Below are positions 1-64,000 of a stretch of 64,000 bases of DNA, one piece after another. Position numbers and translations under genes: made by a program. The notes beneath the pieces are model-generated. The model did not search any database. It was not told the origin of the DNA and saw only the letters and a list, made by a program, of their open reading frames with translations. The stretch is from an uncultured Anaerobiospirillum sp. (GTDB lineage: Bacteria > Pseudomonadota > Gammaproteobacteria > Enterobacterales > Succinivibrionaceae). Within the stretch, counting starts at the first letter, position 1; each line of letters starts with the position of its first letter. The stretch lies in assembly GCA_944390115.1 (NCBI GenBank), contig CALXOW010000006.1, forward strand, positions 22,758 through 86,757, read 5' to 3'.

Positions 1-1
1 G

Positions 2-1747
2 GTGGTAGCTCAGCGCCTCTACGAGAGCGGTCTTATCACCTATATGCGTACTGATAGCGTCAATCTGTCGCAAGAGGCCGTGGACGCTGCGCGCAAGCTG
101 ATTAAGGACCGCTTTGGTGAGCAGTACTTACCGGCAGAGCCTAACCGCTATCACAGCAAGGAATCAGCCCAAGAAGCACACGAAGCGATTCGTCCGTCCC
201 ATCCAGAGCTGACCACGCTGCCGCCAAACATCGATAACGATGGGCGTCGTCTCTACCAGCTCATCATGGATCGCTATTTAGCCTGCCAAATGAACGAGCA
301 GCGCTATGTGACCCGCTCGGTAACGGTTGCCTGTGGTCCTTACAATCTGCGCGTTACGGGTCGTACTGAGACCTTCCCTGGTTTCCGTAAGGTCTTAGGT
401 GGTAAGAGCGAGGATACCTTGATCCCTGAGGTCAAGGAAGGCGATATTCTGCCGCTCAAGGAAGTGCTGCCAAGCCAACACTTCACCCAGCCGCCAGCTC
501 GTTTCTCGGAAGCATCCTTAGTTAAGGAGCTGGAAAAGGACGGTATTGGTCGTCCTTCGACCTACGCCTCGATCATTGCTACGATTCAAGATCGTGGCTA
601 CGTCAAGCTTGAGCGCAATCGTTTCTTTGCCACCAAGATGGGCGAGATTGTGACTGACCGCCTGCGTCACAGCTTCTCTAATCTCATGGACTACCACTTC
701 ACCGCTTCGATGGAAGAGTCCTTAGATGAGATTGCCGCTGGCAAGCTCAATTGGATCAAGCAGCTCGATACCTTCTATGCTGATTTCAGCCAGCACTTAG
801 AGCGCGCTAAGCTGCCGTATGAAGAAGGTGGTATGCCGCTCAATCGCTCGATTGAGATCGACCTGATGTGCCCAACCTGCCATAAGTATCATATGGCCGT
901 GCACTCGGGGCGAACTGGCAACTTCTTAAGCTGCATGGGCTACTCCGATCCTAATGTGAAGGCCAAGGATCGCTGCAAGTGCACCATCAACTTAGTTGAG
1001 GTCGAGGACGTACCGGTCGACACCGAGATGGACGAGGCCGCTGAGACCAAGGTCTTACTGGAGGCTAAGCGTTGCCCGAAGTGCGGCGCCAAGATGGATG
1101 CCTTCCTCATCGACAAGCAGCAAAAGCTCTATCTGTGCTCGAATGCCCCGATGTGTGATGGTTACATCCGTGAAGTGGGCGACTTCAGCAACAACCCAGC
1201 TTGGGGCCCGGTCATCACCTGCGAGAAGTGTGGCTGCGACATGGTGCTGCGTGAGGGCCGCTTTGGCAAGTACATGCAATGCACCAACGAGGAGTGCAAG
1301 AACACCCGCAAGATTCTGAAGAATGGCGAGGTGGCACCACCACGTGAGGATGCGGTCGACTTACCAGAGTTGCCATGTGCCAAGAACCCAGAGTCGCACT
1401 ACGTCCTGCGCGACGGTGCCTCGGGCTTGTTCTTAGCAGCGCACAACTTCCCTAAGGTCCGTGAAACCCGTCCGGTCTTAGTATCCGAGCTCAAGCGCTT
1501 CCGCGATCGTATTTCGCCTAAGTTCTACTACTTAGCCGATGGCCCCGAGACCGATCCTGAGGGCAATCCAGCTGAAGTGCGCTTTAGCCGCAAGACCAAG
1601 ACCCAGTACTTGTCCTCGACGACTGCTGAGGGTAAGGCAACTAATTGGTCGGCCTTCTATGACCCGAACACCCAGCAGTGGGTACAAGGCGAGCGTCCTA
1701 AGAGCACGGGCCGTGGCCGCACCAGTACCCGCGCCAAGAAGGAATAG
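2..1747 (+). CDS. topA: DNA topoisomerase I, 3' part of gene (5' end outside window)
   Basis: Type IA topoisomerase that relaxes negatively supercoiled DNA by transient single-strand cleavage. The visible part is the C-terminal 581 residues; the reading frame is open from the window edge, so the Toprim domain and true start lie upstream. The active-site tyrosine is residue 14 of the fragment, in the family motif YMRTDS. Three four-cysteine zinc-ribbon modules follow, at about residues 290-312 (CPTC...C), 358-380 (CPKC...C) and 406-432 (CEKC...C), as in enterobacterial TopA. The C-terminus ends in a basic Ser/Arg/Lys tail. A copy of the last codons plus stop (AAGGAATAGC, 1739-1748) is repeated at 1756-1765. 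Identification is secure from the motif order. Confidence 0.97.
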   Translation: MVAQRLYESGLITYMRTDSVNLSQEAVDAARKLIKDRFGEQYLPAEPNRYHSKESAQEAHEAIRPSHPELTTLPPNIDNDGRRLYQLIMDRYLACQMNEQRYVTRSVTVACGPYNLRVTGRTETFPGFRKVLGGKSEDTLIPEVKEGDILPLKEVLPSQHFTQPPARFSEASLVKELEKDGIGRPSTYASIIATIQDRGYVKLERNRFFATKMGEIVTDRLRHSFSNLMDYHFTASMEESLDEIAAGKLNWIKQLDTFYADFSQHLERAKLPYEEGGMPLNRSIEIDLMCPTCHKYHMAVHSGRTGNFLSCMGYSDPNVKAKDRCKCTINLVEVEDVPVDTEMDEAAETKVLLEAKRCPKCGAKMDAFLIDKQQKLYLCSNAPMCDGYIREVGDFSNNPAWGPVITCEKCGCDMVLREGRFGKYMQCTNEECKNTRKILKNGEVAPPREDAVDLPELPCAKNPESHYVLRDGASGLFLAAHNFPKVRETRPVLVSELKRFRDRISPKFYYLADGPETDPEGNPAEVRFSRKTKTQYLSSTTAEGKATNWSAFYDPNTQQWVQGERPKSTGRGRTSTRAKKE

Positions 1748-1818
1748 CGCGCTATAAGGAATAGCTCCCAAAAAGGACTAATGTTCCTTAAGGCCTAACC
1801 TCCGCCATTAACCCCGAC

Positions 1819-1846
1819 AAACCCCAAGCTTTGAGGCTTGGGGTTT
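1819..1846 (+). terminator. Hairpin after topA
   Basis: An 11-bp perfect stem (AAACCCCAAGC, 1819-1829, with GCTTGGGGTTT, 1836-1846) and a 6-nt loop. It lies between topA and the next gene. There is no clear T-run after it, so termination efficiency is uncertain. Confidence 0.6.
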
Positions 1847-1869
1847 GCCCTAATTAGAGAGCAGCGCTT

Positions 1870-3114
1870 GTGACTGAGACTAATCTGCGCACCATTTTCT
1901 ATGCCTTGCCCTTGCCTTTGAGCAATCCTAGTATCAATGCGCGCTTAGCGGGCCTAGCGCTGATGAGCATTGGCGATGGCGTAAGCCTGGATGCGCCTAA
2001 CTTCAAGCGCCTCATTACCTGCAAGTTGGCCGATCACGCCTTAATCTCGCCTGCGTACTTGCTGCGCCAAGGCATTGATCCCAACAATTTGCAGCATGGC
2101 ATGACCGCGCTTAATTTCATGCGCGAGCTCGAGCAAGTCTTAGCTCCTAAGCCGCAGGATATCTTGGTGACCTTTGCCGCGCGCCACTTGAGCGTGTACA
2201 ACGCGATGGCGCTGCAAAACTTCTTTGAGCCGAACCTCTTTGCGCGCTTCCCGATCTTAGTGGACCTCAAGGTAGCCCTTGATACCTGCTATTACTTTGG
2301 AAACACGCGCGTGAAGGCCCGCAAGAGCTTACCTGAGGCGGTGCGCGCCTTAGGTTATAGCGGCGGCGTGGACAATAAGTTAGAGCGCTTAGACGCGCTG
2401 TACTTTCTCTACAATTACCTCAATAGCCATGACCAAAAGATCATGGCCTTTATCCACAGCAGCTTAAGCAAGCGCATTGAGCTGGTAAGAAAGGCGCCTT
2501 TCTTGGTTTATATCGACGAGGCGCAAGGTCAGCTCCACCTGATTAAGGTCTTAAGCCAAAGTGCGGATGGTAGGTTGGTCAAAGCTCTGGTTACCGATGG
2601 CGCCCAAGATAGCGTGCAAGTCATCAATCTTGATTTGGCTCCGCTTATCGCTCCAACCGGCATCTTGACGCAGGAACGTCAGGCCGAGCTCAAATTTAAT
2701 TTAGCAGCGCTCAAAGCGCGCCTGGAGCAAGTTGAGGTCAGTGAGCTCACCGCCACTCCTGACATTACTCCAGAAGAGTTGCCGTTCTATGATGCTTTCC
2801 GGCAGAGTTTAAGCTCGGAGGAGCAGGCGCAATGGGCGCGCCTGAAGAGCCATGATGTGCGCCAAGAGGTCAATCTCACCGCACTGTGCAACCCCGAGAC
2901 CAAGCTGGGGCAAATCACCACGTGCTATCTCAATGAGAATTTCCCTAAGGCGCTGATGGCAGGCGAGCGCAGCACCTATGCCCGCTACTGCCGCCGCCTA
3001 GCAGAAGCCCGCAGTCGCGCACTCTTACAAGAGCTGCAATATTTAGCCGATCAGCTCCCAGAAGGTGATACCAAGCAAGGCGAGCTCTTAATGCGCATCG
3101 CCAGCTTCTTTTAG
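1870..3114 (+). CDS. Exonuclease I (SbcB)-like protein, probably catalytically inactive
   Basis: A 414-residue protein that aligns by eye along its whole length with E. coli exonuclease I (475 aa), a DEDDh 3'-5' ssDNA exonuclease. The match is clearest in the C-terminal region (for example NFPKAL against NFPGTL, and the final helices) and in the middle SH3-like part (residues about 205-260). In the N-terminal exonuclease fold the acidic residues appear lost: the position of HDYETFG reads YALPLPL, FDDEV reads HLSVY, and the His of NAHDAMAD reads Lys. Only the last Asp (KLERLDAL) seems kept. Start is GTG at 1870 with a weak GAGAG upstream. The frame is intact, so it is kept as a protein, perhaps for DNA or SSB binding. 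The alignment is from memory and should be confirmed. Confidence 0.72.
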   Translation: MTETNLRTIFYALPLPLSNPSINARLAGLALMSIGDGVSLDAPNFKRLITCKLADHALISPAYLLRQGIDPNNLQHGMTALNFMRELEQVLAPKPQDILVTFAARHLSVYNAMALQNFFEPNLFARFPILVDLKVALDTCYYFGNTRVKARKSLPEAVRALGYSGGVDNKLERLDALYFLYNYLNSHDQKIMAFIHSSLSKRIELVRKAPFLVYIDEAQGQLHLIKVLSQSADGRLVKALVTDGAQDSVQVINLDLAPLIAPTGILTQERQAELKFNLAALKARLEQVEVSELTATPDITPEELPFYDAFRQSLSSEEQAQWARLKSHDVRQEVNLTALCNPETKLGQITTCYLNENFPKALMAGERSTYARYCRRLAEARSRALLQELQYLADQLPEGDTKQGELLMRIASFF

Positions 3115-3173
3115 GTCAGCCGGGGTCTAGGGCTGTACTGGTGGCGGCTCAAGGTCGCATAGGTTGGGGGCCG

Positions 3174-3965
3174 CTAATTGTGGCCTAAGGCCTTGCGCTC
3201 GTAGTTGGTGTTGACGCCATGGAAGAGGCTAACGTTGTCCTTGCCGTCGCGCATACCTTGCTGGAAGGTGGCCATTTGTGCGGCGGTGTAGCGTGCGGCG
3301 CGGCTGCGCATCGTGCTTAAGTGCGGGTACTGGGCGACCTTGAAGTCCTCGATGAGCTGCATCTCTTCGTCGCTTAAGGCAAAGTCCATGACTTTTTCAT
3401 CCACCGCGATGAGCCAACCGTGCAGGTAGGACTTAACCTGCTGGCACATATAGCGCTGGTGCGCGGCCTTGATATTAGGGACATTAGCCCAGACCGTCTT
3501 TAAGTCGACCTCAGCTAAGCGCATGCTTGGGAAGTCATTGTAGATGTCCTCGAGCAATTCTTTTTTGAGCTTAGCTAAGAACTCCTTTTTGGCAATCGCG
3601 GCTTGACGGGCCAGCACGGTGAAGGCGTAGGTCGCACTTTCGACGCGCGCTAAATCTCCTAAGAAGGTGATCGAGGTGATGCGCTCGTTCTTGAAGTTGT
3701 AGATATTAGCTACACCAAAGGCGCGGGCGATCATATGGCCTAAGCGGGTGTAGAGCTGGCGGTCGCGCAGAATAGTTGGGATCGCTTCGGTCTTTTCACC
3801 CATCGAGCTAAAGGACACATCACGCTGCGTGACTTTGTGCTCTTCCATCAGCTTTTGCGCGCGCGATAGCGCAATGGCGGCCTCATTAGGGTTAGAGCTT
3901 TGGGCCAACGCCAAGAGCTTAGCGATTTTGTCCATGATGCGCGTTTGTTCTTCGTTGTTTGGCAT
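3174..3965 (-). CDS. DUF2786 domain protein
   Basis: A 263-residue protein whose first 45 residues match the DUF2786 pattern: KIAKLLALAQSSNPNEAAIA followed by LSRAQKLMEEHKV. Proteins of this family have an N-terminal helical DUF2786 segment and a longer, less conserved C-terminal domain; their function is unknown, and many occur on phages and accessory DNA. The rest is helical and charged, with no signal peptide or membrane segment. It is convergent with the ExoI-like gene (60 bp between stops), and a strong hairpin (3993-4020) separates it from the upstream minus-strand gene. Start ATG at 3965 has only a short AGG upstream. Confidence 0.75.
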   Translation of the reverse strand: MPNNEEQTRIMDKIAKLLALAQSSNPNEAAIALSRAQKLMEEHKVTQRDVSFSSMGEKTEAIPTILRDRQLYTRLGHMIARAFGVANIYNFKNERITSITFLGDLARVESATYAFTVLARQAAIAKKEFLAKLKKELLEDIYNDFPSMRLAEVDLKTVWANVPNIKAAHQRYMCQQVKSYLHGWLIAVDEKVMDFALSDEEMQLIEDFKVAQYPHLSTMRSRAARYTAAQMATFQQGMRDGKDNVSLFHGVNTNYERKALGHN

Positions 3966-3992
3966 AGCAACCTAAGGAGAATTAAGTCGACA

Positions 3993-4020
3993 AAGGCCTT
4001 GCCCCGAGAGGCAAGGCCTT
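3993..4020 (-). terminator. Perfect hairpin between two minus-strand genes
   Basis: An 11-bp perfect stem (AAGGCCTTGCC, 3993-4003, with GGCAAGGCCTT, 4010-4020) and a 6-nt loop, lying after the DUF4250 gene on the minus strand. There is no T-run on the minus side. The neighbouring stretch 4046-4085 holds two 20-bp units of the pattern ttagcc...ttaaggc. Confidence 0.6.
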
Positions 4021-4132
4021 CAAGAAAAACAATGAGGCTAAGTCACTTAGCCTAGGATTAAGGCAATTAGCCCGAGGTTAAGGCTAGTACCGCATCCGCA
4101 ATGATGAGGCTAGCTAGTCTTGGTGCGGCTCA

Positions 4133-4327
4133 TTAGCCTTTGAACTGATTTTGTTCGCGATCGTACTTGTAGCCTAAGTCCTTGAGGCGCTTCTCTAAGA
4201 CCGCTTGATCGATCTCGTGAGTTGCGCACAAATCTTCCAGACTGCTGTAGTGGTCACGCAATTTCAAATTAACTGCCGAGAGCAGGATATAAGGATCCAT
4301 GGTCTCGTAGCGGGCAAAGATGTTCAT
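4133..4327 (-). CDS. DUF4250 family small protein
   Basis: A 64-residue soluble protein matching the DUF4250 family, which is widespread in gut bacteria and of unknown role. Recognisable features are DPYILLSAVNLKLRD, YSSLEDLC and the ending YKYDREQNQF. The start is set at ATG 4327 because GGGGTG lies just upstream; a TTG four codons earlier would place the ribosome site inside the gene. It has its own intergenic spacing from purT and a hairpin downstream, so it may be a single-gene unit. No catalytic motif is visible. Confidence 0.8.
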   Translation of the reverse strand: MNIFARYETMDPYILLSAVNLKLRDHYSSLEDLCATHEIDQAVLEKRLKDLGYKYDREQNQFKG

Positions 4328-4451
4328 CACACACCCCAAAAAGCGCCGTTCTGACTAAACCTACCCTAATGGGCAAAACTAAGCTTAGCGCAATTTGGGC
4401 CAAGTGGGGGCACAAAATTTGTGACGGCGCTTAATGAACGCTGACCTCGGC

Positions 4452-5660
4452 TTAATGAACGCTGACTTTAATGGCCTCACGCATCGCCTTAGCCTGAGCT
4501 ACGGCCGTGTCCACGTCAGCAGCGCGCGAGAGCATGACACCCATACGGCGCTCGCCATGAACCTCTGGCTTACCAAAGAGACGCAGCGCGCTGTGAGCAC
4601 CACCGGCGGCCAGGGCTCCATCGATATTCTCATAGGTGATAGCGGTGCCATCGCCTTCAACTAATAAGGCGGCGCTGGCACTAGGACCAAAGAAGGTGAT
4701 ATCGCCGATTGGTAAATCTAAAAGAGCACGTACGTGCAGCGCAAACTCGCTTTGGTCCTGGGAAATCATGGTGACCATGCCGGTGTCATGTGGGCGTGGC
4801 GAGAGCTCCGAGAAGATTACGCGCTGGCCTTCTGGGGCATTAGGGCAAATGAAGAGCTCAACGCCAAAGATACCGTGACCGCCTAATGCGGTGACCACGG
4901 TCTTGGCAATGTGCTCAGCGGCGGCTTGAATGTCGGCAGGTAAGTCCTTACCTTGCCACGACTCATGGTAGTCGCCATTGACTTGATGATGGAAAATTGG
5001 GCGGCAGAAGTGGATACCATCGCAGGCGCTGACGGTTAAGAGGGTGATTTCCTCGTCAAAGCGCACCATGCCCTCGACGATGACCTCAGCCTCACCACCA
5101 CGGCCTTCGGTGCAGGCCTTGGTCCAAGCATGCTCAATATCAGCCGCGCTCTTGATGGTGCTTTGGCCCTTGCCCGAGGAGCTCATGACTGGCTTCATGA
5201 TGCATGGGTAGCCGACCTGAGCGATATTGGCCTTGACTTCCTCTAAGGACGAGGCAAAGAAGTAAGGCGAGGTTGGCAGGCCTAAGGTTTCGGCGGCTAA
5301 GGTGCGAATCTGCTTGCGATTCATGGTGGTAAAGGCGGCCTTAGCGTTCGGTACGACCTTTAAGCCTTCCTTGGCCTCAAGCTCCATTAAGAGCTCGGTG
5401 GCAATAGCCTCAATCTCAGGGATGACGACATCCGGCTTGACTTTTTCAATTAAGGCGCGCAGGGCATCAGGATCCTTCATATTGATGACGGCCTTTTCTT
5501 GCGCAACCTGCATGGCTGGGGCGTTATCGTAGCGGTCGCAGGCGACAACATGCACGCCCAAGCGCAGTAACTCAATGGCGAGCTCTTTTCCTAATTCACC
5601 TGAGCCTAAGAGTAAAGCAGTGGTGGATCTTTGCGTGGAGGTGTGAAGCTGAAACGACAT
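4452..5660 (-). CDS. purT: Formate-dependent phosphoribosylglycinamide formyltransferase 2
   Basis: ATP-grasp enzyme of purine synthesis that makes formyl-GAR from GAR, formate and ATP, independent of folate. The 402-residue product has an N-terminal Rossmann-like part ([20 protein letters not shown]), a central ATP-grasp domain ([16 protein letters not shown]; nucleotide and metal residues around [13 protein letters not shown]) and a C-terminal lid ([11 protein letters not shown]). Start ATG at 5660 follows AGGA at good spacing; an in-frame start 37 codons upstream would add an unrelated hydrophobic stretch. The 17-bp end of the gene, including its stop, is duplicated just downstream (4429-4445 and 4450-4466). 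Use of formate fits an anaerobe with pyruvate-formate lyase, which is inference. Confidence 0.96.
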
Positions 5661-5982
5661 GTCAATTCCTTGCGACAAAAGCCAGGGCAGAGAGCTGCCC
5701 TCATAATGAAAAAGCACGGCAATTATAACCCACCACACGCAAACACACGCAAAAGCGCATAAAAATCGCATTTTGGCCGCACTGGCGCGAAGGTCTAATA
5801 ACTGTTCAAGATCGACATATTTCGCACATAGTAAGTTTACTGGCGGAAAAAGATGAAAAATTTTTCAAGCGTATAAACCTAGGTGGAATCAGGTTTGGTG
5901 TCCAAAAGGCGCATTTTGGGCCAGGCCAAAATCAAAAAATTTTGTGTTGGCGCTTGCACTAAGTGTTTTACTGAAGTTAGAG

Positions 5983-6050
5983 GCGTTGCTGAACAACGCT
6001 GAAACACATCTCCGCCCGGTAACGGCTCAGGCCACGGTCTGAGTGGGCGG
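5983..6050 (+). other. Structured 5' region upstream of the Lys/Ala-tailed protein gene
   Basis: Two adjacent structures in the 470-bp divergent region: a hairpin GCGTTG/CAACGC (5983-5999), then a nested stem in which CCGCCC (6012-6017) pairs with GGGCGG (6045-6050) and encloses CTCAG/CTGAG (6026-6043). The stem lies about 80 nt before the start codon at 6131. It may be a leader RNA or a terminator-like element; I do not recognise a known riboswitch. Confidence 0.35.
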
Positions 6051-6130
6051 GGCAAATTAATGGTGCGCACGGTTAAGCCCAAAGGCCACGGACCTAGCTA
6101 AACGCTCCAAAATCAAAAAGGAGTTTTATC

Positions 6131-7630
6131 ATGTCAGCCCCTAATAGTCCTATGACCGCACAACCTGCCACCTCTGAGGCCAGCTCCGCGCTGCCTATCT
6201 TCTCTGCTCCGAGCGTTGCTCCAAGTGCTGCTCCAGATACCGCTTCGAGTGCTGCTCCAAACATCACTCCAAGCGCAACCCCAAGCGCGGTGCAAGCACG
6301 CGCCGCCCAGCGCAAGGAATTACAGCTTAAGCGTCAAGCCTATGCTACCACCGGCGTCATGGAGCAAGCCCATACGATTCCGGACGGGAGAGAAATCGTG
6401 CCTCAGCCTAACGCCGCCGCTCGTGACAAGGCCGAGGGCTTCTATCCTTGCACTGGCCCGCAGTTCACCTTTTTGAAGAAGTACTTCCGTTCGGCGCAAG
6501 TGCAGGAGGTCGTAGCCGAAGATGGCACGGTCGTGCGCATTACCTTCAAGCAGAGCACACAGGAGGAAGCCTTGAAGCTGGTGCTGGTGTGCGAGAGCCT
6601 TAAGTCCAATCAGCGCGGTCTGTTCTTAGATCAGCTGCAGGACTACTTCCTGGCCCCGAACGGCTTAGGTCCAAAGGATCACCAGAAGACGCGCGCTTTG
6701 TTAGAAGCGTTGGCCCCAAGCCATATCCTCGCCTTGGCTCAAAACTGTACCGATCCATGGTGGCAGGCCTTGTTCCAAGATGCCCAAGGAGCGTGGGCTG
6801 ATCCTAAGGAAGCCGGGTTCTCATACTGCGATCTCGAGATCCCAGCCAAGCCTAAGGTCGAGCATGCTACCAAGCTCATCCAAGCCTTAGGTGAGCGCCG
6901 CAAGCTCTGGCCGGAGCCATTGCGTTGCCTGTGCGACGACCTCATCAAGCCCCTGAATATCTGTCAGCCGAGCAAGCTCCATAATTTTATGGAGTTCGTC
7001 AATGCTCTGCTCAAGCTTAATTCCCAGGAGCTGCTGAACGAGCTCATGATCTTAAGCCAGAGTCTGCCGCAAGACTTCAGCTTTGATGCCTTGATTCACC
7101 CTCAGGAGTTTGCAGATGCCGGTTGTGACATGCACAAGCGTCTGCAAGCGACCATGATCGCCCCTAAGACCAAGAAGTCCGCTGTGAAGAAGAACGCAGT
7201 GAAGACGGCTGCGCAGAAGAAGACTGCGTCGAAGAAGACCGATGCGTCAAAGAAGGCTGCGGATAAGAATACCAGCGCTAAGCGTGCTGGCTCCAAGGCT
7301 AAGAGCTCGGTGCAGCAAGCTCAGACTGCTTCGCAACAGGCTCAGGCCGCAGCGCAGCCAGCAACGCCGACCTTAGCTGCTCAGGCTCCAGCTGACGCTC
7401 AGGGCGCGCCAGCGGCTCAGGCGGCAAACGCCCAAAACGATTCTGCTATGAAGAGGGCGGAGGATCCTAAGGGGAGCTCCAAAGGGGCAGGCGCTGACTC
7501 TGGGCTGCGTGCTCGTGAGACCACTGCGGCTGAGTTAGCACAACGGCGGGCACGCAAGCAAAAGGAGTTGCGCCGTAAGCACAACAAGGAAGCCCGCAAG
7601 CAGCGTAAGAGCGCCAATCGCCGCAAGTAG
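6131..7630 (+). CDS. Unrecognised protein with Ser/Ala/Pro-rich N-terminus and H1-like Lys/Ala tail
   Basis: A 499-residue protein I do not recognise. Residues 1-60 are low-complexity Ala/Ser/Pro (repeats of SAAP/SAPS). Residues about 100-340 look like an ordered, mainly helical domain containing CESLKSNQRGLFLDQLQDYF. Residues about 345-400 are Lys/Ala-rich in the style of histone H1 (KKTASKK, SKKAADK), followed by an Ala/Gln-rich linker and a very basic end (RRKHNKEARKQRKSANRRK). Such tails usually bind nucleic acid, which is inference. A strong ribosome site (AAAAGGAG) precedes ATG 6131. It stands alone between purT (divergent) and pdxB. A similar tail occurs on the TadA-like protein at 46801-49038. 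Confidence 0.7.
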   Translation: MSAPNSPMTAQPATSEASSALPIFSAPSVAPSAAPDTASSAAPNITPSATPSAVQARAAQRKELQLKRQAYATTGVMEQAHTIPDGREIVPQPNAAARDKAEGFYPCTGPQFTFLKKYFRSAQVQEVVAEDGTVVRITFKQSTQEEALKLVLVCESLKSNQRGLFLDQLQDYFLAPNGLGPKDHQKTRALLEALAPSHILALAQNCTDPWWQALFQDAQGAWADPKEAGFSYCDLEIPAKPKVEHATKLIQALGERRKLWPEPLRCLCDDLIKPLNICQPSKLHNFMEFVNALLKLNSQELLNELMILSQSLPQDFSFDALIHPQEFADAGCDMHKRLQATMIAPKTKKSAVKKNAVKTAAQKKTASKKTDASKKAADKNTSAKRAGSKAKSSVQQAQTASQQAQAAAQPATPTLAAQAPADAQGAPAAQAANAQNDSAMKRAEDPKGSSKGAGADSGLRARETTAAELAQRRARKQKELRRKHNKEARKQRKSANRRK

Positions 7631-7901
7631 GGAGTAACTTCCTTCCTCATAGCTCCATGCTGAGGTGAGTGTTGCGCGAGCTGAGCTTGGGTTCAGCGAG
7701 AACTGAGTTTGAGTCCAGAGTACTGCTCTATTGCATTCAGATGTCTGGCGCGATTGCCACAATGCGTGTATCTTAGGGGCGGCACACCTTTAGCTTGCCT
7801 GAAGAGAGGTGCCGTTATGACGACACGTATTGGGTGGCGTCCCTAGGCGTCAGGATGACTGACTCTGGCGTCTGAGCATTGGTTGAATGGGGTGTTAAGT
7901 C

Positions 7902-9170
7902 ATGTTAAAGATCTTAGCGGATCAAGCGATTCCAAACGCAAAAGAGATTTTCTCGACTTTCGGGGAGGTTGAGCTTAAGTATGGTCGCGACATTCAACCT
8001 TGCGATCTGCAAGGCGTGGATGCCTTGATTGTGCGCTCCGTGACTAAGGTCAACGACGAGTTGCTGGCGCAAGCAGATAAGCTGCAATTTGTCGGTACGG
8101 CCACCGCTGGCATCGATCATATCGATATCCCAGCCCTAGATCGCCGTAATATCAAGTTTGCGGCGGCTCACGGTTGCAATGCACGCTCAGTCGCCGACTA
8201 CGTGCTGTGCGTCTGGATGGTGCTTGCCCAGCGCTATGGCCTTGACTTATCTCAGATGTCGATTGGCATTGTGGGTATGGGCCATGTGGGTACGCGCGTC
8301 TATCGGCGCGCTCAGGCTTTAGGTATGAAGATTGTGTGCTCGGATCCAATTCGTGCCCACGAGCTTAAGACCTTGCTTGACTCGATGCAAGATAAAGCCA
8401 ATCCGGCCTTTGGCGGCAACGATGTTAAGCTGGCAGCGGTGCGTATCTTATCTGAGGGCGATGCCCGTCTGTGCGATCTCGACCTAGCTGACCCTGAGCT
8501 GTACGATCACACCCTTGAGGAAGTGTTGGCCTGCGACATCGTGTCCTTGCACGTGCCATTAACTGAGCGTAGCCCGAGCAATATTTATCCGACCTTCCAT
8601 ATGATTGGCAAGGAGCAGCTTGAGTCCATGCGCGACGGCCAGATTTTAATCAACACCTCCCGTGGTGCGGTCATCGACAATCAGGCCCTCTATGATTTGT
8701 TAAGTGCGCGCCCTGGCTGCCTTCATGCCTGGCTTGATGTCTTTGAAAATGAGCCTAACCTCTTGGTTCCTGACTTGGTTCAGTACTTAGAGGGCAGCAC
8801 CGCTCACATCGCAGGCTATGCCTTAGAGGCTAAGAATCGTGGTACCGAAATGGTAGCCAAGGCCATGATTAAGGCCTTGAATCTGCCTTATCAGCTCAAT
8901 GTACCGCGCGCTGAGAGCGACATTGCCCGCATTGAGTTAAGCCCAAGCGCCGTGGTCAACTATGACTTATTAAGCCGCATTATCTTTAGTATTTATGATG
9001 TGCGCCGCGACGATAGCCTCTTCCGTACTAAGTGCTTTGATGGGCCATCCTTTGACCAGCTGCGCAAGGACTACCAAGAGCGCCACGAGTTCGATACGGT
9101 CAAGATCAAGACTACGACCCCCGAGCAGTTGCGTCTGCTCTACCGTTTAGGCTTCAACATCCAGGTCTAA
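7902..9170 (+). CDS. pdxB: Erythronate-4-phosphate dehydrogenase
   Basis: NAD-dependent D-2-hydroxyacid dehydrogenase that oxidises 4-phosphoerythronate in the DXP-dependent pyridoxal-phosphate pathway. The start MLKILADQAIPNA, the motif TATAGIDHID, the nucleotide-binding GIVGMGHVGTRV and the catalytic segments NTSRGAVID and AHIAGYALEAK are characteristic of PdxB. At 422 residues it is longer than the usual ~380, with an insertion of roughly 40 residues between about 150 and 195, after the nucleotide-binding loop. Start ATG 7902 follows GGGGTG. It appears monocistronic. Just past the stop an imperfect copy of the gene end (TCTAAAAAGCGGTATCG, 9195-9211) is present. Confidence 0.95.
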   Translation: MLKILADQAIPNAKEIFSTFGEVELKYGRDIQPCDLQGVDALIVRSVTKVNDELLAQADKLQFVGTATAGIDHIDIPALDRRNIKFAAAHGCNARSVADYVLCVWMVLAQRYGLDLSQMSIGIVGMGHVGTRVYRRAQALGMKIVCSDPIRAHELKTLLDSMQDKANPAFGGNDVKLAAVRILSEGDARLCDLDLADPELYDHTLEEVLACDIVSLHVPLTERSPSNIYPTFHMIGKEQLESMRDGQILINTSRGAVIDNQALYDLLSARPGCLHAWLDVFENEPNLLVPDLVQYLEGSTAHIAGYALEAKNRGTEMVAKAMIKALNLPYQLNVPRAESDIARIELSPSAVVNYDLLSRIIFSIYDVRRDDSLFRTKCFDGPSFDQLRKDYQERHEFDTVKIKTTTPEQLRLLYRLGFNIQV

Positions 9171-9543
9171 AAGCGTTATCGCGGTCTATTCAGCTCTAAA
9201 AAGCGGTATCGAGAGTTTAGGGGCGCGCTTGCACTCAGGGCCTTAGGGTGGTAGTGGCGCGCACCGAGGAAAGAAGGCAGGGCTGCGCTCTGTCTTTGGG
9301 GGCTAAAAGACCTGCTTTAGCCTTGTACCTGAGGCGCTTTCAGCTGTGACGTGGCTGCCACGGGCTACTGGGTCTAAGCGCAACTAAATTGCGGAGAGCC
9401 TCACAATAGCAAGAATTGCTTGCGCATTGCGGCGGGCTTGGGGTCATAATCGGAGGTGCTGACTAACCTCAGGTGCGGGGCCACTGTGAACTTGGTCCCT
9501 GATGCGAGGTTGAGTTTTCTGTTTGGATTTGTTTGAGGCAGTT
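9171..9543. other. Intergenic region, no gene seen
   Basis: A 373-bp stretch without a convincing coding frame. It holds the pdxB 3'-end copy (9195-9211) and a possible -10 element CATAAT (9445-9450) ahead of fucO. Nothing else was recognised. Confidence 0.5.
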
Positions 9544-10689
9544 ATGGCAGCTCGTATTATCTTAAATGGCACTTCCTATCATGGTAAGGGCGCTATTAGC
9601 GCTATCGTTGATGAGGCCAAGGGCCGTGGCTTCACCAAGGCTTTCTTGTGCTCCGATCCTGATTTGCTGCGCTTCCATGTCACCGATAAGATTACCGCTT
9701 TGCTCGAGCAAAACGGCATGGCCTATGAGATTTACTCCAATATCAAGGCCAATCCTTCCATTGAGAATGTGCAGACGGGCGTAGCTGCGTTCAAAAAGTC
9801 GGGCGCTGATTACATCATCGCTGTAGGTGGTGGTTCGTCCATCGACACTGCCAAGGCTATTGGTATTATCATCGCCAACCCAGAGTTTGAGGACGTGGTT
9901 TCGTTAGAGGGCGTCGCCCCAACCAAGAAGCCATGCGTCCCAATTATTGCAGTCCCAACCACTGCTGGTACGGGCGCTGAGGTCACCATCAACTACGTCA
10001 TCACCGATCCTGATAAGAAGCGCAAGTTTGTCTGCGTCGATCCACACGATATCCCTGTGATTGCGATCATCGATCCAGACATGATGATGTCGATGCCTAA
10101 GGGCTTAACCGCTGCTACCGGCATGGATGCCTTAACCCACGCGATTGAGGGCTTAATCACCAAAGCCGCTTGGGAAATGACCGACATGTTCCACCTCGAG
10201 GCAATTCGTCTCATTGCCCACAATCTGCGTGATTCGGTCGAGGGCAAGGAGAGCGGTCGTGCCGCGATGGCTTTAGCCCAATACATTGCCGGTATGGGCT
10301 TCTCCAATGTCGGTTTAGGTATTGTTCACTCGATGGCTCACCCATTAGGCGCTCTCTACAACACGCCACACGGTGTCGCTAACGCCATCATCCTGCCAAC
10401 GGTTATGGCCTATAACGCTCCAGCTACCGGCACCAAGTACCAGTTGATTGCTCAAGCCTTTGATATCGACACCACAGGCATGACTCAGGAGCAGTACCGT
10501 CAGGCAGCAGTTGACGCTGTACGCAAGTTAGCTCAGGACGTGGGCATTCCTGCTGACTTAAAGGAAATCGTCAAGCCTGAGGATGTCGACTTCTTAGCCA
10601 AGTCGGCTTTTGCTGATGTCTGCACCGGAGGCAACCCACGTGATACCTCGGTTGAGGAAATTGCTGAGCTCTATCGCTCGATGCTCTAA
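9544..10689 (+). CDS. fucO: Lactaldehyde reductase / 1,2-propanediol oxidoreductase (iron-containing alcohol dehydrogenase)
   Basis: Group III, iron-dependent alcohol dehydrogenase that reduces L-lactaldehyde to 1,2-propanediol with NADH during anaerobic fucose or rhamnose use. The 381-residue protein matches E. coli FucO (382 aa) nearly end to end. Features are the nucleotide loop GGGSSIDTAKAIG, TTAGTGAEVTINYVITD, KFVCVDPHDIP, and metal ligands in GMDALTHAIEG and HSMAHPLGALYNTPHG. Start is set at ATG 9544 because the protein then begins like FucO; a TTG seven codons upstream is less likely. No fucose genes are adjacent, so the physiological aldehyde could differ. Confidence 0.92.
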   Translation: MAARIILNGTSYHGKGAISAIVDEAKGRGFTKAFLCSDPDLLRFHVTDKITALLEQNGMAYEIYSNIKANPSIENVQTGVAAFKKSGADYIIAVGGGSSIDTAKAIGIIIANPEFEDVVSLEGVAPTKKPCVPIIAVPTTAGTGAEVTINYVITDPDKKRKFVCVDPHDIPVIAIIDPDMMMSMPKGLTAATGMDALTHAIEGLITKAAWEMTDMFHLEAIRLIAHNLRDSVEGKESGRAAMALAQYIAGMGFSNVGLGIVHSMAHPLGALYNTPHGVANAIILPTVMAYNAPATGTKYQLIAQAFDIDTTGMTQEQYRQAAVDAVRKLAQDVGIPADLKEIVKPEDVDFLAKSAFADVCTGGNPRDTSVEEIAELYRSML

Positions 10690-10752
10690 GCTCACTGAGT
10701 GACTGCGCTACTACATAGCTATAATGGGCTCACCGGCACGGGGCTAAGCCTC

Positions 10753-10786
10753 GGTGTTGGTGGGCCTGTTTTGCCTAGGCAACACC
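10753..10786 (+). other. Inverted repeat between fucO and HD hydrolase gene
   Basis: GGTGTTG (10753-10759) pairs with CAACACC (10780-10786), with partial pairing inside. It follows fucO by about 65 nt. It could be a weak terminator or part of the promoter region of the next gene. Confidence 0.35.
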
Positions 10787-10821
10787 AATTAACCTTGGTT
10801 TTGCAACCAGAAGAGTAAGCG

Positions 10822-11370
10822 ATGCAAATAACCATCCCCGCAGCTATTAAGTCCGACTTTGAGCGTTGGCTGAACTTCTTAGAGCACGAAGTGCACTTTG
10901 CGCTCAAGGACAGCAACGATCACACCAAGGATCACTGCGCCCGCGTCCTGCATTTTGCCCTGCGTATCGCCGACCAAATGGACCTTGCGAAGGAGGAGCG
11001 CGAAGCATTGGCATTAGCGGCGTGCTTTCACGACTCACGCCGTCAGGACGATTGGCTCGATGTGGGCCATGGTCTGCGCGCAGCGGATTATTACCGCGAG
11101 TTCTGTTATGACCACAAGCGAGATTTTGACGTGCGGGTGTACCTCGTCATGGCCTTTCATGATCATGACGACGCTTTGGGCGAGGCTGCACTAAAAGGCC
11201 ATGATCAGGGTGTACTGCTCTATCACATCTTCAAGGACGCCGATGCCTTAGACCGCTTCCGCTTAGGCCCTTTTGATCTCGACATCAACTATCTGCGCAC
11301 TGACGCAGCCCGCGCACTCTATGATTATGCGCGGGCGCTGTGGGCCGACACTTGGCCCATCAAGTTTTAG
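10822..11370 (+). CDS. HD-domain metal-dependent phosphohydrolase
   Basis: A 182-residue soluble protein with the HD-superfamily arrangement: a first His in the helix HTKDHCARVLHFALRIAD, the HD pair in ALAACFHDSRRQDD, a further His in MAFHDHDD, and a late Asp in IFKDADALDRFR. Such enzymes hydrolyse phosphoesters of nucleotides or related substrates using a bound metal. The substrate cannot be told from sequence, and no RelA/SpoT or PDE accessory domain is present. ATG 10822 follows AAGAG. The gene ends 40 bp from the stop of the converging methyltransferase gene. Confidence 0.8.
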   Translation: MQITIPAAIKSDFERWLNFLEHEVHFALKDSNDHTKDHCARVLHFALRIADQMDLAKEEREALALAACFHDSRRQDDWLDVGHGLRAADYYREFCYDHKRDFDVRVYLVMAFHDHDDALGEAALKGHDQGVLLYHIFKDADALDRFRLGPFDLDINYLRTDAARALYDYARALWADTWPIKF

Positions 11371-11409
11371 CCTTGGTCCAATTGAGCTCGGTACGCTGGT
11401 GCTGAGTAG

Positions 11410-12693
11410 TTAGCACGGCAGGGCAAAGAGGTCATCGTAGCGGCAGTTGAGTGAAGCGAGAATCTCCTTGATTTCTTGCTGGAAGAAGTGGTTCTGAGCA
11501 CCGATGACGAGTAAGGCGGCGTGCTGATTAGGAAGCTGCGTCTTGGCATAGTGCACCTCATGGTACTGGCCATTAGGCAGCAAGAAGTAGCAGCCTTCTT
11601 GCTCAGGGCTCGAGTTGACCAAGAGCAAGCGCTGCGTCTTAGTGATTGGACCCTCAGTTTGACCGGCGAAGAGCAGGGCTTTGCTCTGGTCGCTCAAGCT
11701 ATCCAAGAGCTGGAAGGCCGCAAAGCCCGTACCATAGACAATAATCGGCAGGTCGCCTTTAAGGGCTGTTCGGACCTTGGTCTCAAGCTCGCGTAAGGCG
11801 TCCTCAGGCAGAGCCGTGGTCTTGTTGAGGAGCGGGCGCCAGTACTCTTGCTCAGCGGCAAAAGCTGCATCATGAAATTCTGAGTTCGTTGGAGCTTTAG
11901 GCGCAGTCGGCTTGTGGAAGATGGCCACGCCGTAGCTGTTCTCTGGGCGCTTGAAGTAATCGACCAGCTCCAAACCATAAGCATGGGCGATGTAGGCATA
12001 GGCGTTGCGGCCTAAGCGCGTGCATTGCAAGGAGTGCATGCTGTTCGGCTGAACGCTGGTGACCACCATCATGCCACCCGGCTTTAAGCACTCCACTAAG
12101 CCCTCCACAAAGTCAGTCAGAGGTGGAATCATATTGATGGTGTCTTTGCAGGCGATGAGGTCAAAGTGCTCAGCATAGCGCTCGGCGCTCTTGCTGCCAA
12201 AGAAATCACACTCAGCTTTGATGCCGATCTCTGGGGGAATAGCATCGACCTGGGCCGATGGGTCGATTAAGGTCAGGTTGCGATAGCCTTCCTGAGCTAA
12301 GACCTGAAGCAGATAGCCGTCATAGCCACCAATTTCCACAATCGCAGCATCGTGGTCGAGCCCCAGATGAGCGATCTGTGCTTTCACCGTGTCGATATAG
12401 GTTTGGTAGTTGTGAGAGCCCACCCCAGTGCTCGGTTTAATGAACTTGTAGTTGTTGCAGAGGGTGCCACGACTCTTTGCACTTAAGCCGTGTAAGTTAA
12501 AGACAATGCCGCACTCTTCGCACAGAGCCGGGACAAAGGTAATAATGGCGTTTTGCTCCAGTTCGTCACGGCTGATCGGGGTGGACTGAATGCACTCGTG
12601 ACGTGCTGGCAGTTTGCTAAAGTGCTTGCTGCCGCATAGAGGGCAGCAGTCAAAGTCTTCATAGGTGATCAGGTTTGAGGTAGTCTTACTCAT
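11410..12693 (-). CDS. Class I SAM-dependent methyltransferase with N-terminal zinc-binding domain
   Basis: A 427-residue protein. Residues about 16-60 carry two Cys pairs (CPLCGS and CEECG), typical of the zinc-binding domain found before sugar C-methyltransferases and related enzymes. A Rossmann methyltransferase follows, with the SAM motif IVEIGGYDGYLLQVL (about residues 120-135), an acidic strand-2 end (LIDPS) and a post-motif segment LKPGGMMVVTSVQP. The C-terminal ~130 residues include a second Rossmann-like stretch (LPIIVYGTGFAAFQLLDSL), as in NDP-hexose C-methyltransferases. It lies 22 bp downstream of the ATP-grasp gene on the same strand with a good AAGGAG site, so the two are probably co-transcribed. 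The substrate is unknown. Confidence 0.82.
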   Translation of the reverse strand: MSKTTSNLITYEDFDCCPLCGSKHFSKLPARHECIQSTPISRDELEQNAIITFVPALCEECGIVFNLHGLSAKSRGTLCNNYKFIKPSTGVGSHNYQTYIDTVKAQIAHLGLDHDAAIVEIGGYDGYLLQVLAQEGYRNLTLIDPSAQVDAIPPEIGIKAECDFFGSKSAERYAEHFDLIACKDTINMIPPLTDFVEGLVECLKPGGMMVVTSVQPNSMHSLQCTRLGRNAYAYIAHAYGLELVDYFKRPENSYGVAIFHKPTAPKAPTNSEFHDAAFAAEQEYWRPLLNKTTALPEDALRELETKVRTALKGDLPIIVYGTGFAAFQLLDSLSDQSKALLFAGQTEGPITKTQRLLLVNSSPEQEGCYFLLPNGQYHEVHYAKTQLPNQHAALLVIGAQNHFFQQEIKEILASLNCRYDDLFALPC

Positions 12694-12715
12694 AGATAAA
12701 GCTCTCCTTAGTTAA

Positions 12716-14017
12716 TTAGGCTTGGAGCTCAAACGACTCCAAGTAGCGCTGGGTAATGCGATTGGCCTCTGCTAATTCTTCATGCTCTACTAAGAGCATG
12801 CCATGTTTGATGCCTCTGCCATCGCGCAGGGGCCCCACTTTGTCACCAGCCTTGAGATTGCTTTGTTCTAGCACCACATGGCGGTGTTCCTCAGCAGTTA
12901 ATTGGGACTTAAAGCCAGTGACGGTCGCTGGGTGGCTAAAGCTTAAGAAGCGCATAACCGCGCAGGTATGAGGCTTTGGTAAGGTGCCGATAGGAGCAAG
13001 GTCATCAAGTGGTTCGTGCTTAAGGATATGGTGTACAAAGAGCTTGATCGGGCTGATGCCATAGTTCTGTTCGAGCAAAATAACATCGTTACCAGCAAGG
13101 CGCAGCGACACATCGATCATATAGGCCGCACCCTCAGCCGTTAAAATTAAATCACATTGAAAGAAGGAGTTGTGGCACGCTGGGCCTAAGGCTGCCACTA
13201 AGCGCGTGATGGCGGGGTAGATGTGAACAAAGGCCTGCTCGTAGTCAGCGACAAAGTAGGCCACTTCTTGACGGTAGGGCAATGCGCTCATTTCCTTGGC
13301 AAAGAGTCCAAGCATATGAAAGGCGCCTTGCGCGTCAACAAAAAAGTTGGTGGAGTACTCGGTACCCTCGATGGCTTGCTCAAGCAAAAGCTCGCCTGCG
13401 GCAAAGCGCTCGGGGACGCAGTAAGAAGCCAAATCAGCTGCTTGGGTGCAATAGTGTACGCCTTGGGAACCCGATCCGCAGGCTGGTTTGACCACCAAGG
13501 GAAATCCGAGCTCTTTGTGGGCCCTGGTGAGTTCATCTGGAGTGAGACCCAATCCGTGAGTGCGCGCGCCCAGCACGATCTGGCGTGGGGCCGGTAGTCC
13601 GTGCTCGGTGAGGAGCTGATGGAATTTGTGCTTGTCGGTACAGGTGTCGATGGCCGGAGTACGCGGGCCTGCGAAATTGTAGCGCTCGTTGATTTTCCCT
13701 AGGTATATCAAGGCCCGGCCCACTGGTAGCGCCAAGGTATGCGTGACTTGATAGCGGGCAATAGCGTCAGCAACGACCTTGAGGTCGGAGAAGTCATGGG
13801 GAAGTAGGGTGAGGTTGCGCGCTAAGGGTGAGGCCAAAAAAACTGGGGTGAGCTGCGGGGCTTGGTCGAGCGCTACGACCTTAACTCCCTTGGTCAGCAG
13901 CTCTTCGATAAAGGCTTGCGATCCGGCACCTACCCCTAAGATGAGGACAACTGACGAATTGCGGGATGCTAAAGCCGTGTCAGATGGACACCGCTGTTCT
14001 GTTTGAGCCGAACGCAT
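12716..14017 (-). CDS. ATP-grasp carboxylate ligase-like protein
   Basis: A 433-residue ATP-grasp enzyme. A pre-ATP-grasp Rossmann part (VLILGVGAGSQAFIEELL) is followed by the ATP-grasp core: DKHKFHQLLTEHGLPAP, the ATP loop FPLVVKPACGSGSQGV and the hinge ELLLEQAIEGTEYS. The metal-binding end usually reads E-x-N-x-R; here it is IDVSLRLAGND, an Asp/Ser variant. The C-terminal lid (GDKVGPLRDGRGIKHGM) resembles stand-alone amino-acid or peptide ligases. It forms a likely two-gene operon with the methyltransferase. The pair suggests synthesis or tailoring of a small amino-acid-derived molecule, which is inference. ATG 14017 has a modest AAGG upstream. Confidence 0.8.
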   Translation of the reverse strand: MRSAQTEQRCPSDTALASRNSSVVLILGVGAGSQAFIEELLTKGVKVVALDQAPQLTPVFLASPLARNLTLLPHDFSDLKVVADAIARYQVTHTLALPVGRALIYLGKINERYNFAGPRTPAIDTCTDKHKFHQLLTEHGLPAPRQIVLGARTHGLGLTPDELTRAHKELGFPLVVKPACGSGSQGVHYCTQAADLASYCVPERFAAGELLLEQAIEGTEYSTNFFVDAQGAFHMLGLFAKEMSALPYRQEVAYFVADYEQAFVHIYPAITRLVAALGPACHNSFFQCDLILTAEGAAYMIDVSLRLAGNDVILLEQNYGISPIKLFVHHILKHEPLDDLAPIGTLPKPHTCAVMRFLSFSHPATVTGFKSQLTAEEHRHVVLEQSNLKAGDKVGPLRDGRGIKHGMLLVEHEELAEANRITQRYLESFELQA

Positions 14018-14549
14018 AACAAAAGCCTTGATTGTGTGTGTACTGCACTGATCTGAGCGCTTCTGTTAGTTAGGCTTACTTAAGCGGCAACACCAAGGTT
14101 CAAGCTTTTGCGCGAAGTTAAAGCTTTGGCCCTGATGTGTGGCGCGTTAACCAAGCAACATCCGCAGACGCGCTGTGATGAGAACACTAATGATAGTCGC
14201 TTATTTAGTCTATGTCTAAATTAATTTGAAGTTTTGCTAGATTGATGCATAGATTGCAAATATTGCTTTTGATGTTTTAGGAAGTCAGCTAGCTACGGTG
14301 AGTTGAGCTAAGGGTGGCCTTGAGCTGGGGCACTTCAGCACATGGCTAAGGCCGTGGTGACCGCTGGGCAATTGGTCGGAGCGGCCCGGCAGCCCTGGAC
14401 CTACGCTCTTACTTTTTGAACTGTGCGCTCAATTCTTGGGGACCACTTTCCTAAGTGGTGGTGATAAAGCGCATAGGTGTGCGATTGAGGTTAAGTTTTG
14501 GCGATGGGGCCGCTATAATAGGCGCCGGGTTTTTTCATGAGGCTAGTCC
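14018..14549. promoter_or_regulatory. Divergent intergenic region with promoter for rlmKL
   Basis: A 532-bp region between the minus-strand ATP-grasp gene and rlmKL. A consensus -10 TATAAT lies at 14514-14519, with a weak -35 TTAAGT 17 bp upstream (14491-14496), 30 bp before rlmKL. A 7-bp hairpin ACCACTT/AAGTGGT (14442-14459) precedes it. The AT-rich part 14195-14275 probably serves the ATP-grasp gene. Confidence 0.55.
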
Positions 14550-17228
14550 ATGCAGAAGTTCTTTGCCACCTGTCCAAAAGGACTGGAGAATCTTTTATTT
14601 AACGAGTTAGGAGCCTTAGGGGCCTCCGCTGTTAAAGAAACCGTAGCTGGTGTCTCCTTCTCAGGTGACATGGCCCTGGCGATGCGCGTCTGCTTGTACA
14701 GCCGCTTTGCCTCCCGTGTCATCATGAATTTGGTCACCTTCAATTGCGAAGATGACACCGATCTGTACTTAGGCGCGAAGGGCGTGGCCTATGAGCAGTA
14801 CTTTGACAGCTCTAAGACCATTGCCGTGACCTTCAATGGCCAAAACAACAGCATTCGCAACACCCAGTACGGTGCCTTGCGCGTCAAGGACGCCCTGTGC
14901 GATCGCTTTGTCGAGAGTGGCCATGAGCGTCCTAATGTTGAGCGTCACAATCCGCAAGTGCACGTGGTCGCGACCTTGAAAAAGGGCGAGCTCGCCTTAG
15001 GCCTTGATTTATCGGGTTCGGCTCAATTCTGGCGTGAGTATCACCGTGTCACCGGTACCGCTCCATTAAAGGAAAATCTGGCAGCGGCCTTGGTGGTACG
15101 CTCTGGTTTTACCGGACAGGAGCAAAACTTCGTTGACCCGATGTGTGGTGCGGCCACCTTGCTCTTGGAGGCTGCCACTATCGCCACCGATACCGCACCG
15201 GGCCTGATGCGTAGCGACTATGGCTTTAAGCACTTAAAGGGCTTTGATGAGGCAGCCTGGGAGTCCATCCTCACTGAGGCTAAGGAGCGTTCGGCAGCAG
15301 GTAAGGCTAAGGCCTTAGCTGCTGGCATTAAGCTCTATGGCTTTGATGCCGATCAAAGAGCCGTTGAGCGTGCGCGCCACAATATTGAGTCGGCTGGTTT
15401 TGCTGACTTAATTACGGTAGAGCTAGGGGAGCTCCATCATCTCCATAACCCATGCACCAATGACTTCCCATGCGTGGTGGTCACCAACCCGCCTTATGGC
15501 GAGCGTATGGGCAATTTCAATGAGTTAATCGAGCTGTACACCACCTTAGGCTACAAGCTGCGTACTCAGTTCCCAGATGGCACGGCGGGCATTATTTCCA
15601 GCTCGCCTGAGCTCTTATCGTGCCTGCGCCTGGCGGGCCCTAAGACCTATCGCCTCTACAATGGTGCTCTTGATTGCCAGCTGCGCGTTTTTAAGCTCAC
15701 CGCCGGGCAAGTACAAAGTGATGATGCCGCTGTGGATAGCGAGGTTAAGGCCGCGCTGTCGTTAAAGCGCGGTGACGCTGCCCCAGAGCTGGCCCCTGAC
15801 TTTGCCAACCGCCTGCGCAAGAACCTAAAGAATTTAGGTAAGTGGGCTCAGCGCGAGCAGATCTCCGCTTACCGCGTCTATGATGCTGACTTGCCTGAGT
15901 ACAATGCCGCTATCGACCGCTATAACGAGTACTACATCGTCCAAGAGTACCAGGCTCCAAGCACCATCAAGCCTCAGCTCGCCCAGCGCCGTCTACTCGA
16001 TATGATTGCCGCAACTGTTGAGGTCACCGGTGCTCGCGGTCCTGAGGTTATCGTCAAGAGCCGTGAGCGCCAAAAGGGCGATGCCCAGTATCAAAAGCGC
16101 GAGGATGCCACCGGTACCTTAATCGAGGTCTATGAGGGTGATCTTAAGTTCCAAGTCAATCTCTACGATTACTTGGACACGGGCTTATTCCTCGACGCCC
16201 GTCCACTGCGCCGCATTATTGCTCAGCTGTCCGCCGGTAAGAGCTTCTTAAACCTCTTTGCCTACACCTGCACCGCCTCGGTAGCCGCCGCTAAGGGGGG
16301 AGCTACCACTACCACCTCGGTGGATATGAGCCGCACTTACCTTGATTGGGGCCAAGACAACTTCAAGTTAAATGGCTTGGATGTAGAAAGTGGCGCCAGC
16401 ACCCATCACTTCAAGCAGGCTGACTGCTTGGCGTATCTGTCGTGTGATCAAGGCGAGCGCTTTGATCTCATTTACATCGATCCGCCAACCTTCTCCAACT
16501 CCAAGCGCATGGAGAAGAGCTTTGACGTGCAGCGCGATCACCTCAAGATGCTGGGCAACTTAACCCGTCACTTAAACGATGGCGGTATCGTGATCTTCTG
16601 TACCAACAAGCGCAACTTCAAGTTGGACGAAGGCCTTGAGGCCTACGGCTTTAGCGTCGAGAACATCACGGCGCAAAGCTACGATCCAGACTTCAAGCGC
16701 GATCCAAAGCTCCACACCTGCTTTAAGCTGGTCTATAGCAAGGAAAAGCAGACTCAAGAGCCTGAGGCCTTAGTCACCAACACCGCACAGCCACGCTGGG
16801 CACGTGATTTAGACCGCTCCGAGCGCTTCACCTTCAAGGGTAGCCGCGCTGCCGAACAAGGCCGTGCCGGTGCTCATGAGGGCAAGCGCGAGGGCCAACG
16901 CCATGCCTTCCGTGATAGCAGCCGTGACGGTCAACGCTCAGGGGCTCGTGACGGCCAGCGCAATGGTTTCCGCGATGGTGCTCGTTCTGGGGCACGTGAT
17001 GGCTTCCGCGACGGTCAGCGTCCGGGCGCTCGTGATGGCCAACGCAATGGTTTCCGTGATGGTGCTCGTTCTGGGGCACGTGATGGCTTCCGCGATGGTC
17101 AGCGTCCTGGTGCTCGTCCAGGTCAGCGCGATGAGCGGCGCGGCACGGGAGCGCGTACGGGCGGGCGCACCAGCGCTCCGACTAAGGTGCGCGTCTGGGG
17201 CCCACAAGGCGTCAAGGATTTAGACTAA
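14550..17228 (+). CDS. rlmKL: Bifunctional 23S rRNA methyltransferase RlmKL with Arg/Gly-rich C-terminal tail
   Basis: Fusion enzyme that makes m2G2445 (RlmL half) and m7G2069 (RlmK half) in 23S rRNA. The N-terminus MQKFFATCPKGLENLLFNEL begins the THUMP-containing region. The first methyltransferase has DPMCGAATLLLEAA and the catalytic VTNPPYGERM (about residue 310). The second has LFAYTCTASVAAAKGGA and IYIDPPTFSNSK (about 640). The family is usually ~700 residues; here 892, because about 150 residues are added after residue ~735. The addition is Arg/Gly/Asp-rich and includes two 28-residue repeats. Such RG-rich tails usually bind RNA, which is inference. uup starts 10 bp downstream, the same gene order as in E. 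coli. Confidence 0.95.
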   Translation: MQKFFATCPKGLENLLFNELGALGASAVKETVAGVSFSGDMALAMRVCLYSRFASRVIMNLVTFNCEDDTDLYLGAKGVAYEQYFDSSKTIAVTFNGQNNSIRNTQYGALRVKDALCDRFVESGHERPNVERHNPQVHVVATLKKGELALGLDLSGSAQFWREYHRVTGTAPLKENLAAALVVRSGFTGQEQNFVDPMCGAATLLLEAATIATDTAPGLMRSDYGFKHLKGFDEAAWESILTEAKERSAAGKAKALAAGIKLYGFDADQRAVERARHNIESAGFADLITVELGELHHLHNPCTNDFPCVVVTNPPYGERMGNFNELIELYTTLGYKLRTQFPDGTAGIISSSPELLSCLRLAGPKTYRLYNGALDCQLRVFKLTAGQVQSDDAAVDSEVKAALSLKRGDAAPELAPDFANRLRKNLKNLGKWAQREQISAYRVYDADLPEYNAAIDRYNEYYIVQEYQAPSTIKPQLAQRRLLDMIAATVEVTGARGPEVIVKSRERQKGDAQYQKREDATGTLIEVYEGDLKFQVNLYDYLDTGLFLDARPLRRIIAQLSAGKSFLNLFAYTCTASVAAAKGGATTTTSVDMSRTYLDWGQDNFKLNGLDVESGASTHHFKQADCLAYLSCDQGERFDLIYIDPPTFSNSKRMEKSFDVQRDHLKMLGNLTRHLNDGGIVIFCTNKRNFKLDEGLEAYGFSVENITAQSYDPDFKRDPKLHTCFKLVYSKEKQTQEPEALVTNTAQPRWARDLDRSERFTFKGSRAAEQGRAGAHEGKREGQRHAFRDSSRDGQRSGARDGQRNGFRDGARSGARDGFRDGQRPGARDGQRNGFRDGARSGARDGFRDGQRPGARPGQRDERRGTGARTGGRTSAPTKVRVWGPQGVKDLD
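16944..17111 (+). repeat. Two tandem 84-bp repeats encoding an Arg/Gly-rich tail
   Basis: Two nearly identical 84-bp units (16944-17027 and 17028-17111) that keep the reading frame. Each encodes 28 residues built from ARDG, QRNG, FRDG, ARSG and QRPG tetrapeptides. Differences between units are mostly third-position changes. Confidence 0.9.
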
Positions 17229-17238
17229 GGGGACGGCA

Positions 17239-19158
17239 ATGGCATTGATCACAATGATGGGCGGCTCCTTGGCCTATGGCGATGATGCACTGTTGCAAGA
17301 AGCTGATTTTGCCTTAGAAGAAGGCGAGCGCGTGTGCTTGGTCGGCCGAAACGGTACCGGTAAGTCGAGCTTGCTTAAGGTGCTGGCGGGTGTCACCGAG
17401 CTTGATGCTGGGCGCATCATCTTCAAGGATGGCCTGCGCATCAATCGCTTGCAGCAAGATCCACCGCAAGATGCGACCGGCACCGTCTATGGCATGGTGG
17501 CACGTGGCATCGATGTCGTGGGCGAGGCCTTAGCGCGCTTTCGTGAGACTGAGGTAGTCTCCGAGCAAGAAGAGCTGGCCGCCTTTATCGAGCATCATGA
17601 CGGCTGGGTCAAGGATGCTTTGATCTACAAAATCTTAAACAAGATGGAGTTAGATCCCGAGTGTCCTTTGGTCACCTTATCAGGCGGCTGGCGCCGTAAG
17701 GTCGCACTGGCGGCTGCTCTTGCTAATGAGCCGCAGGTGCTGCTCTTAGATGAGCCGACCAATCACTTAGATATCGCGACTATCGCTTGGCTGGAAGAGT
17801 ACCTCAAGGATTTTAAGGGCACGGTCATCTTCGTCTCGCACGACCGCACCTTTACTGACCATTTGGCGAGCCGTATTGTCGAATTAGATCGGGGTAAGTT
17901 ATACTCTTATCCGGGTTCTTTTGATGATTATTTACGCTTGCGCGACGAGCGCTTACGCTTAGAAGAGCTCGAGCGTGCCAATTTTGATCGCGTGCTGGCC
18001 GAAGAAGAGGCCTGGATTCGCCGAGGCGTTAAGGCCCGTTTAGCGCGCAATGAAGGGCGCGTGCGCAATTTAGCGGCGATGCGCAAAGATCGCGCTGAGC
18101 GCCGTGATCGCCAAGGCCGCGCTATCATCAAGATTACCGAGGCCGATCGCTCGGGCAATATCGTTTTCGAGGCTGACCATATCAACGTCACCTATAACGA
18201 TCGCGGCAGCGAGAACGTTATCATCAATGACTTCTCGCCGGTGGTGATGCGCTCGGACCGTATCGGTATCGTGGGTCCTAACGGCGCGGGCAAGACTACC
18301 TTAATCAAGATCTTGCAGGGCCTAGTCAAGCCTACCCATGGCTATGTACGAATCGGCACCAATGTCCAAGTGCAGTACTTTGATCAGTACCATGAGCAGC
18401 TCGAGCTCGAGAAGAGCGTCGCGGACAATGTCGCCGAAGGCAAGAGCGACGTGGTGATCAACAATAAGAGCGTCCACGTCCTGTCCTATCTTAAAAATTT
18501 CCTCTTTACCGCGCGCAGAACCAGAAGCCCGGCCAAGGTGCTCTCGGGCGGCGAAAAGAACCGCTTGATGTTAGCGCGCATCTTTGCCCGTCCGTGCAAT
18601 GTCCTGATTATGGACGAGCCGACCAACGATCTCGATCTTGAGACCTTGGATCTGCTCGAGGAAATGCTGCAAAACTTCCCTGGCACCGTGATCGTGATTA
18701 GCCACGATCGTCGCTTCATCGATAATTTCGCCACCGAGACTTGGGTCTTCACCGGCAACGGTGAGATTGAGACGGTGGTGGGCGGCTGGACTGACGTCGA
18801 GGCCTACTATCGCCGTATCGGCAAGTCAGCGGTCGATGCCGTGAGCGGTAAGCTCAACGAGGTGGAGCCTGAGCGCACTAAAGAGGCTAAGGCCCAAGCG
18901 CGCGCTGAAGCCAAGAAGGAGGCGCCGAAGAAGTCCAAGCTCTCCTTTACTGAAGCTCATGAGCTCGAGGAACTGCCTGCCAAGGTCGAAGCTCAGGAAG
19001 CTAAGCTTAGTGAGTTAGATGCGCAAGTAGCCGATCCCGCCCTTTACACCAAGGGCCCTGACGCGATAAAAGAAGTGACGGCGCAGCGCGATGCGGCGCA
19101 AGCCGAGCTGGATGCGCTCTATGCACGCTGGGAGGATTTGATGGTGCGCAGCGAGTAG
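17239..19158 (+). CDS. uup: ABC-F family ATPase Uup
   Basis: A soluble ABC-F ATPase with two nucleotide-binding domains and no membrane segments; the family acts on ribosomes and Uup also affects transposon excision and replication intermediates. The first Walker A is GRNGTGKSS (about residue 36), with signature LSGGW and Walker B LLLDEPTNHLD. The second Walker A is GPNGAGKTT (about 350), with LSGGEKNR and LIMDEPTNDLD. The C-terminal ~100 residues are charged and coiled-coil-like, as in Uup. It probably shares a transcript with rlmKL. At 639 residues the length is normal. ATG 17239 follows AGGGGA. Confidence 0.94.
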   Translation: MALITMMGGSLAYGDDALLQEADFALEEGERVCLVGRNGTGKSSLLKVLAGVTELDAGRIIFKDGLRINRLQQDPPQDATGTVYGMVARGIDVVGEALARFRETEVVSEQEELAAFIEHHDGWVKDALIYKILNKMELDPECPLVTLSGGWRRKVALAAALANEPQVLLLDEPTNHLDIATIAWLEEYLKDFKGTVIFVSHDRTFTDHLASRIVELDRGKLYSYPGSFDDYLRLRDERLRLEELERANFDRVLAEEEAWIRRGVKARLARNEGRVRNLAAMRKDRAERRDRQGRAIIKITEADRSGNIVFEADHINVTYNDRGSENVIINDFSPVVMRSDRIGIVGPNGAGKTTLIKILQGLVKPTHGYVRIGTNVQVQYFDQYHEQLELEKSVADNVAEGKSDVVINNKSVHVLSYLKNFLFTARRTRSPAKVLSGGEKNRLMLARIFARPCNVLIMDEPTNDLDLETLDLLEEMLQNFPGTVIVISHDRRFIDNFATETWVFTGNGEIETVVGGWTDVEAYYRRIGKSAVDAVSGKLNEVEPERTKEAKAQARAEAKKEAPKKSKLSFTEAHELEELPAKVEAQEAKLSELDAQVADPALYTKGPDAIKEVTAQRDAAQAELDALYARWEDLMVRSE

Positions 19159-19206
19159 CGCCGACTGAGTTTTTTGTTTTTGTTTGCCACAATAAAGGAG
19201 GCATGT

Positions 19207-20286
19207 ATGACCACGATTTCCAATATTGATTTGCACTGTCATACCACCGCATCTGATGGTGCTTATAGTCCCGAGCAAGTCGTGGCCCGTGCCTACAGTC
19301 GTGGTCTTAATCTCTTGGCCATCACCGACCACGATGCGGTGGGCGGGGTGGCAGCGGCGCAAGCTGAGGCGCAGCGCCTCAATGCTCTGCTCTTAGCAGG
19401 CGCGCCTGAGGCGCCAGTTGAGACCTATATCAAGCCCAATGCTGAGGTGCAAAGCGTCGAAAATGGCAGCTTGGAGCGCACGCCTAATGAGCGGCTGCTC
19501 ACGGTGGTACCGGGCATTGAAATCTCTACCACCTGGCATGATGAGCAAATCCATATCGCCGGACTCTTTATCGATATCAATAGTCCTGAGCTGACCGCAG
19601 TGTTAGAGCAGCAAAAGGTACGGCGGGAAGAGCGTGCGGCTGCTATTGGCGAGAAGCTCGACCGTTTAGGCTTTAGCAATTCCTACCAGCGCTGTAAGGA
19701 CAAAGCCCAAGCCGGGGCTTCGATTACCCGTGGCAACTACGCGCGCTTTATCTTTGAAGAGGGTAAGGCCGAGAGCATTGACGCAGCCTTTAACCAGTAC
19801 TTAAAGCGGGGCCAACCAGCTTACGTTAATACCGAGTGGATTAGCGTAGAGCAGGCGGTGGCCGCGATTAAGGCCGCAGGGGGCGTAGCTGTGCTGGCGC
19901 ACCCACGCCGTTACAAGATCTCCAATGGGCGCTTACGTCGCCTGTGCAAGGACTTTAAGGCCTGCGGCGGCACCGGCTTTGAGGTGGCATCCTCGCAGCA
20001 AAAGCCAATGGATTTTGACTATCTGGTGCAGCTGTGCGTCGAGTTTGATTTCTTCGCGAGCTTAGGCTCAGACTTTCACACCGACAACATCTACCGCGAC
20101 TTAGGTCAGAATCTGGCGCTGCCTGATGCCTTAGCGCCAATCTGGCGTTGCCCTGAAGCCCAAGCTTTTGGCATCGATGCGGCGCTCAAACAGCGCCGCG
20201 TCAACCTGACCTATGCCAAGAGCGATGAGACGGGCGCTAAGGCTGATGATGGGGCTAAAGAGTCCGGTGCTCAGGCCGATGCGTAA
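19207..20286 (+). CDS. rnm: PHP-domain phosphoesterase, RNase AM-like (5'-3' exoribonuclease)
   Basis: A PHP-family metal-dependent hydrolase of the YciV/Rnm type, which degrades short RNAs and matures rRNA 5' ends in E. coli. Metal-binding motifs are DLHCHTTASDG near the N-terminus, LLAITDHDAVGG, a Glu in VVPGIEIS, AHPRRYK and GSDFHT near the end. At 359 residues it is longer than YciV (~290), with an extra segment at about residues 60-100 and a charged tail. ATG 19207 follows a near-perfect AAAGGAGG; an upstream in-frame start would overlap that site. It follows uup closely and overlaps the SDR gene by 8 bp. Confidence 0.85.
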   Translation: MTTISNIDLHCHTTASDGAYSPEQVVARAYSRGLNLLAITDHDAVGGVAAAQAEAQRLNALLLAGAPEAPVETYIKPNAEVQSVENGSLERTPNERLLTVVPGIEISTTWHDEQIHIAGLFIDINSPELTAVLEQQKVRREERAAAIGEKLDRLGFSNSYQRCKDKAQAGASITRGNYARFIFEEGKAESIDAAFNQYLKRGQPAYVNTEWISVEQAVAAIKAAGGVAVLAHPRRYKISNGRLRRLCKDFKACGGTGFEVASSQQKPMDFDYLVQLCVEFDFFASLGSDFHTDNIYRDLGQNLALPDALAPIWRCPEAQAFGIDAALKQRRVNLTYAKSDETGAKADDGAKESGAQADA

Positions 20287-21031
20287 GCAGATACCAGGTG
20301 CTACGGCTTCATTGCTCGTGATCGGCGCGACCTCCGAGATTGCGGTGGCCACGGTCAAAGAGTTTATCGCGCGCTATCCGCAGACTACGTGGCAGATCCA
20401 TCTGTTGGGACGCAATGATGCGGCCTTGGCCCAGCTGGCCGCAGAATTTGCTGCCACCTGGGGCCACTACGACACCAGCATGGCCCCTGAGGAACAACAA
20501 TCGTGCTTGCCTTTATGGGACGAGATTGACTACTGCTTGTGTGCCGTGGGCTACTTAGGCCCACAGTTTTCGGCCGAGCACGATCCTCAAGAAGCGGCCT
20601 TGATTACCACAGCCAACTATAGCGGGCTCTTGCCTATCTTGGATGCGGTCGCTTTGCGGATGGAGACGGCCGGGAACGGTTCTTTGCTCGTGATAAGCTC
20701 AGTAGCGGGCGAGCGCGGGCGCCGCTCCAATTACTACTATGGTGCGGCCAAGGCGGCGCTAACGGCTTATCTTTCGGGCTTGCGTCTGCGCCTCTTGCCA
20801 CGGGGCGTGCACGTTATGACGATTAAGCCGGGCTACGTGCTCACGCGCATGGTCGCCGGGCGTCAGCTGCCGCCCTATATCAGCGCCCGCCCCGAGACTA
20901 TCGCCCGTGATATTGTCAGGGCTACCGCCAAACGCCAGCCGGTGCTCTACACCATGTGGGCCTGGCGCTATATCATGGCGTTTACCCGCCTCATCCCCGA
21001 GCGCATCTTTATGCATTTGCGCCGTTTTTAG
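20279..21031 (+). CDS. Short-chain dehydrogenase/reductase
   Basis: A 250-residue SDR oxidoreductase. The nucleotide-binding glycine motif is modified (LLVIGATSEIAVATV instead of TGxxxGxG), as in the DprE2-like and related SDRs. An N-A-x-G-like segment (CAVGYLG), a catalytic Ser (VISSVAGERG) and the YxxxK pair (YYYGAAKAAL) are present. The start ATGCGTAA overlaps the stop of the preceding PHP gene, so translation is probably coupled. An alternative start 22 codons upstream would overlap much more. The substrate is unknown; polyol, sugar or lipid-linked substrates are known for close family members. Confidence 0.82.
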   Translation: MRKQIPGATASLLVIGATSEIAVATVKEFIARYPQTTWQIHLLGRNDAALAQLAAEFAATWGHYDTSMAPEEQQSCLPLWDEIDYCLCAVGYLGPQFSAEHDPQEAALITTANYSGLLPILDAVALRMETAGNGSLLVISSVAGERGRRSNYYYGAAKAALTAYLSGLRLRLLPRGVHVMTIKPGYVLTRMVAGRQLPPYISARPETIARDIVRATAKRQPVLYTMWAWRYIMAFTRLIPERIFMHLRRF

Positions 21032-21039
21032 GAGCGAAA

Positions 21040-21061
21040 AAAGCCCGCTGACGCGGGCTTT
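21040..21061 (-). terminator. Convergent terminator between SDR gene and GH51 gene
   Basis: Stem AAAGCCCGC (21040-21048) with GCGGGCTTT (21053-21061) and a 4-nt loop. On the minus strand it is followed by a run of six T, as expected for a terminator of the GH51 transcript. On the plus strand it sits 9 bp after the SDR stop and may also work there. Confidence 0.8.
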
Positions 21062-21146
21062 GCATTAATTGGCTCCTGGAGGTGAAGGAGCGCTGATGGT
21101 TTATTGTGAAGCTGGAGCTCTAGTGCCAAGCTTTAGCTCTGGTGCT

Positions 21147-22673
21147 CTATTGCTCGCCTTCAACCTTGAACAGGTAGAGGTTGAAGCTCAGTGGCTTGAC
21201 CTGAACCGTGAGGCTATCTTGCTCGGCCTTGGTGACTGGTACCTCGTGTGGTACTACGGCATTAGGCTCGGCAAAGGTGTTTTGTGCCAGCAGTGGGCAG
21301 TCGGCAAGCTCATGGTGTGCGGTCAGCTCGACCTTACCAAAGCCATCTAAGGTGAAGCTCAGGTCTTGGGTCTGATGCTGATCGAGATTTAAGACGAAGA
21401 AGGCGATTTCCTTGCGCTCGTCGTTGTAAACAGCGGCCGACTGTAAGGTCTTGGTCTGGCCGTGGACGGTCTCAATGCATGGGACGTTAGCAAAGTAGCG
21501 TAAAGCCTTGCCGCGACCGTAGACCGAGAGCCACTTGAATGGATAGAAGATGGTCTGCTTGATCACCGCACCATTAGGCTGGGTGTAGATCGGGGCAATG
21601 ACGTTGACGAGCTGGGCTAAGCTGGCCATCTTGACGCGATCGCAATTGTTGACCAGGGTGCACATCAGGCCACCTAAGACCAGAGCGTCTAAGAAGGTGT
21701 AGTGCTGCTCGAGTAATGGTGGAGCCTTAGTGAAGCGATTGTTTGGATCGCGGTCAAAGAAGTCCATCCATGGCTCGCCTTCGATCGACCAAATGTTGTA
21801 CTCGTCAAAAGAGATCATCATGTCCTTGTTCGAGCGCAGCTTGGCCTTGACGAAGTCAGCAGTGGCCTTGATGGTATGGATGAAGTTATCCATCCGGACG
21901 TACGAGCCTAAGAAGTCCTCAAGCTTACCCGTGCTGTTCTCAAAGTAGTGGTGGCACGAGAGGTAGTCGACTTGGTCATAGCAGGTCTCCAATACCACGC
22001 GATCCCACTCGGGATAGCTTGGCAGATTGGTGGTGGCGCTGCCGCAGGCAACCAGCTTGATGCTTGGGTCAACCCACTTCATGATCTTGGCGGTCTCGCG
22101 GGCCTTGCGACCATACTCATCAGCCTCTAAATGGCAGGTCTGCCATGGGCCGTCCATTTCGTTGCCTACGCACCAGTACTTAAAGCCAAATGGCTTTTCA
22201 TAGCCATGCTGCTTGCGCAGGTCAGAGTAGTAGGTGCCGCCCTTGAGGTTGGAGTACTCGACAAAGTAGCCGGCCTCTTGTGGGGTGCCAGTGCCGAGGT
22301 TAACCGCAACCATTGGCTCGACCCCAAACTTCTGCGCCCAGGTGTAGAACTCGCCGATACCAAACTCGTTGGTTTCCTTGGAGAGCCAAGCGTAGTCTAA
22401 GCGGACTGGGCGTTGCTCCTTAGGGCCGACGCCATCTAACCAGTTGTAGCCCGAGACAAAGTTGCCACCAGGATAGCGTACGGTCGAGACCTTGAGCTCC
22501 TGAATTAAGTTGGCAACATCGGTGCGGAAGCCATGCTCGTCAGCGCTTGGGTGGCCTGGCTCGTAGATACCAGTGTACACGGCGCGGCCTAAGTGCTCGA
22601 CAAAGGAGCCGTAGAGGGTGTCTTCAACGGTGCTGATATAGTTACCAGCTTGTAACAGATATTTGATTGCCAT
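21147..22673 (-). CDS. abfA: GH51 alpha-L-arabinofuranosidase, intracellular
   Basis: Retaining glycoside hydrolase family 51 enzyme that removes arabinofuranose side groups from arabino-xylo-oligosaccharides. The 508-residue protein has the family acid/base Glu in WCVGNEMDGPW (about residue 175) and the nucleophile Glu in ISFDEYNIW (about residue 295), with a C-terminal beta-sandwich. There is no signal peptide, so action is on imported oligosaccharides. It lies 34 bp downstream of a GPH-family sugar symporter and is probably co-transcribed with it. AAGGAA precedes ATG 22673. Confidence 0.94.
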   Translation of the reverse strand: MAIKYLLQAGNYISTVEDTLYGSFVEHLGRAVYTGIYEPGHPSADEHGFRTDVANLIQELKVSTVRYPGGNFVSGYNWLDGVGPKEQRPVRLDYAWLSKETNEFGIGEFYTWAQKFGVEPMVAVNLGTGTPQEAGYFVEYSNLKGGTYYSDLRKQHGYEKPFGFKYWCVGNEMDGPWQTCHLEADEYGRKARETAKIMKWVDPSIKLVACGSATTNLPSYPEWDRVVLETCYDQVDYLSCHHYFENSTGKLEDFLGSYVRMDNFIHTIKATADFVKAKLRSNKDMMISFDEYNIWSIEGEPWMDFFDRDPNNRFTKAPPLLEQHYTFLDALVLGGLMCTLVNNCDRVKMASLAQLVNVIAPIYTQPNGAVIKQTIFYPFKWLSVYGRGKALRYFANVPCIETVHGQTKTLQSAAVYNDERKEIAFFVLNLDQHQTQDLSFTLDGFGKVELTAHHELADCPLLAQNTFAEPNAVVPHEVPVTKAEQDSLTVQVKPLSFNLYLFKVEGEQ

Positions 22674-22707
22674 AACAATAGGTTCCTTTTAAGCTTGAGC
22701 GTTCAGA

Positions 22708-24084
22708 TTAGGCTTGGGCGTACAGAGCCTTGGAGATCTTAGCCATAGTTGGGCGATCGAGCTTGTAGAAGAATTGGGTAACGAGGAAGGTGACTAAGTA
22801 GCCGATAATTGGAATCCAGGTCATCAGGGCGTAAATACCGGAGATAGCTTCCTCAGATTGGGTGGCATTGTTGGCCTCATAGCCGTAGACCGAGAGGACA
22901 AAGCCAACTAAAGCACCGCCGACGGCTAAGGCGACCTTCAAGGTGAAGAGGTGACCTGAGGCGCACAGACCCGAGGCACGCTGGCCTAACTTGTAAGCAC
23001 CGTAGTCATCGACGTCACCGATAAAGGACCAAATGATTGGAGCGGCGATCTGGTGAATGGTCGAGAGGACGATAAAGACGATATAGATTAAGACGACCTG
23101 CGAGCTTGGGATAATGAAGAGCAGAGCCGAGAGCACGATGCAGGCAATCTTGACGCCCTTATAGACCGTGACCTTGCACCAACGGTTAGTGAAGTAGGAG
23201 GTGAGGTAAGCGCCACCGATGTTTGCGATAATGCCGACGGTCAAGAAGAGCGAGGCGGCAACGTCGTCAAAGCCTAAGACGTACTTGGCAAAGTAGATGG
23301 ATGCAGCACCACGAACGAAGGATGGAATGCAGTCTAAGAACATGAGCGAGGTGCTGACGAACCATTGGTCGTTCTTGACAATCTTCTTGAAGGAGTCGCT
23401 TAAGCTCTCAGCTGCTTGGTCGGCCGTAGGCATAATGCGCTCACGGGTGTAGAAGAAGCAGAAGAAGAATAAGAAGACTGCCAGTACGGCAAAGATCGAC
23501 AGGGTGTAGAAGAAGCCGGTAGCACGGTCGCCGTCACCTAAGAAGTTGACCAGTGGCAGCAGGGTCAAGGTGCAGAAGAGCGAGGCTAAACCAGCGCCGA
23601 CAAAGCGGAACTTCTGGCAGGAAACGCGATCGACTGGGTCGGCGGTAATAACGCCACCTAAGCTGCAATAAGGAATATTGACGCAGCTATAGAGAATCGA
23701 GAGCAGGCCGTAGGTTAAGAAGGCGTAGACGATCTTGCCGGTCTCAGATAAGTCTGGGGTGTAGAACATGATGAGACAGGAGGCGGCAAAAGGCAGGGTG
23801 AAAACTGCCATCCACTTGCGATAGCGGCCATACTTGCTGTGGGTCTTGTCCATCCACGCGCCGTAAATCGGGTCGAAGAAGGCATCAAAGATGCGTACCA
23901 CCAAGAACATGGTGGCGACCACGGCCGGGGTCAGACCGAAAATATCGGTGTAGAAGAATGACAAGAACATGGTGATTGGGTTGAACAAGAAGTTACATGC
24001 CGCATCACCAGCACCAAAGCCCACCTTCTCCATAAAGGAGAGCTTGCCTGTAGCCCCAACTGGGCTCTTTGCTAACTCACTCAT
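22708..24084 (-). CDS. GPH-family sugar:cation symporter
   Basis: A 458-residue membrane protein with about 12 hydrophobic segments, of the glycoside-pentoside-hexuronide:cation symporter family (MelB/XynP type). The N-terminal motif KVGFGAGDAACNFLFNP and the loop RIFDAFFDPIYGAWMDKT, with the conserved Asp residues of the cation/sugar site, are typical. The start is set at ATG 24084 after AAGGATT; a TTG two codons upstream is less likely. Its partner gene encodes a GH51 enzyme, so arabinose-containing pentosides are likely substrates. A divergent AraC regulator is 224 bp away. Confidence 0.9.
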   Translation of the reverse strand: MSELAKSPVGATGKLSFMEKVGFGAGDAACNFLFNPITMFLSFFYTDIFGLTPAVVATMFLVVRIFDAFFDPIYGAWMDKTHSKYGRYRKWMAVFTLPFAASCLIMFYTPDLSETGKIVYAFLTYGLLSILYSCVNIPYCSLGGVITADPVDRVSCQKFRFVGAGLASLFCTLTLLPLVNFLGDGDRATGFFYTLSIFAVLAVFLFFFCFFYTRERIMPTADQAAESLSDSFKKIVKNDQWFVSTSLMFLDCIPSFVRGAASIYFAKYVLGFDDVAASLFLTVGIIANIGGAYLTSYFTNRWCKVTVYKGVKIACIVLSALLFIIPSSQVVLIYIVFIVLSTIHQIAAPIIWSFIGDVDDYGAYKLGQRASGLCASGHLFTLKVALAVGGALVGFVLSVYGYEANNATQSEEAISGIYALMTWIPIIGYLVTFLVTQFFYKLDRPTMAKISKALYAQA

Positions 24085-24190
24085 CGACAATCCTTAATTG
24101 GTGTCTAAACAATCCTGATGGCACCCCGTAGGCGCCCGGGCGATCGGCCCGCACAATCACATGCTCGCCTACAGCGAACAGGGCTAATCT

Positions 24191-24290
24191 TAAAAATCAG
24201 GTCAAGTTGATTTTGTGACTTGGAACAAACTTAACGCGCCGCTGCCTATTAAAAATCAAGTCAGTGGTATTAATATCAAGCAATTGATAT
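24191..24290. promoter_or_regulatory. Putative AraC-type operators between symporter and regulator
   Basis: The divergent region contains a direct repeat TAAAAATCARGTCA (24191-24204 and 24250-24263, 59 bp apart), an inverted pair CAAGT/ACTTG (24203-24222), and a palindrome ATATCAA-N4-TTGATAT (24273-24290) just before the regulator gene. Direct repeats are typical AraC-family binding sites. Assignment to this regulator is inference. Confidence 0.5.
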
Positions 24291-24308
24291 TTTTAGAGAC
24301 AGAACGCG

Positions 24309-25712
24309 ATGTTTGGGAATTGGCATGTCGACACTTTGCGTTTGTATGAGGTTATCGCCTCGCCCATTGTGCTCTTTGGGCCTGAACTGCAAGTAAGTTT
24401 TGCCCACGGCAATCGCGCTGATGAGCGTCCTTATGAAGAGCTGGCACGCACTTGGTCGCGCAATATTGGCGAGCCCTTGCTGCTCTCGGCTGATAACCCG
24501 ATCGGCGGCCTGCGCTTGCCTGAGCGCAGCATCGTGTTGATTGGCCCCATTACTCCGCTCAAGGTCACGCTGGCAGGCCAAAATCACTTCGTGGAAAACA
24601 AGACGGCGCAAGCAGCGGCCAATCTGTGGCTCAAGCTGGTCAGTGAGTTTTGCCGCCGCTCGGTGCACGCTCAAGAACCAGATGACTTAGAGCTAAATCA
24701 GCTCGGCTCAAGCGAACTGGGTTTAGGGGAGGCGCAGTTAGAGCAGGAGTTAAGTCAGCTCCTAGGACTTAAGATCCGTGCGGCCCACCAACCAGAGCCG
24801 GTTACCAGCACTACGCTGAGCTCTGTGCTCGAGAGTAATTTTGATTTAAGCCGCATCGTGGCGGCGCAAGGTACCGCCTACAATCCTTTTGATGGCAATT
24901 TCAGCCCAGATGTGGTCTCACCTAAGGATGAAGATGCCTTTATCGCCGCGCTCAACTTGGGCAAAATCAGCACGGTGCATCACCACAATCAGCTGCGCAA
25001 TGAGGTATTGATGCAAGAGGCGGTGCGTGAGGGCGATTTAACTAAGCTGCGCTGGGCCAATAGCTTGGCCACCAAGGGTAAGGCCGGTATTTTGGGTTTA
25101 ACCCCGCTTAGGCACTGGCAAAATCACGCCCATATCAGCAATGTGCTCGCAAGCCGTGCCGCCATTGACGCGGGCATTGCGCCCGAGGAGGCTTATGTCC
25201 TCTCAGATAAGCTTTTCTTGGTGGTCGAGCAAGTCACCGACCCGATGCTGGCTAAGTATATGCGCTTTGTCATTTGGCGTGCTTTCACCGAGCAGGTCAA
25301 GCGCCATCGCGATGAGCTCAAGGCGCGCCAACAGACACTGGACACGCTGACTCAAGTAAGTACCCCCGGCAGTCCAGAGCCCGTCTTGGTACTCAAGGCG
25401 CGCTATCTCATGGCTCAGCGCTTAATGGAGCCTTTAACTCTCACCTCTATTGCCGAGGAGCTAGGGTGCACCCCAGAGCATTTAGCGCGCAGCTTCAAGC
25501 GCTATCACCATCAAACGGTGCATGAGTATTTAGTGGCAGAGCGCCTGAAGCTGGCCAAGGAGCTCTTGCTTGAGAGCAATCAAAAGGTAGGCGATATCGC
25601 GCAGCTGCTGCACTTTGCCTCAAGCTCACATTTTTGTGCTGCCTTCAAGGAGCGTGAGCACTTAAGTCCACTCAAGTGGCGCAAGCTGCACGCCAAGGTC
25701 GTTGAGGGCTAA
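24309..25712 (+). CDS. AraC-family transcriptional regulator
   Basis: A 467-residue regulator. The C-terminal ~100 residues hold the AraC double helix-turn-helix: LTLTSIAEELGCTPEHLARS, then HQTVHEYLVAERLKLAKELL, then VGDIAQLLHFASSSHFCAAF and the closing LSPLKWRKL. The long N-terminal part (about 360 residues) resembles the ligand-binding region of YSIRK/Btr-type AraC proteins rather than the short AraC cupin. Its divergent position next to the pentoside symporter and GH51 gene suggests it controls them. The last 20 bp with the stop are exactly duplicated downstream (25695-25714 and 25715-25734). Confidence 0.88.
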   Translation: MFGNWHVDTLRLYEVIASPIVLFGPELQVSFAHGNRADERPYEELARTWSRNIGEPLLLSADNPIGGLRLPERSIVLIGPITPLKVTLAGQNHFVENKTAQAAANLWLKLVSEFCRRSVHAQEPDDLELNQLGSSELGLGEAQLEQELSQLLGLKIRAAHQPEPVTSTTLSSVLESNFDLSRIVAAQGTAYNPFDGNFSPDVVSPKDEDAFIAALNLGKISTVHHHNQLRNEVLMQEAVREGDLTKLRWANSLATKGKAGILGLTPLRHWQNHAHISNVLASRAAIDAGIAPEEAYVLSDKLFLVVEQVTDPMLAKYMRFVIWRAFTEQVKRHRDELKARQQTLDTLTQVSTPGSPEPVLVLKARYLMAQRLMEPLTLTSIAEELGCTPEHLARSFKRYHHQTVHEYLVAERLKLAKELLLESNQKVGDIAQLLHFASSSHFCAAFKEREHLSPLKWRKLHAKVVEG

Positions 25713-25743
25713 GAAAGGTCGTTGAGGGCTAAGAGACCCACAC

Positions 25744-25777
25744 AAAAAAAAGAGAGCACCTAGGTAGGGTGCTCTCT
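25744..25777 (-). terminator. Terminator of the GH120 gene (minus strand)
   Basis: Stem AGAGAGCACC (25751-25760) with GGTGCTCTCT (25768-25777) and a 7-nt loop. On the minus strand it is followed by a run of seven or more T. It also lies downstream of the AraC gene on the plus strand. Confidence 0.85.
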
Positions 25778-25870
25778 TAGTGGATCTGTTGCCGCAGGCG
25801 CTGGCACCTAGAAGATAGCCTTCTTGGGGCAAAGCCTACGGTCGGTTTGTCTTAAGGAGATGAACTTGTT

Positions 25871-27856
25871 TTAGTCCCAGATCTTGATGGTGTTGTGACC
25901 GGCCTTGAGACCTTCAATTGGGCCGACATGGCAGGCGGCCTCATCACGGTTTTGGTCTAAGAGGTCGTAGTTGATGGTCAGTGGGCTGCCATCCTTGTTC
26001 TCATAGGCGCACTCGCTTAAGCGGGTCTCACCTAAGAAGGCGGTGGTAATGGCTGGGAAGGTCAGATTCAGCATCTCGGCTGGTACATCGATGTCCATCA
26101 TCAGGCCTTGCTCAGTGCGATAGACCTTGAGGGCAGGATCTGCCGCTGTGCTGACCTTATCTTGCTCGGCACGGAAGGCTGGAGCGTCCTTGAGGTAGGC
26201 GTTGTGATTGATGTAGACCGGATCCTTAATCAGCTTGAAGCAATCGACGTCCTCACGGGCATACTTCTTTTGCAGCTCTTGGAACTCCTCGTAGCCATTC
26301 GAGAATGGGTCGTAGAAGGAAGTACCAAAGTGGCATTCCTCGGTACGTGGTACGCCCTTGCCCACATAGACATTGCCATAGACGCGATCGTCGCCGCTGT
26401 ACACTACCGCAAAGCCGGTGACGGTGGTGGAGTGTGGAGCGTGGTATGGGGTAGCGCGATCTAAGACATCGATGTGGCGCGTGGTACCGTTGAAGAAATT
26501 GTTGATTAAGGCGGTGCCTTGAGCCACGTTGTCGAAGTTGTACTCCGAGGCAAAGATATTGTTGGCTACCACGCATGGACCGTGGGTAACTTCGATCATC
26601 AGGTCGCGGAAGTTGTCATAGAAGACATTGGAGATAACCTGAGTGCCTTGAGCTTCCCAATCAAGCCAAATACCCAAGGTGCAGTCATGGAACTCATTGT
26701 GGTCGATCTTGACGTCAATGGCCGCGTGCAGCTTGATACCGGCGATTTCGTGGCCAAAGAACTCATGCTTCATCGCAATGTTGTAGAAGCGATTGTGGTG
26801 AATATGCGAGCCAATGCAGCCTAAGTGACCGACCACGCCATTTTGCCCGCAATCGTGCATGACGTTGTTATAAACCTGGTGGCTGCCGATGATATCAAAG
26901 CTCCAGCCGCGATTGACCGCCTTAAAGACGTCCTCTAATTGGTACTGATAGCCTGGCTTGCGGTTAAAGCGCCAGCTCTCGTTATCGCCGGTGCTAATTT
27001 CCTTACCCAACGACAGAGCCGAGCACTTAGCGTCGTGCAGGTCGCAATTGCGCACAATCCAGCCCTTGGACCAGTAGGTGTCGATCATGCCGCGCTGCAC
27101 GCCAGTAGGTGGAGCCCATTGGGTGGCAGCCTGGCAGACCTCAAAGCCCTCTAAGGTGAGGTAATTGGTGTTAACTTGGCTTGGGGCAAAGCAGCACTCA
27201 CGGACATTGATTTCGATGGTGTGACTTACAAGTTGCTCTGGGGTGAAGTCACCAAAGTGGGCGTAAATGGTGGTGTTGTCGGCATCGACCTCGGCGTGCC
27301 AGACTAAGAGGGTGCGGGCGGTGTCGTAGATCGCCTCTTCCTTACCGACCCATGGCGAGCAAGGACCTGCGGTCTTAATCTTAGGATTCTTAACGCCCTC
27401 GAGATCTACGCTCTCGTACATCGAGAGGCCATCGAAATAGACGTCGCCGGTGTGCAGGCAGTTAGGCCAAGGATCCATCAGCCAATCGCCACACAGCAGG
27501 GTGGCAAAAGGATTAGCACCGGTTGGGTTATGCTCCTTGAAGAAGGAGTTAGGGATAACGGCACGATAGACTGGAACGCTGGCGCCAGGCAGATTAGCTG
27601 GCTCCCAAGCAGTGATCACTTCCGAGCCCTTGATGACGACTTTCTCGCCTGGGGCAGCTTGGTAGGTAATGCGGTTGGTATTGGACTTACCACCCCAGCG
27701 TGGTTGCACCAGCTCGCGATAAACACCAGTGTGGACTACTACAGTGTCACCTGGCAGAGCAACTTGCGCGGCCTGATTGATGGTAGCAAATGGCTTCTCG
27801 GCGCTACCTTCTTGGCAGTCGCAACCACAGGCTTGGTTGACGTGGTAAACGGTCAT
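25871..27856 (-). CDS. GH120 beta-xylosidase (right-handed parallel beta-helix)
   Basis: A 661-residue cytoplasmic protein matching glycoside hydrolase family 120, known from Thermoanaerobacterium XylC, which releases xylose from xylo-oligosaccharides with retention. The start (ITYQAAPGEKVVIKGSE), WAPPTGVQ, HDAKCSALSLGKE, DCGQNGVVGHLG and GHEIAGIKLHAAIDV are close to XylC as I recall it. The catalytic pair is seen as Asp399 in GIWLDWEAQG and Glu422 in IEVTHGP, 23 residues apart as in XylC (Asp382/Glu405). No signal peptide. A candidate operator (27877-27890) lies just before the gene, and a hairpin separates it from the upstream GH31 gene. Confidence 0.92.
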   Translation of the reverse strand: MTVYHVNQACGCDCQEGSAEKPFATINQAAQVALPGDTVVVHTGVYRELVQPRWGGKSNTNRITYQAAPGEKVVIKGSEVITAWEPANLPGASVPVYRAVIPNSFFKEHNPTGANPFATLLCGDWLMDPWPNCLHTGDVYFDGLSMYESVDLEGVKNPKIKTAGPCSPWVGKEEAIYDTARTLLVWHAEVDADNTTIYAHFGDFTPEQLVSHTIEINVRECCFAPSQVNTNYLTLEGFEVCQAATQWAPPTGVQRGMIDTYWSKGWIVRNCDLHDAKCSALSLGKEISTGDNESWRFNRKPGYQYQLEDVFKAVNRGWSFDIIGSHQVYNNVMHDCGQNGVVGHLGCIGSHIHHNRFYNIAMKHEFFGHEIAGIKLHAAIDVKIDHNEFHDCTLGIWLDWEAQGTQVISNVFYDNFRDLMIEVTHGPCVVANNIFASEYNFDNVAQGTALINNFFNGTTRHIDVLDRATPYHAPHSTTVTGFAVVYSGDDRVYGNVYVGKGVPRTEECHFGTSFYDPFSNGYEEFQELQKKYAREDVDCFKLIKDPVYINHNAYLKDAPAFRAEQDKVSTAADPALKVYRTEQGLMMDIDVPAEMLNLTFPAITTAFLGETRLSECAYENKDGSPLTINYDLLDQNRDEAACHVGPIEGLKAGHNTIKIWD

Positions 27857-27876
27857 ATTATTCTCCTAGCTGTTTG

Positions 27877-27890
27877 TGTGCGCGAGCACA
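27877..27890. promoter_or_regulatory. Putative xyloside-regulon operator (degenerate), upstream of GH120 gene
   Basis: TGTGCGCGAGCACA, 21 bp before the GH120 start: a 14-bp imperfect palindrome centred on CG and related to the CGTGCACG-N2-CACG sites elsewhere in the locus. It is the weakest full-length match of the set. Confidence 0.45.
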
Positions 27891-27954
27891 CGTAAGCTCC
27901 TACTAACACGTAAGCTCCTACTAACACGTAAGCTCCTACCATTTGGTAGGAGCT
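27889..27954. repeat. Three 18-bp tandem repeats ending in a perfect hairpin
   Basis: Units of CACGTAAGCTCCTACTAA at 27889-27906 and 27907-27924, and a third partial unit 27925-27940. The last overlaps a 10-bp perfect stem AGCTCCTACC/GGTAGGAGCT (27931-27954, 4-nt loop). It lies between the GH31 and GH120 genes and may terminate the GH31 transcript. Confidence 0.75.
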
Positions 27955-28067
27955 GGGCCAACCTAGTAGTCCAGCTTTAGGGGCTATCTCCTCAGCGCTC
28001 TGAGCGCTACAGCCTCCGCCGGGCTACTAGGGGTGCCGAATTTAGATTAAGGCTTTGAATTAAGGCC

Positions 28068-30155
28068 TTAGATTAAGTCAAAGCCGTCGCGGGCAAAGAC
28101 TGGGGTGACCTCCAGTGGCGTGGCCACGGTGACGACCTGACCGCCCTCATAGACGGTGCCAGTGTGGATATCACGCCACTTAGCGCCGCTTGGCAGATAG
28201 ACCGAGCGCTCGCTCTGGCCTGCGGTATAGACTGGGGCGACTAACAGGCTTGGACCAAACATGTGCTGGTCTTCGTAGTCGTAGGTAGCCTGATCTTGTG
28301 GGAAGTCATAGAACATTGGGCGAATGACTGGGGTGCCCTTGGTGTGAGCCTCTTCCATAATCTGCGTGATATATGGCTTGAGCTGGACACGATAGTTCAT
28401 GTACTTCTTGCAGATCTCATAGACGCGCTCACCGTAGGAGTAAACCTCGTTAGGACCACCCGAGCAGCACATAGCGCCACCGGTAGTGCCAACCGGCTCT
28501 TGGCGTGGCTCGCGGTCACCGTGGACGCGCATGACTGGGCAGAAGGTGCCCCACTCAAACCAGCGGGCAAAGACCTCACGATAGGCCTCGTCGTTGGCGT
28601 CACCACCGTGGAAGCCGCCGATATCGGTGGTCCACCAGGTGATGCCCGCCAGACCCATATTGAGGCCAGCGGCGATTTGGTTGCGCATGCTCTCAAAGGT
28701 GGTGCCGATATCGCCTGACCAGACTAAAGCACCATACTTTTGCGAACCAGCCCAAGCGCAGCGTAACAGGCTGATAGTCTTCTCAATGCCTTGCTCACGC
28801 AGGCCGTCAAAGAAGGTCTTGGCGTACATGACTGGGAACATGTTGCCAATCTGCATATTGGAACCGGCGTAGTAGCGGAAGTGGTCGAAGTCGTAGATCT
28901 TGTACTCAGGCTCAGCCTCGTCGAGCCAGAAGAGCTTGACGCCACGGTCAAAGTAATTCTTCTTGGCGACATTCCAGACGAACTTGCGGGCCCCTGGGTT
29001 GGTGGCGTCAAAGTGAATGGTTGGAGCCATGAAGTCCATACCGTACTGGACGCCACGCTCAGTGCGAATGAGGTAGCCGCGCTCGTTTAACTCCTTGAAG
29101 TTAACCGAGGCCGTCTCAACGGTTGGCCAAATCGAGACCATGAGCTCAACGCCCATCGACTTGAGCTCAGCGATCATGCCCTCAGGATCAGGCCAGTAGG
29201 TTGGGTCAAAGTCCCAATCGCCTTGGTGCTCCCAATGGAAGAAGTCGACCACGATGACGTCAAGCGGCAGACCACGGCGCTTGTACTCGCGGGCCACCTC
29301 CAAGAGCTGCTCTTGGGTGGCATAGCGCAGCTTGCACTGCCAAAAGCCCATCGCGTAGTCTGGCATCATTGGCACCTTGCCTGCGACGTCAGCATATTGC
29401 TCTTCGATCTCAGCTGGGGTGTCACCGGCGCAAATCCAGTAATCGAGCTTCTTAGTGGAGTAGGCGACCCACTCGGTCAAGTTCTTAGCAAAGGTAACCT
29501 TACCTACGGCTGGATTGTTCCATAAGAAGCCGTAGCCTTGGGTCGAAATCATAAATGGCACCGAAGCCTGGGAGTTGCGTTGTGCCAGCTCCAAGGTGCA
29601 GCCCTTTAAGTTCAAGTAAGGCTGCTGGTATTGGCCCATACCGTAGATACGCTCGTTGGCGTTCGGCTCAAAGCGGGCGGTTAACTGGTAGTCGCCACCG
29701 CGATGTGGCATAAACTCGCGGCCAACAATCTCCAGAGCGCTTAAGTCCTTGGAATGGCCGTCTAAGCGGTTACGGGCAAACTCTTCTAATAAGACCTTGC
29801 CGGTAGCGTTCTCATAGAAGACGACCTTACCGCCAGCGGTAATCTCAGCGCGGATCTTGCCATTGGTGATCGAGCCGCAGGCGACCTGAATGGTGCGGGC
29901 GCCTGGGAAATTGGAGACTACGGATTGTTCCTCAAGCCAGGTCTTAATGGTGCAGTTACCAGCCGCTTCAGCCCCGGCTGCACAGTACTGAGCAGGGACC
30001 TCTTCGCTCAATGCGTAATCAGCATCATTCATGTCGTAGCCCATCATAACGGAGCGTACGCGCAGGGCGTTCTTGCCCCAAGGCTCGATGCAAGTGGTTT
30101 GGCCTTCAAAATAACGGTAGAGCTTACCGTCCTTAGCTTCGACAATTCCTGCCAT
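28068..30155 (-). CDS. GH31 alpha-xylosidase/alpha-glucosidase-type hydrolase
   Basis: A 695-residue glycoside hydrolase family 31 enzyme. The (beta/alpha)8 domain carries the nucleophile region LFWLDEAEPE (about residue 405) and the acid/base region VWSGDIGTTFESM (about residue 475). The N-terminal GH31 sandwich (YGMGQYQQPYLNLKG) and a C-terminal beta domain flank it. The WLDEAEPE type is closer to bacterial alpha-xylosidases and related enzymes than to maltases; exact substrate specificity is inferred from the locus. There is no signal peptide. A 14-bp operator candidate lies 80 bp upstream of ATG 30155, which follows GAGGA. A copy of the gene end (TTAGATTAAG) is repeated downstream at 28042-28051. 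Confidence 0.88.
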   Translation of the reverse strand: MAGIVEAKDGKLYRYFEGQTTCIEPWGKNALRVRSVMMGYDMNDADYALSEEVPAQYCAAGAEAAGNCTIKTWLEEQSVVSNFPGARTIQVACGSITNGKIRAEITAGGKVVFYENATGKVLLEEFARNRLDGHSKDLSALEIVGREFMPHRGGDYQLTARFEPNANERIYGMGQYQQPYLNLKGCTLELAQRNSQASVPFMISTQGYGFLWNNPAVGKVTFAKNLTEWVAYSTKKLDYWICAGDTPAEIEEQYADVAGKVPMMPDYAMGFWQCKLRYATQEQLLEVAREYKRRGLPLDVIVVDFFHWEHQGDWDFDPTYWPDPEGMIAELKSMGVELMVSIWPTVETASVNFKELNERGYLIRTERGVQYGMDFMAPTIHFDATNPGARKFVWNVAKKNYFDRGVKLFWLDEAEPEYKIYDFDHFRYYAGSNMQIGNMFPVMYAKTFFDGLREQGIEKTISLLRCAWAGSQKYGALVWSGDIGTTFESMRNQIAAGLNMGLAGITWWTTDIGGFHGGDANDEAYREVFARWFEWGTFCPVMRVHGDREPRQEPVGTTGGAMCCSGGPNEVYSYGERVYEICKKYMNYRVQLKPYITQIMEEAHTKGTPVIRPMFYDFPQDQATYDYEDQHMFGPSLLVAPVYTAGQSERSVYLPSGAKWRDIHTGTVYEGGQVVTVATPLEVTPVFARDGFDLI

Positions 30156-30234
30156 TGAACAATCCTCACAAAACAGCAGATAGCGTTCCGCGCTATCGAT
30201 TAGCTGCTATCTTAGCCGTGATGTTCTGTAAAAA

Positions 30235-30248
30235 CGTGCACGTACACG
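30235..30248. promoter_or_regulatory. Putative xyloside-regulon operator upstream of GH31 gene
   Basis: CGTGCACGTACACG, 80 bp before the GH31 start codon. It is identical to the site at 32084-32097. It is near-palindromic with a central CG, as LacI-family operators are. Confidence 0.6.
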
Positions 30249-30393
30249 ACATTAATTCAAAATCGTGAGGTATATCAAAACTTACTGCAAAGCTGCTCCT
30301 AGCGTGCGCGGTCACGATACTCAGGAAGAGCGCTGACGGTGCGAGCAAAGAACGGCTACGGTGCGCAAAAGGTAGTTGGAACAAGGTAGTGGT

Positions 30394-30432
30394 GCGGGGC
30401 AGGTGCTACCGCAGCGCGGGGCAGGTGCTACC
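30394..30432. repeat. Direct repeat, two copies of 17 bp
   Basis: GCGGGGCAGGTGCTACC at 30394-30410 and 30416-30432 (period 22) in the 538-bp gap between the GH31 gene and mdaB. No gene was recognised in that gap. Confidence 0.7.
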
Positions 30433-30567
30433 ACAAAGGTGGGTATTAGATGGGCTTGGTTGTTGCCCTTAGGCTCACAGTTGGCCTTAGGCCGCGCCCG
30501 TCCGGTCCACCGCAAGAGGAAAGGTAGACCTCTCAGTTGAGAGCGACGGCGTTGTCAGCAGACTAAA

Positions 30568-30596
30568 AGGCCGTCCTACCTAGGGCAGGACGGCCT
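30568..30596 (-). terminator. Terminator of mdaB (minus strand)
   Basis: Stem AGGCCGTCCT (30568-30577) with AGGACGGCCT (30587-30596) and a 9-nt loop. On the minus strand it is followed by TTTTA. It lies about 100 bp downstream of mdaB. Confidence 0.7.
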
Positions 30597-30693
30597 GTGA
30601 GTACGGACGCTCGATAGAGCGCTGGCAGCTGGAAACTTCCTGAGCTGAAAGCTGCCTTAATTAGAAGTTAGTCTTACTAGAAGTTGGCCTTAA

Positions 30694-31272
30694 TTAGAAG
30701 TTAGCCTTGAGGTGGGCGATGTAGCGGGCCTTATCACCCTCGTGGTCAGGGTTCTTGACGACATCATTGAACATGAAGCTTGGCACTTGATCCTTGATGC
30801 CGATGAACTCAAAGGTCTTGCGCAGTGGCAGGAAAACGCCATCGATGCCCTTGCCCTCAAAGAATTGGTCTGGGTCGCTAAAGGCCTCAGCTGGAGCATT
30901 CCAGGTCGAGACCAGCATGTAATGCTTGCCTTGGAGCTCACCGCCGGTGCCGTACTTAGCGCTTGGGTCAGCGCGGTGACGGCCGTCGCCCTTGGCGATG
31001 CGTGGGTCGCAGAAGACGTAGTCGAGGTACTTCTTGAGCTGCCATGGGATCGACATCCAAAAGCCTGGGGTCTGGATGATGATGTAGTCAGCTGCTATCA
31101 CCTTGCCAGCTTCGGTGGCAACGTCGTAGTCGTCCTCAACGCGCGTGATTTCCACGGAGTAACCCATTTGAGTTAAGGTCTCTTGCGCGACTTGAGCGTA
31201 GTGGTGATTGAGCTCACCTTGAGCAAAGCCCTGATGCACACCGGCATCGATGATTAAAACCTTCTTAGCCAT
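30694..31272 (-). CDS. mdaB: NAD(P)H:quinone oxidoreductase MdaB (flavodoxin fold)
   Basis: A 192-residue FAD-dependent quinone reductase that makes two-electron reductions and so limits redox cycling. It aligns with E. coli MdaB throughout: QTPGFWMSIPWQLKKYLDYV, GRHRADPSAKYGTGG, LVSTWNAPAEAF, DQFFEGKGIDGVFLPLRK and FNDVVKNPD. It is cytosolic. The gene sits inside the xyloside locus and has the same palindromic operator 34 bp before its start (31306-31319), suggesting joint control. Its link to sugar use is not clear. ATG 31272 follows AGGAATG. Three copies of the 3' end (TTAGAAGTTAG and variants) occur at 30661, 30677 and 30694. Confidence 0.93.
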   Translation of the reverse strand: MAKKVLIIDAGVHQGFAQGELNHHYAQVAQETLTQMGYSVEITRVEDDYDVATEAGKVIAADYIIIQTPGFWMSIPWQLKKYLDYVFCDPRIAKGDGRHRADPSAKYGTGGELQGKHYMLVSTWNAPAEAFSDPDQFFEGKGIDGVFLPLRKTFEFIGIKDQVPSFMFNDVVKNPDHEGDKARYIAHLKANF

Positions 31273-31305
31273 CTGCTAAAACATTCCTGCTAATTAAGAA
31301 AGAAA

Positions 31306-31319
31306 CGTGCACGGACACG
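31306..31319. promoter_or_regulatory. Putative xyloside-regulon operator upstream of mdaB
   Basis: CGTGCACGGACACG, 34 bp before the mdaB start codon; 13 of 14 positions match the site at 30235-30248. Confidence 0.55.
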
Positions 31320-32259
31320 CCAAAGCGTGGCGCGGGAAAAACAGCCAGCAGGCTGTTGGTTCTATGTTACTCCCTTGGATCAGGCTGAGTTCAGCGCGCC
31401 CGAAGTTAGGGCGGCTGATGCTGACCTGAGCTGGGGGCAGCGGGTATTGCTTTAAGCGCCACTACAGGCTTTGCCGTGAGCGTCGCTGTCGGCGTTGCTG
31501 CGAGCGTCTCTGAGGGCGCCGCTGCGAAGCTGCAGGGCTTAGCCCTGGGGAGTTGCATCACAAACGCCGCGTCCGGATTGAGGCGCGGCGTTATGGTAAT
31601 GCGTGAACTGTTTCACCATAGACGTTTGTGGGGTTAAGTTCAAGCTCTGGTCGGCCCTGCGCGCGAAATGGTCAATAAATTGAGAAAAATGGGCACAAGC
31701 TGGAGATATAAACTCAGAGCGCTCAAAACGGGCACGTGCACAGAAATGGGCATTTGTGATGATAAGGTTAGCTTGGTGGTATCACGGCGTGCGGCGCAAT
31801 AAAGTAGGATAGGGGCGCGTCACAGCGGGCTTGGCGCGATATATGGGGCGTTTGCGCCTTGGTTTTGCTCCGGCGCGCGCGCGTCTAGTTGCTGGATGTG
31901 CACGCGCACAGTTTAATTTTTTCTTGACCGTGATCACTATTGTGGACAAAGAATGGTGCAAGTTGAGCGCAAAAACGATATTTTTATCGGGTCCTAACAA
32001 GGATAGGTGGGATAGCAGGAAATCAACTTTGCACTTCCTGCGCGATGCCCTTGGTTCTCTGGGGATTAATGTCCGGCAATTTCCGTGCACGTACACGGGT
32101 TGCCGCTTGGTCCGGGGTGGAGCTTAGGGTGCTGTTCCATGGAGTTTGACTCGGTCGCCGCTGGGAGGCCTAGCATGATGCTAGGCTAGGGATAGGCTGC
32201 ATTAAGGCTCTTTTGCTTTGACTTGGTCAGACTCCAAGGTACTAGGAGGAGATGTACCA
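31320..32259. promoter_or_regulatory. Long divergent control region with three operator-like palindromes
   Basis: About 940 bp between mdaB and the second symporter with no convincing gene. It contains palindromes related to the regulon site at 31729-31742 (CGGGCACGTGCACA), 31897-31910 (TGTGCACGCGCACA) and 32084-32097 (CGTGCACGTACACG). It also holds a 9-bp hairpin AACGCCGCG/CGCGGCGTT (31563-31592) and a perfect 19-nt inverted repeat GCCTAGCAT-g-ATGCTAGGC (32168-32186). A long leader for the symporter gene is likely. Confidence 0.55.
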
Positions 32260-33696
32260 ATGGCCTCAAATAAGGTCTCAATGTTCGAAAAGATAAGTTT
32301 CGGAAGTGGTGACTTAGGTTGCACCATTATCTGGAACGTAGTCGGTATGTTCTTAACTATTTACTATACCGACGATGTTAAGATTAGCGCCGCTGCGGTT
32401 GCTGCCATTATGCTGTCGGTCCGTATTTTCGACGGCTTCTCAGATCTGGTCATGGGTTACATCCTTGACCGCACTAACTCCAAGTTAGGTAAGGCTCGTC
32501 CTTGGATCTTATGGTCGGCACCATTCATGGCCATCTTCTTAGTCTTGTGCTTCGCAGTACCAGACTTCTTAGGTGAGACCATGAAGATCGTCTACGCCTT
32601 CTTGACCTACTTCTTCTTAACCGTAGTCATCTACACCGCTTGCAACCTGTCGTACTGCGCCCTGACTTCGTTCATGACCGACGACCTGCAAGAGCGTGCC
32701 GGTATGAACTCCGTCCGCTTCGTAATGACCGGTTTAGGCTCGATTGTCTTAGGCTATATCACCCCAGTTGCTGCTAAGGCCTTTGGTAGCTACGTCATCA
32801 TCTGCATTATCTATGGTGCCGCTGCTTTTGCCTTATTACTCCTGTGCTTCTTTGTCTGCAAAGAGCGTATCAAGCCACAGCCACGTCGTCCTGAGGACAA
32901 GGTTTCGGCCAAGGAGTCCTTACGCGTTCTGTCCAAGAACACCTTCTTCTATTACTTAGTATCCTTCTTCGTTATCGACTTCGCTAACGCAGGTATCACC
33001 GGTGCTTCTGGTATGTACCTGTCGCGTTACATCATCAAGGATGACGCCTTCTTCGGTACCTTGAATATGGCTGCGGTCTTACCTCAGGTTATCGCTTGCT
33101 TCATGTTCCCATGGATCATGAACTGGCTCCGTGGTAAGTGGAACACCATTATCTTAGGTTATGTCCTCTATGTAGTCGGCTATGGCATGTGCTACTTATT
33201 AGTTGGCACCAACATTGAGTCGGGCTCCTTAGCTTTCTATGCCTTATTAATTGGTAACGGCATCAAGGGTATTGGTTGGGGCATCCACTTAGTTGCTATG
33301 TTCGCTATGATCGCTGACGTAGCTGAGTACGGTGAGTGGAAGGCAGGCCGCCGTTTAGAGGGTGCTACCTACTCGGTTTCGTCCTTCGGCTTCAAGATTG
33401 GCTTAGGTATGGGTGGTGCTGTCGTTGGTGCCGTCTTATCGATGGTCAACTACGACGCCTCCTTAGAGGTACAACCTCAAGAGACCTTAGACGCCATCTT
33501 AACCATCAACTTCACCATTCCTTTAATCTTATCGGTTATCGGTTTAGTCCTCTCGATTACCAACAACTTAGATAAGATTTACCCAGTCATGATGAAGGAA
33601 TTAATGGTTCGTCGTGCTGAGGAAGCTCGCAAGTTCTCGCACGAAGAGGTTGATCGCCCTCATTTAGACAAGTTAGCTGAGAACAACGCTCAGTAA
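32260..33696 (+). CDS. GPH-family sugar:cation symporter (second copy in locus)
   Basis: A 478-residue membrane protein with about 12 hydrophobic segments, of the same glycoside-pentoside-hexuronide:cation family as the symporter at 22708-24084. The N-terminal motif EKISFGSGDLGCTIIWNVVG and the loop RIFDGFSDLVMGYILDRTNS show the conserved Asp residues. Start ATG 32260 follows AGGAGGA at 9-nt spacing; an in-frame ATG 14 codons upstream would bury that site. Almost every leucine is TTA and glycine is mainly GGT, a strongly biased codon set that suggests high expression. It is followed by a GH43 beta-xylosidase gene, so xylo-oligosaccharides are likely substrates. Confidence 0.92.
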   Translation: MASNKVSMFEKISFGSGDLGCTIIWNVVGMFLTIYYTDDVKISAAAVAAIMLSVRIFDGFSDLVMGYILDRTNSKLGKARPWILWSAPFMAIFLVLCFAVPDFLGETMKIVYAFLTYFFLTVVIYTACNLSYCALTSFMTDDLQERAGMNSVRFVMTGLGSIVLGYITPVAAKAFGSYVIICIIYGAAAFALLLLCFFVCKERIKPQPRRPEDKVSAKESLRVLSKNTFFYYLVSFFVIDFANAGITGASGMYLSRYIIKDDAFFGTLNMAAVLPQVIACFMFPWIMNWLRGKWNTIILGYVLYVVGYGMCYLLVGTNIESGSLAFYALLIGNGIKGIGWGIHLVAMFAMIADVAEYGEWKAGRRLEGATYSVSSFGFKIGLGMGGAVVGAVLSMVNYDASLEVQPQETLDAILTINFTIPLILSVIGLVLSITNNLDKIYPVMMKELMVRRAEEARKFSHEEVDRPHLDKLAENNAQ

Positions 33697-33754
33697 GCTG
33701 AGAGTTAGTAAGGGGCTGGGAGCAAAGCTCAGCCTACCAGCTAAAAAAAGATCA

Positions 33755-33800
33755 AGGTCAGGCCTTGCGCCTGACCTAGGGGGGCGGCCTAGGCCGCCCC
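33755..33800 (+). terminator. Double hairpin between symporter and GH43 genes
   Basis: Two consecutive stems: AGGTCAGGC/GCCTGACCT (33755-33777, 5-nt loop) and a perfect 20-nt palindrome GGGGCGGCCTAGGCCGCCCC (33781-33800). No T-run follows, so it may attenuate rather than end transcription, or protect the symporter mRNA. Confidence 0.6.
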
Positions 33801-33846
33801 TGTAGGATATGGGCTCTGTCCCAAGTCCTTAGTCCAGTCTTTGGAC

Positions 33847-33900
33847 TGAGGCTGTGCCCGCCATTTCTGGTGAGGCTGTGCCCGCCTTTTTGCTGAGGCT
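33847..33900 (+). repeat. Direct repeats with 24-bp period before the GH43 gene
   Basis: TGAGGCTGTGCCCGCC at 33847-33862 and 33871-33886, and a partial third copy (TGAGGCT) at 33894-33900, 60 bp before the GH43 start. No function is evident. Confidence 0.7.
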
Positions 33901-33959
33901 TTGGGAGAGAGCGCAGGCCTTGTCGCTTGTGCGCCATGCCGTTAGGAGGATTTCGTTTA

Positions 33960-35588
33960 ATGAAGATTACCAATCCAATTTTGCCGGGTTATAACCCAGA
34001 TCCATCCATCCTGCGGGTGGGTGATGATTACTACATTGCCACCTCGACCTTTGAGTGGTTCCCTGGTGTGCGCATCCACCACTCTCGTGATTTAAAGCAC
34101 TGGGAATTAATCGCCCTGCCTCTTAACACTAAGAAGCTGCTCGATATGACCGGCAATGGCGATGGCGGCGGTGTCTGGGCTCCATGCCTGAGCTACCACG
34201 ATGGTAAGTTCTACCTCATCTACACTGATATGAAGACCGAAGACAGCTCGGCCTTCCGTGACGGTCACAACTACCTGACCACCGCTACCGATATCCGTGG
34301 CCCATGGTCTGACCCGATCTTCTTAAACTCCTCGGGCTTTGATCCTTCCTTATTCCACGACGATGATGGCCGCAAGTATTTGGTCAACCCAATTTGGGAT
34401 CACCGCATCGGCCACCACTGGTCCTACGGCATCGTAATGCAAGAGTTCTCGGAGGCCGAGGGTAAGTTAGTGGGACCTGCCAAGGTTATCTGGAAGGGCA
34501 CTCCAGTCGGCATGACTGAAGGCCCTCATATCTACAAGAAGGATGGCTACTATTACCTGATGTGCGCTGAGGGTGGCACCGATTATCACCACTCCGAGAC
34601 CATTGCCCGCAGCCGCGATATCTGGGGTCCATATGAGGCTGACCCACAGACGCCATTCCTCTCGGCTTACTACGATCCAACCAACCCACTGCAAAAGTGC
34701 GGTCACGCTTCCTTAGTTGAGACCCAAAACGGTGAGTGGTACTTAGCTCACTTAACCGGCCGTCCATTAGAGTTAGGCCGTCGTCCTTTATTCGACCTCA
34801 ACCTCTATGGCTGCTGCCCATTAGGCCGTGAGACCGCACTGCAAAAGATCGAGTGGGTTGACGGCTGGCCACGCGTGGTGGGCGGGCGTCAAGGTGCCTT
34901 AGAGATCGAAGGTCCAAACTTACCTGAGGTCCCAGTTAAGCCAACTTGGCCTGAGTCGGGCAAGGATGACTTTGACAGCAGCGAGCTCAATATCAATTAC
35001 CAGTGGCTGCGCATCCCATTAACCGAGCAGATGGCTACCTTAAAGGAGCGCCCAGGCTACTTACGCCTCTACGGCTACGAGTCCTTGGCTTCCTACCACA
35101 CCCAGTCCTTAGTAGCACGTCGTTGGGAGTCCTTTAACTTCGATGCTGAGACGGCCATAGAGTTTGAGCCAGACACCTTCCAGCAATTAGCCGGTCTCAC
35201 CTGCTTCTACAATCGCGACAACTTCACCTTTATCTTTGTATCGTGGGATGAGGAGAAGGGCCGCTGCATCGACCTCATTGGCCGCTCGATTAAGAATTAC
35301 TACGCTCCAATTAAGAACAAGGTCATCCCAATTCCTGAGGACGTCAAGAAGGTTTACTTCAAGGTTGAGGTACGTCACGACACTTACCACTACCTCTACA
35401 GCTTTGACGGCCAGAATTACACCGCCATCGACTATGACTTCCGTTCCGCAGATCTCTCGGATGATCACGTCGAGCGCAATGGCGGCAGAGCGTTCTTCAC
35501 TGGCGCCTTTGTTGGTATGACCAGCATCGATATGCAAGGTACCCACAAGCCAGCCGACTTCGACTTCTTTAGCTATAAGAACGTCTAA
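33960..35588 (+). CDS. xynB: GH43 beta-xylosidase (XynB type), intracellular
   Basis: Inverting five-bladed beta-propeller enzyme that removes xylose from the non-reducing end of xylo-oligosaccharides. The 542-residue protein begins ITNPILPGYNPDPSILRVGD, giving the catalytic base Asp (NPDPS). The pKa-modulating Asp is in SSGFDPSLFHDDDG (about residue 130) and the acid Glu in MTEGPHIYKKDGYYY (about residue 190). A C-terminal beta-sandwich (from about residue 325) is the GH43 C2 domain of the large XynB enzymes. No signal peptide. ATG 33960 follows TAGGAGGA; an upstream ATG is ignored. It probably belongs to the symporter transcript or is transcribed from its own promoter after the double hairpin. 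Confidence 0.94.
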   Translation: MKITNPILPGYNPDPSILRVGDDYYIATSTFEWFPGVRIHHSRDLKHWELIALPLNTKKLLDMTGNGDGGGVWAPCLSYHDGKFYLIYTDMKTEDSSAFRDGHNYLTTATDIRGPWSDPIFLNSSGFDPSLFHDDDGRKYLVNPIWDHRIGHHWSYGIVMQEFSEAEGKLVGPAKVIWKGTPVGMTEGPHIYKKDGYYYLMCAEGGTDYHHSETIARSRDIWGPYEADPQTPFLSAYYDPTNPLQKCGHASLVETQNGEWYLAHLTGRPLELGRRPLFDLNLYGCCPLGRETALQKIEWVDGWPRVVGGRQGALEIEGPNLPEVPVKPTWPESGKDDFDSSELNINYQWLRIPLTEQMATLKERPGYLRLYGYESLASYHTQSLVARRWESFNFDAETAIEFEPDTFQQLAGLTCFYNRDNFTFIFVSWDEEKGRCIDLIGRSIKNYYAPIKNKVIPIPEDVKKVYFKVEVRHDTYHYLYSFDGQNYTAIDYDFRSADLSDDHVERNGGRAFFTGAFVGMTSIDMQGTHKPADFDFFSYKNV

Positions 35589-36448
35589 GTCTCAGATTAC
35601 GAGCTGCAACTCAGCACGTAGCAAGCTTCAGGTTCCGACCTGATGAGCAAAAGAGCTAGGGCGCGGCTTGATAGTTGCGCCCTTTTGCCATCTAGCGTCG
35701 GCAGTTCTGGGGTAGCCTCCTTACGGTGGAGACACCAAGCTGCCTTGAGCTGTGGCAGCGCCAGGCTTGCCACTTATAGTGGCGCCTTTAGGTGGGCTCT
35801 CAGGCCGTGTCTGGAACTTACGGGCTTTACACCGTGCTTGCAGAGTGCTTTGCACTGCGTTTGCGGGGGCTTTGCATCGCATTTGCTGGGTGCGTGTGGC
35901 AGCTGAGGGGACTGAGTTTGCCCTTGGCTGTGCTCACTTTGTAGCGCTGAGTCCGCGCAAGTTTTGGTCAAAAGTGTGCCCTAAATGGTGCTTTTGCAAA
36001 TCAGTCCACGTTTGGGTGTAATGGTTTGGCACAAGGGCCATGCTTTGCGCTATCATTATGCCTGTAGAGCCAAGGTTAGGATGTGCCAAATCTTGTCCTT
36101 GGATTTGCCCCGTGCTGGGAGTTACCGCAAGACCTTGGGTCTTGGAGGGAAATCCTAGCTTGCGCCAGTCAAGCGTAGAGCCGCAGGACGTAGACCGTTA
36201 GGTATAGCGCCGTTGGGCGGATGCCGTGGTGTAGCGTCTTAGGCTGTGCGTGAGACCTAAAGAGGCAAGGGTGGCGTGCCAACTTGCAGGTAGTAAGGCA
36301 AGTGTGCTTTGCTCCTTGTTAAGGGACCTTGACCGTGAAGCCAAACACGAATCAAGGATGGTGCGGCCGTGCCAGAGTGATGAAGAGCGGTGGAGACTCT
36401 TGGGCGCTCAGAAAATACTTTCGTTTTTCGTTAGAAAAAGGTCCATTC
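35589..36448. other. 860-bp region without a recognised gene; possible structured leader
   Basis: No convincing coding frame on either strand. The second half may be a leader of the next gene: a weak promoter TTGGCA (36026-36031)/TATCAT (36051-36056) is followed by small hairpins, including a perfect CAAGACC-TTG-GGTCTTG (36128-36144). I compared it from memory with RNase P RNA, tmRNA and 6S RNA and saw no match. Confidence 0.4.
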
Positions 36449-37051
36449 ATGTCTAATGTAGTTATCACAATCTCCCGTCAATATGGTGCAGCCGGTCGCG
36501 AGATCGCTACCAAGGTCGCTGAGAAGCTGGGCGTTCACCTCTATGACCGTCAATTAGTTCACATTGCTGCTGCTCAGCTGCAAATCGACGAGTTAAGCGA
36601 GGACGAACTCTTAAAGTTAGAGCGTGAGGTTCCACCTCTTGGCTTGTCCTTCACCCCATTCTTCTCGTTCGGTATGCGCGGTGAGAAGCCTTTAAACCAG
36701 CAGATCTTCGAGGCTGAGGCTGGCGTTATCGCGCGCTTAGCTCGCAACGAGTCCTGCGTTATTTTAGGTCGTTGCGCTGACTTCGTCTTACACAACGAGC
36801 GCAATGTTCTCACCGTCTTCATCCACGCTTCCGATAAGTTCCGTGCTGATCGTGGTGTTCACACTTACGTCGGCAAGACCTTAGAGGACTTAAAGCGTGA
36901 GGATGAGAAGCGTGCTTTATACTACAAGCACTTCACGGCTCAGGAGTTCGGTGACCCAGAGAACTACGACTTAGTTGTCCGTGCCGACAAGGGCACCACC
37001 GACGAGATTGCTGATGCTATCGTCGCTTATGCTAAGGCTTACATCAAGTAA
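36449..37051 (+). CDS. Cytidylate kinase-like family protein
   Basis: A 200-residue protein of the cytidylate-kinase-like family (P-loop superfamily, PF13189-type). It starts VVITISRQYGAAGREIATKV; the ISRQYGAAGR segment is the family's version of the P-loop. LYDRQLV and VILGRCADFVL follow, with a basic segment near KREDEKRALYY. The family is common in gut anaerobes and its substrate is not firmly known; it is distinct from Cmk. ATG 36449 is 40 codons inside a longer open frame and matches the family start. Codon use is strongly biased (TTA, GGT), like the nearby symporter. Two hairpins follow the gene. Confidence 0.85.
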   Translation: MSNVVITISRQYGAAGREIATKVAEKLGVHLYDRQLVHIAAAQLQIDELSEDELLKLEREVPPLGLSFTPFFSFGMRGEKPLNQQIFEAEAGVIARLARNESCVILGRCADFVLHNERNVLTVFIHASDKFRADRGVHTYVGKTLEDLKREDEKRALYYKHFTAQEFGDPENYDLVVRADKGTTDEIADAIVAYAKAYIK

Positions 37052-37066
37052 GAGACCTTAGTGGGC

Positions 37067-37122
37067 AAAGTGGCCTCGCCACTTTTTGACCGGAGGGCCA
37101 AGTCCGCAGGACTTGGCCCTTT
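37067..37122 (+). terminator. Tandem terminators after the cytidylate-kinase-like gene
   Basis: First stem AAAGTGGC/GCCACTTT (37067-37085, 3-nt loop) followed by TT. Second stem AGGGCCAAGTCC/GGACTTGGCCCT (37094-37120, 12 bp, 3-nt loop) followed by TT. Confidence 0.85.
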
Positions 37123-37370
37123 GTCGTTTTGGGCGCACCAAAAATCAATGCAGTGAGGGCCATCTCAGGACTACCAGCGGGAGGAGTGCTTAAAGGAGCT
37201 CACGACCTGTTTTTTTATGGCAAAAAAGGGCCAAAAGATGCGCCGTGCCGGTGCACACTTAATCCTTTAAGTTTTTTGATGTCAAAAATGAGATCCCTCG
37301 CAAAGTTTCGGGATTTTTTCAGGCTTTTTGCTGAACAGGGCGGCCATTTGACGTACAATAACGCCCATAA

Positions 37371-37384
37371 CGTGCACGCGCACG
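37371..37384. promoter_or_regulatory. Putative xyloside-regulon operator upstream of alpha-xylosidase gene
   Basis: CGTGCACGCGCACG, 81 bp before the ATG at 37466. The sequence TTGACG (37348-37353) just upstream may be a -35 element, in which case the site would overlap the promoter. Confidence 0.6.
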
Positions 37385-37465
37385 ATCTCACCGGTTGTTG
37401 AGGAAAATTTCTTTTTCGCAACAAGTGGTGGCAGGATTTGTTTTGTCTTTCATTGGGATTGTCGC

Positions 37466-39799
37466 ATGAAGATTAGTGATGGTAATTGGCTTGTTCAGCC
37501 TAACTTCACCTTACAGCACCCAGCTCAGGTCTATCAGTACCACTTCGATGAGGCCACGGGCAAGCTCACTGTCTATGCTCCAGCCAAAGAGGTGCTCTCT
37601 GATCGTGCTAACCAAATCAACTGCACCCTCTTTACCATTGAGGTCTCTGCTCCTCACGAGGGCGTGATTGGCGTTAAGTTCAATCACCACATGGGTTTAG
37701 TTGATCGCGGTCCACACCACGAGCTCAACATCTGCTCCGAGGCCATGAAGTCGGCTGTATTCACCGACACTGAGGACTATATCGAGCTCAAGTCCGGTTC
37801 CCTGGCTTGCCGTTTTAGCAAGAAGGATTGGAAGATCGACTTCCTGCGCAACGGTCAGCGTATCACCGGCTCTGAGTACAAGAGCACCGGCTACGTCACC
37901 GATATCTACAATGGTCAGCACTATTGCTATGAGCGCCTGGATATCACGGTCAACGAGTGGGTCTATGGCTTAGGCGAGCGCTTCACCTCCTTCGCCAAGA
38001 ATGGCCAAGTCGTCGATACTTGGAACTTAGACGGCGGTACCTCTACGGAGCAAGCCTACAAGAACGTTCCATTCTATCTGACCAATAAGGGCTACGGAGT
38101 CTTCGTCAACCACCCAGAGAAGGTCTCCTTCGAGGTTGGTTCCGAGCGCGTTTCCAAGGTTCAATTCTCGGTTAAGGGCGAGAATATCGAGTACTTTGTC
38201 ATCGACGGTCCTACCCCTAAGGACGTATTGCAAAAGTACACCGACTTAACCGGCAAGCCAGCTCTGCCACCAGCTTGGTCCTTTGGTCTGTGGCTGACCA
38301 CTTCCTTCACCACCAATTACGACGAGGCTACCGTTAACTCCTTTATCGACGGTATGGCTCAGCGTGATATCCCACTGCACGTATTCCACTTCGATTGCTT
38401 CTGGATGGAAGGCTTTGAGTGGTGCAACTTCACTTGGGATAAGGCCTGCTTCCCAGATCCTGAGGCAATGTTAAAGCGCCTGCACGAGGACAAGAAGCTC
38501 AAGGTCTGCGTCTGGATCAACCCATACATCGGCCAGAAGTCGCCTCTGTTCAAGGAAGCTATGGATAAGGGCTACCTCATCAAGCGTCCTAACGGCGATG
38601 TTTGGCAGTGGGATCTGTGGCAGTCGGGTCAAGGCATTGTCGACTTCACCAATCCTGAGGCCGTAAAGTGGTACCAAGGCCACTTAAGCCGCTTAGTTGA
38701 CATGGGCGTTGATTGCTTCAAGACCGACTTCGGTGAGCGTATCCCAACTGACTGTGTTTACTTCGATGGTTCCAACACCGAGGGCATGCACAACTACTAC
38801 ACCTACCTCTACAACAAGGCTGTCTTTGAGGTCTTAGAGGGCAAGGTTGGTAAGGGCAACGCAGTACTCTTTGCTCGTTCGGCTATTGCCGGTGGCCAGA
38901 AGTTCCCAGCTCACTGGGGTGGTGACTGCTACGGCACCTACGAGTCGATGGCTGAGACCTTACGTGGCGGCTTAAGCCTTGCTATGTCGGGCTTCTCTTA
39001 CTGGAGCCACGATATCGGCGGCTTCGAGAACACCGCTCCTGCTGACCTGTACAAGCGCTGGTGCGCCTTTGGCCTCATGAGCTCGCACAGCCGTCTGCAC
39101 GGCTCCAAGTCCTATCGTGTACCGTGGACTTATGACGACGAGGCTTGCGACGTTCTGCGTTACTTCGTCAAGCTCAAGTGCTCGCTCATGCCATACCTAT
39201 ACAATATGGCCCGCTATGCCCATGAGACCGGTATCCCAATGCTGCGTCCTATGGCCTTAGAGTTCAATGAGGATCGCGTTTGTGATCACATTGAGAGCCA
39301 GTACATGATGGGCGATAGCATCTTAATCGCTCCAATCTTCAGTGCTGACGGCGGCGTTGACGTCTACCTGCCACGCGGCAAGTGGACCTCCTTAATCACC
39401 AATGAGGTTAAGGAAGGCAACAGCTACTATCACGAGACCCATGGCTTTATGTCGATGCCAATCTACGTTCGTGAGAACACCTTGTTAGCTCAAGGCGCCG
39501 TCGACAACAAGCCTGAGTACGAGTACAACGTCGGCACCAAGTTCTTACTGTGCGAGCTGCAAGATGGCGCTGAGTGCGAGGCTAAGGTCACCGACCTCAA
39601 GGGCAACGTGGTTTATACCTTAAAGGCCTCTCGTTGCGGCAACACCATCGCCTTTGTCGGCGAGGGCGATGCCCGTGACATCTCGGTCACTATCACCAAC
39701 GTCGCTGCTGCTACCTCCAGCGATGCCGCTATCACCAAGGGTGAGAAGGGCGTAGTGGTTGTACCAAACGACGTTCACCACTTCACCGTTGAGCTCTAA
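37466..39799 (+). CDS. yicI: GH31 alpha-xylosidase (YicI type)
   Basis: Retaining alpha-xylosidase acting on isoprimeverose-type or alpha-xylosyl oligosaccharides in the cytoplasm. The 777-residue protein aligns closely with E. coli YicI (772 aa): VYGLGERFTSFAKNGQVVD, the nucleophile Asp in CFKTDFGERIPTD (about residue 420), the acid/base region HWGGDCYGTYESMAETLRGG (about residue 485) and SYWSHDIGGFENTAP. N-terminal sandwich and C-terminal beta domains are complete. It has its own control region with a regulon-type operator, and a strong bidirectional terminator follows. A second, different GH31 enzyme is encoded at 28068-30155, suggesting division of labour on substrates. Confidence 0.95.
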   Translation: MKISDGNWLVQPNFTLQHPAQVYQYHFDEATGKLTVYAPAKEVLSDRANQINCTLFTIEVSAPHEGVIGVKFNHHMGLVDRGPHHELNICSEAMKSAVFTDTEDYIELKSGSLACRFSKKDWKIDFLRNGQRITGSEYKSTGYVTDIYNGQHYCYERLDITVNEWVYGLGERFTSFAKNGQVVDTWNLDGGTSTEQAYKNVPFYLTNKGYGVFVNHPEKVSFEVGSERVSKVQFSVKGENIEYFVIDGPTPKDVLQKYTDLTGKPALPPAWSFGLWLTTSFTTNYDEATVNSFIDGMAQRDIPLHVFHFDCFWMEGFEWCNFTWDKACFPDPEAMLKRLHEDKKLKVCVWINPYIGQKSPLFKEAMDKGYLIKRPNGDVWQWDLWQSGQGIVDFTNPEAVKWYQGHLSRLVDMGVDCFKTDFGERIPTDCVYFDGSNTEGMHNYYTYLYNKAVFEVLEGKVGKGNAVLFARSAIAGGQKFPAHWGGDCYGTYESMAETLRGGLSLAMSGFSYWSHDIGGFENTAPADLYKRWCAFGLMSSHSRLHGSKSYRVPWTYDDEACDVLRYFVKLKCSLMPYLYNMARYAHETGIPMLRPMALEFNEDRVCDHIESQYMMGDSILIAPIFSADGGVDVYLPRGKWTSLITNEVKEGNSYYHETHGFMSMPIYVRENTLLAQGAVDNKPEYEYNVGTKFLLCELQDGAECEAKVTDLKGNVVYTLKASRCGNTIAFVGEGDARDISVTITNVAAATSSDAAITKGEKGVVVVPNDVHHFTVEL

Positions 39800-39818
39800 C
39801 CTTTAAGTTAGCGCTAAC

Positions 39819-39877
39819 GCACTAAAAAAAAACGACTCTGGGCCCTAGGCCCAGAGTCGTTTTTTTTTTTTTAGTGC
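39819..39877. terminator. Strong bidirectional terminator
   Basis: Perfect 12-bp stem CGACTCTGGGCC (39833-39844) with GGCCCAGAGTCG (39848-39859) and a CTA loop. It is flanked by nine A on the left and thirteen T on the right, extended by GCACT/AGTGC. It serves the alpha-xylosidase gene and the converging minus-strand gene. Confidence 0.95.
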
Positions 39878-39968
39878 GCTCTTGTAACCACCTCAAGCGC
39901 GCTAGAGCGTCATACTAGGCGCAGCACGTTGCTGCTGAGGCGCGCTGAGCGGGGCAGCGCGGGGCCGC

Positions 39969-40421
39969 TTAGTCGCGACTTGACATTGCGATACGACCCG
40001 AGAGGTCGTCGCGGGTCTTGACTACTTGCTCGACGGTGAGTACCGCCATCAGGGGGTGCTCAAAGTTGTAGGTGTAGTGCATCTTGTAGCCGACCTTGTC
40101 CTCAACTACGTCAGCTAAGAATAGGGCAGGATTAAAGATGCCGTAGGCTTGGTTGGCCTCGCAGATTAAATTGGTCTGAGCGCGGCTGTATTCGTGAAAG
40201 GCGGCGAGGTGATTGTTGCTCAGGCCAAAAGCCTGTAACAGCTCACGGTGCAGATCGGAAAAGGATTGCATGCTGTGTATGATGACCCGGCGCCACTGCG
40301 CGGAGCTTACGTTTTTGAGCTCAGCTTTAATCAGGTAGAAGTTACCCATGAAGGAATCCATGTCCTCGGGTGGCGGCATCAGAGAGTAACGGTCAACAGA
40401 AAAAGTTTCGATCTTGCTCAT
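39969..40421 (-). CDS. Plasmid pRiA4b ORF-3-like (PF07929-type) protein
   Basis: A 150-residue protein with the pattern of the pRiA4b ORF-3 family: YLIKAELKNVSSAQWRRVII, then FSDLHRELLQAFGLSNNHLA and, nearer the end, a Y-x-Y-x-F plus H segment (MHYTYNFEHPLM). The family is widespread on plasmids and in genomes, sometimes as a domain of larger proteins; function is unknown. Here it is short and stands alone, convergent with the alpha-xylosidase gene. Start ATG 40421 follows CAGGTG. Confidence 0.75.
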   Translation of the reverse strand: MSKIETFSVDRYSLMPPPEDMDSFMGNFYLIKAELKNVSSAQWRRVIIHSMQSFSDLHRELLQAFGLSNNHLAAFHEYSRAQTNLICEANQAYGIFNPALFLADVVEDKVGYKMHYTYNFEHPLMAVLTVEQVVKTRDDLSGRIAMSSRD

Positions 40422-40750
40422 CCCAAAACACCTGAACAGAGTAGTTAGCGCAGTAATGCGGCCGGGCCGCCTCTATCGCACCGGATAATAGCACAGATTG
40501 AACGTCGGTGAGCTAGCGCGGGGCGGTGGGGTTGACGCATCAAAATGGCGCATAGTGTTGGCTTAAATCCTCTGGGTGCATCAAATTGGTGAAGTAGCCA
40601 TCGGGCGATAAGTCTTGCGCTAATCTGTGCACTACTTTTCCCGGTGTCCTACGTAAAAGAACGTAAGGGAACGTACTTAAAGCGGAGGCACCGCAGGGTT
40701 ACTTTCTGACTGGAATAATGCCCGCTATATGGGGCCGAGGTACAAAGCTG

Positions 40751-41866
40751 ATGATTAACGTTGCTATCGTGGGAGCCAGTGGCTATTCGGGTGCGGAATT
40801 GGTGCGCCTGTTAAGCCGACACCCAGATGTCGTGCTGACTCACTTATTTGTCTCTGAGAACAGCGCCGACCGTATGCAGCCGATCTCGGCTTTATACGGC
40901 CAGCTCTCAGGCCTGTGCGCCTTACCTTTAGAGCCTTTGAGTATTGAAAGCGCAGCCGCTCTTACCGCCGAGGATTGCGACGTCATCTTCCTGGCGACCG
41001 ACCACCGCGTAAGCCATGACTTAGCCCCCGTCTTAATTGAGAACGGCATTGTGGTGATCGATCTCTCCGGTGCCTTTAGAATCAAGGACGAGGACAAGTT
41101 CGAGCGCTTCTATGGCTTTGCCTTAGGTGCCGCCCAGCACGAGCTGATGGCCGAGCGCGTCTATGGTTTAGTGGATTGGGTCAAGCGCGAGGACTTACAG
41201 CAAGCCCAATTGATCAGTATGCCAGGCTGCTATCCGACCGCCAGCCAGCTGGCCTTAAAGCCACTGTGCGCTAACGCGGAGCTCGGCATCAAGGGCTTAT
41301 TAGATGAGGATATGCCTCCGGTCATCAATGCCGTATCTGGTGTCTCCGGTGCGGGGCGCAAAGCCAAGCTGAGCAATAGCTTCTGCGAAGTCAGCTTAAA
41401 TGCTTATGGCTTGTTCAGTCACCGCCACTTAATCGAAATTGAAGAGCAGCTGGGCACCAAGGTTATCTTCAATCCACACTTAGGTAACTTCAAGCGCGGT
41501 ATCTTGGCCACGATTACCGCACGCTTAAAGCCAAGTGTCCGTGCCGAGGACGTGCAAAATGCCTATTTGCGCGCTTATCCGCAGGCCTTAAGCCAAATGC
41601 AAAATGAGGTTTTAAGTAAGGCCTTAGGCCAGGACGCTGATCTTAAGGCCAGGAGCACATTTAATTCCTTAGTACGGCTTAAGCAAGGCACGGTCAAGCT
41701 CAGCGATGTCCAAAATACGCCATTCTGCGACATCTCCTTTGTCGTTAATGGCAAGTACATCGTAATCAGCTCGGCGATCGACAATCTGCTCAAGGGTGCT
41801 GCGTCGCAAGCGATTGAGGCTATGAACTTACACTTTGGCCTGCCACGCACTCGTTGCTTGTTATAA
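40751..41866 (+). CDS. argC: N-acetyl-gamma-glutamyl-phosphate reductase
   Basis: NADPH-dependent enzyme of the third step of arginine synthesis. The nucleotide-binding start INVAIVGASGYSGAELVRLL, the Ser/Ala-rich segment VIDLSGAFRI and the active-site Cys in SMPGCYPTAS (about residue 160) are diagnostic, with a conserved His in SHRHLIEIEEQ. At 371 residues it is somewhat longer than E. coli ArgC (334). ATG 40751 gives the family N-terminus; the frame is open 11 codons further upstream. It leads the cluster argC-argB-argA-argD; argB starts 14 bp after its stop. Confidence 0.95.
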   Translation: MINVAIVGASGYSGAELVRLLSRHPDVVLTHLFVSENSADRMQPISALYGQLSGLCALPLEPLSIESAAALTAEDCDVIFLATDHRVSHDLAPVLIENGIVVIDLSGAFRIKDEDKFERFYGFALGAAQHELMAERVYGLVDWVKREDLQQAQLISMPGCYPTASQLALKPLCANAELGIKGLLDEDMPPVINAVSGVSGAGRKAKLSNSFCEVSLNAYGLFSHRHLIEIEEQLGTKVIFNPHLGNFKRGILATITARLKPSVRAEDVQNAYLRAYPQALSQMQNEVLSKALGQDADLKARSTFNSLVRLKQGTVKLSDVQNTPFCDISFVVNGKYIVISSAIDNLLKGAASQAIEAMNLHFGLPRTRCLL

Positions 41867-41880
41867 CTAAGGAGCGTGCC

Positions 41881-42639
41881 ATGATTGTAATCAAATTATC
41901 GGGCAAGGCTCTGTCCGACGAAGGGGCGTTAAAAGAGCTCTTTAACGCCATTTATGAGCAGGAGCTCAAGGCCCTCGTCGTCCACGGGGGTGGCGTCGAG
42001 GTCGACCAGATTTTAAAGGCCTTAGATTTCAAGAGTGAAAAGCTCGACGGCATTCGGGTTAGCCCCGCTGAGCAAATGCCTTACATTACCGGTGTACTTG
42101 CCGGTCAATGCAATAAGCAGCTGCAAGGTGTAGCCTTGGCAAGTGGTATCAACGCCTTTGGCATGCTGTGCACTGACTTTGGTTTGTGCTCACTGCAGCC
42201 ATACCCTGAGCACTACGGTCAGGTTGCTCATTGCTCGGGCAACGATACCAATGTGGTCACCACCTTATTGGAGCAAGGCTATACTCCAGTGATCTGCTCC
42301 ATTGGTTTAGACCAGAGCTCGGGCAAGATGTACAACGTAAATGCTGATGAGGTGGCCGCAGCCTTAGCTATGAGCTTTAAGTGCCCATTGGTCTTCTTCT
42401 CTGATGTGAAGGGCGTCTTAGATCAAAACAAGGAAGTCATCCCGGAGATTGACACGCACAAGTGCACCACTTTAATTGAGCAAGGAGTCATCACCGAGGG
42501 TATGGCCGTCAAAATCAAGAACGCGCTTGAAGTCGCTCATAATAGCGGCGCCCCGGTCTTTATTGCCTCCATCTTCGATCCTATCGCCCGCTCCCACTTG
42601 TCCCAATTACGACGAATTGGCACCACTGTCCGCGCTTAA
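41881..42639 (+). CDS. argB: Acetylglutamate kinase
   Basis: Amino-acid-kinase-family enzyme of the second arginine step, phosphorylating N-acetylglutamate. The 252-residue protein starts IVIKLSGKALSDEG and has VVHGGGVEVDQIL, NVNADEVAAALA and FFSDVKGVLD. Its short length and missing N-terminal helix suggest the arginine-insensitive dimeric form, as in enterobacteria. ATG 41881 follows AAGGAG; an in-frame start nine codons earlier overlaps argC. A hairpin system begins inside the last codons. Confidence 0.95.
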   Translation: MIVIKLSGKALSDEGALKELFNAIYEQELKALVVHGGGVEVDQILKALDFKSEKLDGIRVSPAEQMPYITGVLAGQCNKQLQGVALASGINAFGMLCTDFGLCSLQPYPEHYGQVAHCSGNDTNVVTTLLEQGYTPVICSIGLDQSSGKMYNVNADEVAAALAMSFKCPLVFFSDVKGVLDQNKEVIPEIDTHKCTTLIEQGVITEGMAVKIKNALEVAHNSGAPVFIASIFDPIARSHLSQLRRIGTTVRA

Positions 42640-42673
42640 AGCGCGCCAGTGGTGACGGTCGAGCGCGCTTTTT
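42621..42673 (+). terminator. Two mutually exclusive hairpins between argB and argA (possible attenuator)
   Basis: Structure 1: CACCACTG (42621-42628) with CAGTGGTG (42647-42654), enclosing CGCGCT/AGCGCG. Structure 2: AAAGCGCGC (42638-42646) with GCGCGCTTT (42663-42671), followed by TT, a typical terminator. They share the bases 42638-42654, so only one can form at a time. Confidence 0.6.
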
Positions 42674-43015
42674 CGTGCCGCCCAGCACGCCAAGGTGCCC
42701 AGCAATCGCACCAAGTGCCAAGCAAGTGTACCAGGCGTTGAGCCATAGCACCAAGCACCGGTACTTACGCACTAGCGTCAAGTGCTCGCGTTGTGGTGCC
42801 AGCACTTGCGCCATAGTGCTCAACACATGGCCGTGGTGCCCTGCACTTTAACGCGGCGGCCACAGCGCGCTCCCCTCAGTGGTTTTCTCCCCTGCCCCTA
42901 GCACAACCAATTAGAAACACTCTGCCCAGCTGGGTCTTAACCCAAAGGAGTATGTGGGGCCAGGTGGGGGTGGTTTTCATTAGTGCCTTCAGGCACATAA
43001 CCTTAGTACAAAACT
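42674..43015. other. Non-coding gap with recurring GCACCA/TGGTGC words
   Basis: No gene seen. Between 42680 and 42850 the words gcacca, gtgcca, agcacc, tggtgc and variants recur on both strands many times, without a fixed period. A small hairpin GTGCC/GGCAC (42983-42996) lies shortly before the argA-like start. Confidence 0.5.
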
Positions 43016-43738
43016 ATGGACAACTCGGTTAATCCAGCGCCAGCACCGGCCAAAGCTCCAGAGCTTAATCCAGATTTATCGGGCGTCAGCTTAGATGACC
43101 TCTATCATCAGGCCATTAAACTGCACGATAGCAATGCCTTGCCTAATGCTGAGTTAAACAAGGTCGCTGCCGCCTTAGCTCAGGTGCAAGAGATCTTAAA
43201 CGAGCACAATAGCGATCACTTTATCGTGCGCCAAGCACGTCTGTCCGATATCGACAGCCTTGACAATATGGTGCGTTACTGGGCGCAGCAAGGCGAGAAT
43301 CTGCCGCGTCCACGCGAGGATTTGATTCGCAACATCCAGTCCTTTGCCGTCTGTGTTAAGAATGGCCAAGTTATGGGCTGTGCCTGCCTGTACGTCTATG
43401 ATACAGGCCTGGCTGAAATCCGCAGCCTCGGCGTTAATCCATTAGTACAGCGTCAAGGTCAGGGCCGCGCCATTGTGGAGTATCTGCTCTACAAGGCCGA
43501 GAGCTATGAGATCAAGAAGGTCTTTGTGCTTACGCGCAATCCTCAGTTCTTTGCCAAAGTTGGCTTCACCAAGACCACGATTGAAGCCCTGCCGGAGAAA
43601 ATTCGCAAGGACTGCGACAATTGCCCGAAGCGCGAGCGCTGCGACGAAGTGGCCTATGAGTACAACTTCGGTCCTGAGAAATCGTTAATCGCTAAGCATA
43701 CGCAACAGTTAAGCGCCATTGCGGTCAAGCCAGTTTAG
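43016..43738 (+). CDS. argA: Short-form N-acetylglutamate synthase (GNAT-only ArgA)
   Basis: GNAT-family acetyltransferase that most likely acetylates glutamate, the first arginine step. The 240-residue protein has an Ala/Pro-rich and helical N-terminus, then a GNAT domain from about residue 68 (FIVRQARLSDIDSLDNMV) with the acetyl-CoA loop VQRQGQGRAIVEYLL and LTRNPQFFAKVGF. A Cys cluster (DCDNCPKRERCDEVA) near residue 205 is typical of short ArgA proteins. The amino-acid-kinase domain of classical E. coli ArgA is absent. The position between argB and argD supports the assignment. No clear ribosome site precedes ATG 43016. Confidence 0.85.
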   Translation: MDNSVNPAPAPAKAPELNPDLSGVSLDDLYHQAIKLHDSNALPNAELNKVAAALAQVQEILNEHNSDHFIVRQARLSDIDSLDNMVRYWAQQGENLPRPREDLIRNIQSFAVCVKNGQVMGCACLYVYDTGLAEIRSLGVNPLVQRQGQGRAIVEYLLYKAESYEIKKVFVLTRNPQFFAKVGFTKTTIEALPEKIRKDCDNCPKRERCDEVAYEYNFGPEKSLIAKHTQQLSAIAVKPV

Positions 43739-43749
43739 GAGGACGAGCT

Positions 43750-44976
43750 ATGACAGTAACCAGACAGACCTTCGATCAGGTCATGATTCCATGCTATGTG
43801 CCTCAGGATATGGTGTTAGAGCGCGGTGATGGCTGCTATCTCTACGATACTGAGGGCAAGCGCTATGTTGATTTATCGGCCGGTATTGCGGTCAATTGCT
43901 TAGGCCACAATTATCCAGCGGTTGTTAAGACTATTAGTGAGCAGGCCCAGCGCTTAATTCACGTCAGCAATATCTTTGTCAACGACAAGACCCTGACCTT
44001 TGCCCAAGAGTTAACTCAGCTCACCGGCTTTGATCGGGTCTTCTTCAACAACTCTGGCGCTGAGGCCAATGAGGCGGCCTTAAAGCTGGCACGCCGCGTT
44101 GCCTACGACAATTACGGTGAGGACAAGAACGAGATTATCTCCTTTGCCCACTCCTTCCACGGCCGTACCTTGTTCTCGGTCAGTGTCGGCGGTCAGCCTA
44201 AGTACTCCTCCGGCTTTGGTCCTGCCATCGGCGGTATCACTCACCTTGAGTTCAATAACATCAAGGTCTTAGAAGAGACCATTAGTGACAAGACCTGTGC
44301 CGTGATCTTAGAGCCAATCCAAGGTGAAGGCGGTATTTTGCCGATCGAGCCTAAGTTCTTGGAACGGGTACGGCAGCTGTGCGATCAGTACCATGCCTTG
44401 CTCATTTTCGATGAGGTGCAGACTGGTGTGGGTCGTACTGGTACCTTCTACGCCTTTGAGCAATTTAAGGACTTAAATGGCGGCAAGGGCGTACGTCCAG
44501 ACATCCTGTCCTCGGCTAAGGGCTTAGCGGCCGGTATTCCGATTGGTGCCATTCTCACCACCAATGAGATTGCCCAGCACTTCAAGCCAGGCACTCATGG
44601 CTCGACCTTTGGCGGCAATCCTCTGGCGTGCGCAGTGGGCTCCTTAGTGCTGCACACAGTCAGCAACCCAGAGTTCTTAGCTCACGTCAGTGCGATGGGC
44701 GACTTAATTTGCTCCAAGCTCAGCGCCTTAAATGATAAGTACCACTGCTTCCAAGAGATCAGAGGCAAGGGCTTACTGATTGGTGCGCAGATGAGCCCAG
44801 AGTATCAGGACCAGGCAGGCAAGCTCCAGAAGTTGTGCTCCAAGCACGGGCTCTTGGTCTTGGTTGCAAGTGCCAATGTCCTGCGCTTGACCCCACCGCT
44901 CATCATCGGTGAGACCGAGGTCAACGAAGCCATGACCTTGCTTGAGCAAGCCATTCAAGAGCTCATTGCCCAGTAA
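43750..44976 (+). CDS. argD: Acetylornithine aminotransferase
   Basis: Class III PLP-dependent transaminase making N-acetylornithine, possibly also acting in lysine synthesis. Motifs are DLSAGIAVNCLGH, FFNNSGAEANEAALKLAR, SFHGRTL, IFDEVQTGVGRTGTF and the PLP lysine in SSAKGLAAGIPIGAI (about residue 255). GTHGSTFGGNPLACAVG completes the family pattern. The 408-residue length is normal. A strong AGGAGG is 11 bp after the argA stop, so the two genes are translated from one message. A long hairpin follows. Confidence 0.96.
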   Translation: MTVTRQTFDQVMIPCYVPQDMVLERGDGCYLYDTEGKRYVDLSAGIAVNCLGHNYPAVVKTISEQAQRLIHVSNIFVNDKTLTFAQELTQLTGFDRVFFNNSGAEANEAALKLARRVAYDNYGEDKNEIISFAHSFHGRTLFSVSVGGQPKYSSGFGPAIGGITHLEFNNIKVLEETISDKTCAVILEPIQGEGGILPIEPKFLERVRQLCDQYHALLIFDEVQTGVGRTGTFYAFEQFKDLNGGKGVRPDILSSAKGLAAGIPIGAILTTNEIAQHFKPGTHGSTFGGNPLACAVGSLVLHTVSNPEFLAHVSAMGDLICSKLSALNDKYHCFQEIRGKGLLIGAQMSPEYQDQAGKLQKLCSKHGLLVLVASANVLRLTPPLIIGETEVNEAMTLLEQAIQELIAQ

Positions 44977-45000
44977 AAAGAAAGCTTAACGAGCTTTGAC

Positions 45001-45073
45001 CAGCCCCATAGACGGCACCACGCTAAAGTCCCAGAGACAGCCCGTGGTGACGCCTATGGGGCTGCTTTGTTTT
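45001..45073 (+). terminator. Long terminator hairpin after argD
   Basis: CAGCCCCATAG (45001-45011) pairs with CTATGGGGCTG (45054-45064). An inner CACCACG (45016-45022) pairs with CGTGGTG (45043-45049). The stem is followed by CTTTGTTTTT. Confidence 0.85.
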
Positions 45074-45115
45074 TAGGCTATACTGAGATTGAGTGCATGG
45101 ATGGAGACTGAGCTG

Positions 45116-46789
45116 ATGGCAGTGACTTTTGTTAAACCCGAGCTTAATCAGGTAATTAAGCGCAAGAGCGACGGGGCTATGTTCCGCGTCATTGCCGATT
45201 GTGACGAGTACAGCTTGATTTATCGCCTGCCCACGCTCGATGACTTGCTTAATCTCATCAACTGCGACTTTGATGACTACGATGAGCTCTGTAGCCGTTA
45301 TGCTCAATGGCTCAAGGGCGACTCAACAGTCACGCCGTTGCTTTTTTCCGAGAACCTGCCGTCTCAGCGTGACTTAAGCACGGACCTTGGACTGCTCAAG
45401 GCTTTACACGATATGAGCTTAAGTCCCTGGAATGAGCTGGGGGAGTGGCAGCTCTCGCGCATCTACGTTAAGCGCCCGTACGTTAAAAGCGATGACGACG
45501 ACGACGATTACTATGGTCGCTATAATCGTTATGAACACTACTACGATTATGACGAAGATTACGACGATGACGACGAGGTCGATCCGGCGATTGCGCAAGC
45601 GTTAGAGTGGGATGAGGTCGATTTTGTCCGTGACCCCTTTGCTCCGCTCCTGCATACCCACCAAAACCGCTGGGAGCGGGTCAAAAGCCGCGATCTTTAT
45701 GCTTTGCTTGCACCGCTTGATTTTGCGCGAGTTTGGAAGATCATTGAAGGAAGTGGTAGCTCTTTCTTCAACAATATGGGCGTGCGCTTAGGTATGCCCG
45801 CGCACTTGGTGCAGCACCTGCTCCATGTCTGGTGTATCTTCGGCGGCTGCAAAGAGGGGTTAATTTATGCCCAAGAATTGCTGTCCGCTCAATCCGCGCT
45901 GACAGCATACCAAGATGACGAGCTAGGAGCATGGAGCTATCGTCTGTGGTTGAGCTGGAGTTATCAGCTGGCGATGCAGCTTGATGTCAGAAAGGAACAG
46001 AAGGTTAAGCCTGAGTTTTGGGATGAATCATTTGCTGAGTATGGTTCTGCCATTATGAGTGCTTTTGGCGGGCCTAAATACTCACTGCTCTATGCGGTTA
46101 AGCACAGCACTTTGTTCCAGCCACAGCTTGAGCACTTTGAGGCGATCTGTCACAGTCTAAATTCCTTTGATGGTAAGAACGTCAAGCGGGCCGAGCTTGA
46201 GACCTATGGCATCGATCCTAACTTCCTAGGCTGGGTTTTGCCGTTGCCCTGCAAGGCAGGAACTACTCTGCCTGCCGAGCTTAAGGCTAAGCTTCAAGCT
46301 GAGCTTGACTTTTATTGCATGGGCCTAGCTCTAGAGCAAGCGGTTTTGGCTTACAAAAAGGGTGAAGTGCCCGTAGGGGCAGTGGTGCTTAGCTCTTTTG
46401 ATGAGGGGTTGCGCTTGCTAGCGGCAAAAGGCAACAGCGTGATTAGTGAGCACGACCCGTCGGCGCATGCGGAGATCTTAGCCTTGCGGGCAGCGGGCAA
46501 GGAAATGGATAATTATCGCCTCGGCGGCACCACGCTTTATGTAACCTTAGAGCCGTGCTGCATGTGCGCCATGGCCGCGATTCATGCGCGGGTTGATCGC
46601 ATTGTCTATGGCGCGGTCGATCCGCGCACGGGCGCCTGTGGGTCGGTGTTTGATTTGGTCAATGATCCGCACCATAACCACCACGTTGAGGTGGTAGGGG
46701 GCGTACGGGCGCAAGAGTGTTCTCAGCTCTTGAAGCGCTTCTTTACCGAGCGCCGGGAGCAAAGTCGTGAGCAAGGTGATGCCGATTAA
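45116..46789 (+). CDS. tadA: TadA-type tRNA adenosine deaminase fused to an uncharacterised N-terminal region
   Basis: A 557-residue fusion. The C-terminal ~160 residues are an intact TadA domain, which converts A34 to inosine in tRNA-Arg(ACG). Zinc ligands are His451 in SAHAEILALR and Cys481/Cys484 in EPCCMC, and the catalytic Glu is Glu453; EVPVGAVV and IVYGAVDPRTGACGS also match TadA. The first ~395 residues are unlike normal TadA (about 165 aa in total). They contain a D/Y-rich stretch near residues 123-155 and conserved segments such as HVWCIFGG and AFGGPKYSLLY. These are shared with the next gene, 11 bp downstream. Start ATG 45116 follows GGAG and matches the paralogue's start. Confidence 0.88.
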   Translation: MAVTFVKPELNQVIKRKSDGAMFRVIADCDEYSLIYRLPTLDDLLNLINCDFDDYDELCSRYAQWLKGDSTVTPLLFSENLPSQRDLSTDLGLLKALHDMSLSPWNELGEWQLSRIYVKRPYVKSDDDDDDYYGRYNRYEHYYDYDEDYDDDDEVDPAIAQALEWDEVDFVRDPFAPLLHTHQNRWERVKSRDLYALLAPLDFARVWKIIEGSGSSFFNNMGVRLGMPAHLVQHLLHVWCIFGGCKEGLIYAQELLSAQSALTAYQDDELGAWSYRLWLSWSYQLAMQLDVRKEQKVKPEFWDESFAEYGSAIMSAFGGPKYSLLYAVKHSTLFQPQLEHFEAICHSLNSFDGKNVKRAELETYGIDPNFLGWVLPLPCKAGTTLPAELKAKLQAELDFYCMGLALEQAVLAYKKGEVPVGAVVLSSFDEGLRLLAAKGNSVISEHDPSAHAEILALRAAGKEMDNYRLGGTTLYVTLEPCCMCAMAAIHARVDRIVYGAVDPRTGACGSVFDLVNDPHHNHHVEVVGGVRAQECSQLLKRFFTERREQSREQGDAD

Positions 46790-46800
46790 GGGGAAAAGTG

Positions 46801-49038
46801 ATGCAAGTGTCATTTGTGGCGCCTAAGCTCGGGCGCGTGCTGTATGATCAGGCGAACAATACTTATTTCCGCGTGATTGAGGAGCGCAGCAAATATCTCG
46901 TGCTGTATGAGTTGCCGGATATCGAAGATATTCTCGAGCTGTGTCATGTATCACAAGCTCAATATGATGAGCTCTGTGAACGTTATGATAAGTGGCAGAG
47001 CGGTGATGAGAGCATCACCCCGGTTTTCGCCAACGGCCAGATTGCAGGTGGTTCTCAGGCTAAAAAACCAGATGATCCTGCCCCTCGTTATATGGTTTCT
47101 GATCAAGCGCCAAATACCAAGCCGGATAAAACTCGGTTACCGCGCTCTAAGCGCGCGAAGGCGGCAGTTTTAGCTAAAGCTCAGAAAGCAGTTAAAACTG
47201 GTCCTACCTCATGGCAGGTGCGTGATGATAGAGCTTTGCTGGCGGCTTATAACAGCTTAGAAGGGCGTTATGTCCTGCTGTGGGAGGACTGGGATCTATA
47301 TGATGTCTACTCTAATAAGGATAGCGATGCCTCGCTTGAGTTGACTTTGGAGGAGTTGACTGAGTGTGAAGATCCGGTGGCGCCTCTTTTGCGCAGCGCG
47401 CAAAATGAGGCTGAGGCAACTAAGATTGCAGCACTTGCTCCCTTAGTTGCTGATCTCGATCTGGTGGCTTTGCGCAATGCCAACGCGCAGATGAATGGCA
47501 ACTATTTCTATCGCATTGCGCTTAATTTCAAGGTACCTACGGGCTTTGCGCGGCATTTGTTGCATATCTGGTGCATCTTTGGTGGAACCCCTGAGGGGCT
47601 CATGTACACCAAGGAGCTCCTCGCCATCCAAAGGTGTCCCAACAATTTTGGCTTTCTGCCCGATGAGCTGAGGTTGCTTTTCTTCCCATCCGTAGAGCAT
47701 TGGGCCCAAGACTTTTTCTGGACTAATCTATTTGACTTGATGGCGCGCAAGTTCTTGTGGAATTATCCGCATGCAGGCTTGGTTTGGGATGGCCGCCTAA
47801 CTCAAGAAATAATGTATACCATTTGGGATCAAGCCATCTACGATGATTTTGGTGCTGCCATTATCGAGGCTTTTGGCGGTCCTAAGCACTCGCTTTTATG
47901 GCAGTTCAAGCACACTCCGCGCTTTGCTCCTGATAATTTTGCTTCAGACTACGTCAGGACCGTAATGGAAGCGCTTATGCGCAAACGCACCGACCATAGA
48001 GGGTGCTTACTTGCAGCCCAAGATATGGATCGCTTCGGCATCAATCCGTTCTACGTTCACTGCTTGATGCCGTTGCCGCGTAAGCCTGGCTTTGTGTTCG
48101 ATAAAACAACACGCTTATTAATGTTAGCTGAGGTTGACTTCTATGGTATGGGAAACGTGCTCGAATACGCAGCTCATGCTTTAGATAAGGGGTTTTACCC
48201 TGAAGCCATAGAGATACTAACACCACCGGAACAGGGTTGTGCCACCGATCTTGATGCTAATTTGACTGGCCTATCTAGGGTCAACAAAAGGCAGGCACCA
48301 TTAAAGCAGCTTGTGGTGGCGGCGCTGCTCCTCGTTCAAGAAAAAAATGATGACCGGCTGAGTGGTGCTTTGGTGTTCACCCTCACCGAACCAGATCTGG
48401 AATCAGTCAAGCTACTCGTTGCTAGGGGCGTTGCCCGCATTGTCTATGGCGTAGCTGATCCTAAGCACGGTGCCTTTAGCACCGGGGCTTTTGCCCAGCT
48501 CGGTGTCGAGCTTGAGGTCAGCGCCGGTATTCGTGCCCAAGAGTGCCAGCACCTGATTGACCTCTACTACAAGGCGCAACGCCAAAAGATCGCGCGTGCC
48601 CAGCGCAAAAAGCCAGTAACCACAGCTCAAGCCAATGCTGAGCTTGCTGCTTTTGCGCGCAAGGTCGAGCAAGAATATGCCGCCAAGCAGGCAGCGTCCG
48701 AGCAAGCTACTGAAACGAAGTCTGCTGCTAAGAAGACAGCTGGGACCAAAGCTTCTGCCAAGAAGGAAACTGAGGCCAAAGCTCCAGCTAAGAAGCCTGC
48801 GATTAAGAAGGCAAGTGAGGCCAAAGCCACAGCCAAGCAGCCAGCTGCTAAGAAGGCAACTGATGCCAAAGCCCCAGCTAAGAAGCCTGCTACCAAGAAG
48901 ACAACTGGGACTAAAGCTATAGTGAAGAAGCCAGCTGCCAAGAAACCAGCTGCTAAGAAGGCCGAAGCTACTGAGGTACAAGCAGCACCGGTTAAGCGCG
49001 GGCGCCGCCGTGTCGCTGACGTTCAAGAGCAGCAATAG
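46801..49038 (+). CDS. Paralogue of the TadA fusion with degenerate deaminase domain and H1-like tail
   Basis: A 745-residue protein, paralogous over its N-terminal ~480 residues to the TadA fusion just upstream (matching HIWCIFGG, AFGGPKHSLLW, FGINPF and LPRKPG). The TadA-like part follows (about 455-615), where ARIVYGVADPKHGAFSTG and GIRAQECQHLIDLYY match the partner. The zinc and catalytic residues are gone: the His and Glu positions read Pro500 and Lys502, and the two Cys positions read Asp532 and Ser535. The last ~110 residues are Lys/Ala-rich repeats (AAKK, APAKKPA) ending KRGRRR. Start ATG 46801 follows AAGGGG. It is probably co-expressed with the active copy; a partner role is inference. 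Codon use is less biased than in nearby genes. Confidence 0.85.
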   Translation: MQVSFVAPKLGRVLYDQANNTYFRVIEERSKYLVLYELPDIEDILELCHVSQAQYDELCERYDKWQSGDESITPVFANGQIAGGSQAKKPDDPAPRYMVSDQAPNTKPDKTRLPRSKRAKAAVLAKAQKAVKTGPTSWQVRDDRALLAAYNSLEGRYVLLWEDWDLYDVYSNKDSDASLELTLEELTECEDPVAPLLRSAQNEAEATKIAALAPLVADLDLVALRNANAQMNGNYFYRIALNFKVPTGFARHLLHIWCIFGGTPEGLMYTKELLAIQRCPNNFGFLPDELRLLFFPSVEHWAQDFFWTNLFDLMARKFLWNYPHAGLVWDGRLTQEIMYTIWDQAIYDDFGAAIIEAFGGPKHSLLWQFKHTPRFAPDNFASDYVRTVMEALMRKRTDHRGCLLAAQDMDRFGINPFYVHCLMPLPRKPGFVFDKTTRLLMLAEVDFYGMGNVLEYAAHALDKGFYPEAIEILTPPEQGCATDLDANLTGLSRVNKRQAPLKQLVVAALLLVQEKNDDRLSGALVFTLTEPDLESVKLLVARGVARIVYGVADPKHGAFSTGAFAQLGVELEVSAGIRAQECQHLIDLYYKAQRQKIARAQRKKPVTTAQANAELAAFARKVEQEYAAKQAASEQATETKSAAKKTAGTKASAKKETEAKAPAKKPAIKKASEAKATAKQPAAKKATDAKAPAKKPATKKTTGTKAIVKKPAAKKPAAKKAEATEVQAAPVKRGRRRVADVQEQQ

Positions 49039-49524
49039 GAGGATGGTGCAGCGTCATTGATTGCGTTTCAGCTCGGGCGCGTGGTCGCAACTAAGACGCA
49101 CCGTGCGTTTTGTGACAGGAACCGCAGCTGTCCCTAAGACTCAGAGTCAGACTTGGCGCCAGCACAAATTTGGCGCCTGCCTCCAAACCGCTTAAGGAAA
49201 TGTGCTGGCTCAGTGCACTCAAATGGTCGGGGGTGGAACTTGCCCTTAAGATCGTGGTCTAGCTGATGAGACTAGGTGATGACTTGAGCTGCCCAGTAAG
49301 TGCGGCTTAAGCCATTGCTACTTGCTGCAGCACCCATGAGTTTTGGGAACTCATTTTGAGCTCGTATCGAGGTTGCGTTCGTGCTTTTCTCAGGCTGCAC
49401 GATGCTGCTTGGAGCCTTTGCCTAAACTGGCGGGGCTTGATTGGTTTCGCGCTTAATTTGCTCTGGCGTCTGCCTGGTTTCTGGGGCGGGCGCTGTGTCG
49501 TTGTTTTCAGAAGGAACTTAAATT
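49039..49524. other. Intergenic region, no gene seen
   Basis: A 486-bp stretch with no coding frame I would support and no strong hairpin. It precedes dgkA. Confidence 0.5.
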
Positions 49525-49887
49525 ATGGGTAAGCCAGGTGCTACCGGTTTAACGCGCATTATTCACGCCGCACGCTATAGCATGCAGGGCTTTAAGGCCG
49601 GCTACAAGCATGAAGCTGCCATCCGCCAAGAGCTGCTCTTAGGCATTGTGCTGACTATCTTGGCCTTTCCGGTTAGTGACAGTGTCGTCGAGCTTATCTT
49701 GCTTATTGTTATGCCGTGGCTGACCTTTACGGTGGAGATCTTAAACTCCGCGATTGAGGCTGTCGTGGACCGCTTTGGCGATGAGTACCATGAGCTCTCG
49801 GGCCGGGCTAAGGACTTAGGCTCAGCTGCGGTCTTTGTCATGCTGTGCTTAACTGGCTTTACCTGGCTTGCTATCTTAGTGGCCTAA
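49525..49887 (+). CDS. dgkA: Diacylglycerol kinase
   Basis: A 120-residue inner-membrane enzyme that phosphorylates diacylglycerol released during membrane-derived oligosaccharide and lipid turnover. It has three membrane segments and the family motifs: ARYSMQGFKAGYKHEAAIRQ at the first interface, VEILNSAIEAVVDR with the catalytic Glu, and SGRAKDLGSAAV. The length is normal. AGAAGGAA precedes ATG 49525. A perfect 16-bp terminator separates it from dsbB on the other strand. Confidence 0.96.
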   Translation: MGKPGATGLTRIIHAARYSMQGFKAGYKHEAAIRQELLLGIVLTILAFPVSDSVVELILLIVMPWLTFTVEILNSAIEAVVDRFGDEYHELSGRAKDLGSAAVFVMLCLTGFTWLAILVA

Positions 49888-49909
49888 CCCAAGTTTTTGG
49901 GCTGACTAC

Positions 49910-49944
49910 AAACAGTGAGGGCGCCTAAGGCGCCCTCACTGTTT
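49910..49944. terminator. Perfect bidirectional terminator between dgkA and dsbB
   Basis: A 16-bp perfect stem (AAACAGTGAGGGCGCC, 49910-49925, with its complement 49929-49944) and a 3-nt loop. It lies between convergent genes. Confidence 0.9.
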
Positions 49945-49961
49945 GCTAGAACCGGATGAGA

Positions 49962-50507
49962 TTAGCGATAGAAATCGATGTAACCGCGACGGCGGCGCTT
50001 AACGAACTCGCTGAAGAAGAAGAGCACCGATACGATTAAGCCGCAGGCAAAACTCAAGATGATCCACTCTGGCATCGAGAAGCCTAAGAGCGACCAATCT
50101 AGTGGGGCGCAGGTAGCAGTTGGCTCAAACATCCATGGTAGCCACTCGTCGAGCTTTAAGTAGGATGGAAATTGAGCCTTGAGCTGGCAGCTGGCACCAA
50201 AACCAGTTTGATAAACCGAAGTTAAGTGGTCAAAGGCGACCAAGACACCACCGGCGGAACCTGCCATAAAGGTGAGGTTGGCGAGGTTGCGCAGCACAAA
50301 GTTGCTTGGGCACAAGAAGCCGATGAAGCCTGCAATGATAAAGGTCAGGTAGAGGGCGCGCTCATAGACGCAGTTGACGCACGGCGGCAGGCGCAGTTCA
50401 TATTGGAAATAAAGACCACAGCACTCTAAAACGATGCCCAATAATAAGAGCAGAAACCAGAAAAAACGGTGACGGGCCAACGTTTGTACAAATCTAAGCA
50501 GTCCCAT
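49962..50507 (-). CDS. dsbB: Disulfide bond formation protein B
   Basis: A 181-residue inner-membrane protein with four membrane segments that reoxidises periplasmic DsbA and passes electrons to quinone. The first Cys pair is in PPCVNCVYERA (CxxC, about residues 42-45). The second pair is spaced in the periplasmic loop, in GASCQLK and TATCAPLDW. The Arg after the first pair (CVYER) is the conserved quinone-related residue. ATG 50507 follows GAGGTGG. In an anaerobe it would depend on menaquinone, which is inference. No dsbA is in the window. Confidence 0.93.
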   Translation of the reverse strand: MGLLRFVQTLARHRFFWFLLLLLGIVLECCGLYFQYELRLPPCVNCVYERALYLTFIIAGFIGFLCPSNFVLRNLANLTFMAGSAGGVLVAFDHLTSVYQTGFGASCQLKAQFPSYLKLDEWLPWMFEPTATCAPLDWSLLGFSMPEWIILSFACGLIVSVLFFFSEFVKRRRRGYIDFYR

Positions 50508-51532
50508 TTACCACCTCAAAACTCTCATTGATGCGCGCTCACGCGCTCCTGACCTCAAGACAGCAACGCTCGTGCCGCAGTGTGGAGCTCATCAGTCCTT
50601 TCTTATGAACACCACATAACCATGTCTGTGATCTCTTGCTTGGGGTTTTACCCTCAAACTTAACCTCATCACTCTAGCCTACTTTGCTTGCAAAAGAAAG
50701 TCGGAAGCCGCCTAAAAACGCCACATTGCATCTTGGCTCACCATTTTTGTGGCCGAGCGCGTTGATCTCTGAGCAAATTGCTGCTGTGCTCAGCAATTGT
50801 CGGACAGGTTGGCCCCTGCCCAAACGGCTCCGAGTGCCAAAAGAAATGCGGCCAAGAGCAAATAGAGGTGCGCCCAAAGATCTACCCCTAGGGCGCTTGC
50901 TTTGTCACGTGCGCATAGTTCGCGCTGAACGCGGAGACCCTGGGGCGTGCTCAAACAAGTGAGCTCTTGTCAGTGTTTTTGGAGCGAAAGGCGTTTCACT
51001 GCACCTGTTGCTTTAACTGACGAAACAGCTTGAGCAAGCTGGTTCTGGGGCATAGCTGCCAAAATTTGCGCTAAAAAAGATAGGGGGCAAAGCCGTAAGA
51101 GCTTGATAAAAATGAGGGGCCGCAGACGCGCCAATGCGTTAAATTGGTGGTAGGTGCTGGGTTTGGCCTTTCTTTGCTGAGCAAAACATCAATTAATGTA
51201 ATGTGCAAGTTAATTTTCAATAAATTGAGGTTAAATCAATTGAAATTGTGATTTGCATCGCAAAAAGCGCACGCTTATAGGGCATTTCTCACACTTTTGA
51301 ATCAAGGTATCTGGGACGAAGCGTTGCTAATTGTCACAATGGGGGCGTGACCCCCGAGCTATGTGCTTTATACGCTATGCGCTGTGGCCGAGCGCTAGGT
51401 GCTGTGGCCTGGTGTTGTGGCTTATGTAGCGGCTTAGTGCTGCGAACATGCGCTCTGCTCTGGGGAGGTGGAAAGTTGCTTTTATCGGGAGCAGTGGTGG
51501 AGCTGCTGCCTATGCTATGTGTTGAGGTGCCT
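50508..51532. promoter_or_regulatory. Long upstream region of aspA with a CRP-like site
   Basis: About 1 kb without a supported gene between divergent dsbB and aspA. The part 51180-51300 is AT-rich and holds a CRP-like sequence TGTGA-N6-TCGCA (51247-51262), one mismatch from consensus. aspA of E. coli is catabolite-controlled, which makes the site plausible but not certain. Confidence 0.4.
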
Positions 51533-52954
51533 ATGCGGATTGAACATGATTTCATCGGTGAGTTGGAGCTTGCGGACGACGCCTTCTACGGAGTGCAGAC
51601 CTTTAGAGCCCGCAACAACTTCGATATCACGGGCGAGCATTTGAGCGATTACCCAGGCTTCATCTACGGCTATGCCAAGGTTAAGAAGGCGGCGGCCTTA
51701 GCTAACTGCGAGCTTGGGCTCTTAGACCAGGAGAAGTGTGACTTCATTTGCCAGGCGTGCGATGAGGTCCTGACCGGTAAATACAACGACCAGTTCGTGG
51801 TTGATATGCTTCAAGGCGGCGCTGGCACCTCGACCAATATGAATTGCAATGAGGTCATTGCCAATATCGCTCTGACCTTAATGGGGCATAACAAGGGTGA
51901 GTACCAGTACCTGCATCCTAATGATCACGTCAACCTCTCGCAGTCGACCAACGACTCCTATCCTACCGCGATCAAGATTGCGCTCTATGACGATATCGGC
52001 CGTCTCTTTGCGGCGATTGCCTTATTGCGTGACGCCTTCTACCGCAAGGCCGATGAGTTCAAAGACGTGATCAAGATGGGCCGCACCCAGCTGCAAGATG
52101 CAGTGCCAATGACGGTTGGTCAGGAGTTCCATGCCTTTGGCACAATGCTCGATGCCGATCTCAACAATTTGGGGATCGCGCGCCAAGCCATGCTCCACAT
52201 CAATATGGGTGGTACGGCTATTGGCACCGGCATCAATTCGCATCCTGATTATGCCGCTACCGTCTGCCGCTATTTGCGCGAAATCACGGGCGATGATTTT
52301 GTCACCGAGCAGGACTTAGTGGCCGCTACCCCAGATTGCTCGGGCTATGTGCATGTGATGAGTGCCCTCAAGCAATTGGCGCTCAAGCTCTCTAAGACCT
52401 GCAATGACTTGCGTCTCTTGAGCTCAGGACCACGCTGCGGCCTTAACGAAATCAACCTGCCTAAGATGCAACCTGGTTCATCCATCATGCCGGGCAAGGT
52501 CAACCCAGTCATTCCTGAGGTGGTTAACCAAGTTTGCTTCCACGTGATTGGGGCGGATGTCGCAGTGAACTTTGCCGCTGAAGCCGGTCAACTCCAGCTC
52601 AACGTCATGGAGCCTGCCATTGCCTATGAGATCTTCAAGTCGATCAAGATGTTAGATCGCGCTTTGCGCACCCTGGCTGAAAAGTGCGTTGATGGCATCA
52701 CGGTCAATCAGGAGGTCTGCCTTGACTTCGTGCTGGGCTCAATCGGCATTGTCACTGCGCTCAATCCTTATATCGGCTATGAGAATAGCGCCGCGATCGC
52801 TAAGGAGTGTTTGGCTACCGGTAAGCGCGTCCGTGAGGTGGCTTTGGAGCGCGGTCTGCTCACCCCAGAGCAAATCGACGAGCTCTTAACCCCGGAGAAT
52901 ATGCTGAACCCTAAGCTCTCGGCAGAGAGCCGGGTGCACTACAAGCAGCGTTAG
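51533..52954 (+). CDS. aspA: Aspartate ammonia-lyase
   Basis: Converts L-aspartate to fumarate and ammonia, feeding fumarate respiration in anaerobes. The 473-residue protein aligns with E. coli AspA: RIEHDFIGELELADDAFYGV, QGGAGTSTNMNCNEVIAN, NDHVNLSQSTNDSYPTA, KMGRTQLQDAVPMTVGQEF and the superfamily signature GSSIMPGKVNP (Ala in E. coli is Gly here). ATG 51533 is chosen because the residues before it in the open frame are Cys/Leu-rich and unlike the family; GAGG lies just upstream. dcuA follows 241 bp later, as in E. coli. Aspartase is favoured over fumarase C by the overall match. Confidence 0.94.
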   Translation: MRIEHDFIGELELADDAFYGVQTFRARNNFDITGEHLSDYPGFIYGYAKVKKAAALANCELGLLDQEKCDFICQACDEVLTGKYNDQFVVDMLQGGAGTSTNMNCNEVIANIALTLMGHNKGEYQYLHPNDHVNLSQSTNDSYPTAIKIALYDDIGRLFAAIALLRDAFYRKADEFKDVIKMGRTQLQDAVPMTVGQEFHAFGTMLDADLNNLGIARQAMLHINMGGTAIGTGINSHPDYAATVCRYLREITGDDFVTEQDLVAATPDCSGYVHVMSALKQLALKLSKTCNDLRLLSSGPRCGLNEINLPKMQPGSSIMPGKVNPVIPEVVNQVCFHVIGADVAVNFAAEAGQLQLNVMEPAIAYEIFKSIKMLDRALRTLAEKCVDGITVNQEVCLDFVLGSIGIVTALNPYIGYENSAAIAKECLATGKRVREVALERGLLTPEQIDELLTPENMLNPKLSAESRVHYKQR

Positions 52955-53195
52955 TTGGCCGTATTGGCTAACATGGGGCACAAATCGCCTTATTTTGGGT
53001 TGGTAACTACGTTTAATCATGGTAGGCTAGGCGGCTTTTTTCAAGTTAAGCCAGATTTATCGTCTTAATGGGCCGGGTTTGCGGCCTTAAGTGGGCTGGG
53101 TCTGCGGGCTCAGCCGGTGTGTTACCAATCCCCACAATCCTAGCTCCCAGCGCGTGGTGGTGCACGTTTGGGAGGCTTTTAGGTGAGGAGTTGTT

Positions 53196-54593
53196 ATGGA
53201 CATAGTTTTGATCTTGCGCCTCTTGGTGCTCTTTGGCGTGATCTTCTTTGGCATCAGGTTAGGCGGTATGGCCATTGGCTATACCGGCGGCTTAGGTGTG
53301 ATCATCCTAACCGTGTTCTTGGGCATGAACGCCGGTGCCATCCCAACTGATGTTATCTTGATCATCATGTCGGTGATTGCTGCCATCACCGCCTTACAAA
53401 AGGCCGGTGGCCTTGATTATATGGTGCGCATCGCCGAGCGTATCTTGCGCAATAATCCTAAGCACATCAATTTCTTGGCGCCGACGGTGACCTATGTTTT
53501 AACCGTCTTGGCAGGTACCGGCCACACCGCCTTTGCCATGATTCCGGTTATTGTCGAGGTCGCTAAGGAGCAAAACGTCAAGCCTGCAGGCCCGCTGTCG
53601 ATGGCCGTGGTCTCAGGTCAGGTCGCTATTACCGCTTCGCCAGTATCAGCGGCAGTGGTCTATATGACCGGCGTGCTCGAGCCTTATGGTTGGTCCTACC
53701 CAACCTTATTAGTAGTGTGGCTCTTGACCACCTACGTGGGCTGCATGATCGCCGCTTTCATTATGTCGCTCTTCTTCAATAAGGGCCCATTAGACCAAGA
53801 TCCTGATTATTTAGAGCGTGTTAAGGCCGGTTTGATTCACAAGGTTGAACCTCATAAGCGCCCGCCCCTGCCTGCTACCGCCAAGGCCTCGGTGATCATC
53901 TTTATCATGGGCGTTATTTGCGTCGTGCTCTACGCCACCATGATCTCAGATCTGGTCCGTCTGCCGATTGTGGAGAGCTTAAAGGCCTCTGATTCAGGTG
54001 TAGCGGCTTTCCTCTTACCTGCCTTTGAGCAGCTGAAGTTAGCCCGTGATGGCGCCATCATGTCCTTTATGCTCCTCATTGCCACCTTGATTGTCATCAA
54101 GTGCAAGCTCAACACCTCAGAGCTGGCGGACACTCCGACCTTTAAGTCGGGTATGACCGCCTGTATCTGCGTCTTGGGTGTAGCTTGGCTCGGCAACACC
54201 TTTGTTGCAGGCTATTCGGCTCAATTAGAGGACTTCTCCAAGGAGATTGTCGCCCAGTATCCAGGCGTGCTCTCGGTCGTGCTCTTCTTTATCTCGGCGC
54301 TGCTTTATTCGCAGGCCGCCACCGCCAAGGCCTTAGTGCCAGTCATCATTGTGGCGCTCAATATGGACGCCAATCCAGATCTGGCCTATATCTTGGTGGC
54401 TTCCTTTGCCGCCGTCAGTGGCCTGTTCATCCTGCCAACCTATCCAACCTTATTAGGTGCGGTGCAGATGGACGACACCGGTACGACTAAGATCGGCAAG
54501 TTCATCTTCAACCACTCGATGCTCCTGCCATGCATTCTGTGCATTTTCATTTCGGTAGCTTTAGGCTTCGTGGTCGCTCCACTCATGAGTTAA
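53196..54593 (+). CDS. dcuA: Anaerobic C4-dicarboxylate antiporter
   Basis: Inner-membrane carrier of the Dcu family that exchanges fumarate or aspartate for succinate during anaerobic growth. The 465-residue protein has about 10-12 hydrophobic segments. VVSGQVAITASPVSAAVVYM, LLYSQAATAKALVP and LPTYPTLLGAVQMDDTGTTK match DcuA more closely than DcuB. Adjacent aspA supplies fumarate, so the pair forms an aspartate-to-succinate module. GAGGAG precedes ATG 53196. A clear terminator follows. Confidence 0.93.
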   Translation: MDIVLILRLLVLFGVIFFGIRLGGMAIGYTGGLGVIILTVFLGMNAGAIPTDVILIIMSVIAAITALQKAGGLDYMVRIAERILRNNPKHINFLAPTVTYVLTVLAGTGHTAFAMIPVIVEVAKEQNVKPAGPLSMAVVSGQVAITASPVSAAVVYMTGVLEPYGWSYPTLLVVWLLTTYVGCMIAAFIMSLFFNKGPLDQDPDYLERVKAGLIHKVEPHKRPPLPATAKASVIIFIMGVICVVLYATMISDLVRLPIVESLKASDSGVAAFLLPAFEQLKLARDGAIMSFMLLIATLIVIKCKLNTSELADTPTFKSGMTACICVLGVAWLGNTFVAGYSAQLEDFSKEIVAQYPGVLSVVLFFISALLYSQAATAKALVPVIIVALNMDANPDLAYILVASFAAVSGLFILPTYPTLLGAVQMDDTGTTKIGKFIFNHSMLLPCILCIFISVALGFVVAPLMS

Positions 54594-54675
54594 GCCCACA
54601 GTGGCCTCAAGTGCGCGGGGCATGTTAGCGCCCAGCACCAGGTGAAAAAACTACTCGAGACAGAAACATCTCACC

Positions 54676-54705
54676 AAAAGCCAAGGTTAGTTCCTTGGCT
54701 TTTTT
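54676..54705 (+). terminator. Terminator after dcuA
   Basis: Stem AAAAGCCAAGG (54676-54686) with CCTTGGCTTTT (54693-54703), a 6-nt loop, and a T-run to 54705. Confidence 0.93.
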
Positions 54706-55028
54706 GCTGCCGAAATTTGCTCCTGAGGTCGCAAAGGTGACCCATAATGGTTCAGTTATGAGGACGGCGCTGTCACTTTGTGGAATTGGTCACAGCCATA
54801 ATGCCGGAAATTCCTATAATGGGCACAGTAGCTTTAATTGCCAGATAAGAGTTACCTCTGCTTCCCTTCCATCTGAACAGAGGGGGCTCTTAACTAATTT
54901 AGTGGTGGAACTTGGGCAAGGAAGGTGCGGAAACTCTGTGGAGGCTTGCTGTTGTTATGGGATTGTTGCGGGGCTAAGCTCTCCAGTTCACACAGAGCAG
55001 ATGGACATTACTATGAGTGAGGTAATCT
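54706..55028 (+). promoter_or_regulatory. Promoter/leader region of nhaB
   Basis: A 323-bp gap with a consensus -10 TATAAT at 54815-54820, giving a leader of about 200 nt. The -35 is not clear. No known riboswitch was recognised in the leader. Confidence 0.45.
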
Positions 55029-56654
55029 ATGCCTAATATGACATATGGAAAGGCGTTTGCCCTGAACTTCATGGGAACAGCGCCTACTTGGTACAAACTT
55101 TTTGTGTTGGGCTGCCTCATCCTAAACCCAATTTTAGCGGCCATCTCGCCGGTCCTCGCAGGCTGGGTCTTGGTGGCTGAGTTCATCTTCACTCTGGCAA
55201 TGGCCTTAAACTGCTATCCATTGATTCCAGGTGGTTTCCTGGCGATCGAAGCGGCGGTCATTGGCCTGTGTGATATGGAAGGCGTGCGCGAGGAAATCGG
55301 AGCGAACCTCGAAGTTATCTTACTTCTGATGTTCATGGTCGCCGGTATTCACTTCGTACGTGATGTGCTCTTATTCACCTTCACCAAGCTCTTGGTTAAA
55401 GTGCGTTCCCATACGCTCTTAGCTTTTATCTTCTGCTTATTAGGTGCTTTCTTATCGGCCTTCTTGGACGCCTTAACGGTTTTGGCGGTCATCATCACGA
55501 TCTGCATTGGTGTCTATCGTTACTATCACGATATGATCACCGGTGATGCAGCCACGGCTCGTTTAAGCAATGACACCTACGTCAAGGAAGAGTTCAAGCA
55601 GGATTTAGAGACCTTCCGCGCTTTCTTACGTTCGATCTTAATGCACGCTGCGGTTGGTACCGCCATCGGTGGTGTCTGCACCTTGGTTGGTGAGCCACAA
55701 AACATTATCGTCGGTGGTGTGGCCGGTTGGGACTTCATTGAGTTCGCCTTACGTGTTTCGCCAGTTTCGGTACCAGTAGTTATCTGCGGCTTTAGCACCT
55801 GCATCATCTTAGAGAAGACCCACTGGTTCGGCTTTGGTACCGCTATGCCTGAGTCGGTCCACAGCATGTTAGTCGAGGTGGAGAAGCGCAATGACGCTAA
55901 CTTAACCAGCCGCGACAAGATGCGCCTGATCATCCAGGCTTTATGCTGCGTTTGGTTGGTTATCGGCTTAGCCTTACACTTAGCTGCGGTTGGTTTAATC
56001 GGCCTGTCGATTATCATTATTGCCACCGGCTTATGCGGTGTTACCTCCGAAGAGGAAATTGGTAAGGCCTTTACCGAGTCGCTGCCATTCTGCGCTTTAC
56101 TGTGCGTCTTCTTCACGGTAGTTACTGTTATTTCGCAACAAGAGTTGTTCCGCCCATTGATCGAGTGGGTACTGTCGACCCCACCTGAGTCGCAGCTGCC
56201 AATCTTCTATCTGGCCAACGGTATCCTGTCCTCGGTCTCGGACAACGTCTTCGTTGCTACCATTTACATTCAGCAGGTTTATGACGCCATGTTACACGGC
56301 GTTATTTCCGGCGAGCAATTTGACCACTTAGCTATTGCGATCAACACTGGTACCAACTTACCTTCGGTTGCTACCCCTAATGGTCAAGCTGCTTTCTTAT
56401 TCCTGCTCACCAGCGCCTTATCCCCACTCATTCGCCTCAACTATCTGCGCATGATGTGGATGGCTCTGCCTTACACCATCGTCTTAACTGTGGTCGGCTT
56501 AATCGGCACTTGGTTCATCCTGCCAGAGGTTACCCAGTGGATGATCGACGCTGGTATGTTAGTTTCCGGTGATATCGCTCACGCCAGTGAGATGGGCTCA
56601 GCCCTTAAGGAAGCAGCTGGTGCGGCAGCTCAAGCCGCCGGTGCTGCCCACTAA
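55029..56654 (+). CDS. nhaB: Na+/H+ antiporter NhaB
   Basis: Inner-membrane sodium/proton antiporter important for sodium tolerance and sodium-driven transport. The 541-residue protein has 12 or more hydrophobic segments. It begins with the NhaB-type NFMGTAPTWYKLFVLGCLIL and has NCYPLIPGGFLAIEA, FLDALTVLAVIITI, GTAIGGVCTLVGEPQNIIVG, SSVSDNVFVATIYI and TGTNLPSVATPNGQAAFLFL. The C-terminus is Ala-rich. Codon use is strongly biased to TTA for Leu, suggesting high expression. Sodium cycling would fit the GPH symporters, which can use Na+. ATG 55029 follows GAGG. Confidence 0.96.
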   Translation: MPNMTYGKAFALNFMGTAPTWYKLFVLGCLILNPILAAISPVLAGWVLVAEFIFTLAMALNCYPLIPGGFLAIEAAVIGLCDMEGVREEIGANLEVILLLMFMVAGIHFVRDVLLFTFTKLLVKVRSHTLLAFIFCLLGAFLSAFLDALTVLAVIITICIGVYRYYHDMITGDAATARLSNDTYVKEEFKQDLETFRAFLRSILMHAAVGTAIGGVCTLVGEPQNIIVGGVAGWDFIEFALRVSPVSVPVVICGFSTCIILEKTHWFGFGTAMPESVHSMLVEVEKRNDANLTSRDKMRLIIQALCCVWLVIGLALHLAAVGLIGLSIIIIATGLCGVTSEEEIGKAFTESLPFCALLCVFFTVVTVISQQELFRPLIEWVLSTPPESQLPIFYLANGILSSVSDNVFVATIYIQQVYDAMLHGVISGEQFDHLAIAINTGTNLPSVATPNGQAAFLFLLTSALSPLIRLNYLRMMWMALPYTIVLTVVGLIGTWFILPEVTQWMIDAGMLVSGDIAHASEMGSALKEAAGAAAQAAGAAH

Positions 56655-56725
56655 TTAGAGCTCAGCACTGGTAGCACTAGGCAGTGCTAAGTACTTGATC
56701 TTTGCTCAGTAAATGAGCTTTACCA

Positions 56726-56766
56726 GGACAGTGTCACCGCAAGGGGGCACTGTCCTTGGTGTTTTT
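56726..56766 (+). terminator. Terminator after nhaB
   Basis: GGACAGTG (56726-56733) pairs with CACTGTCC (56748-56755), followed by TTGGTGTTTTT. Confidence 0.8.
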
Positions 56767-56993
56767 GGTGACGCAAAAATAAAGCTGTGAGGCTCGGTCG
56801 GCCCGTAGGTACGAATTTGTCGCATCAGGCGCCATATTTGGCCATCCCCGGCTAAGTGCGGGCGGGGCGCCTTTGCTATAATCCACTGTGACGCTTAGCA
56901 GGTGAGGCTTAGCCTTACTGGGGTTGAGCATGGTGTGTGGTTTGAGGCGTGGCACCTTAAGGTGCAGCACCGCAAGAGGAGAGGGAGGCAACA

Positions 56994-58280
56994 ATGCAAG
57001 TCTACTTGGTGGGCGGTGCGGTGCGTGATGAACTCTTAGGCATCAGTGGAGCAGATCGCGATTTTGTGGTGGTCGGTGCCACCATTGATGAAATGCGGGC
57101 GCAAGGTTTTGCCCAAGTGGGACAAGACTTCCCGGTCTTTTTGCACCCCGAAACGCACGAAGAGTATGCCCTGGCGCGCACCGAGCGCAAGCATGGCCAC
57201 GGTTACACCGGCTTTATCTGCGACTTTTCTCCTAAGACCACCTTAGAGGAAGATCTGCTGCGGCGCGATCTCACCATTAACGCTATCGCTAAGAACTTAG
57301 AGACCGGAGAGATCATCGACCCTTATGGCGGCCTCAAGGATTTAAAGCATAAGGTCTTACGCCATGTGTCCCCGGCCTTTGTGGAAGATCCGCTGCGGGT
57401 CTTACGCGTCGCGCGCTTTGCCGCCAAGCTCCATCATCTAGGCTTTAGTGTGGCTCCTGAGACCTTGGAGCTGATGCGCGAGATAGTCAAGTCTGGCGAG
57501 CTGCAAAATCTCACTGCCGAGCGCGTCTGGATTGAGCTCGAGAAAGCCCTCAACACGCCCGATCCCGAGGTTTTTATCGAGATTTTGCACTTTACCGGCG
57601 CCCTCGTGGTAGTGCTGCCTGAGATCGAGGCTCTCTCGGGCGTGCCGGGCCCAAAACGCTGGCACCCTGAGGTTGATACCTTAGTGCACACCGTTATGAC
57701 CTTGCATCGCATTGCCTGCGAGACGCACGATCCGGTCGCGCGCTTTGCTATGCTCTGCCATGATTTAGGTAAGGGGCTCACCCCCAAGGAAAATTGGCCG
57801 CACCACAAGAACCACAATGTTTTGGGCTTAAAGCCTTTAGAGGCGATGTGTAAGCGCCTTAAGGTGCCTAATGACTACTATGACTTTGCCAAGCTCGTGG
57901 TCTTCTATCACTCCTTTGTGCACCACCTCTATCAAGAGGGAGCGTACGGCATTGTCATGCTGTTAAATCACCTTGATGCCTGGCGTCGTCCTGAGCGCAT
58001 CAAGCCTTGGATTTTGTGCTGCAAATGCGACTTCTTAGGCCGCAAGGGCTTTGAGGCCCGTCCGTTCCCGCGTGCTGAGTATCTCTATGAGATGTTCAGT
58101 ATCTGCCGCACTGTGACCGCTAAGGAATTTGTGGAGCAGGGCTTAAAGGGAGCTGCAATCAAGGACGCGATGTTTGAGCGCCGCGTCGCCTTGGTCGCTG
58201 AGTTTATGAAGACTATCCCGCAAGGTGAGCTCGACGACCACGACAATAGCTCGCCTGCTGCCGAGAGCGTGCGCGATTAA
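56994..58280 (+). CDS. cca: CCA-adding tRNA nucleotidyltransferase
   Basis: Adds or repairs the CCA end of tRNAs. The 428-residue class II enzyme has the nucleotidyltransferase head YLVGGAVRDELLG and metal-binding DRDFVVVG, the downstream LLRRDLTINAIA with IIDPYGG, and neck/body motifs EDPLRVLRVARFAAKL and AERVWIELEKAL. An HD phosphohydrolase domain follows (HTVMTLHRIA, AMLCHDLGKG), as in gammaproteobacterial Cca. ATG 56994 follows GGAGAGGGAGG. The stop region is the first unit of a six-copy 20-bp repeat. Confidence 0.96.
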   Translation: MQVYLVGGAVRDELLGISGADRDFVVVGATIDEMRAQGFAQVGQDFPVFLHPETHEEYALARTERKHGHGYTGFICDFSPKTTLEEDLLRRDLTINAIAKNLETGEIIDPYGGLKDLKHKVLRHVSPAFVEDPLRVLRVARFAAKLHHLGFSVAPETLELMREIVKSGELQNLTAERVWIELEKALNTPDPEVFIEILHFTGALVVVLPEIEALSGVPGPKRWHPEVDTLVHTVMTLHRIACETHDPVARFAMLCHDLGKGLTPKENWPHHKNHNVLGLKPLEAMCKRLKVPNDYYDFAKLVVFYHSFVHHLYQEGAYGIVMLLNHLDAWRRPERIKPWILCCKCDFLGRKGFEARPFPRAEYLYEMFSICRTVTAKEFVEQGLKGAAIKDAMFERRVALVAEFMKTIPQGELDDHDNSSPAAESVRD

Positions 58281-58380
58281 ACAAGAGCATGCGCGGTTAA
58301 TCAAGAGCATGCGCGATTAATCAAGAGCATGCGCGGTTAATCAAGAGCATGCGTGGTTAATCAAGGGCATGCGCGGTTAA
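58261..58380 (+). repeat. Six 20-bp tandem repeats starting in the end of cca
   Basis: Units of the pattern tcaagagcatgcgcggttaa at 58261-58280 (the coding end of cca with its stop), 58281, 58301, 58321, 58341 and 58361. They differ at one to four positions. Each unit contains GCATGC or a close variant and ends in TTAA. Confidence 0.92.
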
Positions 58381-58599
58381 TAAGGCCAGCATGCTCCCAA
58401 TGGAGTGGCCGCTACCGAACTGACTTGCCGCTACTGGTTTGGCCGGGCCGCGATTGCTCTCAGGCAGGGCCGCTTTGTGGCTTGCGCACGCAGGTTCCAG
58501 CCCGCTGCCTCATAGGCTACCACGCGCCGAAGTTATGGCCCCGTCCTGGTAGTGTGAGGCCGAACCTTGGGCTCTTGGTCGCGTTATTTTCCTGGAGTT

Positions 58600-59499
58600 T
58601 TAGGTCAACAGTGGCTCTTTCAGGCTTTGAGCGGCCTTGAGACGCTGGGCTTTGTGCTCTAACGTGGTCACTAAAGCCTGAAGCTTGGTTAAGTTGTCTT
58701 GGCGGATCACGGCGTAGTAGGTGACCCGAGCGGCATCATCAGCGATGGGAATGCAGATGCGGTCAGGGCGAAGTCCTTCTCGTTTGAGCACGATGTCTGA
58801 GGCAAACGATAGCAGATTGGAATCGCGCACGATCGTGTTAAAGGCATTGTCATCACGCTGCCATAAGAACTTGCAATGGGGGAGGTATTGCTCTACCACG
58901 TGCTGCCAAAAGCCAATCTGCGGGCGTAAGAGAAAGGCTTCCCCATCCATATCGGCAAAGCGCAAACAAGAGCTCCCTGCCAGTGGATGGCTGCGATGCA
59001 AGGCAAAGTACAGCTTCTCAGTCAAAAACGGCACGCATTGTACCGCATCGGTGGTTAGGGGCGCAGTGAGCACCGCACAGTCAATTTCTCCAGCTAATAG
59101 CTCCGCAGCTAATTGTTCCTGATCTGAGCTTACCGCAGCCATTTGGGTTAAGTGCGGATAGACCAGCGAGCAGGTGGCGGTAAGTTCCCACAGTGGGGCG
59201 GGGGCACAAGTCTTAAAGCTGACTGTAGATTTAGCCGCTTCATGGCGCCGCAGGCTCGTCACCATAAGTTCACTTAAATCTAAAATCTGCTGGGCATAGG
59301 TAAGTGCTAAGTGCCCTGTGTCAGTAAGTTCTATCTTATTTTTGCCGTGAACAAAGAGCTCCACTTTAAGCTCATCTTCCAAGCGTTGCAGTGAGCGACT
59401 GAGCGCGGGCTGTGAAATATAGAGGCGCTGGGCCGCTTCTGAAACCGTCTTGGCTTGCGCCAAGGTCAGCAATTCTTTGAGCTGTCGCAGTTCGAGCAT
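58600..59499 (-). CDS. LysR-family transcriptional regulator
   Basis: A 299-residue regulator with the N-terminal winged helix-turn-helix of LysR proteins (LRQLKELLTLAQAKTVSEAA, then RLYISQPALSRSLQRLEDEL) and a two-lobed ligand-binding domain. ATG 59499 is preceded by GGGAGG at correct spacing; an ATG four codons upstream lies on that site. It is divergent from the cupin lipoprotein and hydrolase genes, with a palindromic site between, and most likely controls them. The ligand is unknown. Confidence 0.9.
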   Translation of the reverse strand: MLELRQLKELLTLAQAKTVSEAAQRLYISQPALSRSLQRLEDELKVELFVHGKNKIELTDTGHLALTYAQQILDLSELMVTSLRRHEAAKSTVSFKTCAPAPLWELTATCSLVYPHLTQMAAVSSDQEQLAAELLAGEIDCAVLTAPLTTDAVQCVPFLTEKLYFALHRSHPLAGSSCLRFADMDGEAFLLRPQIGFWQHVVEQYLPHCKFLWQRDDNAFNTIVRDSNLLSFASDIVLKREGLRPDRICIPIADDAARVTYYAVIRQDNLTKLQALVTTLEHKAQRLKAAQSLKEPLLT

Positions 59500-59544
59500 C
59501 TTGCCTCCCAAGCTTCCATTCTGCTGCTCATTCTATCCTTTTTA

Positions 59545-59563
59545 CTATGCGTCTATAGCATAG
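59545..59563. promoter_or_regulatory. Putative LysR operator between divergent genes
   Basis: Perfect palindrome CTATGC-N7-GCATAG, containing a T-N11-A core, in the 146-bp space between the LysR gene and the cupin gene. Confidence 0.6.
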
Positions 59564-59645
59564 TGTTAGCAAAAATGAGCATTGTACAAAACATTTGCAT
59601 CTGCGTAATCTTAGGGCTACAGGCTTTTAAGGTAAGAGGTGTACT

Positions 59646-60203
59646 ATGCAAATGATGCAGTATCATTTTAATCGGCTCGGCGCTGTAGTCGCAAGTGCTA
59701 TGCTGCTGACGGCCTGTGCTTCTAGTACTTCGGAGGTGCAGCCCATGGCCCAAAATTCCGCGATGGCCCAAAATTCCGTGCAAGTGTTATCAGGTCAAGA
59801 CCTGCCTTTTGGCATTCAAGGCGATGACGTCAGTTTCCGTTTCACCGGCCAAGTCTACTTTAAGGCCTTGATCGATCGCGATCCCCAATACCAATTTCAG
59901 CAAACCAACTTAATCACCTTTGGCCCAAGTGCGCGGAGCCCGTGGCATAACCACGGCCCGATGTACCTCTTAGGCATCGGGGGCGTGGGCTATTACCAAG
60001 AAGAAGGTAAGCCTGCGGTCAAGATTGAGCCGGGCGATGTCGTCTTTTGTGCCCCTGATGTACGTCATTGGCATGGTGCCGCTCCTGATAGCTGGTTTGC
60101 GCAAGTCGTGATCTACGACAGTGAGTACCAGCCTGCCACCCCTTGGCCGAGCACGGTTCCGGTTACTGACGCCGAGTACCAAGCTGCTACCAGCAATAAG
60201 TAG
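59646..60203 (+). CDS. Cupin-domain lipoprotein
   Basis: A 185-residue exported protein. The N-terminal signal peptide ends in a lipobox, LLTAC, so it should be lipid-anchored at Cys25. A single cupin domain follows, with metal-binding residues HNHGP (about residue 104), the Gly-rich turn GIGGVGYYQEEG and a C-terminal motif EPGDVVFCAPDVRHWHGA. Cupins of this kind (carboxymuconolactone-decarboxylase-associated or quercetinase-like) often act with hydrolases and reductases. The next gene starts 15 bp later, so the two are co-transcribed. Substrate unknown. Confidence 0.85.
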   Translation: MQMMQYHFNRLGAVVASAMLLTACASSTSEVQPMAQNSAMAQNSVQVLSGQDLPFGIQGDDVSFRFTGQVYFKALIDRDPQYQFQQTNLITFGPSARSPWHNHGPMYLLGIGGVGYYQEEGKPAVKIEPGDVVFCAPDVRHWHGAAPDSWFAQVVIYDSEYQPATPWPSTVPVTDAEYQAATSNK

Positions 60204-60218
60204 GAGAGATAGATCATC

Positions 60219-61292
60219 ATGTTTCGTATCAGCGTATTAGCTGCAGCTATAGCATTTAGCACCGCTGCTCCGGCTATGGAGCCGGTCACCATTATCGACC
60301 AAGGTGTCTTTGCTGCTGGCGGCACTGTGATTGAGGCCAAGGAAGCCTACGACCCTTACCACCCTAAGACTGAGGGCCAGACTCTGCACGGCGATCACGC
60401 CATCATTCACTATCAGGTGCCGCAAAATCCACGTCAGTACCCATTATTCTTCTTACATGGCTACGGTCAGCACACCCGTACTTGGGATACCACTCCAGAT
60501 GGGCGCGATGGTTTTCGCAATATCTTCTTAAGCGCAGGCTATCCGGTTTATCTCATCAACCAACCGCGCCGTGCTGATGCCGGCCGTGCTACGGTCTCGT
60601 ACACGATTAACGCCACCCCGGATGATCAGTTCTGGTACGGCCAGTTCCGTATGGGCTTGTGGCCTAAGTTCTACGAGGGCAGTGCCTTCCCGCAAGATGA
60701 AAAATCGCTCGATCAATTCTTCCGTCAGATCACTCCTGACACCGCTCCATTTGACCTTGAGGTCAATGCTGATGCCATTGTCGCGGCCTTTGATCAGGTG
60801 GGTGATAACGTCTTTGTGACCCACTCGCAAGGTTGCAGTGTCGGCTGGAGCGTCGGTATTAAGAGCGACAAGATCAAGGGCTTAGTGGCTTATGAGCCGG
60901 GCATGGGCTTTCCTTTCCCAGAAGGGGAGGCCCCTGAGGCAATCCCTAACTCGGGTTTCTTTAACGCCAATGCCCCGCTCGAGATCCCGCTCAAGGACTT
61001 TGAGCGCTTAACCCGCTACCCAATTGTTATCTACTACGGCGACTTCATTCCTAAGGAGCCAAGTGACAATCCGTACCAGGATTTCTGGCGTGCTTCGGTC
61101 GAGATGGCCCGTAAATTTGCCGACTGCATCAATCGCCATGGCGGTGATGCCCAGGTCGTAGAACTGCCTGATGTGGGGGTCACCGGCAATTCGCACTTTG
61201 CCTTTGCTGAAAAGAACAATGTGGCAGTTGCCAAGGTGCTTCAAGACTGGCTGCACGAAAAGAAATTAGATCTTCGTCCTCAGTCTAAATAG
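60219..61292 (+). CDS. Exported alpha/beta hydrolase
   Basis: A 357-residue protein with an N-terminal signal peptide (MFRISVLAAAIAFSTAAPAM, cleavage near residue 19) and an alpha/beta-hydrolase fold. The oxyanion segment is FFLHGYGQHTRTWD, the nucleophile Ser is in VTHSQGCSVG (about residue 204), a possible acid is in IYYGDFIP and the His is in GNSHFAFAEKNN (about residue 327). It is likely periplasmic, acting on an ester or related bond. It forms an operon with the cupin lipoprotein, and an aldo-keto reductase remnant follows. GAGAG precedes ATG 60219. Confidence 0.87.
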   Translation: MFRISVLAAAIAFSTAAPAMEPVTIIDQGVFAAGGTVIEAKEAYDPYHPKTEGQTLHGDHAIIHYQVPQNPRQYPLFFLHGYGQHTRTWDTTPDGRDGFRNIFLSAGYPVYLINQPRRADAGRATVSYTINATPDDQFWYGQFRMGLWPKFYEGSAFPQDEKSLDQFFRQITPDTAPFDLEVNADAIVAAFDQVGDNVFVTHSQGCSVGWSVGIKSDKIKGLVAYEPGMGFPFPEGEAPEAIPNSGFFNANAPLEIPLKDFERLTRYPIVIYYGDFIPKEPSDNPYQDFWRASVEMARKFADCINRHGGDAQVVELPDVGVTGNSHFAFAEKNNVAVAKVLQDWLHEKKLDLRPQSK

Positions 61293-61458
61293 GGGTTAAG
61301 CCATATGGTTTAAACCCTAGGACTTAAGCCCCAGGCAGCGCGCTCGATCAGGTCAAGCTATCACAGATTACGCTATAACAGGTTACGCCGCGCGCTTAGG
61401 ACTAAACCGACTCCTACTTATCCCTGCTCAAGTAGGAGGTTAAGAAAACCTGTCATGT

Positions 61459-61518
61459 TCCGCAGCCACCCAAGTCTGCACGGGAAAGCGTAAGTTAGCT
61501 ATGTGGCTGCGGATCATT
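61459..61518 (+). terminator. Large stem-loop after the hydrolase gene
   Basis: TCCGCAGCCAC (61459-61469) pairs with GTGGCTGCGGA (61503-61513), 11 bp with a 33-nt loop, followed by TCATTTTT. It may be a terminator or the end of a short structured RNA. Confidence 0.6.
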
Positions 61519-61555
61519 TTTAGGAGCGGTATTCCCCTTTGCAAGAAGGTTTCAC

Positions 61556-61815
61556 ATGGAAAAAAGAAAGTTAGGTGAGTTAGAGGTTAGTGCCATTGGC
61601 TTTGGTTGCATGGGCTTAACCCATGGCTATCCTCCATTCTTAACCGATGAGGAGTCGATTAAGCTCATTCACGAGGTACTAGACTCAGGTTGCAATCTAC
61701 TTGATACCGCTGAGATCTATGGTCCATACACCGATGAGGAAGCAGCAGGTCGATAGCGTCTTGCTCATCGGTGAGCGCTATTCAGGCGGCCTCTCCAAGT
61801 TAGTGGAGAAATAGT
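61556..61815 (+). pseudogene. Aldo/keto reductase remnant
   Basis: An open frame of 66 residues (61556-61756) encodes a clear aldo/keto-reductase N-terminus: KRKLGELEVSAIGFGCMGLT, then LLDTAEIYGPYTDEEAAG. It stops where a functional protein of this type would continue for ~260 residues. After the stop, in the next frame, 61758-61815 reads VLLIGERYSGGLSKLVEK and a stop, perhaps part of the original C-terminus or of another protein. A large internal deletion with frameshift is the simplest reading. ATG 61556 is AT-led, with no strong ribosome site. In related clusters an intact reductase accompanies LysR, cupin and hydrolase genes. Confidence 0.75.
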
Positions 61816-62294
61816 CGATTCTAAGACTTCTTACCTTAAGTGGCTGCTGCAAGACGTTTCTCTCCTGCAGCAGTTTCCTCATGTGGCAGCGTTCCTAGGC
61901 TGCATGCACCATCCTTTCCATTCCTAAGTTAGTCAGCGGCTGCAGTGCGAGGCTTACTGCGCCGTCTTCTCTTACTGCGTCGTCTCCTAATCCCCCGTTC
62001 TTTTCCTGGTATCACCTTGGTCGGCCGACCACTTAGCAAGTGAGTAGGGACGCTGTCCTCAATTTTTGGAGCTACCGGAGGTAATCCTAAAGGTCGTGTG
62101 TTGTAGCTGCTCAGCTTAGGTAGTGCGTACACTTGGCTGTACGCGCATGTCTGACTGTACGCGTATGGCTTATTGGGGAAGCGTCTGATGTGAGTTCCAA
62201 GAGGTTGGGGGCGGCCGCCTTGAGCTCATGGTTGGAGTGGGCGGCGGCCAGTAGAGTTAAGAAATGAAGGAGAGCTTAAGAAATGAGGTTGGGC
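61816..62294. other. Region without a supported gene; short repeats
   Basis: Contains an 8-bp hairpin CTGCTGCA/TGCAGCAG (61844-61873), a direct repeat CTGTACGCG (62137-62145 and 62155-62163), and two extra copies of the uppP end (TTAAGAAATGA at 62257 and 62276). A short minus-strand frame here encodes an Arg/Lys-rich peptide I do not recognise and do not call a gene. Confidence 0.45.
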
Positions 62295-63134
62295 CTAAGA
62301 GATGAAGTAGAGCAGGGCGGCACCTAATAGGATACGGTAGATCACGAAGATGGCCATGCCCGACTTCGAGATATAACGCATGAACATGCTGATCACGATT
62401 AAGGCCGTGATAAAGGAGATGGTGATGCCAATCAGCATCTCGATTGGGTTAGCGCCTTGGGGCTCGTAGACCACCAGTTTGTAGCCCTCTAATAGAGCGC
62501 TGGCGATGATAATCGGGATTGAGAGCAAGAAGCTAAATCTGGCGGCAGCCTCAGGGCGTAAGCCTAAGAACAGACCAGCGGTCAAGGTGATGCCTGAACG
62601 CGAAGTGCCTGGAATTAAGGCAATGGCTTGCGCCAGGCCAATAATAATAGCTTGGCTTAAGCTCAGTTGCTTTAAGCTATCAGGACGGCTGTGGGTCAAA
62701 TTGACCACAGTGTGCCAGTTCATCTTACGATTGAGGTACGAGGCAAGGCCTAAGAGCAGACCAAAGCCAATCGTGGTGTAGGCGATCACGTGGATGGAGC
62801 GGGCGATGGTCGAGATGTAGCTCTCTAAGAGCACACCGGCAAGACCGGCGGGAATCGTCGCGATCACAATGTACCAGCCCAGGCGCGACTGCGGGGTATT
62901 GGTGCGCTTAACGATGGAGACTAGGGTGTGACCTGCAATCTGCACCAGATCGCGGTAGTAATAGACGATCACGGCAAAGAGAGTGCCTAAGTGCACCGCC
63001 ACGTCAAAGGCGAGGCCTTGGTCGGGCCAACCTAAAATTTGGCTGGGGAAAATCAGGTGGGCGCTGGAGGAAACCGGCAGAAACTCGGTGATGCCTTGGA
63101 TTAAGGCAAGAACCACGATGTAAGTGAGTGGCAT
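62295..63134 (-). CDS. uppP: Undecaprenyl-diphosphatase
   Basis: Integral membrane phosphatase that recycles undecaprenyl diphosphate for peptidoglycan and surface-polysaccharide synthesis; overproduction gives bacitracin resistance. The 279-residue protein has about eight membrane segments. It starts VVLALIQGITEFLPVSSSAH and has the second signature IPGTSRSGITLTAGLFLGL. Both conserved motifs are complete. ATG 63134 has only a weak GAG upstream. Extra copies of the 3' end occur downstream. Confidence 0.96.
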   Translation of the reverse strand: MPLTYIVVLALIQGITEFLPVSSSAHLIFPSQILGWPDQGLAFDVAVHLGTLFAVIVYYYRDLVQIAGHTLVSIVKRTNTPQSRLGWYIVIATIPAGLAGVLLESYISTIARSIHVIAYTTIGFGLLLGLASYLNRKMNWHTVVNLTHSRPDSLKQLSLSQAIIIGLAQAIALIPGTSRSGITLTAGLFLGLRPEAAARFSFLLSIPIIIASALLEGYKLVVYEPQGANPIEMLIGITISFITALIVISMFMRYISKSGMAIFVIYRILLGAALLYFIS

Positions 63135-63359
63135 GGTCGATTCTCAAACAGGAAAGAAAATTGGCGCAAGGCAAAACTAGGGCCATGTAGCTGTTCAAGC
63201 CGGGATGGCTCTAAGTTCAGCATGATACCGGCCCAAATTAAGGCCTAGCTTAGGGTGCGTGCGTTAAGAAATATGTGCACCAAGTAAGTACAGGCCGCTA
63301 AGTAGGGCCTTGAGCCAGCCAAGAGGGGATGAGCTCAGTGCAGCGCAAACTAAAGGGAG

Positions 63360-63786
63360 CTGTTACAAATTAAAATCAGCACCAATTTAGTGCAACTTCA
63401 GCTCCATTCAATCTATTGGAATATCAGCGAATCAGCTGCTCGCTAAATCATTTTCCAATTTGTAAACAATCGATGAATGCGACGAACAAGATTTTCTACA
63501 TATCAACTATAATTTTACAAAACAATAGCAATTGCATAATGGTAGTGGTTGTTGTGTTTTAAATGCATTGCATTTAACGTACCATAAAAATGATATTTTA
63601 CCTATTAAATGGTTATTATAAAATAATTCTGCCAGCCAGATCAAAGTCTGAAGCAAAATTTCCTACCGTGCCTGACATGATGGGGTAGACTAAGAATAAT
63701 AAGGCATATCTGTTCTTAGCATAGAACTTGCTTGTCTTGGAATCTCGGTAGATCCTTTCAGACAAAAATAATGAGGAGTTTCAGTT
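63360..63786. promoter_or_regulatory. AT-rich intergenic region upstream of the edge gene
   Basis: Clearly more AT-rich than its surroundings. It holds a 19-nt palindrome TTAAATGCA-T-TGCATTTAA (63559-63577) and several TATAAT-like words. It may be the control region of the gene starting at 63787 or a transferred segment. Confidence 0.5.
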
Positions 63787-64000
63787 TTGCTAAATCTTAT
63801 GGACACCCCAGCTCAAACCAATTCTGCCTTGCCTTCGCAAGGTGGAGATGCTGGAGCTGTGTCCGATCAGAGCAAGACAGGAAAAGACTACCAGAACCAG
63901 CAGGGCTCAAAGCAAGCCAATCTGAGCACTGCAAAAGGTTCTAATGACAGCAAGAACACCAAGAACGAGCTGTACTATACGCAAACTGATGGTGTGACCG
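63787..64000 (+). CDS. N-terminus of a hydrophilic protein, running off the window
   Basis: An open frame from TTG 63787 to the window edge (71 codons). The start is chosen because GAGGAG (63773-63778) lies 8 nt before it; an in-frame ATG at 63799 is too far from that site. The visible part is polar and Gln/Ser/Asn/Lys-rich (for example SKTGKDYQNQQGSKQANL), with no signal peptide or known domain, and it uses codons unlike the biased genes nearby. It could be the disordered start of a large protein. The function is unknown. Confidence 0.6.
   Translation, partial: MLNLMDTPAQTNSALPSQGGDAGAVSDQSKTGKDYQNQQGSKQANLSTAKGSNDSKNTKNELYYTQTDGVT

Follow-up and report, generated by a model that had tools for sequence, protein, structure and literature searches.

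Tandem genes in an uncultured Anaerobiospirillum sp., a gut bacterium, encode an intact TadA fusion protein and a catalytically dead paralogue, which we read, with a probability of roughly 0.45, as an active/pseudo-deaminase pair convergent on eukaryotic ADAT2/ADAT3 (Tad2/Tad3), possibly with a widened tRNA range. Behind this reading are observations on the sequence and its phylogeny, on selection between two of the species, on the absence of any other TadA from the assemblies and on a co-occurring tRNA. Within the 64,000-nucleotide stretch of DNA analysed here (the window), both genes are on the + strand, the active gene at 45116..46789 (557 aa) and the dead paralogue at 46801..49038 (745 aa; ATG at 46801, with an alternative GTG at 46798 possible). 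The stop codon of the first gene is separated from the ATG of the second by 11 bp, and is overlapped by a Shine-Dalgarno-like AAGGGG (46788..46793, +) upstream of the second start. A first-pass annotation of the window had described the two as adjacent paralogues with a common N-region and a C-terminal TadA-like domain, and this was confirmed (N-regions 30% identical). The arrangement of active and dead gene was found again in three other species and is thus not due to chance.

The active protein consists of an N-region (residues 1–394; 45116..46297, +) and an intact TadA domain (residues 395–557; 46298..46786, +) that matched the TadA equivalog model NF008113/PRK10860 over residues 398–553 with 176 bits (cut-off 150). 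The catalytic residues attributed to it earlier were present, namely His451 (46466–46468), Glu453 (46472–46474), Cys481 (46556–46558) and Cys484 (46565–46567; all +), and the HxE and PCxxC residues were conserved in all four active copies, the TadA domains of which were 66–91% identical. A genome-wide profile search found no other TadA above the NF008113 cut-off in the same genome. Two columns of the active domain (38 and 44 in H57-based numbering) appeared specific to the clade in a 24-row alignment; of 23 relative loci, 9 had no usable cut and L040, which shares a genome with a genus row, was dropped. Active copies end shortly after the deaminase domain. The Pfam family MafB19-deam also matched the active protein (99.1 bits), which might suggest a function in toxin-immunity, defence or a mobile element; however, this family scored higher (100–131 bits) on all six TadAs submitted from other members of the genus, the active protein is the only TadA found, the genes hold a constant chromosomal place in the clade, and the N-region had no relatives among viral contigs. 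We therefore consider such a function highly improbable.

Sequence comparison and structure prediction confirmed the C-terminal domain of the second protein (residues 443–606; 48127..48618, +) as a predicted TadA-like domain from which the catalytic residues are gone. The protein itself matched NF008113 with only 19.6 bits (E = 6e-4, residues 519–603), but a profile of six dead C-domains from four species matched E. coli TadA (1z3a) at E = 5.9e-9, and profile-profile comparison of dead with active domains gave a probability of 99.1 (E = 7e-19, 143 columns). Asp532 and Ser535 replace the two cysteines, as first reported, while the His and Glu columns correspond to Lys502 and Leu504 rather than to Pro500 and Lys502, according to a multi-sequence alignment read by eye; this two-residue shift in register changes nothing, since HxE is absent either way. 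In columns likewise read by eye, HxE and the first Cys were lost in all six dead domains and the second Cys in four, so that the second Cys of two dead units in genome G005 is the sole zinc ligand retained, the other zinc ligands being lost. The dead C-domains nevertheless have 17 invariant columns of their own (six units) and are 32–76% identical to the dead C-domain of G000.

The first-pass annotation had recognised that a second C-domain predicted not to be deaminase-like would speak against its proposal; the predicted fold was TadA-like. Among the Foldseek matches listed, the predicted domain resembled S. aureus TadA (2b3j; TM 0.77–0.80 by target) and E. coli TadA (TM 0.78), and ADAT3 chains more weakly (TM 0.38–0.39 by target); natural bacterial TadA chains scored TM 0.69–0.80 by target among the 50 of 306 matches listed. 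The alignment behind the model included active copies. Its pLDDT was at least 85 in 11 of the 16 ten-residue blocks of residues 441–600, and dropped to 58–67 at residues 481–500 and 511–520, around the lost HxE.

The other parts of the dead protein are its N-region (residues 1–442; 46801..48126, +) and a Lys/Ala-rich tail of 139 aa (48619..49035, +). This tail, also noticed in the first pass, is real (net charge +22), and dead genes carry a basic tail in all four genomes with the pair (net +7 to +22), whereas active genes do not. The N-region of the active protein, ~394 aa long, includes an acidic linker, the most acidic 40-mer of which (net −16) begins at residue 125. Across 11 copies, 17 N-region columns were invariant. 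We rejected the idea that this region is a known domain because searches of Pfam and PHROGs returned nothing significant (lowest E-values 0.03 and 0.08, respectively, each for a single member) and an N-region profile matched no chain among PDB sequences at E = 10, ADAT3 included. In a sample of 295 genomes from the order, the N-region was found only in G000 and G005, apart from two weak matches (E = 5.8e-4 and 0.008), the stronger of which, by our reading, falls inside an NAD-glutamate-dehydrogenase-like ORF; a 398-genome sample of the phylum yielded the source genome only, and a GTDB scan added just the three other species.

Co-occurrence across the clade was borne out, with the pair found at the same chromosomal site in 4 of 11 Anaerobiospirillum genomes, and active and dead genes were co-conserved, every genome with either (4/4) having both. 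The original proposal had been set against the possibility of a normal stand-alone tadA combined with no such co-conservation; none of the four pair genomes yielded a stand-alone TadA. That a normal tadA was hidden by incomplete assembly is less likely, as four separate genomes (93, 95, 95 and 86% complete) all appeared to be without one. The four pair species form one clade. Of the supporting trees, the TadA outgroup tree left out 5 of 13 outgroup loci, which gave no cut, and the ArgD tree used 7 of 8 loci, with G009 absent, and so includes only two pair genomes. The N-region tree set the four active copies apart from the six dead ones (100/100), two groups that go back to one old duplication. 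The C-domain tree placed the dead units together (99/99), but on very long branches and with the active copies not separated; we therefore relied on the N-region tree only.

With dN/dS values of 0.29 for its C-domain and 0.24 for its N-region, the dead gene has evolved under purifying selection between G000 and G006, the closest pair of species; together with intact reading frames, these values led us to reject a pseudogene. In every comparison made with G005 or G009, dS was >1 or saturated. The selected part could be the N-region, with the dead paralogue acting through it as a scaffold, regulator or other binder, its C-domain a leftover and the active protein an ordinary TadA homodimer. In favour of this, the N-region is the constant part of the array, which in G006 includes an N-region-only gene (359 aa); dead units are multiplied (two copies in G006, two units within one 1504-aa ORF in G005); and, against the invariant N-region columns, conservation of the dead C-domain is lower (G000 vs G009, 36% identity, compared with 43% in the N-region). 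However, the C-domain has been retained, with its own invariant columns, in all six dead units over deep divergence, and its dN/dS resembles that of the N-region in the one measurable species pair. A role of the N-region alone is thus unlikely in our view.

The source genome contains more than one A34 tRNA, as ARAGORN identified both tRNA-Arg(ACG), the TadA substrate, and tRNA-Pro(AGG) at its tRNA loci. Within the genus, tRNA-Pro(AGG) occurs in exactly the 4 of 11 genomes with the pair, is identical (77/77) in all four, and lies in tandem with its parent tRNA-Pro(UGG), from which it arose by tandem duplication. This is an independent fact that agrees with the deaminase-pair reading; since the four species are one clade, however, pair and tRNA amount to a single co-occurrence and one contrast. 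Eight further genomes of the family have tRNA-Pro(AGG) without the pair, and other genera combine it with a plain TadA. In samples of 13–32 ORFs per genome, the share of CCC among proline codons was 8, 15, 12 and 18% where the pair is present and 2–5% in the seven other genomes, which, however, also differ in G+C; in a codon regression the mean residual of Pro was +1.14, and Val was also off the line, in the opposite direction (−1.33).

A Salmonella mutant with an A34 tRNA-Pro is described as reading CCC without deamination (PMC3711424), so editing may not be needed. This would suit a neutral by-product: the active fusion would need no partner, the dead copies would be tandem duplicates subject to drift or partners in a neutral ratchet, and tRNA-Pro(AGG) would decode without being edited. 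Such neutrality is also consistent with the varying number and length of copies, with the lower identity of dead than of active C-domains, and with the N-terminal extensions that TadA also carries in the remaining 7 genomes of the genus, so that TadA elongation is a habit of the genus. On the other hand, the dead gene has been retained in all four species despite dS values above 1 or saturated in the comparisons with G005 and G009, and the purifying selection between G000 and G006, the intact frames and the basic tail on the dead side all argue against drift. We consider the neutral account quite unlikely.

The preferred reading, a deaminase pair, has likenesses to several known systems. Bacterial TadA is ~165 aa long. 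The active C-domain resembles that of E. coli (1z3a) and S. aureus (2b3j) in its equivalog match, its HAE and PCxxC motifs and its being the sole TadA found, but here it belongs to a 557-aa protein whose N-region is new and whose gene stands in tandem with that of an inactive paralogue, and TadA is described as a homodimer (PMC9643335, PMC7713142). ADAT2/ADAT3 offers a precedent (PMC9643335). Common to both systems are an active and an inactive paralogue, a genome that encodes more than one A34 tRNA, an extra N-terminal region on the inactive subunit and a basic tail somewhere in the system. The counterpart suggested in the first pass stood as far as a degenerate, co-conserved paralogue beside an active one is concerned; it did not extend to zinc, which yeast ADAT3 binds and is described as requiring for stability (PMC7713142), whereas the Anaerobiospirillum dead copies have lost the ligands. 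In further contrast to ADAT2/ADAT3, the pair is confined to one bacterial clade, the N-region is on both subunits and its profile matches no ADAT3 chain, it is the dead subunit that bears the basic tail, whereas the KR-motif belongs to ADAT2, and the heterodimer here is a putative one. With respect to descent from ADAT2/ADAT3, the N-region is common to dead and active proteins and was found solely in this clade. Another bacterium with a second A34 tRNA is S. pyogenes, where the second is tRNA-Leu(AAG) instead of tRNA-Pro and recombinant TadA alone is reported to edit both (PMC11472039).

We propose that, in the ancestor of an Anaerobiospirillum sub-clade, TadA would have acquired an N-terminal region of ~390 aa and the fusion gene would then have duplicated in tandem. 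One copy would have remained the sole TadA of the cell, and the other would have lost catalysis and zinc binding while keeping a deaminase-like fold, with a basic tail present. The most likely product would be a heteromeric deaminase in which the active domain pairs with the pseudo-deaminase, through either the TadA dimer surface or the common N-regions. The pseudo-deaminase would provide a tRNA-binding surface via its basic tail and N-region and would release substrate choice from a strict homodimer; substrates would include tRNA-Arg(ACG) and plausibly also the extra A34 tRNA of the clade, tRNA-Pro(AGG). The stronger version, an independently evolved heteromeric wobble deaminase whose duplication enabled editing of tRNA-Pro(AGG) and so repeated the ADAT2/ADAT3 transition, is possible though rather unlikely. 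The deaminase designs seen here, a long fusion and a zinc-less partner, differ from the TadA structures compared. If the proposal is true, the shift from a homodimeric one-tRNA deaminase to the eukaryotic two-subunit, many-tRNA enzyme would be testable in a simple system, for which this clade offers relatives without the duplication and, in the species that have it, a newly arisen A34 tRNA.

The first gene of the pair (45116-46789) encodes a protein of 557 aa (active protein), in which a 394-aa N-region is followed by a TadA domain scoring 176 bits against NF008113. The second gene (46801-49038), separated from it by 11 bp, encodes 745 aa (dead protein), in which a related N-region precedes a degenerate deaminase domain (C-domain) and a 139-aa Lys/Ala tail. 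The first-pass annotation had described the two genes as active and dead TadA-like fusions; this observation was correct except for a slight register offset in its residue positions. In the window, argD lies upstream of the pair and a convergent dsbB downstream (named by sequence reading). Across the genomes carrying such genes (G000, the window's own genome, 3.64 Mb and 92.85% complete, and three other Anaerobiospirillum genomes, G005, G006 and G009), dsbB was found downstream of the array in all four and argD before it in G000, G005 and G009, the G006 contig beginning just before the array.

When queried with the dead protein, the 57 genomes of the family set gave long matches only in these four (4/11 genomes of the genus), and 15 other family genomes showed short matches only, confined to the TadA-like part. 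In a scan of GTDB species genomes, three Anaerobiospirillum records carried the long family: those of the uncultured isolates BRZ_KP bin38 and BRZ_D bin91, and that of Candidatus A. stercoravium. Arrays were active-dead in G000 and G009, N-region-only, active, dead, dead in G006, and an active gene plus a 1504-aa frame holding two dead units in G005. The seven genus genomes lacking the pair encoded TadA with N-terminal extensions (275-689 aa in total; L066-L069, L072, L073, L075) that had no match to the pair N-region in a search with the active protein and were mutually dissimilar by eye, except that G001 resembled G008. The extension in G010 was Lys/Ala-rich.

Catalytic residues were all kept in the four active domains. 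Reading the alignment by eye showed that all six dead units lack HxE (both His and Glu) as well as the first Cys, and that the second Cys is missing from four and kept in both G005 units; dead and active domains shared other positions, among them the EP ahead of the zinc loop and the motifs R..VY and D...GA. A profile of the dead domain found TadA structures (best E 5.9e-9) and matched mouse ADAT3 weakly (E 0.04). The AlphaFold model of dead-protein residues 1-630 (mean pLDDT 78.1, pTM 0.77; low confidence around the lost HxE) resembled TadA crystal structures with a best TM of 0.80 by target length, in keeping with the deaminase-like C-domain originally proposed, and the 50 structure-search matches listed of 306 were all deaminases; this model is not fully independent because its input alignment held active copies.

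Basic tails ended every dead-side gene (net +22, +17, +14 and +7, and +16 at the end of the G005 frame), and active copies terminated about ten residues past the deaminase domain. Only the dead gene passed a strict Lys/Ala test among 39 non-overlapping window frames of at least 150 aa. Such tails are not unique to the pair, since a RibD-like protein of G000 (L001:346-1866, minus strand) also has one. RibD-like matches in the 11 genus genomes lay in frames of 518-846 aa; in other genera, matches at that query position came from frames of about 370-430 aa.

In the N-region tree, four active and six dead copies formed separate groups (100/100), indicating a single duplication that predates the divergence of the four species rather than repeated local decay; the N-region-only copy of G006 fell on the active side, its placement without resolution. 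A TadA tree that included eight outgroup rows placed the four pair species in a single clade (100/99). For G000 vs G006, the only comparison with dS < 1 over domains, dN/dS was 0.24 (N-region), 0.29 (C-domain) and 0.29 (tail) for the dead protein, and 0.26 and 0.13 for the active protein. Between G000 and G006, the active-gene dS was much lower over the N-region (0.12; window 45116-46297 vs L071:1175-2371) than over the TadA domain (0.37), which suggests recombination or gene conversion.

The TadA model gave one match above cut-off in G000, the active protein, and four further matches named by sequence reading: RibD-like, lipoprotein-like deaminase, dead copy and dCMP-deaminase-like. Active-protein matches in G005, G006 and G009 comprised the array and four weak ones (E 1.6e-9 to 1.9e-5), three presumed to be RibD-like by analogy with G000. 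Therefore, no stand-alone TadA was found in any of the four genomes by these searches. Neither finding that would have spoken against the earlier proposal, a separate tadA combined with a lack of co-conservation or a dead C-domain unlike a deaminase, was observed. The lipoprotein-like product (L004:329-1156, minus strand), with a signal-peptide-like N-terminus and a deaminase domain bearing HGE and PCxxC, is possibly an exported deaminase. Sequence reading of L005:910-1809 (plus strand) gave a GrpB-like region fused to a cytidine-deaminase-like domain.

Among 59 tRNA matches in G000, ARAGORN distinguished 36 isoacceptor types, of which two have A34: tRNA-Arg(ACG), which most bacteria possess, and tRNA-Pro(AGG). 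No tRNA-Pro(GGG) occurred in this set, itself incomplete (without Ile, Glu and His tRNA). A pattern search found A34 tRNA-Pro in 12/57 family genomes, a count that may be low because the pattern misses genes outside the genus (non-A34 tRNA-Pro in only 34/57). Within the genus it occurred in exactly the four pair genomes; the other seven zeros are not pattern failures, since tRNA-Pro(UGG) was found in 11/11. G34 tRNA-Pro was found in 1/57. In a 295-genome order sample, the pattern found A34 or G34 tRNA-Pro in 159, the matches listed all being G34 and the known A34 genomes lying outside those listed. The tRNA-Pro(AGG) genes of the pair genomes (L114/L142 (G000:C19), L141, L143, L144) were identical over 77 bases and sat in tandem behind tRNA-Pro(UGG), with three differing positions including the wobble base; judged from the sequences, tRNA-Pro(AGG) is a tandem duplicate of tRNA-Pro(UGG).

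No bacterial active/inactive TadA pair or Anaerobiospirillum TadA was described in the titles or abstracts of the open-licence PMC papers listed by literature searches. According to passages of the papers cited here, ADAT2/3 joins an active TadA homologue to an inactive one, RNA being captured by the ADAT3 N-domain and a basic KR-motif of ADAT2 (PMC9643335); enzymes that serve many tRNAs are typically heteromeric, and ADAT specificity is proposed to have broadened through duplication (PMC6382703). In the S. aureus enzyme, the dimer interface and the RNA site of TadA overlap (PMC7713142), and we reason that an altered partner could thus alter substrate choice. tRNA-Leu(AAG) is edited by S. pyogenes TadA alone and left unedited by E. 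coli TadA (PMC11472039).

Against a heteromeric enzyme, tRNA-Pro(AGG) also occurs in relatives with plain TadA: A34 tRNA-Pro was found without the pair in 5/5 genomes of another genus, g3, and in G027, G028 and G052, seven of these eight having a TadA match and G015 none in the active-protein search. Likewise, the pair and tRNA-Pro(AGG) both arose within one clade, and a Salmonella A34 tRNA-Pro mutant is described, in a passage of PMC3711424, as reading the C-ending codon nearly like wild type without deamination. With support from phylogeny, selection and tRNA repertoire, we hypothesize that the active and dead proteins of Anaerobiospirillum would form a heterodimer; by inference, the pair may act as a heteromeric wobble deaminase.
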